NCBI RefSeq assembly: GCF_011386835.1
Contig: NC_088797.1
Location: forward strand, 91,708,264-91,772,263
Reading direction: 5' to 3'
From: Chrysemys picta bellii
Taxonomy: Eukaryota; Chordata; Testudines; Emydidae
Length of the DNA: 64,000 nucleotides
The notes under the pieces were generated by a model. The model was not told the DNA's origin, did no database searches, and worked only from the letters and a program-made list of their open reading frames with translations. Positions within the stretch are counted from its first letter, which is position 1; each line of letters starts with the position of its first letter. The position numbers were made by a program, and so were the translations under genes. This document shows positions 1 to 64,000 of the stretch, one piece after another.

Positions 1-1635
1 GTATAATAGCAAAACTTTTCCTCCACTAAGCCTTCAAAATCCTAAACTAATTCTTTTATCTTTTCAACTTTTATCTGACACTTCTTAATCTTCTGGGAGA
101 GTTGGAAATGGTTTGCTAGTTACCTCTGTGGTTTTCATTGACTTCATAGGCCACTCCCAAGCTATTGGCAAAGCTTGAAGCCTTTTTTGCAGTGCAGACT
201 GAGTTAGAAGCAAGTTAACGTCCACTAAAATAATGAAATAGCAGAACTAGGTTATGGAAAAAATGCACTTCAAAAAGGCCATATCTATTACACAAGTTTA
301 AAGATTTATAAAAAGCACAGTATGGTTTAACTTCTTCCTTACAGATCAAAATAAAACTAGCTGTTCATAGAAGAAGCTAAGAGAAGATTCTGTAGTAGAT
401 AACCTGCAACACCACTGTTGTTATGGAGAACTCTTAGATTATAAAAGGATTAATTGGTTCCACAGCAAACCGTTTCAGTAAAGAAGCTATGGACAGAATG
501 GACCATGAAAACTGAAATACCTTTTCACATCACTTTGTCATCAGTTGAGGTACATAAGCAGGGTGTTAGAGAAATTTGTTTTCCCATCCAGCGAAGCATA
601 AATAGGTGAGGCATCCCAATTGCTTCAATAGGACCACTCATTTTCTTAAAGTTCAGCATCTGTTTAAATGTTCTGCTGGAAAAGGCCTTGCATTGTTCCC
701 ACGCATACTTAAGGCCCATCATTTTCAGTATTTACTGATTTCCCCCTCTTCCCCCCCCCCAAATCCCTAGGTCTTGAAAAAACCAGTATTCATGGTTTTA
801 CCAATTATCACCCAAATTTTGGCTCTTTGGGGACCGGGTGCCCCCTTGCAGAGTCCCAACCAGACTTCAGTGTGGACTTCCACTCCCCTCCTGATCCTGG
901 CCCTTCCGCATGGCCTCGTCCATTTCCTATGCACAATATATGTCCTGTTTGTATTTCAGCATTGTTGCAGAGGGGTTACTTTTCTTTACAGTGAATAATA
1001 CAGGAAATAATAATGAATCCCAAACAATGAAGTTTTAAGCTTAAATTATGTCACTACAGCTGCTTGGATGAAGATGTTTCATTTAAAAGATAATATACTC
1101 CACTGAATTGACCCTAAAATAAAGCATTTATAAGCACAGTATTAAATATGGTTGTAGTAATAATCATTTTTTTTCAGTCTTCTAAGATTAATTATCTTTA
1201 GCTGGCTTCTGTCAAAGCTTTCTCTGATGTAAAACCCAGATTATTTTTTCGAATGTAATTATTTTCTTTAGTGACTCTAGAGCAGCTTGTTACATTGGCA
1301 ACATGGAAGGAATCCACATAGGGTGTACTTTGTTTACTGTCTTTGGCTGGAATGATAGAAGAGGCAGGCAAAATTAATGGGCTGCTTTGTTACCAGAGAA
1401 CTGATTTATTTATACCCCAAACAATGTCAGGGTTTATATTATGCTTTCTAGGACTGGGATTGATTCATGCCAGTATTATTAACAATGTTAAATCTGCTGC
1501 AAGCTGTATTTAGGGCTATATAATTAGTATTTATACACCTGTAGAAACATGTTCTAGGTCCCTGCTTGCAAGGGATGAATACCAGCTGCCCCAAAACTGC
1601 CAGTTTCTCAAGCAGACCAAAAAAGGGTATCAGAG
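1..1635. other. intronic sequence, nothing recognised
   Basis: AT-rich sequence with no convincing coding region or repeat that I can name. The small ORFs here are short, without family motifs, and look like chance. A cytosine run sits near 751-760. It is interpreted as intron of the gene whose exon lies at 61710. Confidence 0.5.
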
Positions 1636-1636
1636 G

Positions 1637-1688
<52 letters not shown>

Positions 1689-1690
1689 TT
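1636..1690. repeat. (CTTT)n microsatellite
   Basis: About thirteen tandem copies of the tetranucleotide CTTT. The antisense ORF running through it encodes only a Lys-Glu-Arg repeat and is an artefact. Confidence 0.95.
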
Positions 1691-2052
1691 CATATTTGCT
1701 TGTTGTGAGTAAAATTATATGTTTATAATAGCAATACTGCCCTTTTAGTCTTTAAGGTACTGTTGTTAACCACTCAGTTTTGGCAGTATTTAGGACTCAA
1801 GGTGAAACAAATTCTCGGAAAACTGGTAATGGATTGTTTGGGACTGACATTTCTGCAACACCACCACCAATGTTTTACCTTAGTAAATTATTGTAACTAA
1901 CTCTTTAACATTATAATCTGAGTTTAAGGTAGTGTGAAAATCATTATTAATAACATCAAGCTGCTGTGATGTTGTGTGACAACTCTGTAAAAAGGCCAGA
2001 GCATTAAATGCTTTGGCAGCAAACTCATAGCTGAAAACAAAAACAAAAAAAC
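1691..2052. other. intronic sequence, nothing recognised
   Basis: No coding region, repeat family or RNA gene recognised. Confidence 0.45.
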
Positions 2053-2120
2053 TATGGGCTTGATCCAATGACCAGAAGTCCTTCCATTGACTTCAGGGGG
2101 CTTTAAATCAGGTCCTAAAG
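2053..2120. repeat. short palindromic interspersed element (fragment)
   Basis: The segment starts near GGGCTTGATCCAATG and ends near CTTTAAATCAGGTCCT, an imperfect inverted repeat around a core resembling ATTGACTTCAATGG. I have seen this style of small palindromic element often in amniote genomes, but I cannot name the family. Confidence 0.35.
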
Positions 2121-2210
2121 GGGAGAGCAACCTTTAAAAAAGCAAAGATAAAAATCATACAAATGTGACACTTGTTCAGACCTTTATCCAGGAAACAGAA
2201 CATTCTGAGC

Positions 2211-2878
2211 CAATGGTTCTCAAACTTTTTTTTTCCGCGGACCATTTGAAAATTGCTGATGGTCTCGGCGGACCACTTAATGATCTTTCCAAATATTGTT
2301 TGTACCATTAGCTAACTATATTGTAAAGCACTTTGGATAAAAGCACTATATTAAATAAACCTTAATAATAATAACTTTTTTTGTTCTACAAATAAAAGCA
2401 CACAACTCATATTTTAATATCAGTAGTCTTACCTTCTAATGTGATGGATGTGCCCTTTCTCTCCTGCTGTGGCAGCCCCCGAGCTGGAGCTGGGAAGGAG
2501 GGGGGGTCTCTCACCCGCCACAGCACCCACAGAGCTGAGGCTGGGAAAGAGGACCATCTGTCCCCGGCAGCCGCAGCCATGGAGCTGGGGAAAGTTGTCT
2601 CTTTCTCTGGCCACCGGAGCCCTGTACATCCCAAATTCCCCCCACCCCCTCTTCTCATGCCAGTGCCCCCTCCCACCTATTCCTCCCAAGGCCACCACCT
2701 CACCTTACATGTGCGTCTTCTTCAGGGTCCAGGCACCTAATTAGTGGAGCCACGCCTGCCCTTCATTCTCTCATGTGCGACCACCCAGGCGTGCATCTTA
2801 GAGGGAACTATCCGCGGACCACCTGAATGGAGCTCATGGATGACTGGTGGTCCATGAACCACAGTTTGAGAACCTCTG
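2211..2878. mobile_element. non-autonomous hAT-type DNA transposon
   Basis: The left end reads CAATGGTTCTCAAACT and the right end, reverse-complemented, reads CAGAGGTTCTCAAACTGT. These match the CAGNGGTTCTCAA terminal style of hAT/Charlie elements. An 8-bp target duplication is only weakly visible, so the insertion is old or its ends are slightly misplaced. The GC-rich interior (2440-2800) gives ORFs of 89-99 codons on both strands, which is a composition effect, and no transposase is present. Confidence 0.7.
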
Positions 2879-3037
2879 TAGAGTGAGCAACAAATTCTGT
2901 TCTCAATTTCATGTATGCAAAGCCTTTTTTTTCAAGTGAAAGCAGAATCGGGCCCAATTTTTTTTAACCAGATAAAAAAAGTCTATAGAATTATACATGA
3001 ATGACACAGTAAAGATTTTATTAGGACTGTGGGTAAA

Positions 3038-3058
3038 TTATTATTATTATTATTATTG
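3038..3058. repeat. (ATT)n microsatellite
   Basis: About seven tandem ATT units. Confidence 0.8.
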
Positions 3059-3574
3059 GCTACATATAAATCCAAATAGCTGCATTAGTGCCTAATGAAA
3101 ATCGGAGTCCTTAAAGAGCTCATTGAATAGGACCAGAAAAGGCAGTCAGTTGTCTCTCCTTCCTTAACTCTCGAAAGTCCCAGATACCTTAACCTAGGAG
3201 CAGATTTCGAGTGGATTCATGGGTTCATTGACACCCACAGATATCATGAAACTAAGAATGAAAAACCTGAGTGATGCTATGATCCCATCCACCAGGTTGC
3301 AGTGCCCAGAATGGGGAGCTGAGATTAGGGGTCCAGGCTGCTACTGTGGGTTGTCAGTGCCACCCTTGACTACAGCTCAAAATCATGTCAAAGAAGTATT
3401 TAGTATAGTGTACCCATTGAATCAGGAGACTATGTGCACTCCAACTTTAGCCTCAGAGTAGCATTTCTCATTCCCCTAAATATACCTCTAGTCTCTGTTT
3501 TGCTGTATTTGGTCCCATGTACTTCATCTGGCCAGATTATTGTATTTCTCCAGAAGAAAACTATAATGGTTTTT
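3059..3574. other. intronic sequence, nothing recognised
   Basis: No recognisable gene or repeat. The 80-codon ORF at 3219-3461 has no family signature. Confidence 0.4.
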
Positions 3575-3577
3575 GTT

Positions 3578-3870
3578 TCATCTTGAGTGAAAATCTTGTT
3601 TATTTTTAATCATTACTTTAGCTCTGTGTATTCTTCTTATTACACATGTGTAGTCCTTTCTAAATCCTGCTAAATTCTTGGCCTCAATGATATCTTGTGG
3701 CAACGAGTTCCACAGGTCAATGATGTATTGTCTGAAAAGTATTTTCTGTGGATGAATGATGTATTCTAGATCCAGATTAACCAAGTTCACTAAAGGATCA
3801 AATTGCTTTGCACAGATTCCAAATTGTCACTCTTGCATCTTCTCCTTGAATGATTATACTCCTGCTGTGA
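3578..3870 (-). mobile_element. CR1-superfamily LINE fragment (ORF2 C-terminus)
   Basis: On the minus strand a 70-codon reading frame contains FRQYIIDLWNSLPQDIIEA followed by LAGFRKDY. This is the hallmark C-terminal end of CR1/L2-type ORF2 proteins (a W-N-x-L-P core, then an F-K-x-x-L helix). Only this terminal piece survives, so it is a 5'-truncated, old insertion without function. Confidence 0.7.
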
Positions 3871-3899
3871 ATGGAGATTGAGTTCCTAGAGAAAACCAT

Positions 3900-4470
3900 G
3901 TGATTCATGCTGGGTATATTTTATTTTTACTATTTCTTTATCTGATAGGTTTGAGTAAAGTTAAATATGTTTCAAATCTGTTGAGGAATAATTCAGCAGG
4001 TGAACAATCAGTAACAGTATATTAAGTTCATTAGACCTTTAGTAAAAAGTTTACAAGACAAGATTAAAACATTAATCCCATTTTGTCCTAAGTATCACTT
4101 TTTGTAAGGTCCTGTACTTGTATTTTTGTAGTTCCCATAGAGATGGGATCGTAAATAATAATAGAGAATGTTTAATATGTTTCAGTAAATTGCTGGAATT
4201 CTTTTGAATAAAATTGTTTCACTATCAAGTTCCCTTTTCCTCAAGCTGTTCATCCATCCATATAAAATATTAACACTCCATGGTGCCCCTATGGAATTTA
4301 TTTTGCCCATTCAAATTAGGACTCCTTACTTTGTATGACTGTAAGGCACTGGACGAGGTTATTGCTTATGAATGTACCACCATGGTAAAGTTTATTATTT
4401 CCCCAGATATAGAGGTTCTTTTGTTCTGTACCTTTATATTAACTGTTGTACATTCTGTTTATTATCTTTG
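3900..4470. other. intronic sequence, nothing recognised
   Basis: AT-rich and without recognisable features. Confidence 0.4.
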
Positions 4471-4476
4471 TGTTTG

Positions 4477-4771
4477 TGTCACAAAGTGGGATGGGCCTTT
4501 TAAGAAGGTGGGTTTAGCTGTACCTATGATTAATTAGCTATATCCCAGATGATGGGTCTGAGGCCAGAGATATCTGCAGGACATCTGGTCCTTAGATAAA
4601 AGGCCAACAAGCAGCTTCTGGTGAAAAGTAAGCTCCTTTAGAAGTCCCTGGGGCTGAGGAAAGGACCAGGCTTATCTGACTGACTTAGGTTGAATTTTTT
4701 TTTTTTTTAAATAAAACTCTCCAAAACAGGGACAGAAATCAGGTTGGTTTTGTGAGTGCTATCTGATACAC
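4477..4771 (+). mobile_element. possible solo LTR
   Basis: A segment of about 295 bp starts TGTCACAAAGTGGG and ends TCTGATACA, giving TG...CA termini. It contains a TATA-like GATAAAAGG near 4595 and an AATAAA signal near 4710 about 60 bp before the end. The order fits a retroviral U3-R-U5 layout, but no clean target duplication is seen and I do not recognise the family. A SINE or unrelated sequence remains possible. Confidence 0.35.
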
Positions 4772-5744
4772 TGGCCAATGAGTTGGATTACCAGCTTACA
4801 GTTTACCTCCAGAAATAGCTTCTCAACAAGACATTCATACAATGCAATCCAGGGCTCGAAAGCATAGAAATATTATCACCTGGAGTTTGCTAAGTAAACG
4901 TATTTGTTCTATTGAGTATTCTTCCTTAACTACAATACAAATTAAGACTACAAAGTTTCCTTGGCCACAAAGTTGGTCAGCCATTCATAGTGTACTTTTA
5001 TACTTAAGACAGGGCAGAGATTTTCCAAGTCAGTGAAACAAATGTTTTCTCAGAAAAGATAGGTTATTGCTACTTATATAGCAAGAGAAAAACCTCATGC
5101 CTACCACATGAAGTTCAACAGATAAACCATCAAGATTAGCATGCTCTGCCCATTTACCATATTTTGAAACTACATGACAAATAAGATCAATACCAATTGT
5201 TGAATTCTCAATACATTTCAGAGTAGGTATGTCTGATTTGGAACTTAGAATACCATCAATGGTTTATGTGAATTTTGTTTCAAAGAGATATTTGTAGAAT
5301 TTTCATATTTGAGACCCTTTTTCAATTTTTGTGTATTTTTAGTCACTGCTTGTTGAAGTTCTAGAGACAAAGGCAATGGTTTCTCTTTGCCATCTTCATG
5401 TACTGTTATAGCTCAACATCATATGGTGAGGCACTTCAGCAATATGGACTAAATTATGATGTGATACACCAGTGCATAGCTAATGTATCACATGATAGCT
5501 CTTTCCATTCATTGAAAACATTGTTTGAGCTTTTCCAGAGCTGATCCATTTCTAGTAAGTAATGTATTTTAAAGTTTTTTAAAAATTAACAAAATAATAG
5601 ATCTAAAATTGGTTAGCGTTCAGAAATATTTTTCAGTTGTGGTTCCTAGACTTATGACTGCAATATATTAGAATTTAGGTGCAATCCTTTATCATCTATG
5701 GTATGCCCTAGATACTTTTTATTCAATTCTATACTGACTTGGGT
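4772..5744. other. intronic sequence, nothing recognised
   Basis: No supported gene or repeat. Confidence 0.4.
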
Positions 5745-6030
5745 TTTGGTGATGGGCCCACACAAGCCTGATTGATTGCGGCAGGGGGAGGGGAGAGCAG
5801 GAGGCCTACAATAGCCTAAGGGATTGATGGAGATGGGACCCATGCAAGCTTGAGTCATTGACAGTGGACAGGGTTGGGGCATACAAATCTAATTGAAGGT
5901 AAAGGTAGCTGGGCACATGCAGGCCTGATTGTCAGTCGAGGTGTGTTTGGGCCCATGCAAACTTGACTTTAGTGGTAGATGGGCCCACACAAACCTGAGT
6001 GATGATGGAGGCTGGGTACATGTAAAACCT
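5745..6030. repeat. degenerate minisatellite
   Basis: Five or six diverged copies of a roughly 40-60 bp unit with the core GGGCCCATGCAAGCCTGA and a G-rich tail. Good copies start near 5754, 5835, 5911, 5948 and 5968. Unit length varies and copies are well diverged, so the array is old. Confidence 0.65.
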
Positions 6031-6199
6031 TCTCCATCATGAGCTACACTTTTCCTTCAACTTTTGTTCTACAACAGAAAAGTGTGTATACGTAGCTGTT
6101 GATAGATAAAATATTCTCCATTAGCTGCAATTCTGTCCCCAACAGGTCTGCTTACCACCTCTAAATCTCGATAAACCATTATAAAATACACAGAAAATG

Positions 6200-8620
6200 A
6201 ATATACAAAAACTTTGGGAGAAATTAGGTTTGATAAAAACAACATACCTATACAGAATCAAGGAAAAGAGTTCAGCCAACTAACAGTACATATCCTCTCC
6301 TCCACTCATAGGCATGCACCTTACTCCTCTTCTTCAACTGCTTGTACTTATAGGTACTCCACCTTAGGTGCACATACGTTCCATGCACTTTTGCCAGCTG
6401 GTTTTGTATGATCTGCACATGCGTCCTAAGTATCCTTATTCCCTGTACCAAGTTTATATAGGGCAGTTTGGGACCTGCTTCCACTCATTTCCTTCTAAAT
6501 GGCTTCAGGCCTGATATGTAGTGCTGCGGTGTCTGCATAGTTTACATACCGTTAGTAAATTTTGATAGTTTTAGCTAGTTTTAGAGTAGTTTTAGCATTA
6601 GTGTTCAATAATAGTTTCTTTGTAGTGTAAATAGTTGAACTGAGGGATTTCAGGCCTTACTTTCAATTGTTCCCCTTATTTTGACCTCTTCCACCCCTGC
6701 ATTCTTCCCTTGGATGGGGGACGTTTTGGGGATGACATTTTTTTTCTTTATTTGAACCTGGGGGGGAATGGCTGAATCCCCTTGAAGTCTTGTGACATTT
6801 TTAGGAGGGAAGTTAGCCCTGTGAGCAATAACTCCAGTTGTTTATTTTGTTTAGGGAAAGCCCATATGCCCTCACATTGTAACATTTGCAGTCTTTTAAA
6901 ATAGAATAATACTAAAAGAGACCACAGAAACAAATGTGAGAATTTCTCTCATGGAGTCTTTAATAAGACCTTTGTCAGAACTAGACTCTTCTGACCCAAC
7001 CTGTACGTGGAGAAACCAGTACTCAGGGTGCCCCCCTGAAGTCAGACCCCTCCAAGACTCCATCATCTGGTGGGTCTCAGGGCAACCTTTGGAGACAGGG
7101 ACAAGGACTACTTCCAGGCATAAGAGGCCTAGATCTCCTTCTGCAGAAGTTGAGAAATGAAAGTGGCCAAAATCTTGAAATCTCATGTTCGGGCCCAAGT
7201 GCAGCTTTGTTGGTACCATCCTGCGTACACAGTGCAGGATGGTACTGGCATCAAAGACTGGTTCAAGTGCTGTGATAAGGACTAAGGCTGTTATGAAGAG
7301 CAAGTCATCTTCTTCAAGGCATACAGTACCGGTTGCAGCCAAGACCATAAGGATAACAGTACTGATCTTGATGACCGTCAGATACTACAACACCCACTAG
7401 CCATTAGGCACTGAACACTTACTCGGCAGCAATTAGACTTTAGGTACTGATCTGTTCAGACTTGACCCGGCTGCAGGGAATGTTTATGCTCCATAAGGAC
7501 CTTATGGCTACTGAAGAACCAGAATCTCCCTGGTTGGCAGGTGAAGTGCAGTTATCCCAGGTACCAATTGTATCTAAATGATTGCCCCATACAACTTCAT
7601 CTTCTACAGCACCTCCATTTGCCTCTGAAGAATGTTCTGAATCAGACTCTCAGTCCAGCAAGCAGGGCTCTCCAACCTATTCCCGAAGAGCCCCTTCTTC
7701 AGGATCTAGATCTGAAGTGGGGTCAGTGACATCTAAACAGGGCAGAGAGTCATATCATCACCCTCCTATACTCTGGAATGACCCACCTCGGGTATCCCCA
7801 TCTTTTTCATATGACCTACACAATGGCCATACTGGAACCAATGGGATTTGTATAGGGAGCAATATCCGAGCTTCTAGTCATCCAGAGAGAGTGGATAAGA
7901 GGAAAAAAACCTGCTCCTCCATAGGATGTTTCACATCTGTCCCTGTAGTACATTTAGAGACATCTGAAGAGCAGGAGCATAAGGAGGATAAAGATATTGT
8001 ATCTCAAATAAATACATCACCATCTTCCCCTGATGAGGCAGTAATGCCCTCTCTCTCCCCATGCAGATGCTTTTAAACAATTTCAGGGAGTAATGAAAAG
8101 GGTAGCTGAAACTTTGCAGGTACAGGAAGAAGCCCTTCATAAATTCTACGCTTTTGTTTCAGGTTGCATAGTCCCACCTATTAATGAGATTTTACTAGAG
8201 CCAGCCAAAATCATTTGGCAAACTCTTGCATCAGGAACACCTACCTTCAAAAGGGCTGATAGAAAGTACTATGTACTGTCTAAAGTTTCTGAGTACCTTT
8301 ACTTCTATCCCATTTCTAATTATTTGGTGGTCAATGCAGCCAATGAAAGGAATATACTGGATCACTGAAGATCAGGATCCCATGGCAAAAATCAGAAGCA
8401 TCTCTGCCTCTTTGGGTGCAAGTTATAGAAAGTGGCTAGAAAATGCCAAGCAGAACATCAGGATGGAAGAAACACAAACCTCTTCTTCATTATCTACTAC
8501 ATTAAACACAGAGGAATAGACGTCCTTATAAATCTTAATGCAGTAGTTAGGAACTATGCCCTGAATGAAATGCCCATATTCCTTAAAGTAGACTTTTTGG
8601 AGGAATCAGCTTTCATCTAA
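6200..8620 (+). mobile_element. DIRS-like retrotransposon fossil (gag-like region)
   Basis: A broken plus-strand coding region. Around 6860 a frame reads GKAHMPSHCNICSLLK, resembling the cysteine-containing N-terminal segment of vertebrate DIRS gag-like proteins. At 7582-8076 there is a Ser/Pro/Glu-rich linker, and at 8093-8368 a frame contains YFYPISNYLVVNAANE, resembling the conserved C-terminal HPxPxSLVV-AANE block. The frames are separated by stops and at least one frameshift, so it is inactive. The pol part (RT, RNase H, tyrosine recombinase) is not seen downstream. The family call is from memory of conserved blocks. Confidence 0.5.
7582..8368 (+). pseudogene. DIRS gag-like remnant
   Basis: Two adjacent plus-strand frames (7582-8076 and 8093-8368) look like successive parts of one low-complexity Ser/Pro-rich structural protein joined across a frameshift near 8070. 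The second contains a predicted helical block starting MKRVAETLQVQEEALH. Homologous sequence continues in another frame to about 8620. No catalytic domain is visible and no function is expected. Confidence 0.45.
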
Positions 8621-8639
8621 GGGTTATAAGTAGGGCTTC

Positions 8640-11600
8640 TGGTTTTAGGTTTTAACTGATAAACACTGATTAAAACCCTGATATAAAAAAAGAGAGAGAG
8701 ACGAGTGGGGGGAATGAGAATAGTGTTTTTCCAATAAACAGCAGAAAAAAAAAACACGAGAAATGGTTACTGGTATGGAAGGGCTTGTCTATATGCAGCA
8801 GTAGTGCAAACGACAGGGGTGTGATTTCTAAAGCTCACTAACATGTTGTGCATTAATTGGTCCATGTAGATTGTGCTGGTGTGCCCTAAAAGTTTCCCAG
8901 TAATCTTTAAAACAGTACTTTATTAACTTTGCCATGTAACTTTGGCAGTACTTTGCCACATTAGGCAACATTAGAAAGAAATTATTTATTACAGTATATG
9001 CAAAGAGTTCCCGGACAACCCCAATTTTTGGACATCTACAGAAAACTAAAAAATTGCTAAAAATACCCCCCTACAAATCAATTATTCCCCAAAACAGAAG
9101 CCTTACTTCTGAGGTATCTATATTCATGTCCTATGTTTAGTGTAGGAGCGGCTGCCCCCAGAGTCTTTGGGGATATGTGGATTGTTTGTGTACACTGGGT
9201 TATGTTGCTGGCATTGTTCTAGGGGTGCTGATCAACTGCTTTTTCCCATCCTGCCATCAAAGATCTTTATAGAGTTATGGGGTGCAATGCATATACTTAA
9301 TGGAATCAATAAATATAGTAAAATAGATTAACCTTATACCCTTGAAGATGCAGAGAGGGTCAATGCCAGACCCAAATATAGTGTAGCCATGCTACAGCCC
9401 CCTTGAAAATTGTAAAAGTAACATTTGTAGGCAGTTGTGTGATCTGGAGGGAAGTAGGGAAAATTGGAGCTGAAGTGCAAAGGGTTCCGTTTAGAGAAAA
9501 GTATTCTATATAACCTGAACCTTCAAGTAAAAAAATATTTCTACAACCTCCAAACCAACCGCTAACTCCTGTAAAAGGAACCCTGTGAAAAGCACTGTTC
9601 TGTAGCCATATGGGTTTAAACTACAAGATAATTCATAGGGACAATATCCATGTCAAATCTAGTCAGTTTTTAAAATATATATTTTAAAATAGTTCTGGCT
9701 ACTATGCCTGTTTCAGTGGTGGTTGTTTTAAAACCATATTTTCCTGTTTTATTCAATATTTTTCTCTCCTTTTACTGTGTGAAACAAAAACAGATGGAAA
9801 CTTCCTGTATAAAAGTGAAAATGGTTACAGCATTTTATATATAAAATACACAAAGTAATCCAAGTGAAAAATAAAGATTTTTTTTCAGTTATAATCAACT
9901 TAGATGCTACTTTTAATAATAAAAAGTTAAAAATATCAGATGTGTGAATTTTTTTTTTTAGGTTGCATGTTCCTCTGAGAATATTTGGTGTATATTTATT
10001 ATTAAAGAGGAAATGAATAGTGACCATGACTAAGATATACAACACTTTGAAGGGCAAAGAAAAGGTGGATGTCACAAAACTGTTCCAGATGATAAAAGAT
10101 TCTAATACAAGAAGGTGTAATTGAAACTACAGAAGGAACATGTACTAAGTACACAGAGAATCTACCTAGAAGTTATATGTGGCATAACATACCAAAGATT
10201 ACAATAAAAATAAATTCTACAATCTGAACATATTTAAAGAAGGGTTAAGAATTAAAACTCTTAGAAGGTGAAGCATTACAGTGTGTAAACTTTTGAATGC
10301 AAACTTGGACAATGGAATAATCTCACAAGGAAGTACTTAAAATAGAATAAATGAAAGTGTGCTTATAAGAAAAAAAAGTCCACTGTAGCTGTTTAGCAAT
10401 TTTACATTTGATTCTGTTTTATAAAAGTAGCATAAATATCCTAAAAAGCCAGATACTTACAAAAAGCATGTTCTGGACTTCAGTAACAGCTTTTAATGGC
10501 TATAAATGCTATATTCTATTGGTACAAGTCAATTAATTGATATTAGATGAATAAATCCTATAGATAATCACAAACAGCAATTCTTCACATCAGTGATTCT
10601 TATATTAAAAACGGTTGCTCCAAATAGCCACCAAGTTTGGGGTTCAATGTCCTTTTAAACATCACATTGATCTCAGTTTTTAATTGATGAAATCGCAGAC
10701 TTTAATTACTGCTGTCACTTTTCTGTTCCTTGTAATCCATTTTATTAAAGATCATTTGTAATCCCTTCTTATCGTTTTATTGTTCGGCATTTCATTACTT
10801 TATATCTGTGTATGCCCTTTCTCTCCTGAGGTCTCAAACATCATATTCCTCCTACACACAAAGTAAGACCAAAGCCTTGCAGTTTTTAACCATTTTTTCC
10901 AATTGCTATGGCAACTCAGTGATGGATGCAGTGAGATATGTAATATAATCTGCTTCAGTGTGCTGCAACTGCTGAACTTTTTGTTTTTAACAGGTTCTTT
11001 GTAAAGATAGAATTTTGTAAGGTTTTGTTTTCCATTTTCACACTGAGGCTTTTGTTCATTTTATCATTGCAGGAGACATCAAGAATATGTGTAAATTCTC
11101 AAAAGCCTTGTATCCCTGTGTGTTCTTGGATGGAACTCAGCGAGGTGCATGAGGTTTAGTTTTCCACCCTGAAAACTAGTAAATTTGAAGCCCTTTGTGT
11201 GAACATGCTTACATTACTCACTATTGTGCAGGGTAAATAGGAGCAGTGTCTTGGTGGAGATTAGGTGTGCCTGAGGAGACATGGATTTAAACAATCCTCA
11301 TCAAGTTAAAGCTGTATTTATCTACTGTACATCTTCCTCATTACTGGGCAGGAATAACTTGGTAGCCACCCTGCAACACACCCATTTTTTACTCATCACT
11401 TTTGACCATTTGCTAATATGTACAATACAGACTTAGGACTGGGTCTTTAATGGCATAAAGTTAAGTTTTTTTAAAATCTGGTGAAAATTTTGTAATACAT
11501 TGTACCAACTAACGTGTCTTTCCTCCAAGCTCTCAAAACATGTTAAGCCTCACAAAATTTATGTAAGTATATTATTTTTTACAAACTTGAGTTATCTGAG

Positions 11601-13077
11601 AGACACACACACACACACACACAGGTTCAGTGCCTGATTTTTTTTTTTAAAGATGTTAAAGATGTTCAGAACCTGCATCTCCCATTTACTTTGACTAGAG
11701 TGCCAGTTGACATCTCCAAGGTATACAAAGTAAAATATTGTCAGAGTTTGGAATAGAACCCAAGAGTCTTGATGCCCCCTTCATTGCTCTGACCACTTAA
11801 TACCTCTTCTATACTAACCATATTAGTGTGTCTTATTGGTTATTATATTGTCAATCTGAAATATATTAATAGTGGCCGTCAGTCACAGACCTGGCAAAAA
11901 CTGATGGATGTACTAAGCAACATTGCTTCAAGCTAAATGATGGAGTAATGTAATGACCGTTTGTGTAGAGAGAGCTGAAATAATGGAAGCCAAGGTCAGA
12001 ATGGCAAGGCTTCAGCAAAAGCTAATGAATTCCCTTGAAATTGATTGCAAACGCAGCAGATGGAGCATTAATTGGTTGCAGAGGTGAGTGAATGAGAGAG
12101 AGGGGAACCAGAAAGAAAAGAGAGAGCCAGCAGAAAAGGGGAGATGTCGTGGTGCATGGCCCTGGGAGGAGCAAGAGAGAGAGAAAGCACTTCTGTGAGC
12201 AGAGAACTGGCTGAAAAGACAAACATGAAGTTCTGAATAAGAAAACTTCCTGTTGCTGCTGTTTATTTTATTTCTACTGTGTTCAGGAAAACAGGACTTT
12301 AAAACCCAAAATAAAACAAAAAAGTGAATTGCACCAAAGAAATACTTGACTCGTATCATCAGTTTTGCCTCCTAATGGAAACAACCCAGCACAGACCTAA
12401 ATATTGGTTTACCAGTCAGGTCAAAGGAAAGCAACGCAAAAAGAAAAGAATTTCAGCCAGTCATAGTCTAGAAAAATTAAAGGTGATCCCAAATCAGTGG
12501 CTCTCAAGCAAATTACTTACAAATTATATATGAGACTTTAAAACTGATAATGTTTCATGAATAAATAAATAAACCATTAATTTCAGAAGCAATTCTATCT
12601 AAACATTGTGTCTTTTCTCTTTGCCTTGTTCTTTGCTTGCCAAATTGATTAGCAGGAAAAGGAAAATTGTTGCTGCAGGGAATCATCCTTTTAAATGCCT
12701 GGTTGCTGTGTCTTGCTCACCTGATCAGGGTCATACTGATTATCTGCACTGGCCCCATGTTTACAGCACAATTGGGGCTTTAGCCACAAAGTAAAGGATA
12801 GGGTGTGGTTAGGTTTTGACATCCAGAAAACAGTGAAGGTTTTTGGCGCTGGGGAATGGTTGCATTTTCTTTTTTCTTTCCTCCTTACGCTTTTGAAAAG
12901 ATGGGTGGTGACCTGGAGTTTGGGTGGCTTGAACTCCTTACACGTTTATTCCATTAATCATTAATAGCAACCAGCTTCCTCCCTGTATTCCACCTTGGTG
13001 TCTACTACATGCAATAATGGGTAACCACATTAGCTGATTGTTTCTGTTAAAATGATTAGTAATGATTAAGGATGTGC
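8640..13077. other. long intronic stretch with few landmarks
   Basis: About 4.4 kb without a supported gene or classified element. It holds an AG-rich tract at 8690-8702 and a (CA)n run at 11603-11624. The antisense ORFs at 9749-10075 and 12012-12359 have no recognisable domain. Ancient repeats too diverged to read by eye are likely. Confidence 0.45.
11603..11624. repeat. (CA)n microsatellite
   Basis: About eleven CA units. Confidence 0.9.
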
Positions 13078-13190
13078 GTCTGTCACGGAGGTCACAGAAG
13101 TCACAGATTTTGTGACTTTCCATGACTTCTGCAGCAGCAGTTTGGGTGTGTGGGAGGGGGCTCAGGGCTAGGGGCAGCGGTTTTGGGGGG
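13078..13190. repeat. palindromic repeat fragment
   Basis: The segment contains GTCACAGAAGTCACAGATT followed closely by TTGTGACTTTCCATGACTTC, an imperfect inverted repeat, then a G-rich stretch. The layout resembles one end of a non-autonomous DNA transposon. The other end is not seen. Confidence 0.35.
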
Positions 13191-13194
13191 ACAT

Positions 13195-13802
13195 TTATAA
13201 ACTATTCCAGCCATGCTGTATGAAATAACAAGAGAAATGCATTAATAATTGAATTGTTCTTTACCTTCTTTGATTGTTTATTTACAGTAATTCAGAAATG
13301 AACACTTCTGTCTCATATTGGAGGCCTTTAAACAATCCCATTGCCACTGGCTCAATTAGCAATTTGGCTCATTTTAAAGGGGATGACAATGTTATAGGAT
13401 TTTAGGTGGGCTCTGAGGCCATCAGATTGGAAAAGGGATAAATTAAGATTGACCAATATGTACCCATCAAGGAAATACGCATATTTTTATTATTATTTAA
13501 AACAGCAATTTATTTGTTATATCCAAGTAATTTGCTATATAGCTAGCCAACAGATAGCAATTTTGCTAATTAATTATAAACACAGATGCATGACAAACTG
13601 ATATTCATTCTTAGATTGCTTTGGAAAGTGGAAAGCTATTCAGAATTAAAGGACTATCCTCTCTCTGGGACAAATCATTCCCTTGTAATCTTGTAGATAA
13701 AAACAAAACAAAAACCAAGTTTGTTTTGTATTTGTTGATGGCTTGACCCTTTTCTATAACAGGACAGACCATCACAGAGTAATGTTAAGTACAACGTGAA
13801 GG
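13195..13802. other. intronic sequence, nothing recognised
   Basis: No supported gene or repeat. Confidence 0.4.
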
Positions 13803-13807
13803 GGAGT

Positions 13808-14632
13808 TGTCATAACTATAAAGGGAAGGGTAACAGCTCTCCTGTGTACAGTACTATAAAATCCCTCCTGGCCAAAGACTCCAAAATCCTTTTACCTGTA
13901 AAGGGTTAAGAAGCTCAGTAACCTGGCTGACACCTGACCCAAAGGACCAATAAGGGGACAAGATACTTTCAAATCTTGGGGGGGGGGGAGGCTTTTGTTT
14001 GTGCTCTTTGTTTGGGAAGTTGTTCACTCTTGGGACTGAGAGGGACCAGACATCAATCCAGATTCTCCAAATCTTTCTGAACAAGTCTCTCATATTTCAA
14101 ACTTGTAAGTAAACAGCCAGGCAAGGCGTGTTAGTTTATCTTTGTTTTCTCAACTTGTAAATGTACCTTTTGCTAGAGTGTTTATCTCTGTTTGCTGTAA
14201 CTTTGAACCTAAGGCTAGAGGGGGGATCCTCTGACTGAGCTCTTTAAGTTTGATTACCCTGTAAAGTTATTTTCCATCCTGATTTTACAGAGATGATTTT
14301 TACCTTTTTCTTTAATTAAAAGCCTTCTTTTTAAGAACCTGATTGATTTTTCCTTGTTTTTAGATCCAAGGGGGTTGGATCTTGATCCACCAGGAGTTGG
14401 TGGGAGGAAGGAGGGGGGATGGTTAATTTCTCCTTGTTTTAAGATCCAAGGGGTTTGGATCTGTATTCACCAGGGAATTGGTGAAGAGTCTCTCAAGGCT
14501 ACCCAGGGAAGGGAATTAGCTTTGGGAGTGGTGGCAGCGGACCAGATCTAATCTGGTAGTTAAGCTTAGAAGTTTTCATGCAGGCCCCCACATTTGTACC
14601 CTAAAGTTCAGAGTGGGGAAGCAGCCTTGACA
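13808..14632 (+). mobile_element. solo LTR of an endogenous retrovirus, 825 bp
   Basis: The element starts TGTCATAAC and ends GCCTTGACA, giving TGTCA...TGACA inverted ends. It is flanked by perfect 5-bp target duplications GGAGT at 13803-13807 and 14633-14637. A TATA-like ACTATAAAATCC lies near 13851 and an AATTAAAA near 14313, suggesting plus orientation. The 3' part carries two direct copies (from about 14347 and 14430) of a block built on TAGATCCAAGGGGGTTGGAT. No internal viral genes or second LTR are present, as expected after LTR-LTR recombination. Confidence 0.85.
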
Positions 14633-14637
14633 GGAGT

Positions 14638-15778
14638 CTTAAAGTTTCAACAGATTTATAGCAGAATTGCTAGATAGTAGATGTTCTAACTTAACAAAAA
14701 CAGTGATTTTGCATTAGCAGCATTTTAATGGGATGCCTCTTTCAGCAATGTCAAAACAGAAGGCTTTGATAAGCTGTTGATTGTCAGCTAGTGCAGGTTT
14801 AAGGCTTCATAAAAAGCTTTGTCCGGGATTCTATTTTTCTATCCTTTCTTTTTTTGATAAATTGCCTGTCCACCATGTGCAACCTCCTGATAAGTATGTG
14901 TTTAATAAATGTCACTGAAAACAAGTGAAGCATAAAAAGGTTAAAATTATAAAGATGTGAGTTTATAGGTAATTAATTTTTATATATCTGGGGGCTGCAC
15001 CAAGAATGGCAGGGCTAATTAAAAGAAATTGCCACTTGTTTTAATATAGAAATATGTGAGACTGGGGGAGGATCTTTGCATTGTTTCTCACCAGATGGGC
15101 AAGCAGTTATGTTACTTGAAATGTTAATTAGGTGTGGAAGTGACTATTGTATATCAAAGTTTCACCTGTGGTTAGGATTTAGGTCAGACTGAGTGTGAAT
15201 TAATATGGTCATGCTGCTCATCAGAGCACAATCTAATCAGGGCTTTTAACTTTTTTAAAATAATGAAGATTAAATAACTTGTGCTTCAGTTACCTTTCAG
15301 AAACATACTAATCATTTCACTTCCGAGAGCCAGAACATACTCAGGCCTGAAGAACAAGTGAATAAATTTTGAGAGCGGCTTTACTGACATCAGGGTTTGA
15401 AACCATACTTGGAATTGTTTTCAGACGTGACTAAAACCAAACAAGATCGTTGCACATTTTGTATGTACATTTCACACACTGTTTTCACCTATTCAGTATT
15501 AGTGGTAGGGTCCTGCTTAGGGGACAGTGTCTGTTGTTGTCCTTAAATGGTTGTCAGGCATGTTTGTTGCACATGGGAAAGAGCTGTTTGTTGTACAAAA
15601 GCCAGAACGTGGTGATATTAAAAACCTATCGCAAAGTTAGCCCATCATCTCAGTAAAATTTCCTATCTATATTGCTTTCCTGTTAATTTTTTTATTTACA
15701 AACTATTTTATAAGGACTTAAAATGGTAACTGTATCATACCACTAAAAGTTAATTGCTTGATTGTAACACATTTTATT

Positions 15779-15812
<34 letters not shown>

Positions 15813-16203
15813 TAGAGCTAATTGGTGGAATAAACTGTCTACAATTTATTTTGACAGAAATGTTTTTTTCTACCAAGTGTCTGCTTTCCACAGAAATTTT
15901 TGACTTTTAGATGAAAAACCAAACACCTGAAAACCAAAATTGAAAATCTATGGAGAAAATCAGGGGGTTTTTTGCTTTTGATTTTCAGGAAGAACACCCC
16001 GGAATCCATAATATATAAGAACTTTACTTTCAGAAATAAGAAACTTCACTTCCATTATAAAAGGCTTAAACTTTGGTTTGACAGGTCAGCCAAAGAAATA
16101 GTGCAGTCTGTACAATGTTTGAGAGAGTTTGCTAAATAAGATTCCTGAATGACTTTGATATGTACAATAATAAGGGTGTACATGATTATTATAGTCTATG
16201 TGT
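14638..16203. other. intronic sequence with a dinucleotide repeat
   Basis: No gene or classified element. A (GT)n(AT)n run lies at 15779-15813. Confidence 0.45.
15779..15813. repeat. (GT)n(AT)n microsatellite
   Basis: About eleven GT units followed by six AT units. Confidence 0.9.
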
Positions 16204-18230
16204 GAACATAAGACCATAGGAACGGTCATACTGGGTCAGACCAATAGAGGCTAGGGATACCATCCCTGCCCATCCTGGCTAATAGCCATTGATGGACCTA
16301 TCCTCCATGAATGTATCTAGTTCTTTTTGGAACGCTATTATAGTCTTGGCCTTCACAACATCCTCTGGCAAAGAGTTCCACAGGTTAACTGTGCTTTGTG
16401 TGAAGAAATACTTCCTTGTGTTTGTTTTAAACATGCTGCTTATTAATTTAATTTGGTGACCCCTAGTTCTTGTGTTATGAGGAGGAGTAAATAATACTTC
16501 CTTATGTACTTTTCCCACACCAATCATGATTTCGTATACCTCAATCATATTCTCACTTAGCCGTCTCCTTTCCAAGATGAAAAGTCCCAGTCTTATTAAT
16601 CTTTCTTCATATGGAAGCTGTTCTATACCCCTAATCATTTTTGTTGCTCTTTCTGAACTTTTTCCAATTCCAATATATCTTTTCTGAGATGGAGCGACCA
16701 AATCTGCATGCAGTATTCAGATGTGGGCGTATCATGGATTTATATAGAGGCAGTATGATATTTTTGGTCTTATTATCTATCCCTTTCTTAATAATGCCCA
16801 ACATTCTGTTCGCTGTTTTGACTGCCACTGTGCATTGAGTGGATGTTTTCAGAGAAGTATCCACAATGATTCCAAGATCTTTCTTGAGTGGTAACAGCTA
16901 ATTTAGATCCCCTCATTTTATATGTATATTTGGATTATGTTTTCCTGTGTGCATTACTTTGCAATTATCAACATTGAATTTCATCTGCCATTTTGTTGCC
17001 CAGTCACCTAGTTTTGAGAGATCCTTTTGTAGCTCCCCACAATCTGCCTGGGACTTAACTATCATGAGTAGTTTTATATCATCTGCACATTTTGCCACCT
17101 CACTGTTTACCCCTTTTTCCAGATCATTTATGAATATGTTAAATCAGACTGGTCCCAGTACAGACCCCTGGGGGAAACCACTATTTACCTCTCTCCATTC
17201 TGAGAACTGACAATTTATTCCTTCCCTTGGTTTCCTATCTTTTAACCAGTTACCAATCCATGAAAGGATCTTCTGTCTTATCCCATGACAGCTTACTTTG
17301 CTTAAGAGTCTTTGGTGAGGGACCTTGTCAAAGGCTTTCTGAAAATTGAAGTACACTATATTCACTGGATCCCCCTTATCTGCATGCTTGTTGACCCCCT
17401 CAAAGAATTATAGTAGATTGATGAGGCATGATTTCCCTTTACAAAAACCATGTTGATTTTTCCCCCAGCAAATTATGTTCATCTATGTGTCTGACAATTT
17501 TGTTCTTTACTATAGTTTCAACTAGTTTGCATGGTACTGAAGTCAGGCTTACCGGCCTGTAATTGCCGGGATCACCTCTGGAGCCCTTTTTAAAAATTGG
17601 CATCACATTAGCTATCCTCCAGTCTTTTGGTACAGAGGCCAATTTAAATGATTGGTTACAGACGACAGTTATTAATTCTGCAATTTAACATTTGAGTTTG
17701 TTCAGAACTCTTGGGTGAATACTATCTGGTCCTGATGACTTATTACTGTTTAGTTTATCAGTTTGTTCCAAAACCTCCTCTAATGACACCTCAACCTGGG
17801 ACAGTTCCTCAGATTTGTCACTGAAAAAGAATCGCTCATGTTTGGGAATCTCTCTCACATCCTCAGCCACGAAGACAAAGAATTCATTTAGTTTCTCCAC
17901 AATGGCCTTATCGTCCTTGAGTGCTCCTTTAGCATATCAAACATCCAGTGGACCTACTGGTTATTTAGCAGACTTCCTGTTTCTGATGTACTTAAACATT
18001 GTTTTGCTATTACTTTTTGAGTCTTTGGATAGCTGCTCTTCAAATTCATTTTTGGCCTTCCTAATTATATTTTTACATTTCATTTGCCACAGTTTATGCT
18101 CCTTTCTATTTTCCTCACTAGGATTTACCTTCCACTTTTTAAAGGATGCCTTTTTGCCACTCACTGCTTCTTTTATTTTGTTGTTTAGCCATGTGGCACT
18201 TTTTTGGTTCTCTTACTATGTTTTTTAATT
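16204..18230 (-). mobile_element. CR1-superfamily LINE, decayed, antisense
   Basis: Read on the minus strand, successive broken frames give the order of a CR1-type ORF2. First comes a Lys-rich linker (18164-17961), then NKSSGPDSIHPRVLN (17900-17685), then the RT fingers WRIANVMPIFKKGSRGDPGN (17642-17439). KAFDKVPHQRLLSK and [10 protein letters not shown] follow (17365-17144), then a degenerate catalytic site CADDIKLL (17098) and the C-terminus LWNSLPEDVVKAK (16701-16279). The 3' end on the plus strand starts GAACATAAGACCATAGGAA. It lacks the endonuclease part and is interrupted by many stops. Confidence 0.85.
16279..18164 (-). pseudogene. CR1 ORF2 reverse transcriptase remnant
   Basis: The RT-coding part of the antisense LINE. 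The expected catalytic (F/Y)ADD appears as CADD, and the frame changes at least six times across 1.9 kb. It once encoded the enzyme for target-primed reverse transcription and is not translatable now. Confidence 0.8.
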
Positions 18231-18301
18231 TGGGATATATACTTAAATTGAGCAAGTTTAAAAAATGAAGAAGCAAGTTTAAAAAATCCTCTGGATTATA
18301 T

Positions 18302-19075
18302 TATGGAATCATAGTTTCCAAGACCAGAAGCAACCATTTTGATCATGTAGTCAGACTTCCTGTGTAATACAGGCCATCGAACTTCCACAAAATAATTTTT
18401 ATATCAACGTTGGATGATTTTCTAAAAGATATGCTCTAGAAATTATCAGTAACAGAGAATCCATCATGCTCCTGGGTTTATCATTAATTATTCCCACTGT
18501 TAAAAATGTATGTCTTATTTCCAATCTCAATTTGTCTAGCTTCAACTCCCAGTCATTAGATCATGTTATAACTTTCCCTCTTAGACTGAAGAACCCATTA
18601 TTAAATGTTTTGTTCCCCATGTAGGTACTCATAGACTGAAATCAATTCACCCCATAACCTTCTCTCTGTTATGCTAAATAGATTGAGTTCCTTGAGTCGA
18701 TCACTATAAAGCATGTTTTTTCTAACCCTTTAATCACTCTTGTGGCTCTTCTCTGAACTCTCTGCAATTTATCAATGCCCTTCTTGAACTTTGGACTCCA
18801 GAACTAGTATAGTATTCCAGCAGTGGTCACAGCAGTGCGAAATACAGAGGTAAAATAACCCCTCTTCTCCTACGCAAGATCCCCCCATTTATATATCCAA
18901 GGATAGCATTAGCCCTTTTGGGCAGAGCATCACACTGGGAATTCATGTTCAACTGATTATCCACTATGACCCCCAAATCTTTTTCAGAGTCATTGTTTTC
19001 CAGGATAGAGTCCCCCATCCTGTAAGTGTAGCCTGCATTTTTTGTTCTAGATGTATATATTTTAAAGTTTCTCCT
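18302..19075 (-). mobile_element. second CR1 LINE fragment, antisense
   Basis: A separate CR1 copy adjoins the previous one. A minus-strand frame at 19018-18827 reads MGDSILENNDSEKDLGVIVD and continues into a region like the post-RT part of CR1 ORF2 (SQCDALPKRANAILGYI). The 3' UTR extends down to about 18302 and resembles the antisense fragment at 53162-53420. Frameshifts and stops mark it as old. Confidence 0.75.
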
Positions 19076-19107
19076 GTAGTCTCTTCATACCGTTTGATCC
19101 TAATTGC

Positions 19108-19361
19108 CAGGGCCAGCTCCAGGCACCAGCCGACCAAGCAGGTGCTTGGGGCGGCACCTGGAGGGGGGCGGTGCTCCGGCTGGTTGGGGAGAGCGGAGCC
19201 GTGGCCGGGCTCGCCGCCCTCCCCCCGGCGCTCTGGCCGGACGGGGAGAGCGGGGCCCCGGCCAGACTCACTGCCCCTCCCCTGCCGCACTCCCCGCCGG
19301 GGGCCGGGGGCAGTGGGAGGCTTTTTTGCCTGGGGCGACAAAAAAGCCAGAGCCGGCCCTG
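19108..19361. mobile_element. non-autonomous hAT transposon, 254 bp
   Basis: The left end reads CAGGGCCAGCTCCAGGCACC and the right end GAGCCGGCCCTG, so the terminal inverted repeat is 12 bp with one mismatch. It is bounded by a perfect 8-bp target duplication CTAATTGC (19100-19107 and 19362-19369), diagnostic of hAT. The interior is very GC-rich, which creates meaningless ORFs of 60-135 codons on both strands. The copy at 44316-44808 has the same ends. Confidence 0.9.
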
Positions 19362-19369
19362 CTAATTGC

Positions 19370-22072
19370 AAGTGTCTTGATGTTTCATGCTATCATAGGC
19401 TTTTGTCAGCTTTATTTTTTTCAATGTGTGTTTGAAAGATAAATCACTGGGAGAACCCCTTCATCTCCACCACCAACCCAGCAAGAATGCTTAGAGCCAT
19501 TTTGTACCAGAGATTTGGAAAGAGGGCGCAGTGAGCCTCCCTCTCCCTTCGACCACTGCACAAGGGCCAAGCACAATCAGAATGCTATAAGAGCTGTGAT
19601 CCCTCATTGTACACTCAGGATGCAAGACACCCCAAGAGGTGAGGTGAGCCATATCCCTGTTCCCCCTTTACTCAAGCAATGGAACTACTCAGACACACAG
19701 AGCACATGCACGGTACTGGCTGAGTGCTGCCTGCCCTCCCCCTCCCCCCCAACACACACACACACACACACTTCCAGGAGCGATAATCCCTGAGGTCGTG
19801 CTACCTCTTCACAATCCCCAATACAGAGCAGTGCCTGGAAGGTACAATTGATTGCTTGTGTGTTTTGATTGGTTTCTTGGATATATACCGTGACATAAAG
19901 GCTAATCGCACATTATGTGCTTCTATTTTCTGTTTCATAAAACAGACAAATAAAAAGTGGTGTGTTTGAGAGATGGAGAAGTGGAAATGAATGTATTCAT
20001 TTATTTGATCCTTAAATGTCATTTAGAACCGTTTAAAGATTTTTAAATGACATTTAGACAAAATAGTTTCACAGTGATGCCTTATCAGTCAATTTTACTT
20101 CAGAAACATTTCTCATCTTTGTCATAGTGCCACTTCTCATAGAGATAATTATAATTTCAATTGCCAGGCTATCCTATTAGACCAGAAACTGTCTGTTTGT
20201 TATGGGTTGCGAAAGGATACCTTCTAGCCTTCATGTTGTTGTCACAGTATGGAGAGCTCAGAATGTTATATCCGTTGTTCAATTAATCGAATACTAATCC
20301 ATCCAATTCAGGCTTTGCCAACATTCGGCGGAATGCATGCATCCATACGTAACTGTCCATGCATTTGCAGACATTCCCCTCCCCACCTTTAGGGCTATAA
20401 ATGCTGATTCTGTAAAACTAGAAAATGCACCATAAATGGTGCTGTTGGTTTGCTGTACTACTAGATGGAGGTCTCTTTTATCATGGAAATAAGAACAGAG
20501 CTATCTGGAATCAAGTGTGATAATCACATTGTGCCCTGGGCACCTGCTGGAATAAAGCATTTTAGACCTATATATCTATGCCTCATAGAACAAACTTACA
20601 TAGAGTTCTTGCCTGAAATTGTTCTTTGTTCTTGTCTTGTTTAATGGGGCTCTCCATGTCAATTACTATTAAAGTTCTTCCCATTCCATTTGAAGAGACA
20701 AATATCATACAAATGTAGATGGACTTTGTACTGGAAAAGTACACAGATTTGATAGAAGTAGCATACTATTAGGACAGAATTTCATAGCACTGCAAGAAAT
20801 AAATATTATTGAACAGTTCAAGACATAGAGATCCACTCTGCCATATATAGAAACATAACATGTCAACACAAATGTTCTTATAAAATTTTCAGGTGAAGCC
20901 ACTGTGTGTTAAATCATTCATTTTCATATGTTCTCTTGTAGTTCTGCATATGGATGTGGCTGCACATTTTGGGCCATTTTGTTGAGGTCATTTGAAAATT
21001 AAGTACAAAGAGTCTTTAATACTGCTGGTCAAAGGTATAATTTTCCCTATTATGGTTAACCTGAAATTGCTAAAGCAATTTAACAAAGCAGTCATTTCTA
21101 TATGTGTACATTGAGGAAAATATGATATGATGATAAGTAGTTTGTAATTAGAGCTGGACAAAAACAAATCATGTCTGAAATTCTTTCTTTGACAGGATAA
21201 CAAGATGAATGAATAAAAAAACCTAGAAGTAGACATATTATAGCTTGACTTAAGTAGGCTCTTATTTACTTATGAGAATATCATGTGAAACAGTAACAAT
21301 AGAAATGTAGACTAGATATAATTACAATAAAATAGATACATGACTGGCTAAAATAATAATGGAACGATTGATGTTTCATTATCAAGGGTAGAATAATGTT
21401 GTTTCTGACTGGTGTGTGTTTATCCAAAATGATCAAGTATTTTTATTGTCTTGGAGGAGATGGTTGTGCTAAGCATATTAATTGAACTAGCTGATCATAT
21501 ACCAAACTGCAAGAAATCTCAATTTCTTTGGAAAGAAGATTTAACTGCAGTAAAATGTTAACAGATTAGATAAATGGGTAGGCATCTATACGTTACAACA
21601 AATTATAAATGATTCATGTAGGCAGGAATAATTGAAAGTGCACACATGAAATACAGGAACATTGGAGAGACAGCGGTAGAGAAAGGAATGGGGAATTACA
21701 GTGGGTGATAAAGACAATGGGTCAAATTCATGTTTGTATTCCTTACACATTGCTTTAACATGGCAACCAGGTAACCTGAAGTGACTAGTGTAAATTGGCC
21801 CTATATTTATTGGTAATTATTAAAGTTTAACAGATATCTGATGTTTGGGGGTTAACTCCTGACAATCACCTGTTTATTATTTCCATTGTGCTGTTCTGCA
21901 TTGTTGATAATGCACTTCAATCCCTTTTCACTTTGTTGTTTGATATTTTAGTTAATCCCTTAGTGTTACTGATGGACATGAATTATTTCTGTATATCTCA
22001 AATATCATACAAAACAAAACAAAAACCACCTACATTAAAAGAACATTATTAACATTGCAAAGTCACACATTC
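19370..22072. other. intronic sequence, nothing classified
   Basis: About 2.7 kb without a supported gene. A short (CA)n run lies at 19752-19770. No coding signatures in the ORFs at 19515-19793, 19801-20022 and 20705-21236. Confidence 0.45.
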
Positions 22073-22073
22073 A

Positions 22074-22199
22074 GGGTATGTCTACACTATGAGAGTAGTT
22101 CGATTTTACTTAAATCGAATTAGTGGAACCGATATTAGAAAGTTGAACGTGTGTATCCACACTAAGAACAGTAATTCGACTTTGTAAATCCACACTCAT
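22074..22199. mobile_element. Harbinger-like MITE, truncated
   Basis: The segment starts GGGTATGTCTACACTATGAG, closely like the left end of the full Harbinger at 47572, followed by short AATCGAATT/AATTCGAC motifs. The right terminus is missing; sequence resembling another repeat begins near 22205. Probably a truncated non-autonomous relative mobilised by Harbinger transposase. Confidence 0.65.
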
Positions 22200-22204
22200 T
22201 GCTA

Positions 22205-22468
22205 TAATATCCAAGTGCTTCACAAACATTAACTAATTTTCAGAACACCCAAGGAATGTAAGAGTGTGGTATTATCCTGAGCTGAGTCACAGAGTGGTTA
22301 AGGTTAAAAAAAAAAAAACTGCCCTAATTTTGGGTGTCTGATTTGAAACACCTTGGACCTGACTTTTCAGAATACTTAGCATTATATAGCACTTCCTATC
22401 TTCAAAGCACAACTCTTATTTAATTCAGTTGCAGCTGTGAGCACTCATCCCTTCTGCAAATCAGACTA
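22205..22468. repeat. old SINE-like repeat, split by a MITE
   Basis: Contains AAGTGCTTCACAAACATTAA and GAGTCACAGAGTGGTTAAGG, phrases typical of old amniote SINE/MIR-style repeats, followed by a poly(A) run near 22306. The sequence after the MITE (from 22758) appears to continue it. Family not certain. Confidence 0.4.
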
Positions 22469-22757
22469 AGGGTATGTCTCCACTGCAATTAGTCACCTGT
22501 GATTGGCCCATGCCAACTGACTTGGGCTAATAGGGCTCAGGCTAAGTGGCTGTTTAACTGTGGGGTAGATGTTTGGGCTCAGGCTGCAGCCTGAGCTTTG
22601 GGACCTTCCCACTTCACAGGGTCCTAGATCCTGGGCTCCAGCCCAAGCCTGAACATGTACACTGCAATTAAAAAGCCCCTTAGCCTGAGCCCCATGAGCT
22701 CGAGTCAGCTGGCACGGACCACCCATATGTGTGTAATTACAAGTATAGACATACCCT
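22469..22757. mobile_element. Harbinger-like MITE, complete, 289 bp
   Basis: The left end reads AGGGTATGTCTCCACTGCAA. The right end, reverse-complemented, reads AGGGTATGTCTATACTTGTA, so both termini share AGGGTATGTCT. Target duplication is TAA on the left and TCA on the right, consistent with a mutated Harbinger TWA site. The interior is rich in GGGCTCAGGCT-type repeats and has no transposase. It needs an enzyme in trans, for which the element at 33361-38903 is a candidate source. Confidence 0.75.
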
Positions 22758-23469
22758 CAGAGTCTGAAATCACACACCCCTAAAATAAGGAAAACACAAT
22801 TAGTGACCACATGTGAAAAGTTTGGTTTAAGTGATTTGCCCAACATTACATAAGAACTCTGTGGCTGAAGCAAGAGCCTTACCCACAAGCCTGTGCTTCT
22901 TTTCCTACAATCCCATGTGTCACTGATTACACACAATACAACTTCCTCAACAAATGAGGCAGGGGTCCTACAGACAATAGCCTCCTTGACACAACCCTAA
23001 TTCATCCCCAGAACATGTCCAGCTTGTGCACTGAATGAGGCAGGGGTACTGTGGAAAAATAGTATGTAATGAAATTTTTGAATGTTCCGCTTTGCAACCT
23101 GAATAATGTTCATTTAACATGTTTTTGAATGTAATTTCCGAAGTATTTAAAAAAAGAAAAATGAAAAACAGAAATTCCATCTGGTGATATCATATTGACA
23201 CCCACATGGCTCATCTGTAGGGTAGGGACCTTTAAATTCTCCCCACAGACCTCTGCCACTTGAGATAACATAGTAATTAATACAGGATGACAACCTACTA
23301 CTGCTATATGGCCCACCAGTAGAAGGGGAAGAGATACACACCTTACAAGTTGGTTTCACAGATATTTTCTGACAGCAAGAGAATGGATAGATTTGGGACA
23401 ACTGGGTTCCATTTCAGGCTCTAGGACTGTGCTGTAGAGGGTACAGACTCTTCTGCCCATTCAGTCCCT
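22758..23469. other. intronic sequence, nothing recognised
   Basis: No supported gene. The antisense ORFs at 22968-23401 have no recognisable domains. Confidence 0.4.
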
Positions 23470-24345
23470 TAAGCTTGACCTCTTCTTTCCCATCCCTTCA
23501 AACCTGCCCCAGTTCTGTTTGTTCTCTTCTGTGGATCCTTGTGTCAGTCCCATTCTCCTTGCCTGGCCAGACCCAGTATCTACTCCTCAGGCTTCTCCTC
23601 CCAGGCTGTCTCTCTTTGCCCAGCTACTACAAATCTCCTCCTCTGCCAAGTACTAGCCATGCCTTCTCTCCACACCCTGGTTCCAGTCACCTTACCCAGC
23701 CAGGCCCATTTCCTCACTCCTGCCATCTCATCTACCCCGTGCTTCCTCGCCCCCCGCTCCCACTGGCTCCCAATTCTAGTCTCCCTTGCTGAGCTCCTTG
23801 TGCAATCTGTCTCCCGCCACACCAAATTCCTTCCCTAGCTCCTTGCTCCAATCTCCCCTCTTCCTGACCCTGTTTCTTTGTCCATTCAGGCCCACTTCTC
23901 TCCCCATATCGCAGCTTTCTTGTCAGATCTGCCTCCCCTGCCTCCGTGCCTGTTCCCCTCTACAAACACACTGGTTGCTAATCCCAGTCTACTTGATCAG
24001 ATAGTTCCAGTCTTACCCCCCTCCCTCCCAGCTCTTTGGCTATCAGCCAGGATGGGCAGGGATGGTGTCCCTAGCCTCTGTTTGCCACGACAGGATACTG
24101 GGCTAGATGGTCCTTTGGTCTGATCCAGTATGGCCGTTCTTATGTATTTATCTACTTAATGCCCCACTAGCCGTCTTGCTCCTAATCCATCCTGTTTCCC
24201 TCATTGGCTCCCAATCCCAGTCTCCTTGTTCAACCAGTTCCCGATTCCCCTCCCTGCCTTCCAACTCTCAGTCCCAGATTCCTTGTCTCAGTCTACTTCT
24301 CTCCCTCAGCCCAGTCCAGCTTCTGCCTCTTCGGCACTCAAATTA
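23470..24345. repeat. pyrimidine-rich degenerate tandem array
   Basis: A strongly C+T-rich plus strand with diverged repeats of phrases such as TGGCTCCCAATCCCAGTCTC at intervals of several tens of bases. ORFs of 70-105 codons on both strands are products of the biased composition. A CR1 3' end at 24041-24147 is inserted in the array. Confidence 0.55.
24041..24147 (+). mobile_element. CR1 LINE 3'-end fragment
   Basis: The segment contains GGATGGGCAGGGATGGTGTC and ends ATCCAGTATGGCCGTTCTTA. This is the sense version of the CR1 3' terminus that appears antisense at 16204, so it is a very short 5'-truncated insertion into the pyrimidine-rich array. Confidence 0.8.
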
Positions 24346-25184
24346 GATGGCTTCCTCTTCCACACACTTAGGTTCCAGCAGGGGGGTCACTGAGAGCACA
24401 AGAGAGAGACTCTCTGTTCTCACTTCCAGTGTCTGGTCTCAGATTGGCCCAGAGAAGTTGGGACCAGCAATTATGTGGAAAGTTCAACTTTGCCCTGTAG
24501 CCCTGAACTGGAGAGAGCAAGCTCATTCACTGTGTGGGCAGCATTAGGAGCTCTGAGAGGCTCATGCATGCTCAATGAGGATGGACTCTTCAGACATTTA
24601 GTTGCTAAAATCCCTACTAAGCATGTGTGAACTGATTTTTCAAAGGCTTATAACTTGGACAGATTTGGACAGACTTTTACCTGGATGGCAAAAAGCACAT
24701 CCCTGACACAAAGGCCACTTAGCTTCCAAATTTCAAGTCCGTGCTCCAACATATAGGGCAACATATGGGGGTGCAAGCACTATTCAAAAAAAAGATCGCC
24801 AAACTTTTTTTTTTTTTGGCAAAACAGTGTAGCTTTTCCTCCTAGCTTCGTTTTTCAGGAACAATTAAATCATTTTGGCTAAAACAAACAAACAAACAAA
24901 AAAGTAATAATTCAGCCTGATGCAGACACTCAATATATAAAATTTAAGATCAAATGGTTAAAGTTTGCAAAATTATAAGCAACTGAAAATATGATCTTAG
25001 TATTAATAAATGACGCTACTAGCCTACCCTATAATATAGCTATTAAATGACAATCATGTTCCTAGCCCATGAAGTTGTACATTCACGTTTCTTAAAGTTG
25101 ATGGGGTTGCATGAGACCTCAGTGCGGAATCTGGGCCACTATCTTCTATTCTTCAAGTGAGTTAAATAATGTTTTAACTGTATG
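24346..25184. other. unclassified, possibly an old repeat
   Basis: No gene seen. A TTTTTTTTTTTTGG tract and an AAAC repeat (24888-24900) are present. It may continue the repeat unit holding the pyrimidine-rich array, but no ends were found. Confidence 0.35.
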
Positions 25185-25278
25185 CAAGAGAGACAAGGTA
25201 GATGAGGTAATATCTTTTATTGGACCAACTTCTGTTAGTGAGAGAGACAAGCTTTTGAGACACACAGATCTGGGAAAG

Positions 25279-26007
25279 GTGTCTACACTTTCCAAGTTTT
25301 GTCAACACCCAGAAGTCGACAAAACAAAAATCGCCAAAGGATGTTCACAGTTGCTTCCTCTATTGACAGATCATGTCCACATTGTGGGCACCCATCATTG
25401 ACAGCATGTGCAATGCACTGTGGGTATATATCCCACAGTGCAGTGTTGTGGGAAGGTGGAGCTGATCGCTGCACATCTTGGGAGGATTCCTTCCAAGTTC
25501 TCCCACATTCTCCTCAGCTGTGAGCTCTCTCTGCTCAGGAATGTAAAAGCAGCATAGCAGGTTCTCCTCTCCCCCTCCCTGCGACAGCAGTCTGCCTGCA
25601 GCTGTGTTCCTAGTGCAGGACAGAACAGGAGCATTCCAGTGATTTGCTCTTTGTTCCCCAAACAGAGCAGCACACTCAGTTGTCAGATACTTCCCACAGA
25701 TTTGAAAGGGGAGGGACACATGCCTACAGGGCAGCAGAGATCAAAACACTGAGCAGATCGATCAGGACAGGCAGTGTGGGATACTGGCGGAAGCCAGTTC
25801 TATTGACAAAACAAACAGCAATGTCTACATTGGTTCTTTGTCGACAATAAAGGGAGGGGAAAAGAAAAAAAGTCTCTTGTAAGGGTGGAAGATTTTTGTC
25901 GCCGAAACCGGGCGTTTTTCCCTACAAAAGTCATTGCAGTGTGTACGCTCTCATTGTTTTGTCGCCAAAGAGCAGTTTTTGGCGACAAAACTTGGTAGTG
26001 TAGACAA
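25279..26007. mobile_element. MITE, about 730 bp, inside the Penelope-like element
   Basis: The left end reads TGTCTACACTTTCCAAGTTT and the right end, reverse-complemented, TGTCTACACTACCAAGTTTT, an inverted repeat of about 26 bp. Penelope sequence ends just before and resumes just after it. The target duplication is unclear. TGTCTACAC is shared with the Harbinger termini here, but superfamily membership is unproven. The short ORFs inside (25111-25850) are not convincing. Confidence 0.7.
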
Positions 26008-26603
26008 AGCGGTTCAGAGTGTCACAGCCAAACACAAGATGAAACAGTTTAACATAAGCAGTTAGCACATGTTACAAGGGACCATTCAACCTGAAGTGGT
26101 CTGTTAACACCCCTGTAGTCCAGGAGCGTAGCTGGGGGGGAGCAGGAGGAGCGGCCGCTCCCCCACTGAGCACAGTCTCCAAAAGTGATGCCTTAGTAGG
26201 AATTTGTAACAAGGTAAAAAGGTCCGGGATTTCCCCCCCGCCGCCCCCTCCCCTTTCCCCCATGCAGAGTGCAGCACTGCTGATTGGCCACCTGGGCCTG
26301 ATTGAGCTGCTCCCATTGGGCCTCCAGCAGCCATACCCCCTCCCCTGTCCCCGCTGCCTCAGCACGCTGCTGGGGCAGGGGTGGGCTGTGTGCTGGCAGC
26401 ATGTTTAACTTTGGCTCCAGGGGCAGCCAGCAGCTCGAGCTGCATGGTGGTAAGGGGAGTCCCGGGGGGCAGTCAGGGAGCGGGGGGAGGGTTGGATGGT
26501 TTGGGGGGGGGACTTTCTGGGGGTGGGTGTCTGGAGAGGGGCTGGGACAGTCAGGGAGCAAGGGGGGTTAGATAGGTTGGGGGTTCGAGATGGGAGGAAG
26601 TCT

Positions 26604-27354
26604 GGGCCTCTTTCCAACAGCAAAACACAAGCATATAAAAGCCAGCCTTCAGTGTGAAGTACTATCATATTTCCTGGGAAGCCTGCACGGCACACTGCCC
26701 GCTTGCCTGAGCTGTATTATTAATGCATTTTATTTGGAAGATGCATCCTGAGTGATTTAAAGGCCCTAGACACTGCTGAAAGAGCTGGGAAAGTTGCAAG
26801 CTTTCTTTGCTGCGCTTTTCATCTGGGTAGTACAATGCAAACCTGCTTGAGGCACCGCACAAGAGATATTTATCGAGGAAGTTCATGCATCTCACACCTT
26901 AAGCTCTTCTAAGGTTGCAGCCATGGCACAAAAGGATTTGGGAGCAGTTAACAATTCTGTGTGGTTAAGAGATTTTCATTTCCTGGGCCCTGCTACCCAA
27001 TCCCATAGGGCCCCACAGGGGAGACTGAGTGAGTAGTCCCGCTTGTGTCCTCTGCCCAGACACAATCCCTTCCCAGCCTCTTTCTCTTGTGTTTGCAAGG
27101 GTCTCATTAACCGAACGCCCCTCCCCCAGGACTTCCCTCCAGAGAGACAGCCTCCTGGCTTCTCCTTCTTCCTCACTTTCTCCTTCTCTCCATCTCTGCG
27201 GTTTTTCTCCATGTGCCATCCCTTTGTCTGTACTCCCTCCCCACCCCATGCACTGCATTAAGCACATCTCTGCCTCTCTTGTTTATGGGTTCTGTGCTGG
27301 GATGGCAGAGGCAGTGCTATTGTTGTGTTCTCTGCTAGGTCTGTTTGGACTAGA
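26604..27354. other. unassigned segment inside the hAT
   Basis: Between the first G-rich block and the nested hAT lies about 750 bp of ordinary composition with a pyrimidine-rich part (27040-27270). The ORF of 192 codons at 27029-27607 crosses the nested insertion junction and so cannot be an ancestral gene. I do not recognise the sequence. Confidence 0.4.
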
Positions 27355-27362
27355 CTCTAAAA

Positions 27363-28212
27363 CGGGTCGGCAACCTACGGCACGGGTGCCAAACACTGCA
27401 CGCAAGCTGATTTTGAGTGGCACGCTGCTGCCTGCTGCGGTCCTGGCCCCCAGCCCCACTCAGCCCCCCTGCCCACCGCTCTCCCCTGTGGAGGCAGAGG
27501 GCAGAAGTTTGGTCCTGTGGCAGCCAAACCTCCCCCTCCCCCGCTTCTTCCCCAAGCGTGGTGCTTTCCTGCCCCTCCTCCTCTCCTTCCCTACGCCGAT
27601 CAGTTGATGGCCCTTGCGAGGGGGAGGGGGATGAGTGGCAGCGTGCTCGCTGTTCCGTAGAGGAGGCAGAGAAGAGGTAGGGACAGGGACGGGGCGTTGG
27701 GGAAGGGGGTGGAACAGGGCATATCCCTTACAGCCCCCTGCCTTGAGCTGCTCAGGGCAGGGGGCTGGGAGCATCCCCACAAGCCCACCACCCCAGCCCT
27801 CTGCCCTGACCCCTGAATCCCCCCCACACACCCAGCCTTCTGCCCTGCACCCCCACAGCCCCCATCCCTCTGCCCTGACCCCTGAACACCCTCCTCCCCC
27901 AGGTCTGGGGTCCCAGCCGCAGGCCCCACTCAGCCCGCTGCCAGCCTAGGTGAACAGAACCCCAGGCTGGCAGCGGACTGAGGAGGCTGGAGGCGTAAGA
28001 TCAGCATTTTAATTTAATTTTAAATGAAGCTTCTTAAACATTTTGAAAACCTTGTTTACTTTACATACAACAATAGTTTAGTTATATAATATAGACTTAT
28101 AGAGAGAGACCTTCTAAAAAACGTTAAAATGTATTACTGGCACATGAAACCTTAAATTAAAGTGAATAAATGAAGACTCGGCACACCACTTCTGAAAGGT
28201 TGCTGACCCCTG
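27363..28212. mobile_element. nested hAT transposon, 850 bp
   Basis: The left end reads CGGGTCGGCAACCT and the right end, reverse-complemented, CAGGGGTCAGCAACCT. A perfect 8-bp duplication CTCTAAAA flanks it (27355-27362 and 28213-28220). The interior contains a C-rich array built on CCCTGCACCCCCACAGCCCC-like units. No transposase is encoded. As it lies within the element at 26121-28747, it is the youngest layer of this nest. Confidence 0.88.
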
Positions 28213-30102
28213 CTCTAAAACCATGCGCTTCCTTTGATAGCAGTCTCCCTCTCCCTGCTTGCAAAGGCTTCTGGCTAAACACTAAAGCCAGGTGCTAGGG
28301 CAGAAGCAGCTGCCCATGTACCCTCAATGGCAGGAGCTGTGCGTGGTCCTTTGCCCCCCCTCCTTTGGATTATGGGGTGTGTCTCGGTGTATATTGGGGG
28401 TCCTGTCAGGGGGCAGGGAGCGGTTGGATAGGCAGAGTCCTGGGGGTCTGTCTGGGGGCGGAGGTGTGGATAAGGGTCAGGGCAGTCAGGGGACAGGTAG
28501 GGTGGGGGGGTCTCAGGAAGGAGCAGGGAGGCTTAGATAGGGGGTGGGGTTCTGGGGGGCAGTTAGGGAAAGGGGTCCCAGGAGGGGGCAGTCAGGGGAC
28601 AAGGAGTGGGGGGGTGTTGGGGGTTCTGAGGGGGCAGTCAGGGGGCGGGAAGTGGGAGGGAGTGGATGTAATTAGCAATTTGATATGTCGGGTGGCGCCT
28701 TTTTTTATGTTCACTCCCCCTGATGTTAGAATCTGGCTACGCTACTGCTGTAGTCATAGGACAAAGTGGAGGGTTAGTAGTAACAGATTGTTGTAATAAG
28801 CCATAAATCCAGTGTCTTTATTAATACCATAATTTTAGTGACCAGCAAAGTTATGAATTTAAGATCCAAGGTTCATCTTTTAGAAAGTGTTGTGCAGGTT
28901 TCCTGTGAGGATGAGGACTGATAGGTCAGATACAAAGTGATCACTTTGTGAAACCCAAGGTGATGTTTTCGTCTTTTATCATGTTCCTATGTGAGTTCAT
29001 TCAAGAGCATAGTAAGTCTCTGGTTTCACCCACAAGGTCATTTTTGGGGCATTTAGTGTTCTGGATGAGGTACACCACATGTTGTGATAGGCATGTGTAG
29101 GATCCATGGATCTTGAAAGGTGTGTTGTAGGTGGTGGTGATCATTGTAGCAGTGGAAATATGTATGCAGGGTTTGCATCTGTTGTCCTGGCAGGGTTTGG
29201 TGATGATTTGAGTTGGTGTGTCCTGATCTGTGGGGAGCTTGCTTCTGATGATGATCCTGGAGAGAATAAAATTACATTAAAGATACTGGGAATTACATTC
29301 CTTTTGAACAAATGACCATAAACTCATCAGATGTTCTACCTTAATATTATCAAATGAAGTCCACTGCTACCATTATACTCTTTAAAAAAATAATAGGAAT
29401 TATGAGCTATAACCTCATAGTAGTTAAGCTACTGAAAACATTTTTTCCCCTTCTGCAATTAACATGCATTTTCAGGACAAAAGTCAAGCTAAATGTTTCA
29501 TAGATTTTATTGTGAATAGCAATTACTATCCCACATCAGCAACATCCATGCTCTATGGCATTTTATTGGAAATGGCTTTGAATTAGGGCAAAAGCTTGTA
29601 ATGATTATACACATGAAATTTGTATACAGGAATGGACAGAGTGTTTTGTTTTAGAATTAGCAATACTGAATCTCAGTGTTCGTGAGTATTTTTCAATTTT
29701 ACAAGAATACATTTTTCTCTTCGTTATTCTATGTTTTATTTTAAATTTCATCATCAAAAAAATCCAAAGTATATGGATTCCGACATTGACAAGTGGGAAA
29801 ATGGCCAAGGGAATTGCACTATGCAGCTTTATACACAAAAAAATGAAATGACAGAGAGGAAATGTTTATAGTTCTTTAATCACAATCATCAAATCGTAAC
29901 AAATCGAACCTTCAAATTGAATTCCCACTTTTGCCTGAATTGTACATGAGATTATACCTGCATACCAAGTCAAGAGCCATATTTCATAATCCATTTCATT
30001 TGACTTTCAACACAGATGCTGTACTGGAGACATTTTCTATAACACTTGTCAGATATAGAAAAAGCAATTTAATAAACACTGTGATCAAATATTGATGTAA
30101 TT

Positions 30103-30300
30103 CTATTCTTCTTTGGAGCCACAGCACCTGAAGGCCATCATTGCTAAAGAAGAGTCTATATTTTCTCCTTCATTCTGATTCATTAAGCCACCTTTATTGT
30201 CCTTTGCAAAGTTGTTTTGATACTCGTTAGTAAAGCTATCAATTTCTTTTAAAGGTGAATCACTTTTATTAAATAGAGGACATGTGCTGTTTGATAACAC
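30103..30300 (-). pseudogene. unidentified antisense exon-like ORF
   Basis: On the minus strand a 65-codon frame encodes a polar segment (SDSPLKEIDSFTNEYQNNFA) ending MMAFRCCGSKEE and a stop. Immediately upstream on that strand is GTTCTTAACAG, a plausible splice acceptor, so it could be the last exon of an antisense gene, a decayed exon, or chance. No protein family recognised. The mixed, non-repetitive composition is the only argument for coding. Confidence 0.25.
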
Positions 30301-31450
30301 TATCTGTTAAGAACACATATCAGTTTGTGTTCTGTCATGTCCTACAGAGTTTACAATTCTCATTTGTGTACACGCAATAAATGTTCATATATGGTCTCTT
30401 AACACAACTCAAAACCTGCAACACAGCTTCAGCTCAATAAAATGTCCTAAACCCCACTTTAACATGTTTATGGTGCTGTATTAGAAAGTGTGTTGTCTCA
30501 GAGCAGTGATTCAGCAAACAGTCTCATTTAGTCAGAGCCAGCTACAAGAAGGCTATCCTCACTTCTAACCTCCAGAAAAGCAGCATAGTGACAATCAAAA
30601 TATAGATTTTATGTGTGGGCTTCATGCATTTTCACACAACTCTTGCAACCGACAGTTAAGAGCAACTGAAGAATTTTAAGAAAACATTTAAACTAAATGC
30701 AATAATATGATTTATTTTAAACAACTAAACATTTACTGCAGAGTGCACTTCATTATTTTTCTCTCTCGCACTGATATATAGGCACAAATGAAATTGTTCA
30801 ATTCTGAATATCTCCACTCCACAATATCGGTTTTGATATATGTTGTTACTCAATTCGTGTTTGTTTCCTTTGGCCTCATTGTTTTACTAGTGATATATCA
30901 ATGAAGGAAGCAATTTTAAGAGGTTGGGTGAAAGTGCACTATAGCAAATCTGAGCTCCGTCACTGTTCACATCTGATCTGTTGATTTTCATGTTACTTCT
31001 GAACATCACATAACTTTCTTCTTGGAAACTACATTATCGTGTGGCACAGTCAATGAAAAAAAGTGTTATTTTAATTTAAAGCCTAAGCCTTAAGACATGC
31101 AGTGCTGCAAATAAGAAATACATAAGCCCTCTTTTCCTTGGTGTGCACAGCAGTACGATTACCAGCCAATCCTCAGAGGCTGTGATTAGTTCTGTTGAAC
31201 TAGATTTGGGAAGTTCAGGTTTTGAAGGAACTGGCTTTCCATGTACACATGACTGTATTTCATCCTGTTTTGGAGAGCAATTTTTGATGCTTCTCTTGAT
31301 GTAACCCTTGAAGATTCTTTTTGACTTTAGCAGCAGTCTTGATCAAAACCATTTGCTGCAGAGTATTTATGCAGCTTTCTCTACTTCAGTTTCACAGTGT
31401 GTATCAGTTAAATCTATACCTGTCATTTTTCGTTAGTGTTGGCTTTACGT

Positions 31451-31675
31451 TTAGAAACTGCTGGAACTATCTCTGCTGACTTCATAAAATAAACTAGTGG
31501 TCTGGGGTAATTTGTACTCCAATCTCATTTTAACTAGCTTGTTCTCAGACTGACTCAGTATCTTTTTCCGTGTCTTTTTTGGGAGCATTTCTGTGTCCAA
31601 ATAAAAAATGTTAAAATCCCCCTTCACATTCAGTGTGAAATTTGACATTTTTATGAAATCAATAGTATTCCCCAA
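31451..31675 (-). pseudogene. unidentified antisense ORF, possibly related to 30103-30300
   Basis: A 74-codon minus-strand frame with balanced composition (VKGDFNIFYLDTEMLPKKT). After its stop the strand continues in protein-like frames, including VHGKPVPSKPELPKSSSTE near 31200, interrupted by two stops. It may be an old coding sequence or retrocopy. No family recognised and no poly(A) tract or target duplication found. Confidence 0.2.
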
Positions 31676-32613
31676 AACACCACAAATGTTAGATTGTACC
31701 CTACATCTTGTTTAAGATGCTGTCAGTAGAACACTTTTTTCCTTGTATTAATATTAATATTAATAATAATAGTAAATATTTATTTGTATTGTGGGAGCAT
31801 GGAAAGACCTCATTGTGCAAAGCATTCTACAAATATTTTAGACACCATCCCTTCCCCCAAATTTACAATGTAACTAAAACAAAACTCTAAAAGTGAGCAT
31901 AGCAATCAAAGATGAGGGCAGAGCACAGGATGAATGTGGATAACAAAAAAACCCCAAATATGTTTACATAGGCTAGCTATGGCATTAGTTGATGGTTCTG
32001 AATCCTGTGAAACATTTTGGGGATAAATATGAGCAGTCTCCTATATCAAAGTGGAACTGTTTGAATGTTCTTTCTTCAGTATAATTCTAACTTTCTGGAC
32101 TGGCTTCACTTTAGTTTACTTTTATACATTCTGTTGAAATATATTCTGTATATTTATGAAGATTTTCTTGACTGAATTGTTGAGAAGTGGCATTTAATTA
32201 AAAATTTGCCACATACATGGTTGTCAAGTTGATCATCTGAAAGAGCGGCATGGAACAATGTCAGAATAACTTGCTACAGTAGTGTTTATATACTCCTTAT
32301 ATTCAATATTTGTATCCAGATAAGTTCATATATGGCTCATAAGTGTTATTGTTAAAGGGAGAATCAGATTTTAGCCCCTAAATTTACCTGATGTAAAAAA
32401 GTACATTAATGATTGCACTTAAGCTTTGTCTAGTTAAGAAATTATAATAGAAACAGTCTTTTTTTTTTAATGTACCCATGCAGTAGCTGCAACTCAAACA
32501 TGAAACATTGCCGCATTCTGCTTGTTCAAGAGAACTTGAACGTGAAATTGACTAGTCATTTTTTATTGTCCAAACTGAGTGAAATGCAAAAAGTAGACCA
32601 CACAAATGGTGAC

Positions 32614-33000
32614 TGTAACGGAGCCTTGCACTGCTCGTGCCACAAATCAGCCAGAGACCGCTTAGAGTGCAAGCACCAGTGCCCTTTTATTCGCAGTATC
32701 ACTTCCCAGCACCCTGGGGAGGGGCAGCTAGCTTCCTCAGCCAGCAGGGAGCAGGAGCTCCAGGCCAGGCCAGGCCAGGCTAGGCTCCGCTCCGCCAGCT
32801 TCTTCCCTGCCAGCTTTATATAGCCCCTTTGCTGATAAGGCCTGCAGGTGTTTCCTGTCAAGCCCTTAGGCTGGCCACACCCAGTCAGCGCCAGTTAATT
32901 CCCCTTAATTGGAGCAAGGCTAACAGGGGCCTGGCTTAGGCCCTCCTGGCCAGCACCATTCCAGTGACTCTTCAGGTTTTCCCAGTGCAAATCTGCTACA
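32614..33000 (-). mobile_element. probable solo LTR, antisense
   Basis: Read on the minus strand the segment begins TGTAGCAGATTTGCACTGGG and ends GCTCCGTTACA, giving TG...CA ends. It has a TATA box CTATATAAAG (32814-32823) and an AATAAA signal (32686-32691) about 130 bp further on, the expected spacing for an R region, followed by about 75 bp of U5. GGCCA tandem units lie at 32762-32781. No clear 4-6 bp target duplication was found. Host ORFs through it are artefacts. Confidence 0.6.
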
Positions 33001-33357
33001 CAGAGGTGTAAGAGCAAGTACTATTTTCTCCCTCCTCACTCCTTCTGACTCTAATTTCTTAAAAATAATGTAAAAATAAATAAATAACATTTTCTGTAAC
33101 AGTATAAAAGAAATCTAACGAATTACAACACTATGAAAGTGATTGAACAATCCATAATTTGCTAACACGTTGAAAGAAATTCACTGATTGGTGGTTTGTG
33201 TCCTGGCTGTATTGTCCTAATATCTTTTTATTCTTCAGTTCTGGAATTTTTTCAACAGATTTCATAGTTCAGAAACTGTTGGAAACATGGTGCTTTCTTG
33301 ACTAAAGGAATTATCCTTATTTTAGCTATAAAAATTGAACTTCCTGCTATACTATTC
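33001..33357. other. intronic sequence, nothing recognised
   Basis: AT-rich spacer between the LTR and the Harbinger element, with no features seen. Confidence 0.4.
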
Positions 33358-33745
33358 TGAGGCATGGTCTACACTACGGGTTTAGGTCGACTTTAGCAGC
33401 GTTAAACCGAATTAAGCCTGGACACGTCCACACAACGAAGCCCTTTCTTTCGACTTAAAGGGTCCTTTAAACCGGTTTCTTTACACCACCTCTGACGAGG
33501 GGATTAGCGATAAAACCGGTCTTTGCGGGTCGGAATTGGGGTAGTGTGGACGGAATTCGATGTTATTGGCCTCCGGGAGCTATCCCACAGTGCTTCATTG
33601 TGACCGCTCTGGACAGCACTCTCAACTCAGATGCACTGACCAGGTAGACAGGAAAAGACCCACGAAGGTTTGAATTTCATTTCCTGTTTGCCCAGCGTGG
33701 AGAGCACAGGTGACCCCGCAGAGCTCATCAGCACAGGTAACCGTG

Positions 33746-35384
33746 ATGGAGTCCTCCCAGGATCGCAAAAGAGCTCCAGCATGGACCGAACGGGAGGTAC
33801 GAGATCTGCTCGCCATATGGGGAGATGAAGCAGTGATAGCTGAACTCCGTAGCAGTAAAAGAAATGGAAAAGTATTAGAAAAGATCTCCAAGGCCATGAA
33901 GGACCGAGGCCATAACAGGGACACACAGCAGTGCCGCGTGAAAATTAAGGAGCTACGGCAAGCTTACCAAAAAGCCAGAGAAGCAAACGGAAGGTCCGGG
34001 GCAGAGCCGCAAACTTGCCGCTACTACGCGGAGCTGCATGCGATCCTAGGGGGTGCAGCCACCACTACCCCAACCGTGTGCTATGACTCTCTCACTGGAG
34101 AAACACACAGGGAAGACGGTTCGGGGAACGAGGAAGATGACGATGGAGGTACTGTAGGTAGCTCACAGCAGCAAGGAAGCGGAGAAACCGGTTTCCCCAA
34201 CAGCCAGGATATGTTTGTCACCCTGGACCTGGAACCAGTAACCCCCGAACTCACCCAAGACCCTCAGGGCACACAGGAGACCTCTGGTGAGTGTAACTTT
34301 GTAACTATTTGTAAACATTACAAAAAAAAAGCAAGCGTGTTTAATGATTAATTTGCCCTGGCAATCGCGGCCAGTACATCTACTGGAAAAGTCTGTTAAC
34401 GTGTATGGGGATGGAGCGGAAATCCTCCAGGGACATCTCCAGAAAGCTCTCCTGGTTGAAATGGGGTGATTTTATTAAGGGGACATTCAGAGGCGCCCGT
34501 TCCTGCTCTTCTGACCAGAAATGTTCCCCGCTGTTAACCACGCGGTGGGGGGAGGGGTGAAGTGATTATCCCAAAGAATCGTGTGTGTGTGTGTGGGGGG
34601 TGGTTTACTTGTGTTTGTGCCGCATGTTAACCGGGAAACCGCAGCCCCCTCCTTTTACATTGAAACCCCATTTTAAATGGACAACCCAATTCATCCTTGA
34701 TATGGGAAATGCGCTGCTGTTTGCAACCTTTCCCGCATGTTAAGAAGGTTAAAAAAGCCAAAACACTGTGGCCTACGATGGCTGCCTGCAAGCCGAAATA
34801 TGCGACCTTGTAATGAAAGAGTGTACCCATTGTTCTCTAAAATGTGTCTTTTTTAACCACCTCTCCCTTCTCCTCCGCCAGCTGCAAATGTTTCTCCTTC
34901 GCAGAGGCTCGTGAACATTAGAAAGAGAAAACGTAGGACGAGGGACGAGATGTTCACGGAGCTGCAGATGTCCGCCCAGGCTGATAGAGCACAGCAGAAT
35001 GCGTGGAGGCAGTCAATGTCGGAGATGAGAAAAGCCCAATATGAACGAGAGGAGAGGTGGCGGGCTGAATCGCGGGAAGAACAGAGCAAGTGGCGGGCTG
35101 AAGACGATAGGTGGCGTCAGCTTGCAGACAGACGGCAAGAGGCAATGTTCCGTCTGCTGGAGCATCAAACTGATATGCTCGAGCGTATGGTTGAGTTGCA
35201 GGAAAGGCAGCAGGAGCAGAGACAGCCGCTACAGCCCCTGTGTAACCAACAGTCCTCCTCCCCAAGTTCCATAGCCTCCTCACCAAGACGCCCAAGAACA
35301 CGGTGGGGGGGCCTCCGTCCACCCAGTCACTCCACCCCAGATGATCGCCCAAGCATCAGAAGGCTGGCCTTCAATAAGAGTTAA
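33746..35384 (+). CDS. Harbinger Myb/SANT-like DNA-binding protein, two exons
   Basis: Predicted coding exons are 33746-34286 and 34882-35384, giving 347 residues. The donor CTG/GTGAGTG and acceptor TCCTCCGCCAG are good, and the phase-1 junction keeps the frame. Residues about 10-90 form a Myb/SANT-like trihelix domain starting PAWTEREVRDLLAIWGDE and including KVLEKISKAMKDRG. An acidic, Gln/Ser-rich linker follows. Exon 2 encodes a basic KRKRRTRDEMF segment and a long charged helix rich in Arg, Glu and Gln (likely coiled coil). In Harbinger systems this protein brings the transposase to the nucleus and element ends. AATAAA lies at 35477. The first ATG in frame was taken as start. Confidence 0.8.
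34287..34881 (+). other. intron of the Harbinger Myb-like gene
   Basis: A 595-bp intron with GTGAGTG at the donor, a pyrimidine-rich tract and CAG at the acceptor. The inverted copy preserves both sites (51672/51671 and 50817/50816 on the minus strand), which supports the splice model over two separate ORFs. A (GT)n tract lies at 34581-34595. Confidence 0.75.
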
Positions 35385-35634
35385 AGTTTTAAAATGCAGT
35401 GTGTCCTTTTCCATCCCTCCTCCCCCACCCATCCCAGGCTACCTTGGCAATTATCCCCCTACCTCTGTAAGGAACTAATAAAGAATGCATGAATGTGAAA
35501 AAACAATGACATTATTGCCTCTGCAAGCGGGAGGGGAGGGTGGGGTGGGGTGGTTGGTTTACAGGGAAGTAGAGTGAACCGGGTCGGGGGGGGGGGGGTT
35601 TGGAGGGCTCATCAAGGAGAAACAAACAGAAGTT

Positions 35635-36936
35635 TCACACAGTAGCCTGGCCAGTCACAAAACTCGTTTTCAAAGCTTCTCTGATGCGCACCGCGCCCTG
35701 CTGTGCTCCTCTAACCGCCCTGGTGTCTGGCTGCACGTAATCAGCGGCCAGGCGAGTTGCCTCAACCTCCCACCCCGCCATAAAGGTCTTCCCCTTACTC
35801 TCACAGATATTGTGGAGCGCACAGCAAGCAGCAATAACAATGGGGATATTCTTTTCGCTGAGGTCTGAGCGAGTCAGTAAGCTGCGCCAGCGCGCTTTTA
35901 AACATCCAAATGCACATTCCACCACCATTCGGCACTTGCTCAGCCTGTAGTTGAACAGGTCCTGACTCCTGTCCAGGCTGCCTGTGTACGGCTTCATGAG
36001 CCATGGCATTAAGGGGTAGGCTGGGTCCCCAAGGATCACGATAGGCATTTCAACATCCCCAATGGTCACTTTCTGGTCCGGGAAGAAAGTCCCTTCCTCC
36101 AGCTTTCGAAACAGAGCAGAGTTCCTGAAGACGCGAGCATCATGTACCTTTCCCGGCCATCCCACGTTGATGTTGGTGAAACGTCCCTTGTGATCCACCA
36201 GGGCTTGCAGCAGCATTGAAAAGTACCCCTTGCGGTTTACGTAGAAGGTGGCTTGGTGCTCCGGTGACAAGATAAGGATATGGGTTCCGTCTATGGCCCC
36301 ACCACAGTTTGGGAATCCCATTTCAGCAAAACCATCCACTATTGACTGCACGTTGCCCAGAGTCACTACCCTTGCTATCACCAGGTCTTTCATTGCCCTG
36401 GCAAATTGGATCACAGCAGCCCCCACCGTAGATTTGCCCACTCCAAATTGATTCCCGACTGACCGGTAGCTGTCTGGCGTTGCAAGCTTCCACAGGGCTA
36501 TCGCCACTCGCTTCTCAACTGTGAGGGCTGCTCTCATCTTGGTATCCTGGCATTTCAGGGCAGGGGAAAGCAAGTCACAAAGTTCCATGAAAGTGCCCTT
36601 ACGCATGCGAAAGTTTCGCAGCCACTGGGAATCGTCCCATACCTGCAGCACGATGCGGTCCCACCAGTCTGTGCTTGTTTCCCGGGCCCAGAATCGGCGT
36701 TCCACGGCATCAACCTGCCCCAGTGACACCATGATTTCCACATTGCTGGGGCCTGTGCCTTGTGAGAGGTCTATGTCCATGTCAATTTCCTCATCACTCT
36801 CGTCGCCGCGCTGCAATCGCCTCCTCGCCTGGTCCGGGTTTCCCCTTGGCATGTCCTGGCTCTGCATATACTCCAGGACAATGCGCGTGGTGTTCATAGT
36901 GCTCATAATTGCCGCGGTGATCTGAGCGGGCTCCAT
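35635..36936 (-). CDS. Harbinger (HARBI1-like) DDE transposase, intact 433 aa
   Basis: An uninterrupted frame of 433 codons starting MEPAQITAAI. Residues about 105-185 contain a helix-turn-helix-like region (YRSVGNQFGVGKSTV). The DDE_4 nuclease fold follows: D216 in GGAIDGTHI, D266 in VHDARVF, D304 in LGDPAYP and E340 in VVECAFGCLK. D304 and E340 are 35 residues apart, the spacing expected for Harbinger. The enzyme would cut and join element ends together with the Myb-like partner. It is convergent with that gene, with 250 bp between stops. The poly(A) signal is AATAAT where copy 2 has AATAAA. Full-length for the family; no broken motifs seen. Confidence 0.93.
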   Translation of the reverse strand: MEPAQITAAIMSTMNTTRIVLEYMQSQDMPRGNPDQARRRLQRGDESDEEIDMDIDLSQGTGPSNVEIMVSLGQVDAVERRFWARETSTDWWDRIVLQVWDDSQWLRNFRMRKGTFMELCDLLSPALKCQDTKMRAALTVEKRVAIALWKLATPDSYRSVGNQFGVGKSTVGAAVIQFARAMKDLVIARVVTLGNVQSIVDGFAEMGFPNCGGAIDGTHILILSPEHQATFYVNRKGYFSMLLQALVDHKGRFTNINVGWPGKVHDARVFRNSALFRKLEEGTFFPDQKVTIGDVEMPIVILGDPAYPLMPWLMKPYTGSLDRSQDLFNYRLSKCRMVVECAFGCLKARWRSLLTRSDLSEKNIPIVIAACCALHNICESKGKTFMAGWEVEATRLAADYVQPDTRAVRGAQQGAVRIREALKTSFVTGQATV

Positions 36937-36956
36937 GATCCCAGTGCTAGCTATGG

Positions 36957-38685
36957 CGCCTGGTCAGAAAAAAGGCGCGAAAGTAGTATCTGATGGACCA
37001 GGAGAAGGAGGGAGGGCGGGAGTGACGACATGGCATACAGGTACAGGAACAGGGAGAAACACAAACAACTGTCACACAGAATGGTCCCCCCAAAGATTAA
37101 ACTGGAAACCCTGGGCTTAGCAGGCCATTGATTTCACGGAGGAAGGGGAAGCAAATGAATACAGAACAAATCTATTTTTTACATCTTAAGGTGGCAGCCG
37201 ACGGTGCAGCATGAGTGATAGCCTCTCCAGTATGATGATGACGGATACCAGTCATAAAATACCATCATCTGCAAAAAGGCAAGGGGCTGCTGCTGTGTAG
37301 CAATGCAGCCCCACGTCTGCCAGCCCCACGTCCGCCAGCACCCAGCATCGCCCTCGGCCTCTTCTGGGTGCTTAGCAGACAATACTGGGCAATTGGCAGA
37401 AAATAGTATATTACGACTGGTAACCATCATCATCAAAACAGTAGCATGTCTGCCCAGGTGGCCATGATTGACAGCCATACCAGTATGACGACGATGGGTA
37501 CCAATCATAATATACCATCGCCTGCAAGGGGCTGGTGCAATGCAGCCCTACGGCTGCCAGCCCCACGACTATCACTCATGCTACACCGTCTACCGCCAAA
37601 AGGCAGTTAGCAGCTGCTGCTGTGTAGCAATGCAGTCCCACGTCTGCCGGCACCCAGAGGACATATGGTGACGGTGAGCTCAGCTGAGCTGAGCGGGCTC
37701 CATGCTTGCCGTGGTATGTTGTCTGCACAGGTAACCCAGGTAAAAAGGCGCGAATCTATTGTCTGCCGTTGCTGTGACGAGGGGGGAGGGGCCTGACGAC
37801 ATGTACCCAGAACTGCCCGCGACACTGTTTTGCATCATCCGGGCATTGGGATCTCAACCCAGAATTCAAAGAAAAGGCGCGAACCGCTTCTCGGCTCTCT
37901 GAGCTGTGGCGCAAACGTAGTATCTGACGGACTAGGGGAAGGAGGGAGGGCGGGCCGAGTGACGACATGGCGTACAGGTACAGGGAATTAAAATCAAGAA
38001 CGGTGGCTGTGCATCAGGGAGAGACACAAACAACTGTCACACAGAATGGTCCCCCCCCAAAGATTAAACTGAAAACCCTGGGTTTAGCAGGCCGTTGATT
38101 TGACGGAGGGAGGGGGAAGCAAATGAATACAGAGCAAATCTATTTTTTACATCTTAAGACGACGGTGCAGCGTGACTGATAGCCCTCGGCATCTTTCTGG
38201 GTGCTTGGCAGCAAATACGGGCCGGTGTATGACGATGGTCTTCAGGCCTATTGCACAATTGGCTGCTCAGGAAAGACTCTGCTAACGTGCGGTGACCCGA
38301 CTTGTAATAGGACGGCTAACAGTCGTAATACACCATTTACTGCCAAAAGGCAAGCCCCACGGCTGCCAGCACCCAGATCGCCGATGAAGGCTACCAGTCT
38401 ACTGCACCGTCTACCGCCAAAAGGCAGTTAGCAGCTGCTGCTGTGTAGCAATGCAGTCCCACGTCTGCCGGCACCCAGAGGACATATGGTGACGGTGAGC
38501 TCAGCTGAGCGGGCTCCATGTTGTCTGCACAGGTAACCCAGGTAACCCAGGTAAAGAGGCGCGAATCTATTGTCTGCCGTTGCTGTGACGGGGGAGGGAG
38601 GGGCCTGACGACATGTACCCAGAACCGCCCGCGACACTGTTTTGCATCATCCGGGCATTGGGATCTCAACCCAGAATTCAAAGGG
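36957..38685. repeat. tandem duplication inside Harbinger copy 1, upstream of the transposase
   Basis: Two diverged copies, about 36957-37867 and 37906-38685, share the same order of blocks: a GACGACATGGC/GTACAGG block, an ACAGAATGGTCCCCCC block (37077 and 38043), a CAAATCTATTTTTTACATC block, and an AGCTGCTGCTGTGTAGCAAT block (37611 and 38435). The latter leads into ATGTACCCAGAAC and CATCATCCGGGCATTGGGAT. Copy 2 of the transposon has this region essentially once. The sequence is non-coding; ORFs inside are artefacts. Confidence 0.75.
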
Positions 38686-38906
38686 GCGGCGGAGACTGCG
38701 GGAACTGTGGGATAGCTGTGGGATAGCTACCCATAGTGCAATGCTCCGGAAGTCGACGCTAGCCTTGTACTGTGGACACGGTCCGCCGACTAGAGCACCT
38801 AGAGCATTTTATTGTGTGGACACACACAATCGGCTGTATACAACCGATTTCAATAAAACCGGCTTCTATAAATTCGAACTAATTTCATAGTGTAGACGTA
38901 CCCTAA

Positions 38907-40200
38907 GAATTACTTCCAAGTGGATTCATTAACTCATTTGCTCTGAACATTCAAAATTTTCAGAGCAATTCTAAACCAAACATTACCACTAGATATTCTA
39001 CTCTGTTAACTTATAACATGTTTCCAGAGTGGAAATTTTTAATCATCCTGCATAATTTATCTTTGTCATATAACTAGAAAGGCATACAAGGCCAGGTATC
39101 AGGTTTCTAAATGGTCCATTTTCAGTTTATAATTCACTTTGTAAAGTAAACTTTACAGTTGTAAGAACATTGTGTCAATGCAATAAGTAGTTCTCCTGCA
39201 CCAAAAATAATGAACAATTTTTTTTTATTCTGGTTTCAACCCCACTTAGAAATTTTGCAATACCGTCTGCTAGATGTACAGCGTCAGGGTGACGATGTAT
39301 GTATGTTTGAACAGTGTGACTACAGCTTAACTAGCTTCTGATTTAGAAGCTGTTTTTTAGCCTCATACATATCTCTCAAGAATGCATAAGTGGAAGATAT
39401 GTATAACCATAAGAAGGCATATTTGGTTATGGCAGTTCAGTACTGTAGTATTCCTTATGAAAGCTATGGCAAATCTTCACAATTTTCAACATAAGTTTCA
39501 TGTGGATTTTTCTGCTAATGTGGTCTCCCTGCAAGGTATATCTTCATAAGTGTTTGTAAGGAGAAATGTATTTTTAGGGGGTTTTTGACCAACAGATTTA
39601 TCAGATGAACTATAAAATATGCTGTGTATTCAATGCATTGTATTTTTTGTTGGTCTGTTGTGGATTGATATGCCATCCTAAGCAGGAAGACTGTATAAAT
39701 AGTATATATTAGAATTTAAAATGCAGCCCTGAAATATCAATTAATTTATTAAAATAACATATCTGTACTCTACTTTGGTAAGAGTAGATAATTACCTATT
39801 TTTAGCTCCTTAGATCCAACAGTGGCACCAAATCAATTTCTGGCAGTGTATCTTAAGAGAAAAACCCAAGACACACTATTAATTTAATATAATTCAATAA
39901 GAGACCCATATTCTCTTCTCTCTCCATGATAATCAAGATTTATAGATTTGGTTGGCAGGTGTTTTAAAATGCAAAACCTTTTAACATCAAATTCCCTAGT
40001 ACTCACTGATCAAGGTTTCTCTTGAAGTCAGTGAGTAAAAAAAGATTTATCAGGATCACATTATAGGTGTTATCCAAAAGAGGATTCTAAAAACAAGCCT
40101 AGCAATGTTGTCTAGTTGATAGGCTTTCACCATTCTTGATAATGAAACATGCAAGCATGTATTGGACAGCATCAAAAAAGGGGATGGTGTCCTTCCTCTG
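38907..40200. other. intronic sequence, nothing recognised
   Basis: AT-rich, without supported features. Confidence 0.4.
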
Positions 40201-40201
40201 A

Positions 40202-40533
40202 GGTTGTCAATTAATTGCAGCTCCGTGGGTAGTAGGAGAACTGAAACCTCTGGCGCAGCTCTGGAGGTGGAGGGGGGCTGCAGCAGCTGCCACTTGCAAC
40301 TTCCTGGACAGTGGAGGGGCTGGAGCCCCTAACCTCTGAGCCCCATGCCCCGAGTGGGGGCGGAAGCCTCGTGCCACACTCCGAGAGGGGCTGGAGCCCC
40401 CAGCCCTGACCCTATATTTGAAAATATAGTAAACCCCCAAAATATTTAAATAAGTGGTATTCAAATATTGTTTAACAGTGTGATTAAAACGGTGATTAAT
40501 CACAAGTATTTTTTTAAAATTGTTTGACAGCCC
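40202..40533. mobile_element. non-autonomous DNA transposon with TIRs
   Basis: The left end reads GGTTGTCAATTAATTGCAG and the right end, reverse-complemented, GGGCTGTCAAACAATTTT. The subterminal part contains GATTAAAACGGTGATTAATC, an AT-rich palindromic motif common in such elements. The interior is GC-rich with GGGGCTGGAGCCCC units (about 40315 and 40386). No target duplication is clear. Confidence 0.55.
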
Positions 40534-42551
40534 AACCTTCCACTGTTGGAACTAGCCATTGACTGAGGCACCAAGCAGCCTAAATGAACCAGTAGTCTAA
40601 TTTGGGTTGTCAGTTTCTGTTGTAAATAAGTATGATTCAGATTCCCTTGGTGTATTTTAGCACAACAATAGAATAGGTGTGATATGCTACTATTTTATTG
40701 CTCTTGAGAATTAATGAGAATCTTATATATTCAGGATTCTACCCTTTTGCTACCTGGACTATCAAACATCTCAACATGATGTTCACTTGTATCAAACTTA
40801 TTTATTTAAAATCACTTCATAATGCTAAAAAAGCTAAAGCAAAGCAGCACCTCTCCCATCCACAGATACACAGAAATTAATGCTAGAATAGCTCCCACAA
40901 CAACGCCAAACCACACTCACCTCAACCTGTCTCAAATACTTCCTCATGCTAGATGGACTGCAGCATACCTGACAGTGAAGAGTTTCAGTCCAGTTTGGAT
41001 CATGAAGTGGTATCAATTCCAAAACCAGGGCAACCTGCCAGCATACACTGAGTGTGTTCAAAATCTAGCATCTCTACTGATTTCAGCTCAAGGAGCAGCC
41101 TATGGAGATAGAGGTGATCTCTCAAATTGGCAGGTCCCAGGATGTTAGAGCTTTATATTTCAAAAACAATGCTCTAAACGGTACCTGCTGTTACAGATAA
41201 CTGCTGTAGATTCTTGAGCATTTGCTTCTGTTGAGATAAAAGGACGACTATTTATAAGTGGGTAGTCCCATGGTGCATGAAACAGCAGTTTATTTCCTGT
41301 TGGCTGGAAGCCAGCAGAAGGAGATGTGAGAAAAGTAGGAGAGGCAGTGACCCCTGGTAGCTGGGAGAATGAACTGCAGAGACACCTTTATTCAGTCACA
41401 GTTGTCTGTGTAGGATTCCAACATGATTGTGCGGTTATGGAATTGGGAGTACCAATGGTCATTTTGTGATTATCACCTCCATTGTACACCTCGATTTGAA
41501 GACTATGGAAAAAGAAGCCTACACACAATATGGCAAATGATCTATTTTTTATTGTAGGCAGTAAACAGATAATCTATTTAATATCATCTGCATTCCAGAA
41601 TTAGAAATAACTCCTGCTTTTCCTTTGTCTGTTCCACTGATACAGATGCAAATGTATCTCCTTGCTTCTTTTGGTAAGAATAATGATGTCCTTATCTTTG
41701 TCATAGAAGACACTTTGGGAGGTATTCCAGCCTTTCCAATTCCAGCAATTTTAGTAAATTTCTTGCAGAATATGTTTAATCACTCAGTATTTAGCCCTTC
41801 TTATCATATGTGCAGTAGATAATGTTCATAACAGCCTCTGGGACAACTAAATATGTTCTCAGTGCATATTACAGATTTTGGGATTGTTTCTACAGTTCTT
41901 AAAGTTGCAGGGAGCTTTAATGACTTTAAAAAATAAATAAATTCCTGGTCCAGGCTATATTTTCAGAATAACTGATTTCTCTCTCTCTCTCTCTCTCTCC
42001 CTTTTTTTTTTTTTTTTTTTTTTAAAGAAAGCCAAGGAAGCTCAAAAGCAAGATAATATATATTTTTCAGGCACATATAGTAAGGGTTGGTTAACACAAG
42101 GCTACCAACCTTGCAATTATAGAGTGTTTCCTAGGTGCTAGGAACCCTAACCCACCTAGACAGGCTATAATACTAATGTAAGTAAACACTTGGGCATTGA
42201 CTTTGGGCATTGACTTCATTATCGAAGTGCTGTTATAAATCCTGCTCCTCCAGTACAGCTAGCATTGAGTAACAGATACACACTTTGGCTTTATTTTATT
42301 TTATGTATTTCTATTATCACTTTTGATTTGCTTAGTCTTCCATAACAACTAATATACAGAACATGCTTGAAAATTTTTTGCTATAAAAGTAAAGTTATTA
42401 ATTTTAACCTCATAATTTTTAACCATGTGGCCTTGTTATACACAGAAAATTTATGTAAGGCACCTATGAAGCTTTATAATGTGGTCCACTTAAGTACTCG
42501 TAAATGTTAATATTATGTGACAAATAAAGTGTTTGTCATAATAGTCCCTTT
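40534..42551. other. intronic sequence with a CT/T tract
   Basis: No gene recognised. A (CT)n run followed by poly(T) lies at 41979-42023. Confidence 0.45.
41979..42023. repeat. (CT)n-poly(T) tract
   Basis: About eleven CT units then a run of about 22 T. Confidence 0.9.
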
Positions 42552-42559
42552 ATATATAT

Positions 42560-42716
42560 CAGTGGTGCTCAACATATTTACCATTGTAGGCCACATATGC
42601 AGCTCTCTGTGCTATGTGGGCCGTATCCACACAATGTATATGCTAGCTGTATGGCCCTGAGGATGTCACATGGACCACAGCTGCGTGCTGATTGGCCCAT
42701 GGGTTGAGAACCACTA
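42560..42716. mobile_element. hAT/Charlie-type MITE, 157 bp
   Basis: The left end reads CAGTGGTGCTCAACA and the right end, reverse-complemented, TAGTGGTTCTCAACCCATGG. The 8-bp sequence ATATATAT flanks both sides (42552-42559 and 42717-42724), a perfect but low-complexity duplication. No coding capacity. Confidence 0.8.
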
Positions 42717-42724
42717 ATATATAT

Positions 42725-43790
42725 TTGTATATATCTATATAGATAATATGAGAGAGAGAGAGTTTGAACATCTTAATTTTTCAATTTTTTTGTCTTGATT
42801 GTCCAACTATCTCTAATGATAGATCACATTATGATTGCTTAGGTTATTAATTATCTCATAAGGTTAGATTGTTGGGAATATACTTTCATTTGTATGTAAG
42901 GGGCTATATATAGTCGTCCCACCCAAAGAGGAAGTACAGAAAGGCTTGTGACTCAGAGGCACCCTTCTGAGTCACAGCCCTTCTGGAGTTCCTTTTTTGC
43001 CCAAGGGCAAGGAATATGAAGGTCTGCCAGCTGATAAATAATTGGGCATAGAGTCTTGGCTTTGTATACTCTCCTTCGACTTGCTCATGAAGGGGGAGTG
43101 GCAACCACATGGAAACTCTCCTGTTCTTCCCTTCCCTTCCCTCTCCCTTCACCCCGCCCCCCCCCCCCCCAGTACAAGTATGGTCTTCATTGCTACATAG
43201 GAACAATCAACAATCTAGGTCATAATGAATGTTTCTCATGTCAACAATTTAAATAATCCATTTTATTCATGCAAAAATAAATGTTTATGTATTTTTAATT
43301 CACCAGCTAACTTTCCCAAAGATAGGAAAAGGCACTAGTCCTCAAGAAGGCCAACAACAACAACAAAATGAATTTCCTAGACTGATATTTTAGAGAGGCT
43401 GTATAATGAGCCAAAAAAAAAAGTATTAGAAAAATAAAGATCAGGAAATAATCAGATCACAATACCTTCAAAACTCTGTTTAATTTTCCCCGAAAACTTT
43501 CCAGAAAAAAAAGTTCCCTGCAAATCAATGTGGCATATGACATTTCTGAAAAATGGGTTTCTTTTGGAGGAGGTGATGGAAGTTGAAAATATTGCTGATA
43601 ATTGTGAGCTGTTTTCAGCCTTAACTATGGAGCAGTTACTATCCACCCATAGTATTATCTACAGATTTCAGACATGTAACTCAGAGCAAATACTGATCAA
43701 CACATTTTTCATTTTTCATGATAATACCTATGAATAAGTACAGCATGGAATTAATTAGAGTAATTTGACTAAGCTGTAACCGAAAGGGCA
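42725..43790. other. intronic sequence, nothing recognised
   Basis: No supported gene. It contains an AGAG tract near 42750 and a C-run at 43157-43170. Confidence 0.4.
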
Positions 43791-43835
43791 GCAGCTGGGT
43801 GCTTGAAAACAGATGGTATTACTGATCTGAATAGA

Positions 43836-43912
43836 TTCGATCTTGACTAATTTTCAAAGCTAAGCAACACCGGGCGTGGTTATTGCAGTACTTTGTGTGG
43901 GTGATCATAAGC
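43836..43912 (+). repeat. 5S rRNA-derived sequence (SINE head or pseudogene)
   Basis: The segment reads TTTTCAAAGCTAAGCAACAC then CGGGCGTGGTTATTGCAGTA and CTTTGTGTGGGTGATCAT. It matches in order the 5S internal control region, which I recall as GGAAGCTAAGCAGGGTCGGG then CTGGTTAGTACTTGGATGGG, with about 25 percent differences and a small insertion. No 5S ends are intact. A 5S-headed SINE (SINE3 or AmnSINE type) or a lone pseudogene are the options. Confidence 0.5.
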
Positions 43913-44388
43913 ATATGTAGGCCCAAATTCACTCCTGGTGTTAGCAGGTGCAATAAGTTTCAAGTTCATGGAGTAATGCTCATTCTATCTCTTATAATGC
44001 CTATCACTGTGGTAACTGAATTTGTCCTTTAGTGTTGTTGGCTTCTCTGTATTAGCAACTGTAATGACTGTATATACAGGCATATATGTAGTATTGGGTT
44101 ACATTCCTCCTTCTGTTATCTCTCTATGGGCTTCAGCAAAATGGAAAGTGAAAAAAAAAATATTAGCCAGCAACTATGTAGACATTGACTTTGGTACTGT
44201 TGTAAATTAAGCAAAATAGAGCCTTGTCAATAATTCTCAAGATAGCATTCCCCTATCTGGAAAAGGTAGCTCCATGGGCTGAAATCCTGCCCCCTCCCAA
44301 TATCGAGGGTAGGACCAGGGCCGGCTCCAGGCACCAGCCGACCAAGCATGTGCTTGGGGCGGCACCTTGGGGCAGGGCGGCGCTCGAT

Positions 44389-44412
44389 TTTTTATTTATT
44401 TATTTATTTATT
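44389..44412. repeat. (TTTA)n short tandem repeat
   Basis: Five to six TTTA units within the hAT element next to the GC array. Confidence 0.75.
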
Positions 44413-44760
44413 TGGATTTGGCGGCGCGGTGCTCGGAGGGGGGGGGCTTCGGGCGGCGCTCGGAGGGAGGGCGGGGGCTTCGGGCGGTGCTCGGGGGGTG
44501 CAGGGCTTCAGGCGGCGTGGTGCTCGGGGGGGGCGGGGGCTTCGGGCGGCGCGGTGCTTGGGGGGGTGGGGCTTTGGGCGGCGTGGTGCTCGGGGGGGCG
44601 GGGCCGTGGCAGGTGGGGGCTGGCGTGGTGCGGCGCTTAGAGGGGGGGACGGGGGCTTTGGGCGGCGTGGCGCTTGGAGGGGGTGGGGCTTCAGGTAGCG
44701 TGGTGTTGGGGAGACAGGGATTTTGGTGACGCTCGCAGGGGGGGGGGTATGGCGGGGCGG
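44412..44760. repeat. GC-rich minisatellite inside the hAT
   Basis: About ten irregular copies of a unit of roughly 30-40 bp with the core GGGCTTCGGGCGGCGCGGTG then a run of G. Overlapping ORFs of 116-153 codons on both strands are composition artefacts. Confidence 0.8.
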
Positions 44761-44816
44761 TGCTCTTCTTTTTTGCCTGGGGCAGCAAAAAAGTTAGAGC
44801 CGGCCCTGGGTAGGAC

Positions 44817-47004
44817 TTTTTGATGTAGCATGCATTCTGCAGTGAAACTGCCCTGTTTTGAGGGTGCAAGGAATTTTTATCTAAGGAAGGGAGGAACCAG
44901 ATTTGAGGGAGTGGTAGTTCAGGGAGATTCTAATCTAGGGTTCAAAGCAAAGTTAAAGGGTAGAGTGACTTGTGGGTGAAAGATGTAACAGGTGAGGGTG
45001 AAGAGAAACAAAGGTTCTGAACTGGGAGGAGGACGGGTTGGATTGGGAGGCTTGAGTATAGGGGGAATGTAGTCAGTTAGTGAGTGAGGATATGAGTGAA
45101 TTGGCAGTGGGGGCATGTGGTATAGTAGAGCTAGGTTGGCAGGGAAGAGGTTGGGACTAGGAGAGAACAATGAAAGGATCAGAGAGAGCTAGGCTCTGTT
45201 TTCTCCCAGTTTGCCTTTTCTGTAAAGCATCAAAATTTTTCATTCTGGGGGCACTTTTTCTTTACACTTCTCTCTGATGCCTCCAACCAATGTTTCTTTT
45301 TGAATATATAATCGATCTGCTGGGGTGGAGATTGCTACCTGCAGCCTCCCCAGTTATTTGGGGTACTTGCTGCTTCTGAATTTTGGTTTAGTTAAAAAGA
45401 TAAAAAACATAGCCAGGAAAGTGTGTTGGATAATCCATATTGTATTTTCTGTCTGTCTTTCTCCTTATACATTTACCCCTTGCTATTTTATTTCTGAGGT
45501 GATTGAGATATGGCCGTTCCTTCTGTGCATGTCAGGATTTAGACCTTTGGGCTGGGCCTAAATCATCATTTGCCAACTTACATTAAATTTAAAAGACCTA
45601 AATAACAAAACTAAAGTAAACCATATTTTCATCCAACACTGTGATGAACATTCTTGGACAAGAGACCTGAATGAAACTTTGCTGGGCTTGGTTTGTGATA
45701 CTATTAATGAATCAAACTCCACATTTCATTTTGCAGCTGTTGGAAGTGAACCAACCCCTGCTGGTTTGCTTGTATGTTTCAGATGTAGAAGCTGTAACTT
45801 CTAAATGGAACATGGCCCCTTCTTCCCCAGCAAGATGCTCTCTTCCTATCTATCCAGCCCCTTGATCCTAGAAACCTCTCCAAACTTAAAGATAAAATGG
45901 AAATTCCTGAGGTAATTGTTGGGGAAAAAACAAAGGATTGATGAAGTAAACAAGTTAGTTAGCTGGAGAGGATGTTTATATAGGGATCATGGTTAATACG
46001 GCATGAATATTCTTCTATTATGTTTATAGAACATATTAGGCCTCAATCTTAGGCCATGTTTGAGTGTGTTTGAGGGCTGTAGCAAATATTTTGCACACCT
46101 CTACCGTATGGTAATCAGATAATGTGGCGAGAGTACAATATAAGGGCACAGATAGACTCAACAGGCACTGAGTAGTTTCTTATCTACATATTTTCAGATG
46201 TTATCAGCCTTCACTAGTGTTTTCTGTCCCAGATTCATCTTTCTTTGGGGTTTTGTGGACTGAATACAGAATGCCCAATTATTCTGTAAATTAACTGACT
46301 TTTCACTTTTTAGTCTCTGGTGTGCAGAATTCCCAATATTCAAAAAGGAGAAAGAAAAAGGTTATGAGGTGGGGGAAGAGAGGAGAAAGAGTGTGAAATA
46401 ATAGTTCATACCTTTCAGGGGAAATGTGTGTTGTTAATTTTTCTTTCTTTCTGCTAGTAAATGCAGTTTGGTTTATAGAAACAAACATAAAACAGACTGT
46501 GCAGTTTAAAAAGCCTCTGGGAACTTGGAGCTTTCTTAGTCTGATACGAGATGAGAATGTGTGATTTCCACTAACAATGCCTTGTTCTCTTCCTTTCATT
46601 CAATATAACTTTGTATGTGATGCAGACAGTCCAGCAGACTTTAAATAGCCATTAAATCACTGGACACTGCTACTGTCAGATACTGGTGGATAAATTGTTG
46701 TTGTTTGATTTTTTTAAATGTAATTATCAAGTAGCAAATAGGCAATGCATAGAGTGATAGATTCTGAGATAAGTTAGGATACTGAATTACATACTGGAGG
46801 CTTGGGAGATTTAAAAGTCATATAATGGCTGCTATTAACATATTTCCTACTTTGGTAATGCATAAAATTACTGTATTCTGGGGAAATTACTGTAAGGTCA
46901 TATATATACAGCACAATTATCCTTTAATTTACCACGGAATGGTTTCATTCCATTGACTTTATATGAGGTACGCTGTACACTGCTGGAAGTAAGGATATGA
47001 CTAC
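44817..47004. other. intronic sequence, nothing recognised
   Basis: About 2.2 kb without a supported gene or repeat family. Confidence 0.4.
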
Positions 47005-47350
47005 ACTAGAACTGGGCAAATAGCTAATTTTTCAGTTGGTGGAAGTTCTGAAAAATTGGGGGGAAAATCAGTTAATCTTGAACTTAATCTGAAATTGGAC
47101 ATTTTAATGCATAAAAAAAGGGGATTCAAACCTGGGTCTCGCACATTCCAGGGAAGGGCCCTAATCACTGGGCTAAAGGTTATAAAGGTATGAAAAGTGG
47201 CAGTAGCATCACCCTTCCTCCTCCTCCTCCTTGCTGTTTTATGAATGGCTGAAATTATTTGTCTTAAATTTGCAGATAGCTTTATGTCAGTCAAAACTAC
47301 ATTTTTCATCAAATAAACTATTCATCAGGAAAATGTCATGCAGTTCTAGT
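47005..47350. mobile_element. non-autonomous element with 10-bp inverted ends and tRNA-like interior
   Basis: The ends are ACTAGAACTG and CAGTTCTAGT, a perfect inverted repeat 346 bp apart. The interior includes a tRNA-like antisense segment at 47121-47180: GGGATTCAAACCTGGGTCTC (B-box side) and CACTGGGCTAA (A-box side). No clear target duplication. It could be a DNA transposon that acquired a tRNA-like sequence, or a SINE within an older inverted repeat. Confidence 0.5.
47121..47180 (-). repeat. tRNA-derived SINE-like segment
   Basis: The minus strand shows TTAGCCCAGTGATTAGGGC (A-box-like) and GGTTTGAATCCCC (B-box-like), the spacing of a tRNA gene internal promoter. The arms do not fold into a full tRNA cloverleaf by eye, so this is a tRNA-derived repeat, not a gene. 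Confidence 0.55.
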
Positions 47351-47489
47351 CTACCTAGAAAAAGCTGTGGCTGGTTTAGCCTACCTGAGCTAACTTGAAT
47401 CCAACTAGTGAAGGTAACAATAGCAGTGAAAATAGCTCAGTGTGGGCTTCAAAGCAGGCTAATGAGGCGAGTATGTGCCCAGGGTCTAT

Positions 47490-47571
47490 GCTATGTTTAC
47501 ACTACCCATGCTGATGCCTCACTTGGGTAAGCTAGCCTGTGCACGGCTTTTACTGTGTAGACATGACCTAA
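47490..47571. mobile_element. MITE fragment beside Harbinger copy 2
   Basis: The segment runs from TATGTTTACACTACCCATGC to TTACTGTGTAGACATGACC, roughly inverted ends with the TGTCTACAC-like core. Harbinger copy 2 starts at the next base after TAA, so it landed at or next to the end of this older element. Confidence 0.5.
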
Positions 47572-48767
47572 GGGTATGTCTACACTACGAAATTAGTTCG
47601 AATTTATAGAAGCCGGTTTTATAGAAATCTGTTGTATACAGCCGATTGTGTGTGTCCCCACATAAAATGCTCTAAGTGCTCTAGTCGGCAGACCACGTCC
47701 ACAGTACTGAGGCTAGCGTCGACTTCCGGAGCATTGCACTATGGGTAGCTATCCCACAGCTATCCCACAGTTCCCGCAGTCTCCGCCGCCCATTGGAATT
47801 CTGGGTTGAGATCCCAATGCCCGGATGATGCAAAACAGTGTCGCGGGAGGTTCTGGGTACATGTCGTCAGGCCCCTCCCCCTCCGTCACAGCAACGGCAG
47901 ACAATAGATTCGCGCCTTTTTACCTGGGTTACCTGTGCAGACAACATACCACGGCAAGCATGGAGCCCGCTCAGCTCAGCTGAGCTCACCGTCACCATAT
48001 GTCCTCTGGGTGCCGGCAGACGTGGGACTGCATTGCTACACAGCAGCAGCTGCTAACTGCCTTTTGGCGGTAGACGGTGTAGCATGACTAATAGCCGTGG
48101 GGCTGGCAGCCGTAGGGCTGCATTGCACCAGCCCCTTGCCTTTTGGTAGAAGATGGTATATTACGACTGGTATCCGTCGTCGTCATACTGCAGTGGCTGT
48201 CAATCATGGGCACCTGGGCAGACATGCTACTGTCTCGATGATGATGGCTATCAGTCGTAGTATACTATTTTCTGCCAATTGCCCAGTATTGTCTGCTAAG
48301 CACCCAGAAGAGGCCGAGGGCGATCTGGGTGCTGGCAGACGTGGGGCTGGCAGACGTGGGGCTGCATTGTTACACAGCAGCAGCCCCTTGCCTTTTGGTA
48401 GAAGATGGTATATTACGACTGGTATCCATCGTCATCGTACTGCAGAGGCTATCAGTCATGCTGCACCGTCGGCTGCCAGCTTAAGATGTAAAAAATAGAT
48501 TTGTTCTGTATTCATTTGCTTCCCCTCCCTCCGTGAAATCAACGGCCTGCTAAACCCAGGCTTTTCAGTTTAATCTTTGGGGGGACTATTCTGTGTGACA
48601 GTTGTTTGTGTTTCTCCCTGATGCACAGCCACCTTTCTTGATTTTAATTCCCTGTATCTGTACGCCATGTCGTCACTCGCCCTCCCGCCCTCCCTCCATC
48701 TCCTGGTCCGTCAGATACTAGTTTCGTGCCTTTTTTCAGACCAGGCGCCATAGCTAGCACTGGGATC

Positions 48768-50068
48768 ATGGAGCCCGCTCAAATCACTGCGGCAATTATG
48801 AGCACTATGAACACCACGCGCATTGTCCTGGAGTATATGCAGAGCCAGGACATGCCAAGGCGAAACCCGGACCAGCCGAGGAGGCAATTGCAGCGCGGCG
48901 AAGAGAGTGATGAGGAAATTGACATGGACATAGACCTCTCACAAGGCACAGGCCCCAGCAATGTGGAAATCATTGTGTCACTGGGGCAGGTTCATGGCGT
49001 GGAACGCCGATTCTGGGCCCGGGAAACAAGCACAGACTGGTGGGACCGCATCGTGCTGCAGGTGTGGGACGATTCCCAGTGGCTGCGAAACTTTCGCATG
49101 CGTAAGGGCACTTTCATGGAACTTTGTGACTTGCTTTCCCCTCCCTGAAACGCCAGAATACCAAGATGAGTGCAGCCCTCACAGTTGAGAAATGAGTGGC
49201 GATAGCCCTGTGGAAGCTTGCAACGCCAGACAGCTACCGGTCAGTCGGGAATCAATTTGGAGTGGGCAAATCTACGGTGGGGGCTGCTGTGATCCAAGTT
49301 GCCAGGGCAATGAAAGACCTGGTGATATCAAGGGTAGTGACTCTGGGCAACGTGCAGGCAATAGTGGATGGTTTTGCTGAAATGGGATTCCCAAACTGTG
49401 GTGGGGCCATAGACGGAACCCATATCCCTATCTTGGCACCGGAGCACCAAGCCACCTTCTACGTAAACCGCAAGGGGTACTTTTCAATGCTGCTGCAAGC
49501 CCTGGTGGATCACAAGGGACGTTTCACCAACATCAACGTGGGATGGCCGGGAAAGGTACATGATGCTCGTGTCTTCAGGCACTCTGGTCTGTTTCGAAAG
49601 CTGGAGGAAGGGACTTTCTTCCCGGACCAGAAAGTAACCATTGGGGATGTTGAAATGCCTATCGTGATCCTTGGGGACCCAGCCTAACCCTTAATGCCAT
49701 GGCTCATGAAGCCGTACACAGGCAGCCTGGACAGAAGTCAGGACCTGTTCAACTATAGGCTGAGCAAGTGCTGAATGGTGGTGGAATGTGCATTTGGACG
49801 TTTAAAAGCGCACTGGCGCAGCTTACTGACTCGCTCAGACCTCAGCGAAAAGAATATCCCCATTGTTATTGCTGCTTGCTGTGCGCTCCACAATATCTGT
49901 GAGAGTAAGGGGGAGACATTTATGGGGGGGTGGGAGGTTGAGGCAACTTTCCTGGCCGCTGATTACGTGCAGCCAGACACCAGGGCAGTTAGAGGAGCAC
50001 AGCAGGGCGCGGTGTGCATCAGAGAAGCTTTGAAAATGAGTTTTGTGACTGGCCAGGCTACTGTGTGA
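48768..50068 (+). pseudogene. Harbinger transposase pseudogene (copy 2)
   Basis: Starts with the same MEPAQITAAI. A one-base deletion near 49143 shifts the frame to a TGA at 49146. Three further in-frame stops follow relative to copy 1: TGA at 49193 (Arg codon CGA in copy 1), TAA at 49685 (Tyr in GDPAYP) and TGA at 49771 (Arg). The DDE-region residues are otherwise recognisable (GGAIDGTHI, VHDARVF, VVECAFGRLK). An AATAAA lies near 50190. It cannot make active enzyme. Confidence 0.92.
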
Positions 50069-50320
50069 AACTTCTGTTTGTTTCTCCTTGATGAACCCTC
50101 CACACCCCCCTGACCCGGTTCACTCTACTTCCCTGTAAACCAACCATCTCATCCTCCCCTCACCACTTCGAGCACCGCTTGCAGAGGCAATAAAGTCATT
50201 GTTTTTTCACATTCATGCATTCTTTATTAATTCCTCACACAAGTAGGGGGATAATTGCCAAGGTAGCCTGGGATGGGTGGGGGAGGAGGGATGGAAAAGG
50301 ACACACTGCATTTTAAAACT

Positions 50321-52221
50321 TTAACTCTTATTGAAGGCCAGCCTTCTGATGCTTGGGCGATCATCTGGGGTGGAGTGACTGGGTGGCCGGAGGCCCCCCC
50401 ACCGTGTTCTTGGGCGTCTCGGTGAGGAGGCTATGGAACTTGGGGAGGAGGGCTGTTGGTTAAACAGGGGCTGTAGCAGCGGTCTCTGCTCCTGCTGCCT
50501 TTCCTGCAGCTCAACCATACGCTCGAGCATATCAGTTTGATGCTCCAGCAGACGGAGCATTGACTCTTGCCGTCTGTCTGCAAGCTGACGCCACCTATCA
50601 TCTTCAGCCCGCCACTTGCTCTTTTCATCCCGCCATTCAGCCCGCCACCTCTCCTCTCGTTCATATTGTGCTTTTCTCATGTCTGACATTGACTGCCTCC
50701 ACACATTCTGCTGTGCTCTATCAGCGTGGGAGGACATCTGCAGCTCCGTGAACATATCGTCCCGCGTTTTCTCTTTCTAATGTTCACTAGCCTCTGCGAA
50801 GGAGAAACATTTGCAGCTGGTGGAGGAGAAGGGAGAGGTGGTTAAAAAAGACATATTTTAGAGAACAATGGGTACACTCTTTCATTACAAGGTCGCATTT
50901 TTCCTCTGCCTGGCGGTTTGGTATGAGAGATCACTCACGCAGTGCCCCAGGCAACATATTTCGGCTTGCAGGCAGCCATGGTAAGCCACAGTCTTTTGGC
51001 TTTTTTAACCTTCTTAACATGCGGGAAAGGTTTCAAACAGCAGCGCATTTCCCATATCAAGGATGAATTGGGTTGGCCATTTAAAATGGGTTTTCAATGT
51101 AAAAGGAGGGGCTGCGGTTTCTGGGTTAACATGCGGCACAAACCCAAGTAAACCACCCCCCCCCCACACACACACCTGATTTTTTGGGATGATCACTTCA
51201 CCCCTCCCCCCACCGCATGGTTAACAGCGGGGAACATTTCTGTTCAGAAGAGCAGGAACGGGCACCTCTGAATGTCCCCTTAATAAAATCACCCCATTTC
51301 AACCAGGTGACCGTGAATGATATCACTCTCCTGAGGATAACAAAGAGAGATAAGGAATGGATATTGTCTGCATGCCATGCTTTGTTATGCAATGATTCCA
51401 GACTACGTGCTACTGGCCTGGTGTGGTAAAGTGTCCTACCATGGCGGACGGGATAAGGCAGCCCTCCCCAGAAACCTTTTGCAAAGGCTTTGGGAGTACA
51501 TGAAGGAGAGCTTTCTGGAAATGTCCCTGGAGGATTTCCGCTCCATCCCCATACACGTTAACAGACTTTTCCAGTAGATGTACTGGCCGCGATTGCCAGG
51601 GCAAATTAATCATTAATCATTAAACACGCTTGCTTTTAAACCATGTGTGATATTTACAAAGGTACACTCACCAGAGGTCCTTTGTGTGCCCTCAGGGTCT
51701 GTGAGCACGCCTTGGGTGAGTTCGGGGGTTACTGGTTCCAGGTCCAGGGTGACAAACATATCCTGGCTGTTGGGGAAACCGGTTTCTCCGCTTCCTTGCT
51801 GCTGTGAGCTACCTACAGTACCTCCATCCTCATCTTCCTCGTTCCCCGAACCGTCTTCCCTGTGTGTTTCTCCATTGACGGAGTCATAGCACACGGTTGG
51901 GGTAGTGGTGGCTGCACCCCCTAGAATGGCATGCAGCTCCACGTAGAAGCAGCAAGTTTGCGGCTCTGCCCCGGACCTTCCATTTGGTTCTCTGGCTTTG
52001 TGGTAGGCTTGCCGTAGCTCCTTAATTTTCACGCAGCACTGCTTTGTGTCCCTGTTATGGCCCCAGTCCTTCATGGCCTTGGAGACCTTTTCTAATACTT
52101 TGCCATTTCTTTTACTGCTACGGAGTTCAGCTAGCACTGATTCATCTCCCCATATGGCGAGCAGATCCCGTACCTCCCGTTCTGTCCATGCTGGAGCTCT
52201 TTTGCGATCCTGGGACTCCAT
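50321..52221 (-). pseudogene. Harbinger Myb-like gene, frameshifted (copy 2)
   Basis: Exon 1 (52221-51672) is open and starts MESQDRKRAPAWTEREVRD, one Ser shorter than copy 1. Splice sites are kept, with the intron at 51671-50817. In exon 2, after the KRK segment, a 7-base deletion near 50757 (where copy 1 has the RDE codons) moves the helix-coding part out of frame. The helix frame 50755-50321 is itself still open. The Myb domain could be made without the C-terminal helix. Confidence 0.82.
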
Positions 52222-52609
52222 CACGGTTACCTGTGCTGATGAGCTCTGCGTGGTCACCTGTGCTCTCCACGCTGGGCAAACAGGAAATGAAATTCAAACG
52301 TTCGCGGGTCTTTTCCTGTCTACCTGGTCAGTGCATCTGAGTTGAGAGTGCTGTCCAGAGCGGTCACAATGAAGCACTGTGGGATAGCTCCCGGAGGCCA
52401 ATAACGTCAAATTCCGTCCACACTACTCCAATTCCGACCCGCAAAGGCCGATTTTATCGCTAATCCCCTTGTCGAAGGTGGTGTAAAGAAACCAGTTTAA
52501 AGGGCCCTTTAAGTCGAAAGAAAGGGCTTCGTTGTGTGGACGTGTCCAGGCTTAATTCGATTTAACGCTGCTAAAGTCGACCTAAACCCGTAGTGTAGAC
52601 CAGGCCTAA

Positions 52610-52763
52610 GAGGAGAATCAGGTCCAAAATTTGCATGTGAAGGAAGGAGCTCATTCCTTAAGATTGGAGAGAGCTGTTTTTGTCTTGCTTCTCCATGTCT
52701 AGTTATTCTCAGCAGAAATCAAAGTTTTATCAGCTGTTTTTGTGTGTGTGTGTGACTATTCTC

Positions 52764-52808
<45 letters not shown>

Positions 52809-53161
52809 ACACTGAGGGAGTCTTTTCCTAGAGATTTAAGCTCAAAGTCACTGTTCCTAATATCTTATGAAGTTCCATTGAAGGACTGCTACCAAAGAAA
52901 GAGAAAAACAATGCAAAAATTCCTAAGGTTTGAAGGCAACTTCAGATGTGGAACATGAGATAGGATATACCTAGGATCTTTGGATGAGAGTAACCAGTAA
53001 GGGGGAGTTTAGAGCTGAAAATATTGCCCATTTAAATAAGTAAGCATAAACTAAGTGTAAATCATGATGACTACAATAAGAAAGGACAAGTAACTCAGTT
53101 TTACTTTCAGTTTTTAATCAAATGAGCTTTACTTTTTAAATTAGGGATTTTTAATGGATTA
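52610..53161. other. intronic sequence with a CA repeat
   Basis: No gene recognised. A (GT)n run at 52740-52752 and a long (CA)n run at 52767-52806 are present. Confidence 0.45.
52767..52806. repeat. (CA)n microsatellite
   Basis: About twenty uninterrupted CA units. Confidence 0.95.
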
Positions 53162-53420
53162 TCATATTTTAAGTAATAGATTTATAGATTTTAAAGCCAG
53201 AAGGGACAATTGTGATTATCTACTGACCTCCCATATAACACAGGCCATAGAACTTCCCCAAAATAATTCCTGGAGCAGATCTTTTATAAAAAACATCCAA
53301 TCTGGAATTAAAAATGGTCAGGGGTGGAGAATCTACCATGGCACTTGGTAAATTGTATTAATGGTTAATTACTCTTACCATTAAAAATATATGCCTTAAT
53401 TCCAGTTTGTCTTTATGATG
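53162..53420 (-). mobile_element. CR1 3'-UTR fragment, antisense
   Basis: The plus strand reads TTTTAAAGCCAGAAGGGACA then ACACAGGCCATAGAACTTCC, parallel to the CR1 copy at 18302-18600. The CR1 coding part is antisense in that copy, so this fragment is also antisense. Confidence 0.7.
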
Positions 53421-55799
53421 ACAAATCTAATCTCTAGGTGCATGTTAAAAGTTTTTTAGTACAAATTAAAAAAAAAAACTGACACACATATGACACCTAT
53501 ACACACTCCAATTATAAAATCCTTAGGAAATATGAACTTAATCATTAATAAATAATTTTACCTTTTATTATTGCATTTTAATTATGTTCAATGATGCTAA
53601 ATTTGGTGACTGTGAGTTTCACACATGCAGTCCTTTTCAAATGTTGAATATTGTATTCAATTAGGGTTGTGTCAATCAAAAAGTAAATATTGCTTTAAGT
53701 TTGAAAAAAATAGGTTAACCTTTGCCATTCATTATTACTGTATGTTCAGGCATATATATTCATTCTATATTCTGGCTGGGATAAGAAGCTGAAATGCTAA
53801 AATGTCTTCATGCCAATTTCTATCTTCCCTTCCTCATCTGCCTGCCTTTTAAACCATGCCTGTATCTTTTCCCTTCTTTCTCTTGCCCAGAGATTGCTAA
53901 AGAACACTGCACCCATTTTACCTTGGTGTGCACCCGCATCAGGGTAAGCACCAATGTACATGTTTGGACAGTCTGACCTTGCAGTGCAGGAGAAGCACAA
54001 AGGGGACAGAGCAATGGGCCAGGATCTGGCCTATTGTGTGGGAGGCTTTTCTTCTAGCATTTGCAACTGATCTGAAAACACAAACTAGCAAAAATCTTGC
54101 AGAAATGCCTATTTTTGTTTGATTTCCAACCCAATTATGTAGACTTGAGGGATTAGATCAGGTTTGAATAAGTATTTTTGTGTGTGTGTGATTAACTAAA
54201 ACGCTTAACCTTGTGAGTTTAAACTGCCACTTTAGCTATCAACTAAAGTGTCAAATTAAGGCACATTAGGGGATGGTGTGAATATGAAGTCATATTGCCC
54301 TAGAGGGAGTTTATGAAGGGTTATGTACCTCTTTGATGCACAATCCCTTCCAGATTCCCTTGTGCACACAAGGAAGCGTGGAAGCCTTCTCGTAGGATGA
54401 GCTCAGCCTACTCTTTCCTTCCTCGGCCCTTTGGGATGATGTGAGCCCTCATGGGTTCAGGGATGGACCAGACTCTGTGCTTCTTGTTCCTGCTCACTGC
54501 ACAAGGGGCAGGGACATTCTGTTCCTCTGTCTTTTGTTCTCTTGATATGTTTTTTCATATAGTAGCTCTGAAAGAAACTTGTTCTCTGTAAGCAAGTAGC
54601 CATATATTGCAAATTTGGATTTTATAGTATAACTTTTAATAAAATACTGTCCCTGCCAGCCAGACTGCATGCATAATAAACAGAGGACATAAAGCTAATG
54701 TCCATCATTTTGTGACTTGTTAACTTTCCTCTTCATTCACAATAAGAATTTTAAGGAAACCCACATTTCACTTAAATCTTACATAGTACAGCAGAGCTTA
54801 AAAGAAGTAGGCCAGCTTTCTTTCTTTTTTTCTTTCTTTCTATTTTTTTTTTTTTTTTGGATACATACTCTTTATTGTTTAAGGAATTAAATGTAATTGT
54901 TTTGACACTGATAAACAACTTAGTCTTTATTGAGTGTGCTTGTTTTCTTTAAGGCTGTGTATTCAATGAGTTTGTATGAAAATTCTGTATATTGGCAAAC
55001 AGCACAGGGAAAGTTTCCCAGTGTTTGTCCTTGTAGCTAGCAAACAACTAGGACTTTCCTTGAAAGGATGACCTTTTTGGATGACTACCCTCTGAAGAGT
55101 AGTTGATTAAAAGGTTTCTTTATGTGAAAGCAATGTATTTTTTTAATAACTGAATTTCAACAACGAAAACACGAAAATCTTCAAATAGTTTATTCAGGCT
55201 GTGACCCTGAATGTTTCAGAAGTTGTTTAAGGTTTGGCGGGATCTTGTAAAAAATTTTTGGAATACTAGATTATTTGTAGCATGATGCTTTGGGGTTATA
55301 TAAATTACTAGAGCAAAGAACAGATGCTGCATAAAAGAAGAAAATTAGAGATTATGTAAATACAGGCCAAGGATTTCTATTAAAATAATGGTAACTATCT
55401 AAAATAAGATGTCATTCTAACCATCACAAATGTAGTATGCACAGGTAATGCACCGTGAGAGCTCACACTAACTTACCTAACCTGTATGGGGAAGTCTTTA
55501 TGCACTGAAGACTTTGTGTATAAAATATGGGAAAAAATCTAAGTCTAATAAAAAATAGTTTCACTCTCTCCAACGACAATAGCAATGTTAAAAACAGGAT
55601 CATACTTGAGTGTGGGATGTGTAGTTAATGTAGCTGTTGTCTGTAGGATCCCCTTCCTCATTTGTTGCAGAAGATGGAAGATGTATAACGAATGAGGCAG
55701 GGGATTGCAGGAGAAGAATGGTCTTGTGGTCTTGTAGTTTAGGTAGTTGAGTGCTGTCCTGGAGAATTAGCTTCTATCTCTACTCGATGCAGAAATTAG
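53421..55799. other. intronic sequence, nothing classified
   Basis: About 2.4 kb without a supported gene. A (TTTC)n-poly(T) tract lies at 54823-54858. ORFs at 53794-54122 lack recognisable domains. Confidence 0.45.
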
Positions 55800-55804
55800 T
55801 GTGT

Positions 55805-55885
55805 GCGGTTCTTTAACTTGTCTTATCTGGATGTCCAACTAGATGATCCTATGGTCCCTTTTGGCCTTAAAATCTATGCATCTCA
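55805..55885 (+). mobile_element. CR1 3'-end fragment
   Basis: Contains CTAGATGATCCTATGGTCCC and TTGGCCTTAAAATCTATGCA, the sense CR1 3' terminus seen also at 58797-58837. Confidence 0.6.
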
Positions 55886-55917
55886 GAAACAATGGAAAGA
55901 TTTATTTAACATGGGAA

Positions 55918-56240
55918 AAACAATGTACTGTATATACTCGATCATAAGCCGGTTCGTTTATAAGCTGACCCCCCCCAAGATGGATAAGTAAAAATGGAAA
56001 ATTTTTATGACCCGTTCATAAGCCGACCCTATAATTTAGGGGTCAGCAAACATTGGCTCCCGGGCCATCAGGATAAGCCGCTGGCGGGCCGAGATTGTTT
56101 GTTTACCTCGTGTCCGCAGGCATGGAGGTAAACCTAAGTAAACAAAGTGTCCCGGCGTGCCAGCTGCTTACCCTGACGGGCTGGGACAGCAACTGGTGGC
56201 ACATTTTTGGGGGGCAAGAAGCCTGAGGCAGGTGCTAAGG
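55918..56240. mobile_element. two nested or adjoining hAT-type fragments
   Basis: The outer part starts TACTGTATATACTCGATCAT and has CATAAGCCG motifs (about 55940, 55975, 56010). At 56038 a second element end, GGGGTCAGCAAACATTGGCT, begins, followed by CGCTGGCGGGCCGAGATTG. That end resembles the GGGGTCGGCAACC terminus of the hAT at 27363. Right ends are not clear, so both look truncated. Confidence 0.5.
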
Positions 56241-56876
56241 CATAGAAAATTTCACACTGCATGGTTAAAGTTTGGCAAAGTTTTAGGCAACTGAAAACAG
56301 TGTCTTATAATGGAAACTGTCAGGCAACCTTAAGTATATTACTGAATTATCTATAATGATGTCTTAAATGGTTATAGAGCCTTCATCTTGATGAATTTCA
56401 AAGTGCTTTATTATGATCTATTTATACAGGCAGAGTGGTCCTTACCATCTTTTTGATACTAAGAGACAGCTATAGAACCTGTCAATTTAATGTCAGAGCA
56501 ACCAGTAAGTAATTTATAGTGACAGTAAGTAGAATGAGAGGGAACCATATGCAACTTAACTATGTGTCACAGGCTTAAAGCCATCTTTGTACAGTATTCC
56601 CAGTTCTTTTCTCAGCTGGAATGCCATGCTCAATAAAGATACACAACAGGTTAACACAGGAAATTAAGAATATTGTATTCAGTTGAAATTCAGTGGGAAT
56701 TTAGGTTGGAGAAAAGTTAGTGCAGGTACAGTCCCATATGTCACTGAAACATATTCATTCCAGTTTTCTTTGCTTGCTATGGAAATAATGACTTCTGATT
56801 TTTAATTGAAACAAGTTAACAGCATAACATAGTCTTGAATCTGCAAACACTTAAGCAAATGATTAGTTCCATTGAA
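56241..56876. other. intronic sequence, nothing recognised
   Basis: No supported gene or repeat up to the CR1 insertion site. Confidence 0.4.
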
Positions 56877-56880
56877 ATCA

Positions 56881-57906
56881 ATTCTTGCCGCCAAGTTAAA
56901 GAAGTATGGGCTGGATGAATGGACTGTAAGGTGGATAGAAAGCTGGCTAGATCGTCGGGCTCAACGGGTAGTGATCAATGGCTCCATGTCTAGTTGGCAG
57001 CCGGTTTCAAGCGGAGTGCCCCAAGGGTCGGTCCTGGGGCCGGTTTTGTTTAATATCTTTATTAATGATCTGGAGGATGGTGTGGACTGCACTCTCAGCA
57101 AGTTTGCAGATGACACTAAACTAGGAGGCGTGGTAGATACACTAGAGGGTAGGGATCGGATACAGAGGGACCTAGACAAATTAGAAGATTGGGCCGAAAA
57201 AAACCTGATGAGGTTCAACAAGGACAAGTGCAGAGTCCTGCACTTAGGACGGAAGAATCCCATGCACTGCTACAGACTAGGGACCGAATGGCTAGGTAGC
57301 AGTTCTGCAGAAAAGGACCTAGGGGTCACAGTGGACGAGAAGCTGGATATGAGTCAACAGTGTGCTCTTGTTGCCAAGAAGGCTAACGGCATTTTGGGCT
57401 GTATAAGTAGGGGCATTGCCAGCAGATCGAGGGACGTGATCGTTCCCCTTTATTTGACATTGGTGAGGCCTCATCTGGAATACTGTGTCCAGTTTTGGGC
57501 CCCACACTACAAGAAGGATGTGGAAAAATTGGAAAGAGCCCAGCGGAGGGCAACAAAAATGATTAGGGGTCTGGAGCACATGACTTATGAGGAGAGGCTG
57601 AGGGAACTGGGATTGTTTAGTCTCCAGAAGAGAAGAATGAGGGGGGATTTGATAGCAGCCTTCAACTACCTGAAGGGGGGTTCCAAAGAGGATGGAGCTC
57701 GGCTGTTCTCAGTGGTGGCAGACGACAGAACAAGGAGCAATGGTCTCAAGTTGCAGTGGGGGAGGTCCAGGTTGGATATCAGGAAAAACTATTTCACTAG
57801 GAGGGTGGTGAAACACTGGAATGCGTTACCTAGGGAGGTGGTGGAGTCTCCTTCCTTGGAGGTTTTTAAGGCCCGGCTTGACAAAGCCCTGGCTGGGATG
57901 ATTTAG
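56881..57906 (+). pseudogene. CR1 ORF2 C-terminal half, open frame
   Basis: The frame encodes the RT palm onward: [13 protein letters not shown], the catalytic KFADDTKLG (metal-binding Asp pair), then the thumb and C-terminal region ([30 protein letters not shown] near the end). Fingers and the N-terminal endonuclease are missing because of 5' truncation, so it cannot move itself. The nominal start lies in flanking DNA and is not a real initiation codon. No stops or frameshifts occur in about 1 kb. Confidence 0.9.
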
Positions 57907-58000
57907 CTGGGAATTGGTCCTGCTTTGAGCAGGGGGTTGGACTAGATGACCTCTTGAGGTCCCTTCCAACTCTGATATTCTATGATTCTATGATTCTATG
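56883..58000 (+). mobile_element. CR1 LINE, 5'-truncated, young, 1.1 kb
   Basis: A sense CR1 insertion flanked by 6-bp duplications ATCAAT (56877-56882 and 58001-58006). It ends in three copies of the 8-bp ATTCTATG-type microsatellite typical of CR1 3' termini. Within it a 344-codon frame is open from the truncation point to the natural stop at 57906. The uninterrupted frame and clean ends make it the youngest LINE in the window. Confidence 0.93.
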
Positions 58001-58380
58001 ATCAATGGGAATGCTCACGTCGTTATTCATGAGTGAGGTACAGCAGCCTTAAGAGGTTCATCTCTAGCAAAGATGCAATTTCTGCTTCCCCAAAAAAGTT
58101 AGTGACACGCCTCTGTCTTTCACTGCCCCTCCCCCCCATATCTGCTGTTGCTATTGCTGTCAAATGTTCTGAAAAAAAGTAAGTGAGGATGAGGGGGAGC
58201 AAGTCATAATCTGGGATCAGTGTAGTTGTAGCCGTGTTGGTCCCAGGTTATTATAGAGAAAAGGTGGGTGAGGAAATACCTTTTCTTGGACCAAATTCTG
58301 TTAGTGAGAGAGACAAGCTTTCGAGCCACATAGAGCTGCTCTTCATGCTGGGGAACTCCCAGCGTCCCAGCAAAATGCAA

Positions 58381-58837
58381 CTGCTAGCAGCAAATATCTG
58401 ATCTGCGAATGATGGCAGCAAATATCTCTAATGGCTGGTGATAGAACAGTAGATGGGGAGGGCTCTGAGTTACTACAGAAAATTCTTTCCCAGATGTCTG
58501 GATGGTAGGTCTTGCCCACATGCTCAGGGTATAACTGATCACCGTAATTTGGGTTGGGAAGGAATTTTCCTCTGTGTCAGATTGCCAGAGACTCGAGATT
58601 TTTTGCCTTCCTCTGCATCATGGTGTATGGGTCACTTGCGGGTTTAAACCAGTGCAAATGGTGGATTTTCTGTAACTTGAAGTCTTTAAGCCATGATTTG
58701 AGGACTTCAGTAACTCAGCCAGAGGTTTGGGGTCTGTTACAGGAATGAGTCAGTGAGGTTCTGTGTCCTGCAACTTGCAGGTCAGACGCTAAATTATCAT
58801 AATGATCCCTTCTGATCTTAAAGTCTATGAGTCTATG
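58381..58837 (+). mobile_element. CR1 3'-end insertion within the Penelope-like element
   Basis: The interior contains TTGGGAAGGAATTTTCCTCT, and the end TGATCTTAAAGTCTATGAGTC is followed by TATG, a CR1 3' UTR and terminus. ATGCAA is found at both edges (58375-58380 and 58835-58840), a probable short target duplication partly overlapping the terminus. Penelope sequence continues on both sides. Confidence 0.7.
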
Positions 58838-59130
58838 CAAGGTGGAAAAGATTGTTTAGCATAAGTAGTTAGCACATATTGTAAGGGACCATTCAAGATA
58901 GAGTGGCCTGTTAACACCTCTGCAGGCAAAGGACAAATATATGGGGATAGTGGGTTGTTGGTTGTTGTGACAAGCTATAATTCCAGTGTCTCTGTTCATT
59001 CCATGGTTTTTGGTGCCTAACAGAGTAATGAATTCAGGATCCCAGGCTTGTATTTTGAGAGTGTTGTGCAGGGTTTCCTTTGAGGATTAGAACTGAGAGG
59101 TCAGATACAGAGTGATCACTTCGTGAAAGG

Positions 59131-59842
59131 TTTCAGACTGGTAGCCATATTATCAGCAAAAAGAACGAGGAGGACTTGTGGCACCTTAGAGACTAATGCA
59201 TTTATTTAAGCATAAGCTTTTGTGGGCTAAAGCCCACTTCATCAGATGCATGCAGTGGAAAATACAGTAGGAAGATAGATATATATACAGAGCACATGAA
59301 AAAATGGGTGTTGCCATACCAGCTCTAATGAGACTAATTGATTAACGTGTGCTATTATCAGCAAGAGAAAAAAACTTTTGTAGTGATAATCAGGATGGCC
59401 CATTTCAAACAGTTGCAAGAAGGTGTGAGTAACAGTAGGGGGGAAATTAACATGGGGAAATAGTTTTTAGTTTGTGTAATGACTCATCCATTCCCAGTCT
59501 TTATTCAAGCCTAATTTAATGGTTTCCAGTTTGCAAATTAATTGTATTTCTGCAGTTTCTCGTTGGAGTCTGTTTTTGAAGTTTTTTTGTTGGATAATTG
59601 TGACTTTTAGGTCTGTAATTGAGTGACCAGGGAGGTTGAAGTGTTCTCCAACTGGCTTTTGAATGTTATAATTCTTGAAGTTCTTCATGTTCATATATAT
59701 ATATCTATATATATCTATATATATCTTCCTATTGTATTTTCCACTGTATGCATCTGATGAAGTGGGCTTTTGCCCACGAAAGCTTATGCTTAAATAAACT
59801 TACTAGTCTCTAAGGTGCCACAAGTCCTCCTTGTTCTTTTCA
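59131..59842 (-). mobile_element. younger Penelope-like insertion with inverted terminal blocks
   Basis: Left (59150-59290) and right (59715-59842) blocks are inverted copies of about 120 bp. Both carry CTTGTGGCACCTTAGAGACT or its complement, an AGCTTATGC motif and a GTGGGC/GCCCAC hairpin. Between them the minus strand encodes the end of a GIY-YIG endonuclease. It interrupts the older Penelope element, with CACTTCGTGA on the left (59120-59129) and CACTTTGTGA on the right (59840-59849), a roughly 10-bp target duplication. Confidence 0.8.
59467..59694 (-). pseudogene. GIY-YIG endonuclease C-terminal fragment (Penelope-like)
   Basis: A 75-codon minus-strand frame reads PVGEHFNLPGHSITDLKVTI, then RLQRETAEIQLICKLETI and GLNKDW. 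The H-F-N-x-x-x-H-S-x-x-D core and the R-E-x-x-x-I-x-x-L-x-T-x-x-x-G-L-N block are typical of Penelope-type GIY-YIG nucleases. The upstream GIY-YIG motif and the RT are absent, so only this tail was copied or survives. Confidence 0.82.
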
Positions 59843-60561
59843 CTTTGTGAGAAGTGTTCTCCCACAGGTGATGTGGTGTTTTTGTCTTTTATCATTTTCC
59901 TGTGAGAGTTCATTTGAGAGCATAGTGATTTTCTGGTTTCACCACAGAGTTGTTATTGAGGCATTTAATGCACTGGATGAGGTACACCACATGTGATTGG
60001 CATATGTAGGATCCATGGATCTTAAAAAATGTGTTGTAGGGGGGTGTTGAATATCGTTGCAATGGAGATATGTCTGCAGGTTTTGCATCTGTTGTTTTGG
60101 CAAGGGTCTGGTGCTGCTTTGAGTTGGTGTGTCCTGGTCTGTGGGGAGCTTACTTCTGATGATGTGCTTGGAAGGGTTGGGGGCAGAAGTGGAGGTTAAG
60201 GAAAGATTTCTTTCAGGATGGGGTCCCCATCGAATATGGGTTGTAGTTGCTTGATGATACCTTTTATGGGTTCCAGTGTGGAGTGGTAGGTAACAATTAC
60301 AGGTGTGCAGTCAGAGGGGCTTTTATTTCATTATTGAGCAATGTTCTCTTGGATGTTTGGGTGGCCCATTACATGATGCGATCTACTTCTCTGGTGGAGT
60401 GCCCTTGTTTGGTAAAGGTGGTTTTAAATGTGTTAAGGTGTATATCCCAGACTTTGTCTTTGGAACATATTCTGTGGTATCTGAGGGCCTGGCTCTAGAT
60501 AAGATTTCTTGGTGTGTTTGGGGTGCATAGGATCTATGAATTTAGGTGTCGTGATCCGTGA

Positions 60562-60684
60562 CTAGGGTGACCAGATGTACCGATTTTATAGGGACAGTCC
60601 TGATTTTTGGGTCTTTTTCTTATATAGGCTCCTATTACCCCCTACCCCCGTCCTGATTTTTCACACTTGCTGTCTGGTCACCCT
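60562..60684. mobile_element. MITE, 123 bp, hAT-like, inside the Penelope-like element
   Basis: The ends CTAGGGTGACCAG and CTGGTCACCCT form an inverted repeat. An 8-bp ATCCGTGA lies on both sides (60554-60561 and 60685-60692). Removing the element restores a continuous Penelope RT reading region, confirming insertion into it. Confidence 0.85.
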
Positions 60685-60894
60685 ATCCGTGAGTTTCTTG
60701 TATGTGGTTGTCTGTAGAGTTCCATTGTTGAAGCTGATTGTGGTGTCCAGGAAGTAGAGAGAAGTAGCTCGCGTGATGGAACAGGTGCTTAAAGTGCTCC
60801 CCTCAATGACCCAGCTAGATTTTTACTGTATTACGTTTTTGCCATTTTAAGCACTGAAGTCTTTAGCTAATCTTGAGACTAATTCTCTGGTATA

Positions 60895-61035
60895 ACTAAA
60901 TATTACTGTTCACATTTTACAGTTGAGGAAACAGAGTCAATGAAGGTTGAATAACACATTGTCAAACCCAGGAGTGGAACTCAGGAGTGCCTACATTCCA
61001 CTCCTGTGGTCAGTTCACTAGGCCACTGTGTGTCT
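60895..61035 (-). repeat. MIR-like (CORE-SINE) fragment
   Basis: The segment ATTTTACAGTTGAGGAAACA then AACCCAGGAGTGGAACTCAGG and CACTAGGCCACTGTG follows the order of antisense MIR sequence, with a degenerate tRNA-like B box. Diverged, as expected for an amniote-wide ancient SINE. Confidence 0.65.
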
Positions 61036-61709
61036 GGATAATATAAACTATTTTATTACAAGGAAATATCTGTCTGTCAGAAATATTTCAAATGCACCCA
61101 TCATAGTACCTAAGCATTGGTTTGAATTTTGTTTGGGGCACATATATTATTGTTGGCATTTGAATTCATAATGATTCACAAAATGAGTTTGTATTAATTG
61201 TCTGCATATTTTGAAGTATTAATGTATTCAACAGCAATAATTTAGAAGCTAATTAATATCTGACATGATATTGATGAAGGTATTCTTTTTGACTTTGGTC
61301 CTGCAAACACTTACATATGTGCTTAACTTGATTACTATGGGTAATCCCATATCAATGGAACTACTCACAGTAGTAAAGTTAAGTATATACATATTTGCAG
61401 AATTGGGGACTTTATCAGGATATATTATTTTTAAGATAATATGGTTTCTTTAAAGAAAAACAATAGAGACATATGTTCTGTGTTCCAAATTTTTCACCCT
61501 TGAAGTTTTTAGTTTTGCATAGTTAATTTTACATTTCACAAAAGATGTGTCCTTATTATTGCATTATATGTTTACATGCATGCACATTATTTCTTTGGCA
61601 TTCAAGTAAATATCCACTGTAGCAAAATGATTTTGTACTAAATCTGAAGAACTGCAAACAAACAGACTTTGTAATTTATCAGCTCTAATTTCCCTAATTT
61701 TCATTTCAG
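61036..61709. other. intron upstream of the PCDH15 exon
   Basis: No coding signal. The last bases CCCTAATTTTCATTTCAG form a good pyrimidine-rich 3' splice site. Confidence 0.6.
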
Positions 61710-61818
61710 ACACGAGTGAACCCCATCAATGTCACTCCACCAATAGAAGCTATAGATCAGGACAAAAACATCCAGCCTCCTTCCGATCGACCACGCATCC
61801 TCTATTCCATCCTACTTG
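61710..61818 (+). CDS. PCDH15: PCDH15 exon (cadherin-repeat coding)
   Basis: A 109-bp internal exon. The acceptor TTTTCATTTCAG precedes ACACGAGTG, and in phase 0 it encodes [20 protein letters not shown], then [14 protein letters not shown], ending after one base of the Gly codon. The text closely matches human protocadherin-15 as I recall it, entering the third extracellular cadherin repeat, with the calcium-binding DQD motif. PCDH15 forms the lower part of the inner-ear tip link. The donor (G/GTTGGT) is weak, but the reading frame supports it; a GTATCT 4 bp on would shift the frame. Arg replaces a Gly that I recall after DRP. The open frame continues to 61901 only by chance. Confidence 0.85.
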
Positions 61819-62204
61819 GTTGGTATCTGCTAATCTTGCTATCATTCATAGTCAGTCATGGTATTAGGATCAGGCAGAGAAAGACTAACTGGGAAAGCTG
61901 AAACATAATAAAAGATTCATGTTGTAGTTGGTAGATATCATTGTTCTATTCAACAACATTTTTATTGCAGTTCTGGTATTTTATTCCATTTTGGACTGTT
62001 AACTATATTGTTATTTATTTAGATTAGATTGAGAATCTTCTGCCTCATCCAGTAAAAATAAGGAAGCAGTCAAGGAAGGAAAATATGGAAGATGCTTATC
62101 CACACCCTCAGTTAGACTGTGTTCCAATTCTGTTGAGGAATAGCTAGGGAAGATAATAATAATAATCCTTGGCTCTTACTCACAGGCACAAACACATACT
62201 AAAT
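61819..62204. other. intron downstream of the PCDH15 exon
   Basis: AT-rich with no further exon or repeat recognised; ATA-rich simple sequence near 62153-62165. Confidence 0.5.
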
Positions 62205-62593
62205 CTTTGTCTACATTACAAATGCTTTGCTGGTACAGATATACTGATAGAGTCCCATATTGTTGATGAAGCTTATTCCGACAGGAGTTTTGTCGGCGTA
62301 ATAACACTGCTTCCTTGAATGACATTAGGTAGGCCCACAAAAGCACTTTGATTTCTGCATAACTATGTCCACATTGGGGCATAGGTGCAGGAACTAGGGG
62401 TGCTGGGGGTTCTGCTGCACCTCCTGGCTAGAAGTGGTTTCCATCATATACGGAATTCATAGTTTGGTTCAATGGCTCTCAGCACCCCCACTATACAAAT
62501 TGTTCCAGCAACCCTGCAGCTGTTTTTTTTGCCAGCATAACTGTATCAGATAGGGAGAATAGTTTACAAAACTTTGTAGTATAGTGTAAAAAT
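62205..62593. mobile_element. MITE interrupted by a second element
   Basis: The left end reads TTTGTCTACATTACAAATGC and the right end, reverse-complemented, TTTTTACACTATACTACAAA, degenerate inverted ends with the TCTACA core. Internal TTTTGTCGGCGTAATAACAC and GCCAGCATAACTGTATCAGA are fragments of its body. The continuity is broken at 62380-62516. Confidence 0.55.
62380..62516. mobile_element. nested small DNA element, 137 bp
   Basis: The left end ATAGGTGCAGGAACTAGGGG and the right end, reverse-complemented, AGGGTTGCTGGAACAATTTG share a GC(A/T)GGAAC core. The interior reads TTCAATGGCTCTCAGCACCC. No clear target duplication. It lies within the MITE at 62205-62593. Confidence 0.5.
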
Positions 62594-62822
62594 TGTCAGG
62601 GGATGGCAACTAGGGTAGGTTTCCTTCTAAAAGCTAACTCTGAACTTTTCTGCTCAGAGAAATTTGGTGTCTTGGTGTCGTCCACCTACTCTTTATTTTG
62701 TTGTTTTTAAGGTTGTAGCCTGCCCCTTCTCCTCTCTTGCATCAGATTGTCTTATTGTCCATAGTCTCTTCAAGAAGGAGTTCATGGAGACACCCCCTCT
62801 TTCTTTATTGTGTGGGACTTAC
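62594..62822. other. intronic sequence, nothing recognised
   Basis: No supported features. Confidence 0.4.
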
Positions 62823-62838
62823 ACTGTGCCATTTGACA

Positions 62839-62961
62839 GGTTTCAGAGTAGCAGCCGTGTTAGTCTGTATCCGCAAAAAGAACAGGAGTACTTGTGGCAC
62901 CTTAGAGACTAACAAATTTATTTGAGCATAAGCTTTCATGGGCTACAGCCTACTTCATCGG
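62839..62961. mobile_element. solo Penelope-like terminal piece, 123 bp
   Basis: The segment begins GGTTTCAGAGTAGCAGCCGT, contains CTTGTGGCACCTTAGAGACT and ends GGGCTACAGCCTACTTCATCG. It is the same terminal block as at 59150-59290. It is flanked by a 16-bp duplication with one mismatch, ACTGTGCCATTTGACA (62823-62838) and ACTGTGCCATTTAACA (62962-62977), showing insertion of just the terminus. Confidence 0.85.
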
Positions 62962-62977
62962 ACTGTGCCATTTAACA

Positions 62978-64000
62978 CTCTCCCTCTCCCTTTTGGACAG
63001 ATAGGAACAAGTTTCCCCAATTTTTCTATGGGCTGATAGAAAAAAGAGCTAAAGCACTGATTGACCATCCCCAGCCAAACCTGCCCTCCCCGCAACATAC
63101 AAAGTCCAAGGACATACTCCCCTCTGTGAGATTCCTTTGATCCACCTTCTTGGAAACTGAGAGATTATAGTGTTCACAGAAACACAGGTGTCCCATGCAA
63201 TTTGCTTTTATAACCATCAGGTGACTGGGTTTCTTTAGGGGAAGAGAGAAGGGTGAGGGTGGTGCAGTTTTAAAATTCAAACTTGTTATGGGAAGATAGC
63301 TTACCACTGGAACATAATAAAGCACACAAAAGTAGACCCTATTTTGAGTCTCTAAGGGGGGGGGGAATTAAACAGTAATTTTAGTAGTAGTCTTTATTTT
63401 TGCTTTTGCGTTCTGCATTCAATCCCTTTGCTTTTGTCTTTAGGTCTTAAATGTGCCTTTTCTTTTGCTGGTATGCACTTTATAGCTTGCAAACTCTGCT
63501 ACTGGGTATTTTAAATAACTTCACAAGAAACACAATGATACACACTGGTGAATTTGAGAGCCTTCACCTGGAAAGGAGTGGAAGTGAATTATTCAGCGAA
63601 TTTAGTAAGATATATGAGAATGCAGGTTGTTATGCTAAGTTTTTGGAGAAGTATTTCAAACATATAATTGAAATGAATTATCTGTTGGTCCTTCCTTTCA
63701 GCTGTTTCTCAACACATGGGATTTCCCCCACTGTAAACCAAAATGTACAACTCCCACATAAACATTGTAAAATTTCACTTTAGTTTTATAAATTACTTAA
63801 ACTAGAAGTGCTGAACTACAAAGTGAGAGAATATGCTATTTTTGACTAATTAGATAATAATTGAACATTTTATAAGTTTCCTACATTTTTTTCTTGTGGC
63901 TATTGAGTTACAGTCCTACATTTGTACCATGACAGGTTGAGTTACAGTATGCAGTTAGGTTGCCCTGACCATTATCCAAGTTACTGTGTTCAAATAAAAA
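62978..64000. other. intronic sequence, nothing recognised
   Basis: No gene supported. A G-run lies at 63357-63364. The 110-codon ORF at 63451-63783 has no recognisable domain and begins upstream of an AT-rich stretch. Confidence 0.4.

What the first reader, a model, noticed from the sequence alone, without database searches (positions are those of the whole stretch)
33361..38903. Harbinger transposon with both proteins intact
The element has an uninterrupted 433-codon DDE transposase with D216, D304 and E340 in place, and an in-frame spliced Myb-like partner with good splice sites. Harbinger activity needs both proteins, and vertebrate copies are usually dead. Directly seen: open frames, motifs, splice phase. 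Inferred: possible recent activity.
Basis: partly seen in the sequence, partly recalled or inferred. Interest (0 to 1): 0.8.

Follow-up and report, generated by a model that had tools for sequence, protein, structure and literature searches.

The report
Turtle Harbinger-like transposon, freshly multiplied family
This is one slightly worn copy of a two-gene cut-and-paste transposon whose family has very recently multiplied in nearly identical, apparently intact copies across a turtle genome, and whose odd insertion-site duplications may reveal a detail of how it jumps.

Summary
In detail: 33361-38903 is a complete 5,543-bp element with an open 433-codon DDE transposase (D216, D304, E340) and an in-phase spliced 347-aa Myb/SANT protein. 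'Recent activity' holds for the family, not for this copy. Nineteen complete copies read in full differ by 0.07% on average, 10 of 171 pairs have no substitution, and 18 of 19 have both frames intact. The window copy is about 1.5% from them. Targets are C|TNA|G with a 3-bp duplication, as in the NuwaII group of the PIF/Harbinger-like superfamily, not TWA only. Oddity: in 13 of 61 copies the left and right duplications differ, 10 only at the middle base; mutation predicts about 0.1. At two such sites near-identical empty paralogues show unbroken flanks and one foreign middle base, so misassembly does not explain them. Leading idea (unproven): the element carries its old 3-nt overhang into the new site. 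Two further sites do not fit it simply, and yeast data on rice mPing speak against it being general.

The parts
33361..38903 (.). complete element, 5,543 bp
   Evidence: ends and length; near-identical ends in 61 other copies
33358..33360 (.). left flanking triplet TGA (preceded by C)
38904..38906 (.). right flanking triplet TAA (followed by G); does not match the left one
33361..33400 (+). left end of the imperfect terminal inverted repeat
38864..38903 (-). right end of the imperfect terminal inverted repeat
33676..33695 (+). splice-acceptor-like sequence upstream of the Myb start (first exon base 33696); protein sequence of gene models P0124 and P0152 is joined to host exons at the matching place
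33746..34286 (+). Myb/SANT protein, coding exon 1
34287..34881 (+). intron of the Myb gene
34882..35384 (+). Myb/SANT protein, coding exon 2 with stop codon
35477..35482 (+). putative poly(A) signal AATAAA of the Myb gene
35511..35516 (-). AATAAT at the place where the 19 young copies have AATAAA behind the transposase gene
35635..36936 (-). DDE transposase, 433 codons and stop
36937..38903 (.). non-coding region upstream of the transposase with an internal repeat (37544-37871 and 38353-38683, 87% identical)
47572..52606 (-). second copy of the family, TTA/TTA duplication; transposase with one frameshift and three stops, Myb exon 2 with a 7-bp deletion

Best explanation
Its DDE transposase probably cuts the element out and pastes it elsewhere, helped by the Myb/SANT protein that probably binds the ends (inferred from the superfamily, not tested). 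The family went through a very recent burst from one or a few nearly identical sources and may still be moving. The window copy is an older, slightly decayed member outside that burst.
For: Anatomy and domains. Own genome: 97 scored matches of 30,719 candidates, 95 without internal stops, 52 with one identical score by my count of the rows. 19 complete copies: mean pairwise divergence 0.00068, 10 of 171 pairs without substitution, 18 of 19 with both frames intact, 32 singleton and 2 shared variable columns, a star-like pattern. Matching 3-bp duplications in 48 of 61 copies; empty paralogues in the window for L020, L021 and, more diverged, L014. Window copy: 81-88 differences per about 5,536 bp to each young copy, 75 fixed differences of which 18 are CpG losses.
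Against: The 19 copies were taken from the top-ranked matches and for equal transposase score, so they are the youngest end of the family and their identical transposase is by choice. Assembly polishing can make repeats look more alike than they are. One assembly, no reads: no transcripts, no polymorphic insertions, no assay. NuwaII versus PIF/Harbinger rests on the target site, not on a tree. 30,719 is a loose first look, not a copy number.
Confidence: 0.85

Rival explanations
1. Mismatched duplications, leading idea: the excised element keeps a 3-nt 5' overhang of its old site; at a new C|TNA|G site this overhang can fill the gap, tolerating a mismatch at N, so one side (or both) shows the old site's base.
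For: 13 of 61 copies mismatched, 10 only at the middle base, against 0.11 expected from mutation. L055 (TTA/TCA): 20 empty paralogues at 98-99% across the junction, 19 CTTAG and 1 CTAAG, so the right side is foreign. L023 (TAA/TGA): 16 paralogues, all CTGAG, so the left side is foreign; 8 of them differ from the joined flanks at that base only. Staggered cutting of the duplications with a 5' overhang is the published model for mPing excision (PMC4561436, passages).
Against: L141 (TAA/TTA): 12 of 13 paralogues (90-95%) have CTCAG, so both sides differ; L081 (TTA/TCA): the best of 4 paralogues (96%) has CTGAG, both sides differ, the others are mixed. These need an already mismatched donor or a changed target. 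In yeast an mPing with TCA duplications went into TTA or TAA in 45 of 46 cases (PMC4561436 section 8), so carry-over is rare there if it occurs. Three mismatches (L035, L065, L067) also involve the first base.
Confidence: 0.4
2. Mismatched duplications are assembly joins or exchanges between near-identical copies, so that left and right flanks come from different loci.
For: Copies are nearly identical over 5.5 kb, longer than short reads; unrelated flanks would differ at N in about 66% of pairs.
Against: Flanks are contiguous at L055 and L023 (paralogues 98-99% and up to 99% across the junction), and very probably at L141 (90-95%) and L081 (96% best); at L055 the joined flanks also give one 252-aa frame with a DUF4371 match across the junction. 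Not tested for the other nine: L131 gave only 77-81% paralogues, five gave only their own flanks (L011, L065, L067, L071, L107), three were never searched on their own (L035, L047, L051).
Confidence: 0.15
3. Mismatched duplications arise by error-prone filling or repair of the 3-nt gaps at the new site.
For: The change is mostly confined to one base inside the duplication; both sides can differ from the paralogues (L141, L081).
Against: It needs an error rate of the order of 10% at one position and almost none beside it.
Confidence: 0.2
4. The near-identity is an artefact of assembly or polishing, and the family is older than it looks.
For: Repeat copies can be homogenised by short-read polishing (general knowledge, no call).
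Against: Other family members in the same assembly keep their differences (window copy 1.5%; second copy K2P 0.048 from it); L014 and L016 keep 8 singletons each; 3-bp duplications and empty paralogues are not made by polishing.
Confidence: 0.07
5. The window locus is a domesticated host gene pair rather than a transposon copy.
For: Both frames are open; co-domestication of PIF/Harbinger protein pairs is reported in insects (PMC9710019, title and abstract start in a listing).
Against: It keeps both ends and is one of many copies. Simulated neutral decay leaves both frames open in 29-59% of runs at 0.5% divergence, 9-35% at 1.0% and 3-23% at 1.5% (with and without frameshift risk), so open frames need no selection.
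Confidence: 0.03

Closest known systems
NuwaII group of the PHIS (PIF/Harbinger, ISL2EU, Spy) superfamily (PMC4482050; sections 5, 8, 9 read)
   Same: Two genes (DDE transposase and Myb/SANT protein), target C|TNA|G, ends beginning GG, similar length (about 4.7 kb there); one turtle is among its 12 species.
   Different: Near-identical recent copies and mismatched duplications are not in the sections read; the duplication length left open there (3 or 5 bp) is 3 bp here. No tree was made.
PIF/Harbinger group in the narrow sense, rice Ping/mPing (PMC2836001: abstract, sections 7 and 11; PMC4561436: passages, section 8)
   Same: Two proteins, 3-bp duplication, extended target preference; staggered cutting of the duplications is the model there.
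   Different: mPing uses TWA almost only (45 of 46 insertions of a TCA-flanked mPing went into TTA/TAA); here 9 of 48 matching duplications are TCA or TGA.
Harbinger-Snek of sea kraits (PMC8437027, passages)
   Same: Recent burst of a two-gene Harbinger in a reptile, with intact copies.
   Different: Horizontally acquired 15-25 million years ago and described there as having slowed massively; the paper says Harbingers were known before in some testudines. Sequence relation to the turtle family was not tested.
HARBI1, domesticated Harbinger nuclease
   Same: Related protein family; some turtle copies bear the name 'Nuclease HARBI1' in databases.
   Different: Here a multicopy element with ends and a partner gene; relation to true HARBI1 not tested (no reference sequence used).

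Membership tests
PHIS superfamily, two-gene type | DDE transposase of the DDE_Tnp_4 family | tested here: met
   E=5e-35, whole profile
PHIS superfamily, two-gene type | second protein with Myb/SANT domain | tested here: met
   Myb_DNA-bind_4 E=1.3e-18; profile of 25 relatives matches the GT-1 DNA-binding domain in the PDB, E=1.1e-5
PHIS superfamily, two-gene type | terminal inverted repeats and 3-bp target duplication | tested here: met
   imperfect repeats; 48 of 61 copies with matching 3 bp; empty paralogues
PIF/Harbinger group (narrow) | duplication TWA | tested here: not met
   35 of 48 TWA, 9 TCA or TGA, 4 others
PIF/Harbinger group (narrow) | HTH motif in the transposase | tested here: inconclusive
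   HTH_Tnp_4 E=0.078, 13 bits against a cut-off of 27
NuwaII group | target C|TNA|G | tested here: met
   44 of 48 matching duplications are TNA with all four N; C before in 53 of 61, G after in 54 of 61
NuwaII group | ends begin with GG | tested here: met
   GG at both ends
NuwaII group | place in the NuwaI/II clade of the DDE tree | not tested
   no reference transposases with names were at hand
Active transposon | near-identical copies with both proteins intact | tested here: met
   18 of 19 copies read in full
Active transposon | polymorphic insertions, transcripts, excision | not testable with these tools
   one assembly, no reads

The most novel reading that the evidence does not exclude
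A naturally active vertebrate Harbinger-like transposon that carries the 3-nt overhang of its old site into the new one, so that its target duplications often record donor as well as target: a trace in the genome that could show which copy jumped where and how gap closing works in this superfamily.
Probability: 0.36. Interest if true: 0.78.

Novelty: new member of a known kind. Interest (0 to 1): 0.62.

Why it matters
A 2010 abstract calls rice Ping and Pong the only naturally active PIF/Harbinger elements then known (PMC2836001). A turtle genome with many near-identical two-gene copies would offer a natural vertebrate source for the two-protein reaction and a very recent DNA-transposon burst in an amniote. 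The mismatched duplications make a mechanistic question, whether the excised end keeps its overhang into the new site, testable from sequence and in a simple assay. It also warns that many turtle 'genes' in databases are transposon genes: cluster P0121 stands for 321 member sequences and P0189 for 782.

Tried and rejected
Structure: AlphaFold2 on the 30-row alignment gave mean pLDDT 39.8; not used, no fold search made. No PDB relative of the transposase by sequence. IMG/VR scan: 36 pattern matches, none a relative. Rfam and tRNA scans of the window: nothing. dN/dS between the two window copies (0.75 transposase, 0.50 Myb) is too weak to use. The transposase frame is less diverged between the two window copies than non-coding parts (38/1301 against 122/2156, p=1.6e-4), but its synonymous divergence is low too, so I claim no selection. 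The first whole-element alignment misplaced the internal repeat; its K2P of 0.070 is replaced by 0.048 for 33361-37871. A terminus-like stretch at 22074 could not be paired securely. Literature: searches listed no paper whose title or abstract start describes near-identical intact Harbinger/NuwaII copies in turtles; one search on mismatched duplications. Only openly licensed papers are in that library, and I read parts of nine.

Full report
WHAT IS THERE. The element runs from 33361 to 38903. The Myb gene is on the plus strand (exons 33746-34286 and 34882-35384, 347 aa), the transposase on the minus strand (35635-36936, 433 aa); they converge. Both ends share the core GTCTACACTA. A second copy, 47572-52606, in the other orientation, has TTA on both sides and a transposase with one frameshift and three stops. 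The two copies differ by K2P 0.048 over 33361-37871, 0.037 without CpG sites.

RELATIVES. As far as the printed names go, the 120 best listed proteins for each gene are from turtles (1,327 and 1,395 significant in all, the rest not shown). Thirteen contig lengths of the window's genome equal those printed for Chrysemys picta bellii proteins in these lists, for example 360060997 and 209633115; C2 is close but not equal. I take the species to be that one.

THE FAMILY IS YOUNG. A six-frame search of the own genome (2.37 Gb) scored 97 of 30,719 candidates; 95 of 97 have no stop inside, and 52, by my count of the rows, share one score. I fetched 20 of these 52 in full; one (L028) was cut short by my coordinates. 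The other 19 are 5,555-5,557 bp and encode one identical transposase, which I selected for; 18 have an intact Myb frame, one (L023) an early stop. Mean pairwise divergence is 0.00068, maximum 0.00306, and 10 of 171 pairs have no substitution. There are 32 singleton columns and 2 shared ones, about 0.03% per copy. At an assumed 1e-9 substitutions per site per year (not from a call) that would be about 0.3 million years on average. The left 300 bp alone gave 1,943 candidate places, 40 scored. These are the top-ranked copies, so they show the youngest end of the family.

THE WINDOW COPY IS NOT PART OF THE BURST. It differs from each young copy at 81-88 of about 5,536 sites; 75 differences are fixed, 18 of them CpG losses on the window side. 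Ten of 433 transposase residues differ from the young copies. At positions 221 and 345 it departs from the residues of 26 and 23 of 29 aligned relatives; five relatives share its residue at 345, none at 221, so this is a sign of decay, not proof of death. The putative transposase poly(A) signal is canonical in 19 of 19 young copies and AATAAT here. Simulated neutral decay leaves both frames open in 29-59% of runs at 0.5% and 3-23% at 1.5%.

TARGET SITES. I tried 70 copies (20 full, 30 end pairs end pairs) and read both ends in 61 (19+28+14). Of the 61, 49 belong to the 52-copy group and 12 do not. Duplications match in 48: TAA 18, TTA 17, TCA 5, TGA 4, others 4. C precedes in 53 and G follows in 54 of 61. 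Copies that lack this C or G while the element's own end bases are unchanged (L014, L113, L133, L139) point to a 3-bp, not a 5-bp, duplication, a question left open for NuwaII in PMC4482050 (section 8). Empty paralogues lie in the window for L020 (62873-62958), L021 (57899-57991) and, at 81%, L014 (60566-60677).

MISMATCHED DUPLICATIONS. Thirteen of 61 do not match (11 of the 49 in the group, 2 of the 12 others); ten differ only at the middle base, three (L035, L065, L067) also at the first. Mutation at the divergence of the 19 full copies predicts 0.11 in 61; the divergence of the end-only copies was not measured. All thirteen were in answered paralogue searches, but all 40 rows went to L055, so L035, L047 and L051 were in effect not searched; the lists are capped at 40 rows. 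L055 (TTA/TCA): 20 fetched, 98-99%, CTTAG 19, CTAAG 1; left as target, right foreign. L023 (TAA/TGA): 16 fetched, 92-99%, all CTGAG; right as target, left foreign; 8 of them differ from the joined flanks at that base only. L081 (TTA/TCA): 4 fetched, 77-96%, CTGAG 2, CTTAA 1, CCGAG 1; the best differs from both sides. L141 (TAA/TTA): 13 fetched, 90-95%, CTCAG 12, CTCTG 1; both sides differ. L131: 7 fetched, 77-81%, uninformative. L011, L065, L067, L071 and L107 gave only their own flanks. For L055 the joined flanks also read as one 252-aa frame with a DUF4371 match (residues 41-195) over the junction at 61. So misassembly is excluded for L055 and L023, unlikely for L141 and L081, open for the rest. 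Transport of the donor's 3-nt overhang fits L055, L023 and the bias to the middle base; L141 and L081 need a mismatched donor or a changed target; and mPing in yeast (45 of 46 insertions of a TCA-flanked element in TTA or TAA; PMC4561436 section 8) speaks against it as a general rule. The window copy's own TGA/TAA is of the same kind.

HOW IT PROBABLY WORKS. Shown: anatomy, duplications, target, near-identical copies. Inferred from the superfamily: both proteins are needed (PMC2836001 abstract); the Myb protein binds the ends and shares nuclear import with the transposase (PMC9179366, passages); excision cuts the duplications in a staggered way (PMC4561436, passages).

VERDICT. An ordinary kind of element in an unusual state. 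The copy in the finding is a bystander; the interest lies in the family behind it and in its mismatched duplications.

Noticed in passing
database proteins P0096, P0124, P0152, P0171, P0110 (turtles): Predicted gene models join host exons to genes of this family: KRAB with a whole DDE domain (Emydura), KRAB with Myb (Chrysemys), FAM151B/Menorin with Myb (Malaclemys), a PUB-domain protein with Myb and MIX23 with part of the transposase (both Caretta). P0124 and P0152 are joined at the place of the acceptor at 33696. Models, not proven transcripts.
   Followed up: partly
clusters listed: The largest listed Myb clusters (321 and 782 member sequences) are bigger than the largest transposase clusters (23 for the Chrysemys form, 167 in Caretta); masking of transposases in annotation or Myb-only copies could explain it.
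   Followed up: no
flanks of L055 (L095, L096) and the 40 places listed: L055 sits in another multicopy element with a DUF4371 frame, itself 98-99% alike over 128-129 bp at the 40 listed places.
   Followed up: partly
L020 and L041 (with L042): Two copies are inserted at the same position of the same kind of repeat (..GTTAGTCTC|TAA|GGTGCCACAAGTAC..).
   Followed up: no
window 47545-47571: The second copy ends beside another terminus-like sequence (GGTCATGTCTACACAG, read on the minus strand), as if it had landed in that element's flanking TTA.
   Followed up: no
window 56863-57906: Open 347-codon frame with a reverse transcriptase match (RVT_1, E=6.3e-17); CR1-like by recall.
   Followed up: no
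window 22074-22162: 90-bp stretch 72% like the element's right end; its other end could not be assigned.
   Followed up: partly
window 44420-44604: G-rich tandem array with 31-66-bp periods.
   Followed up: no
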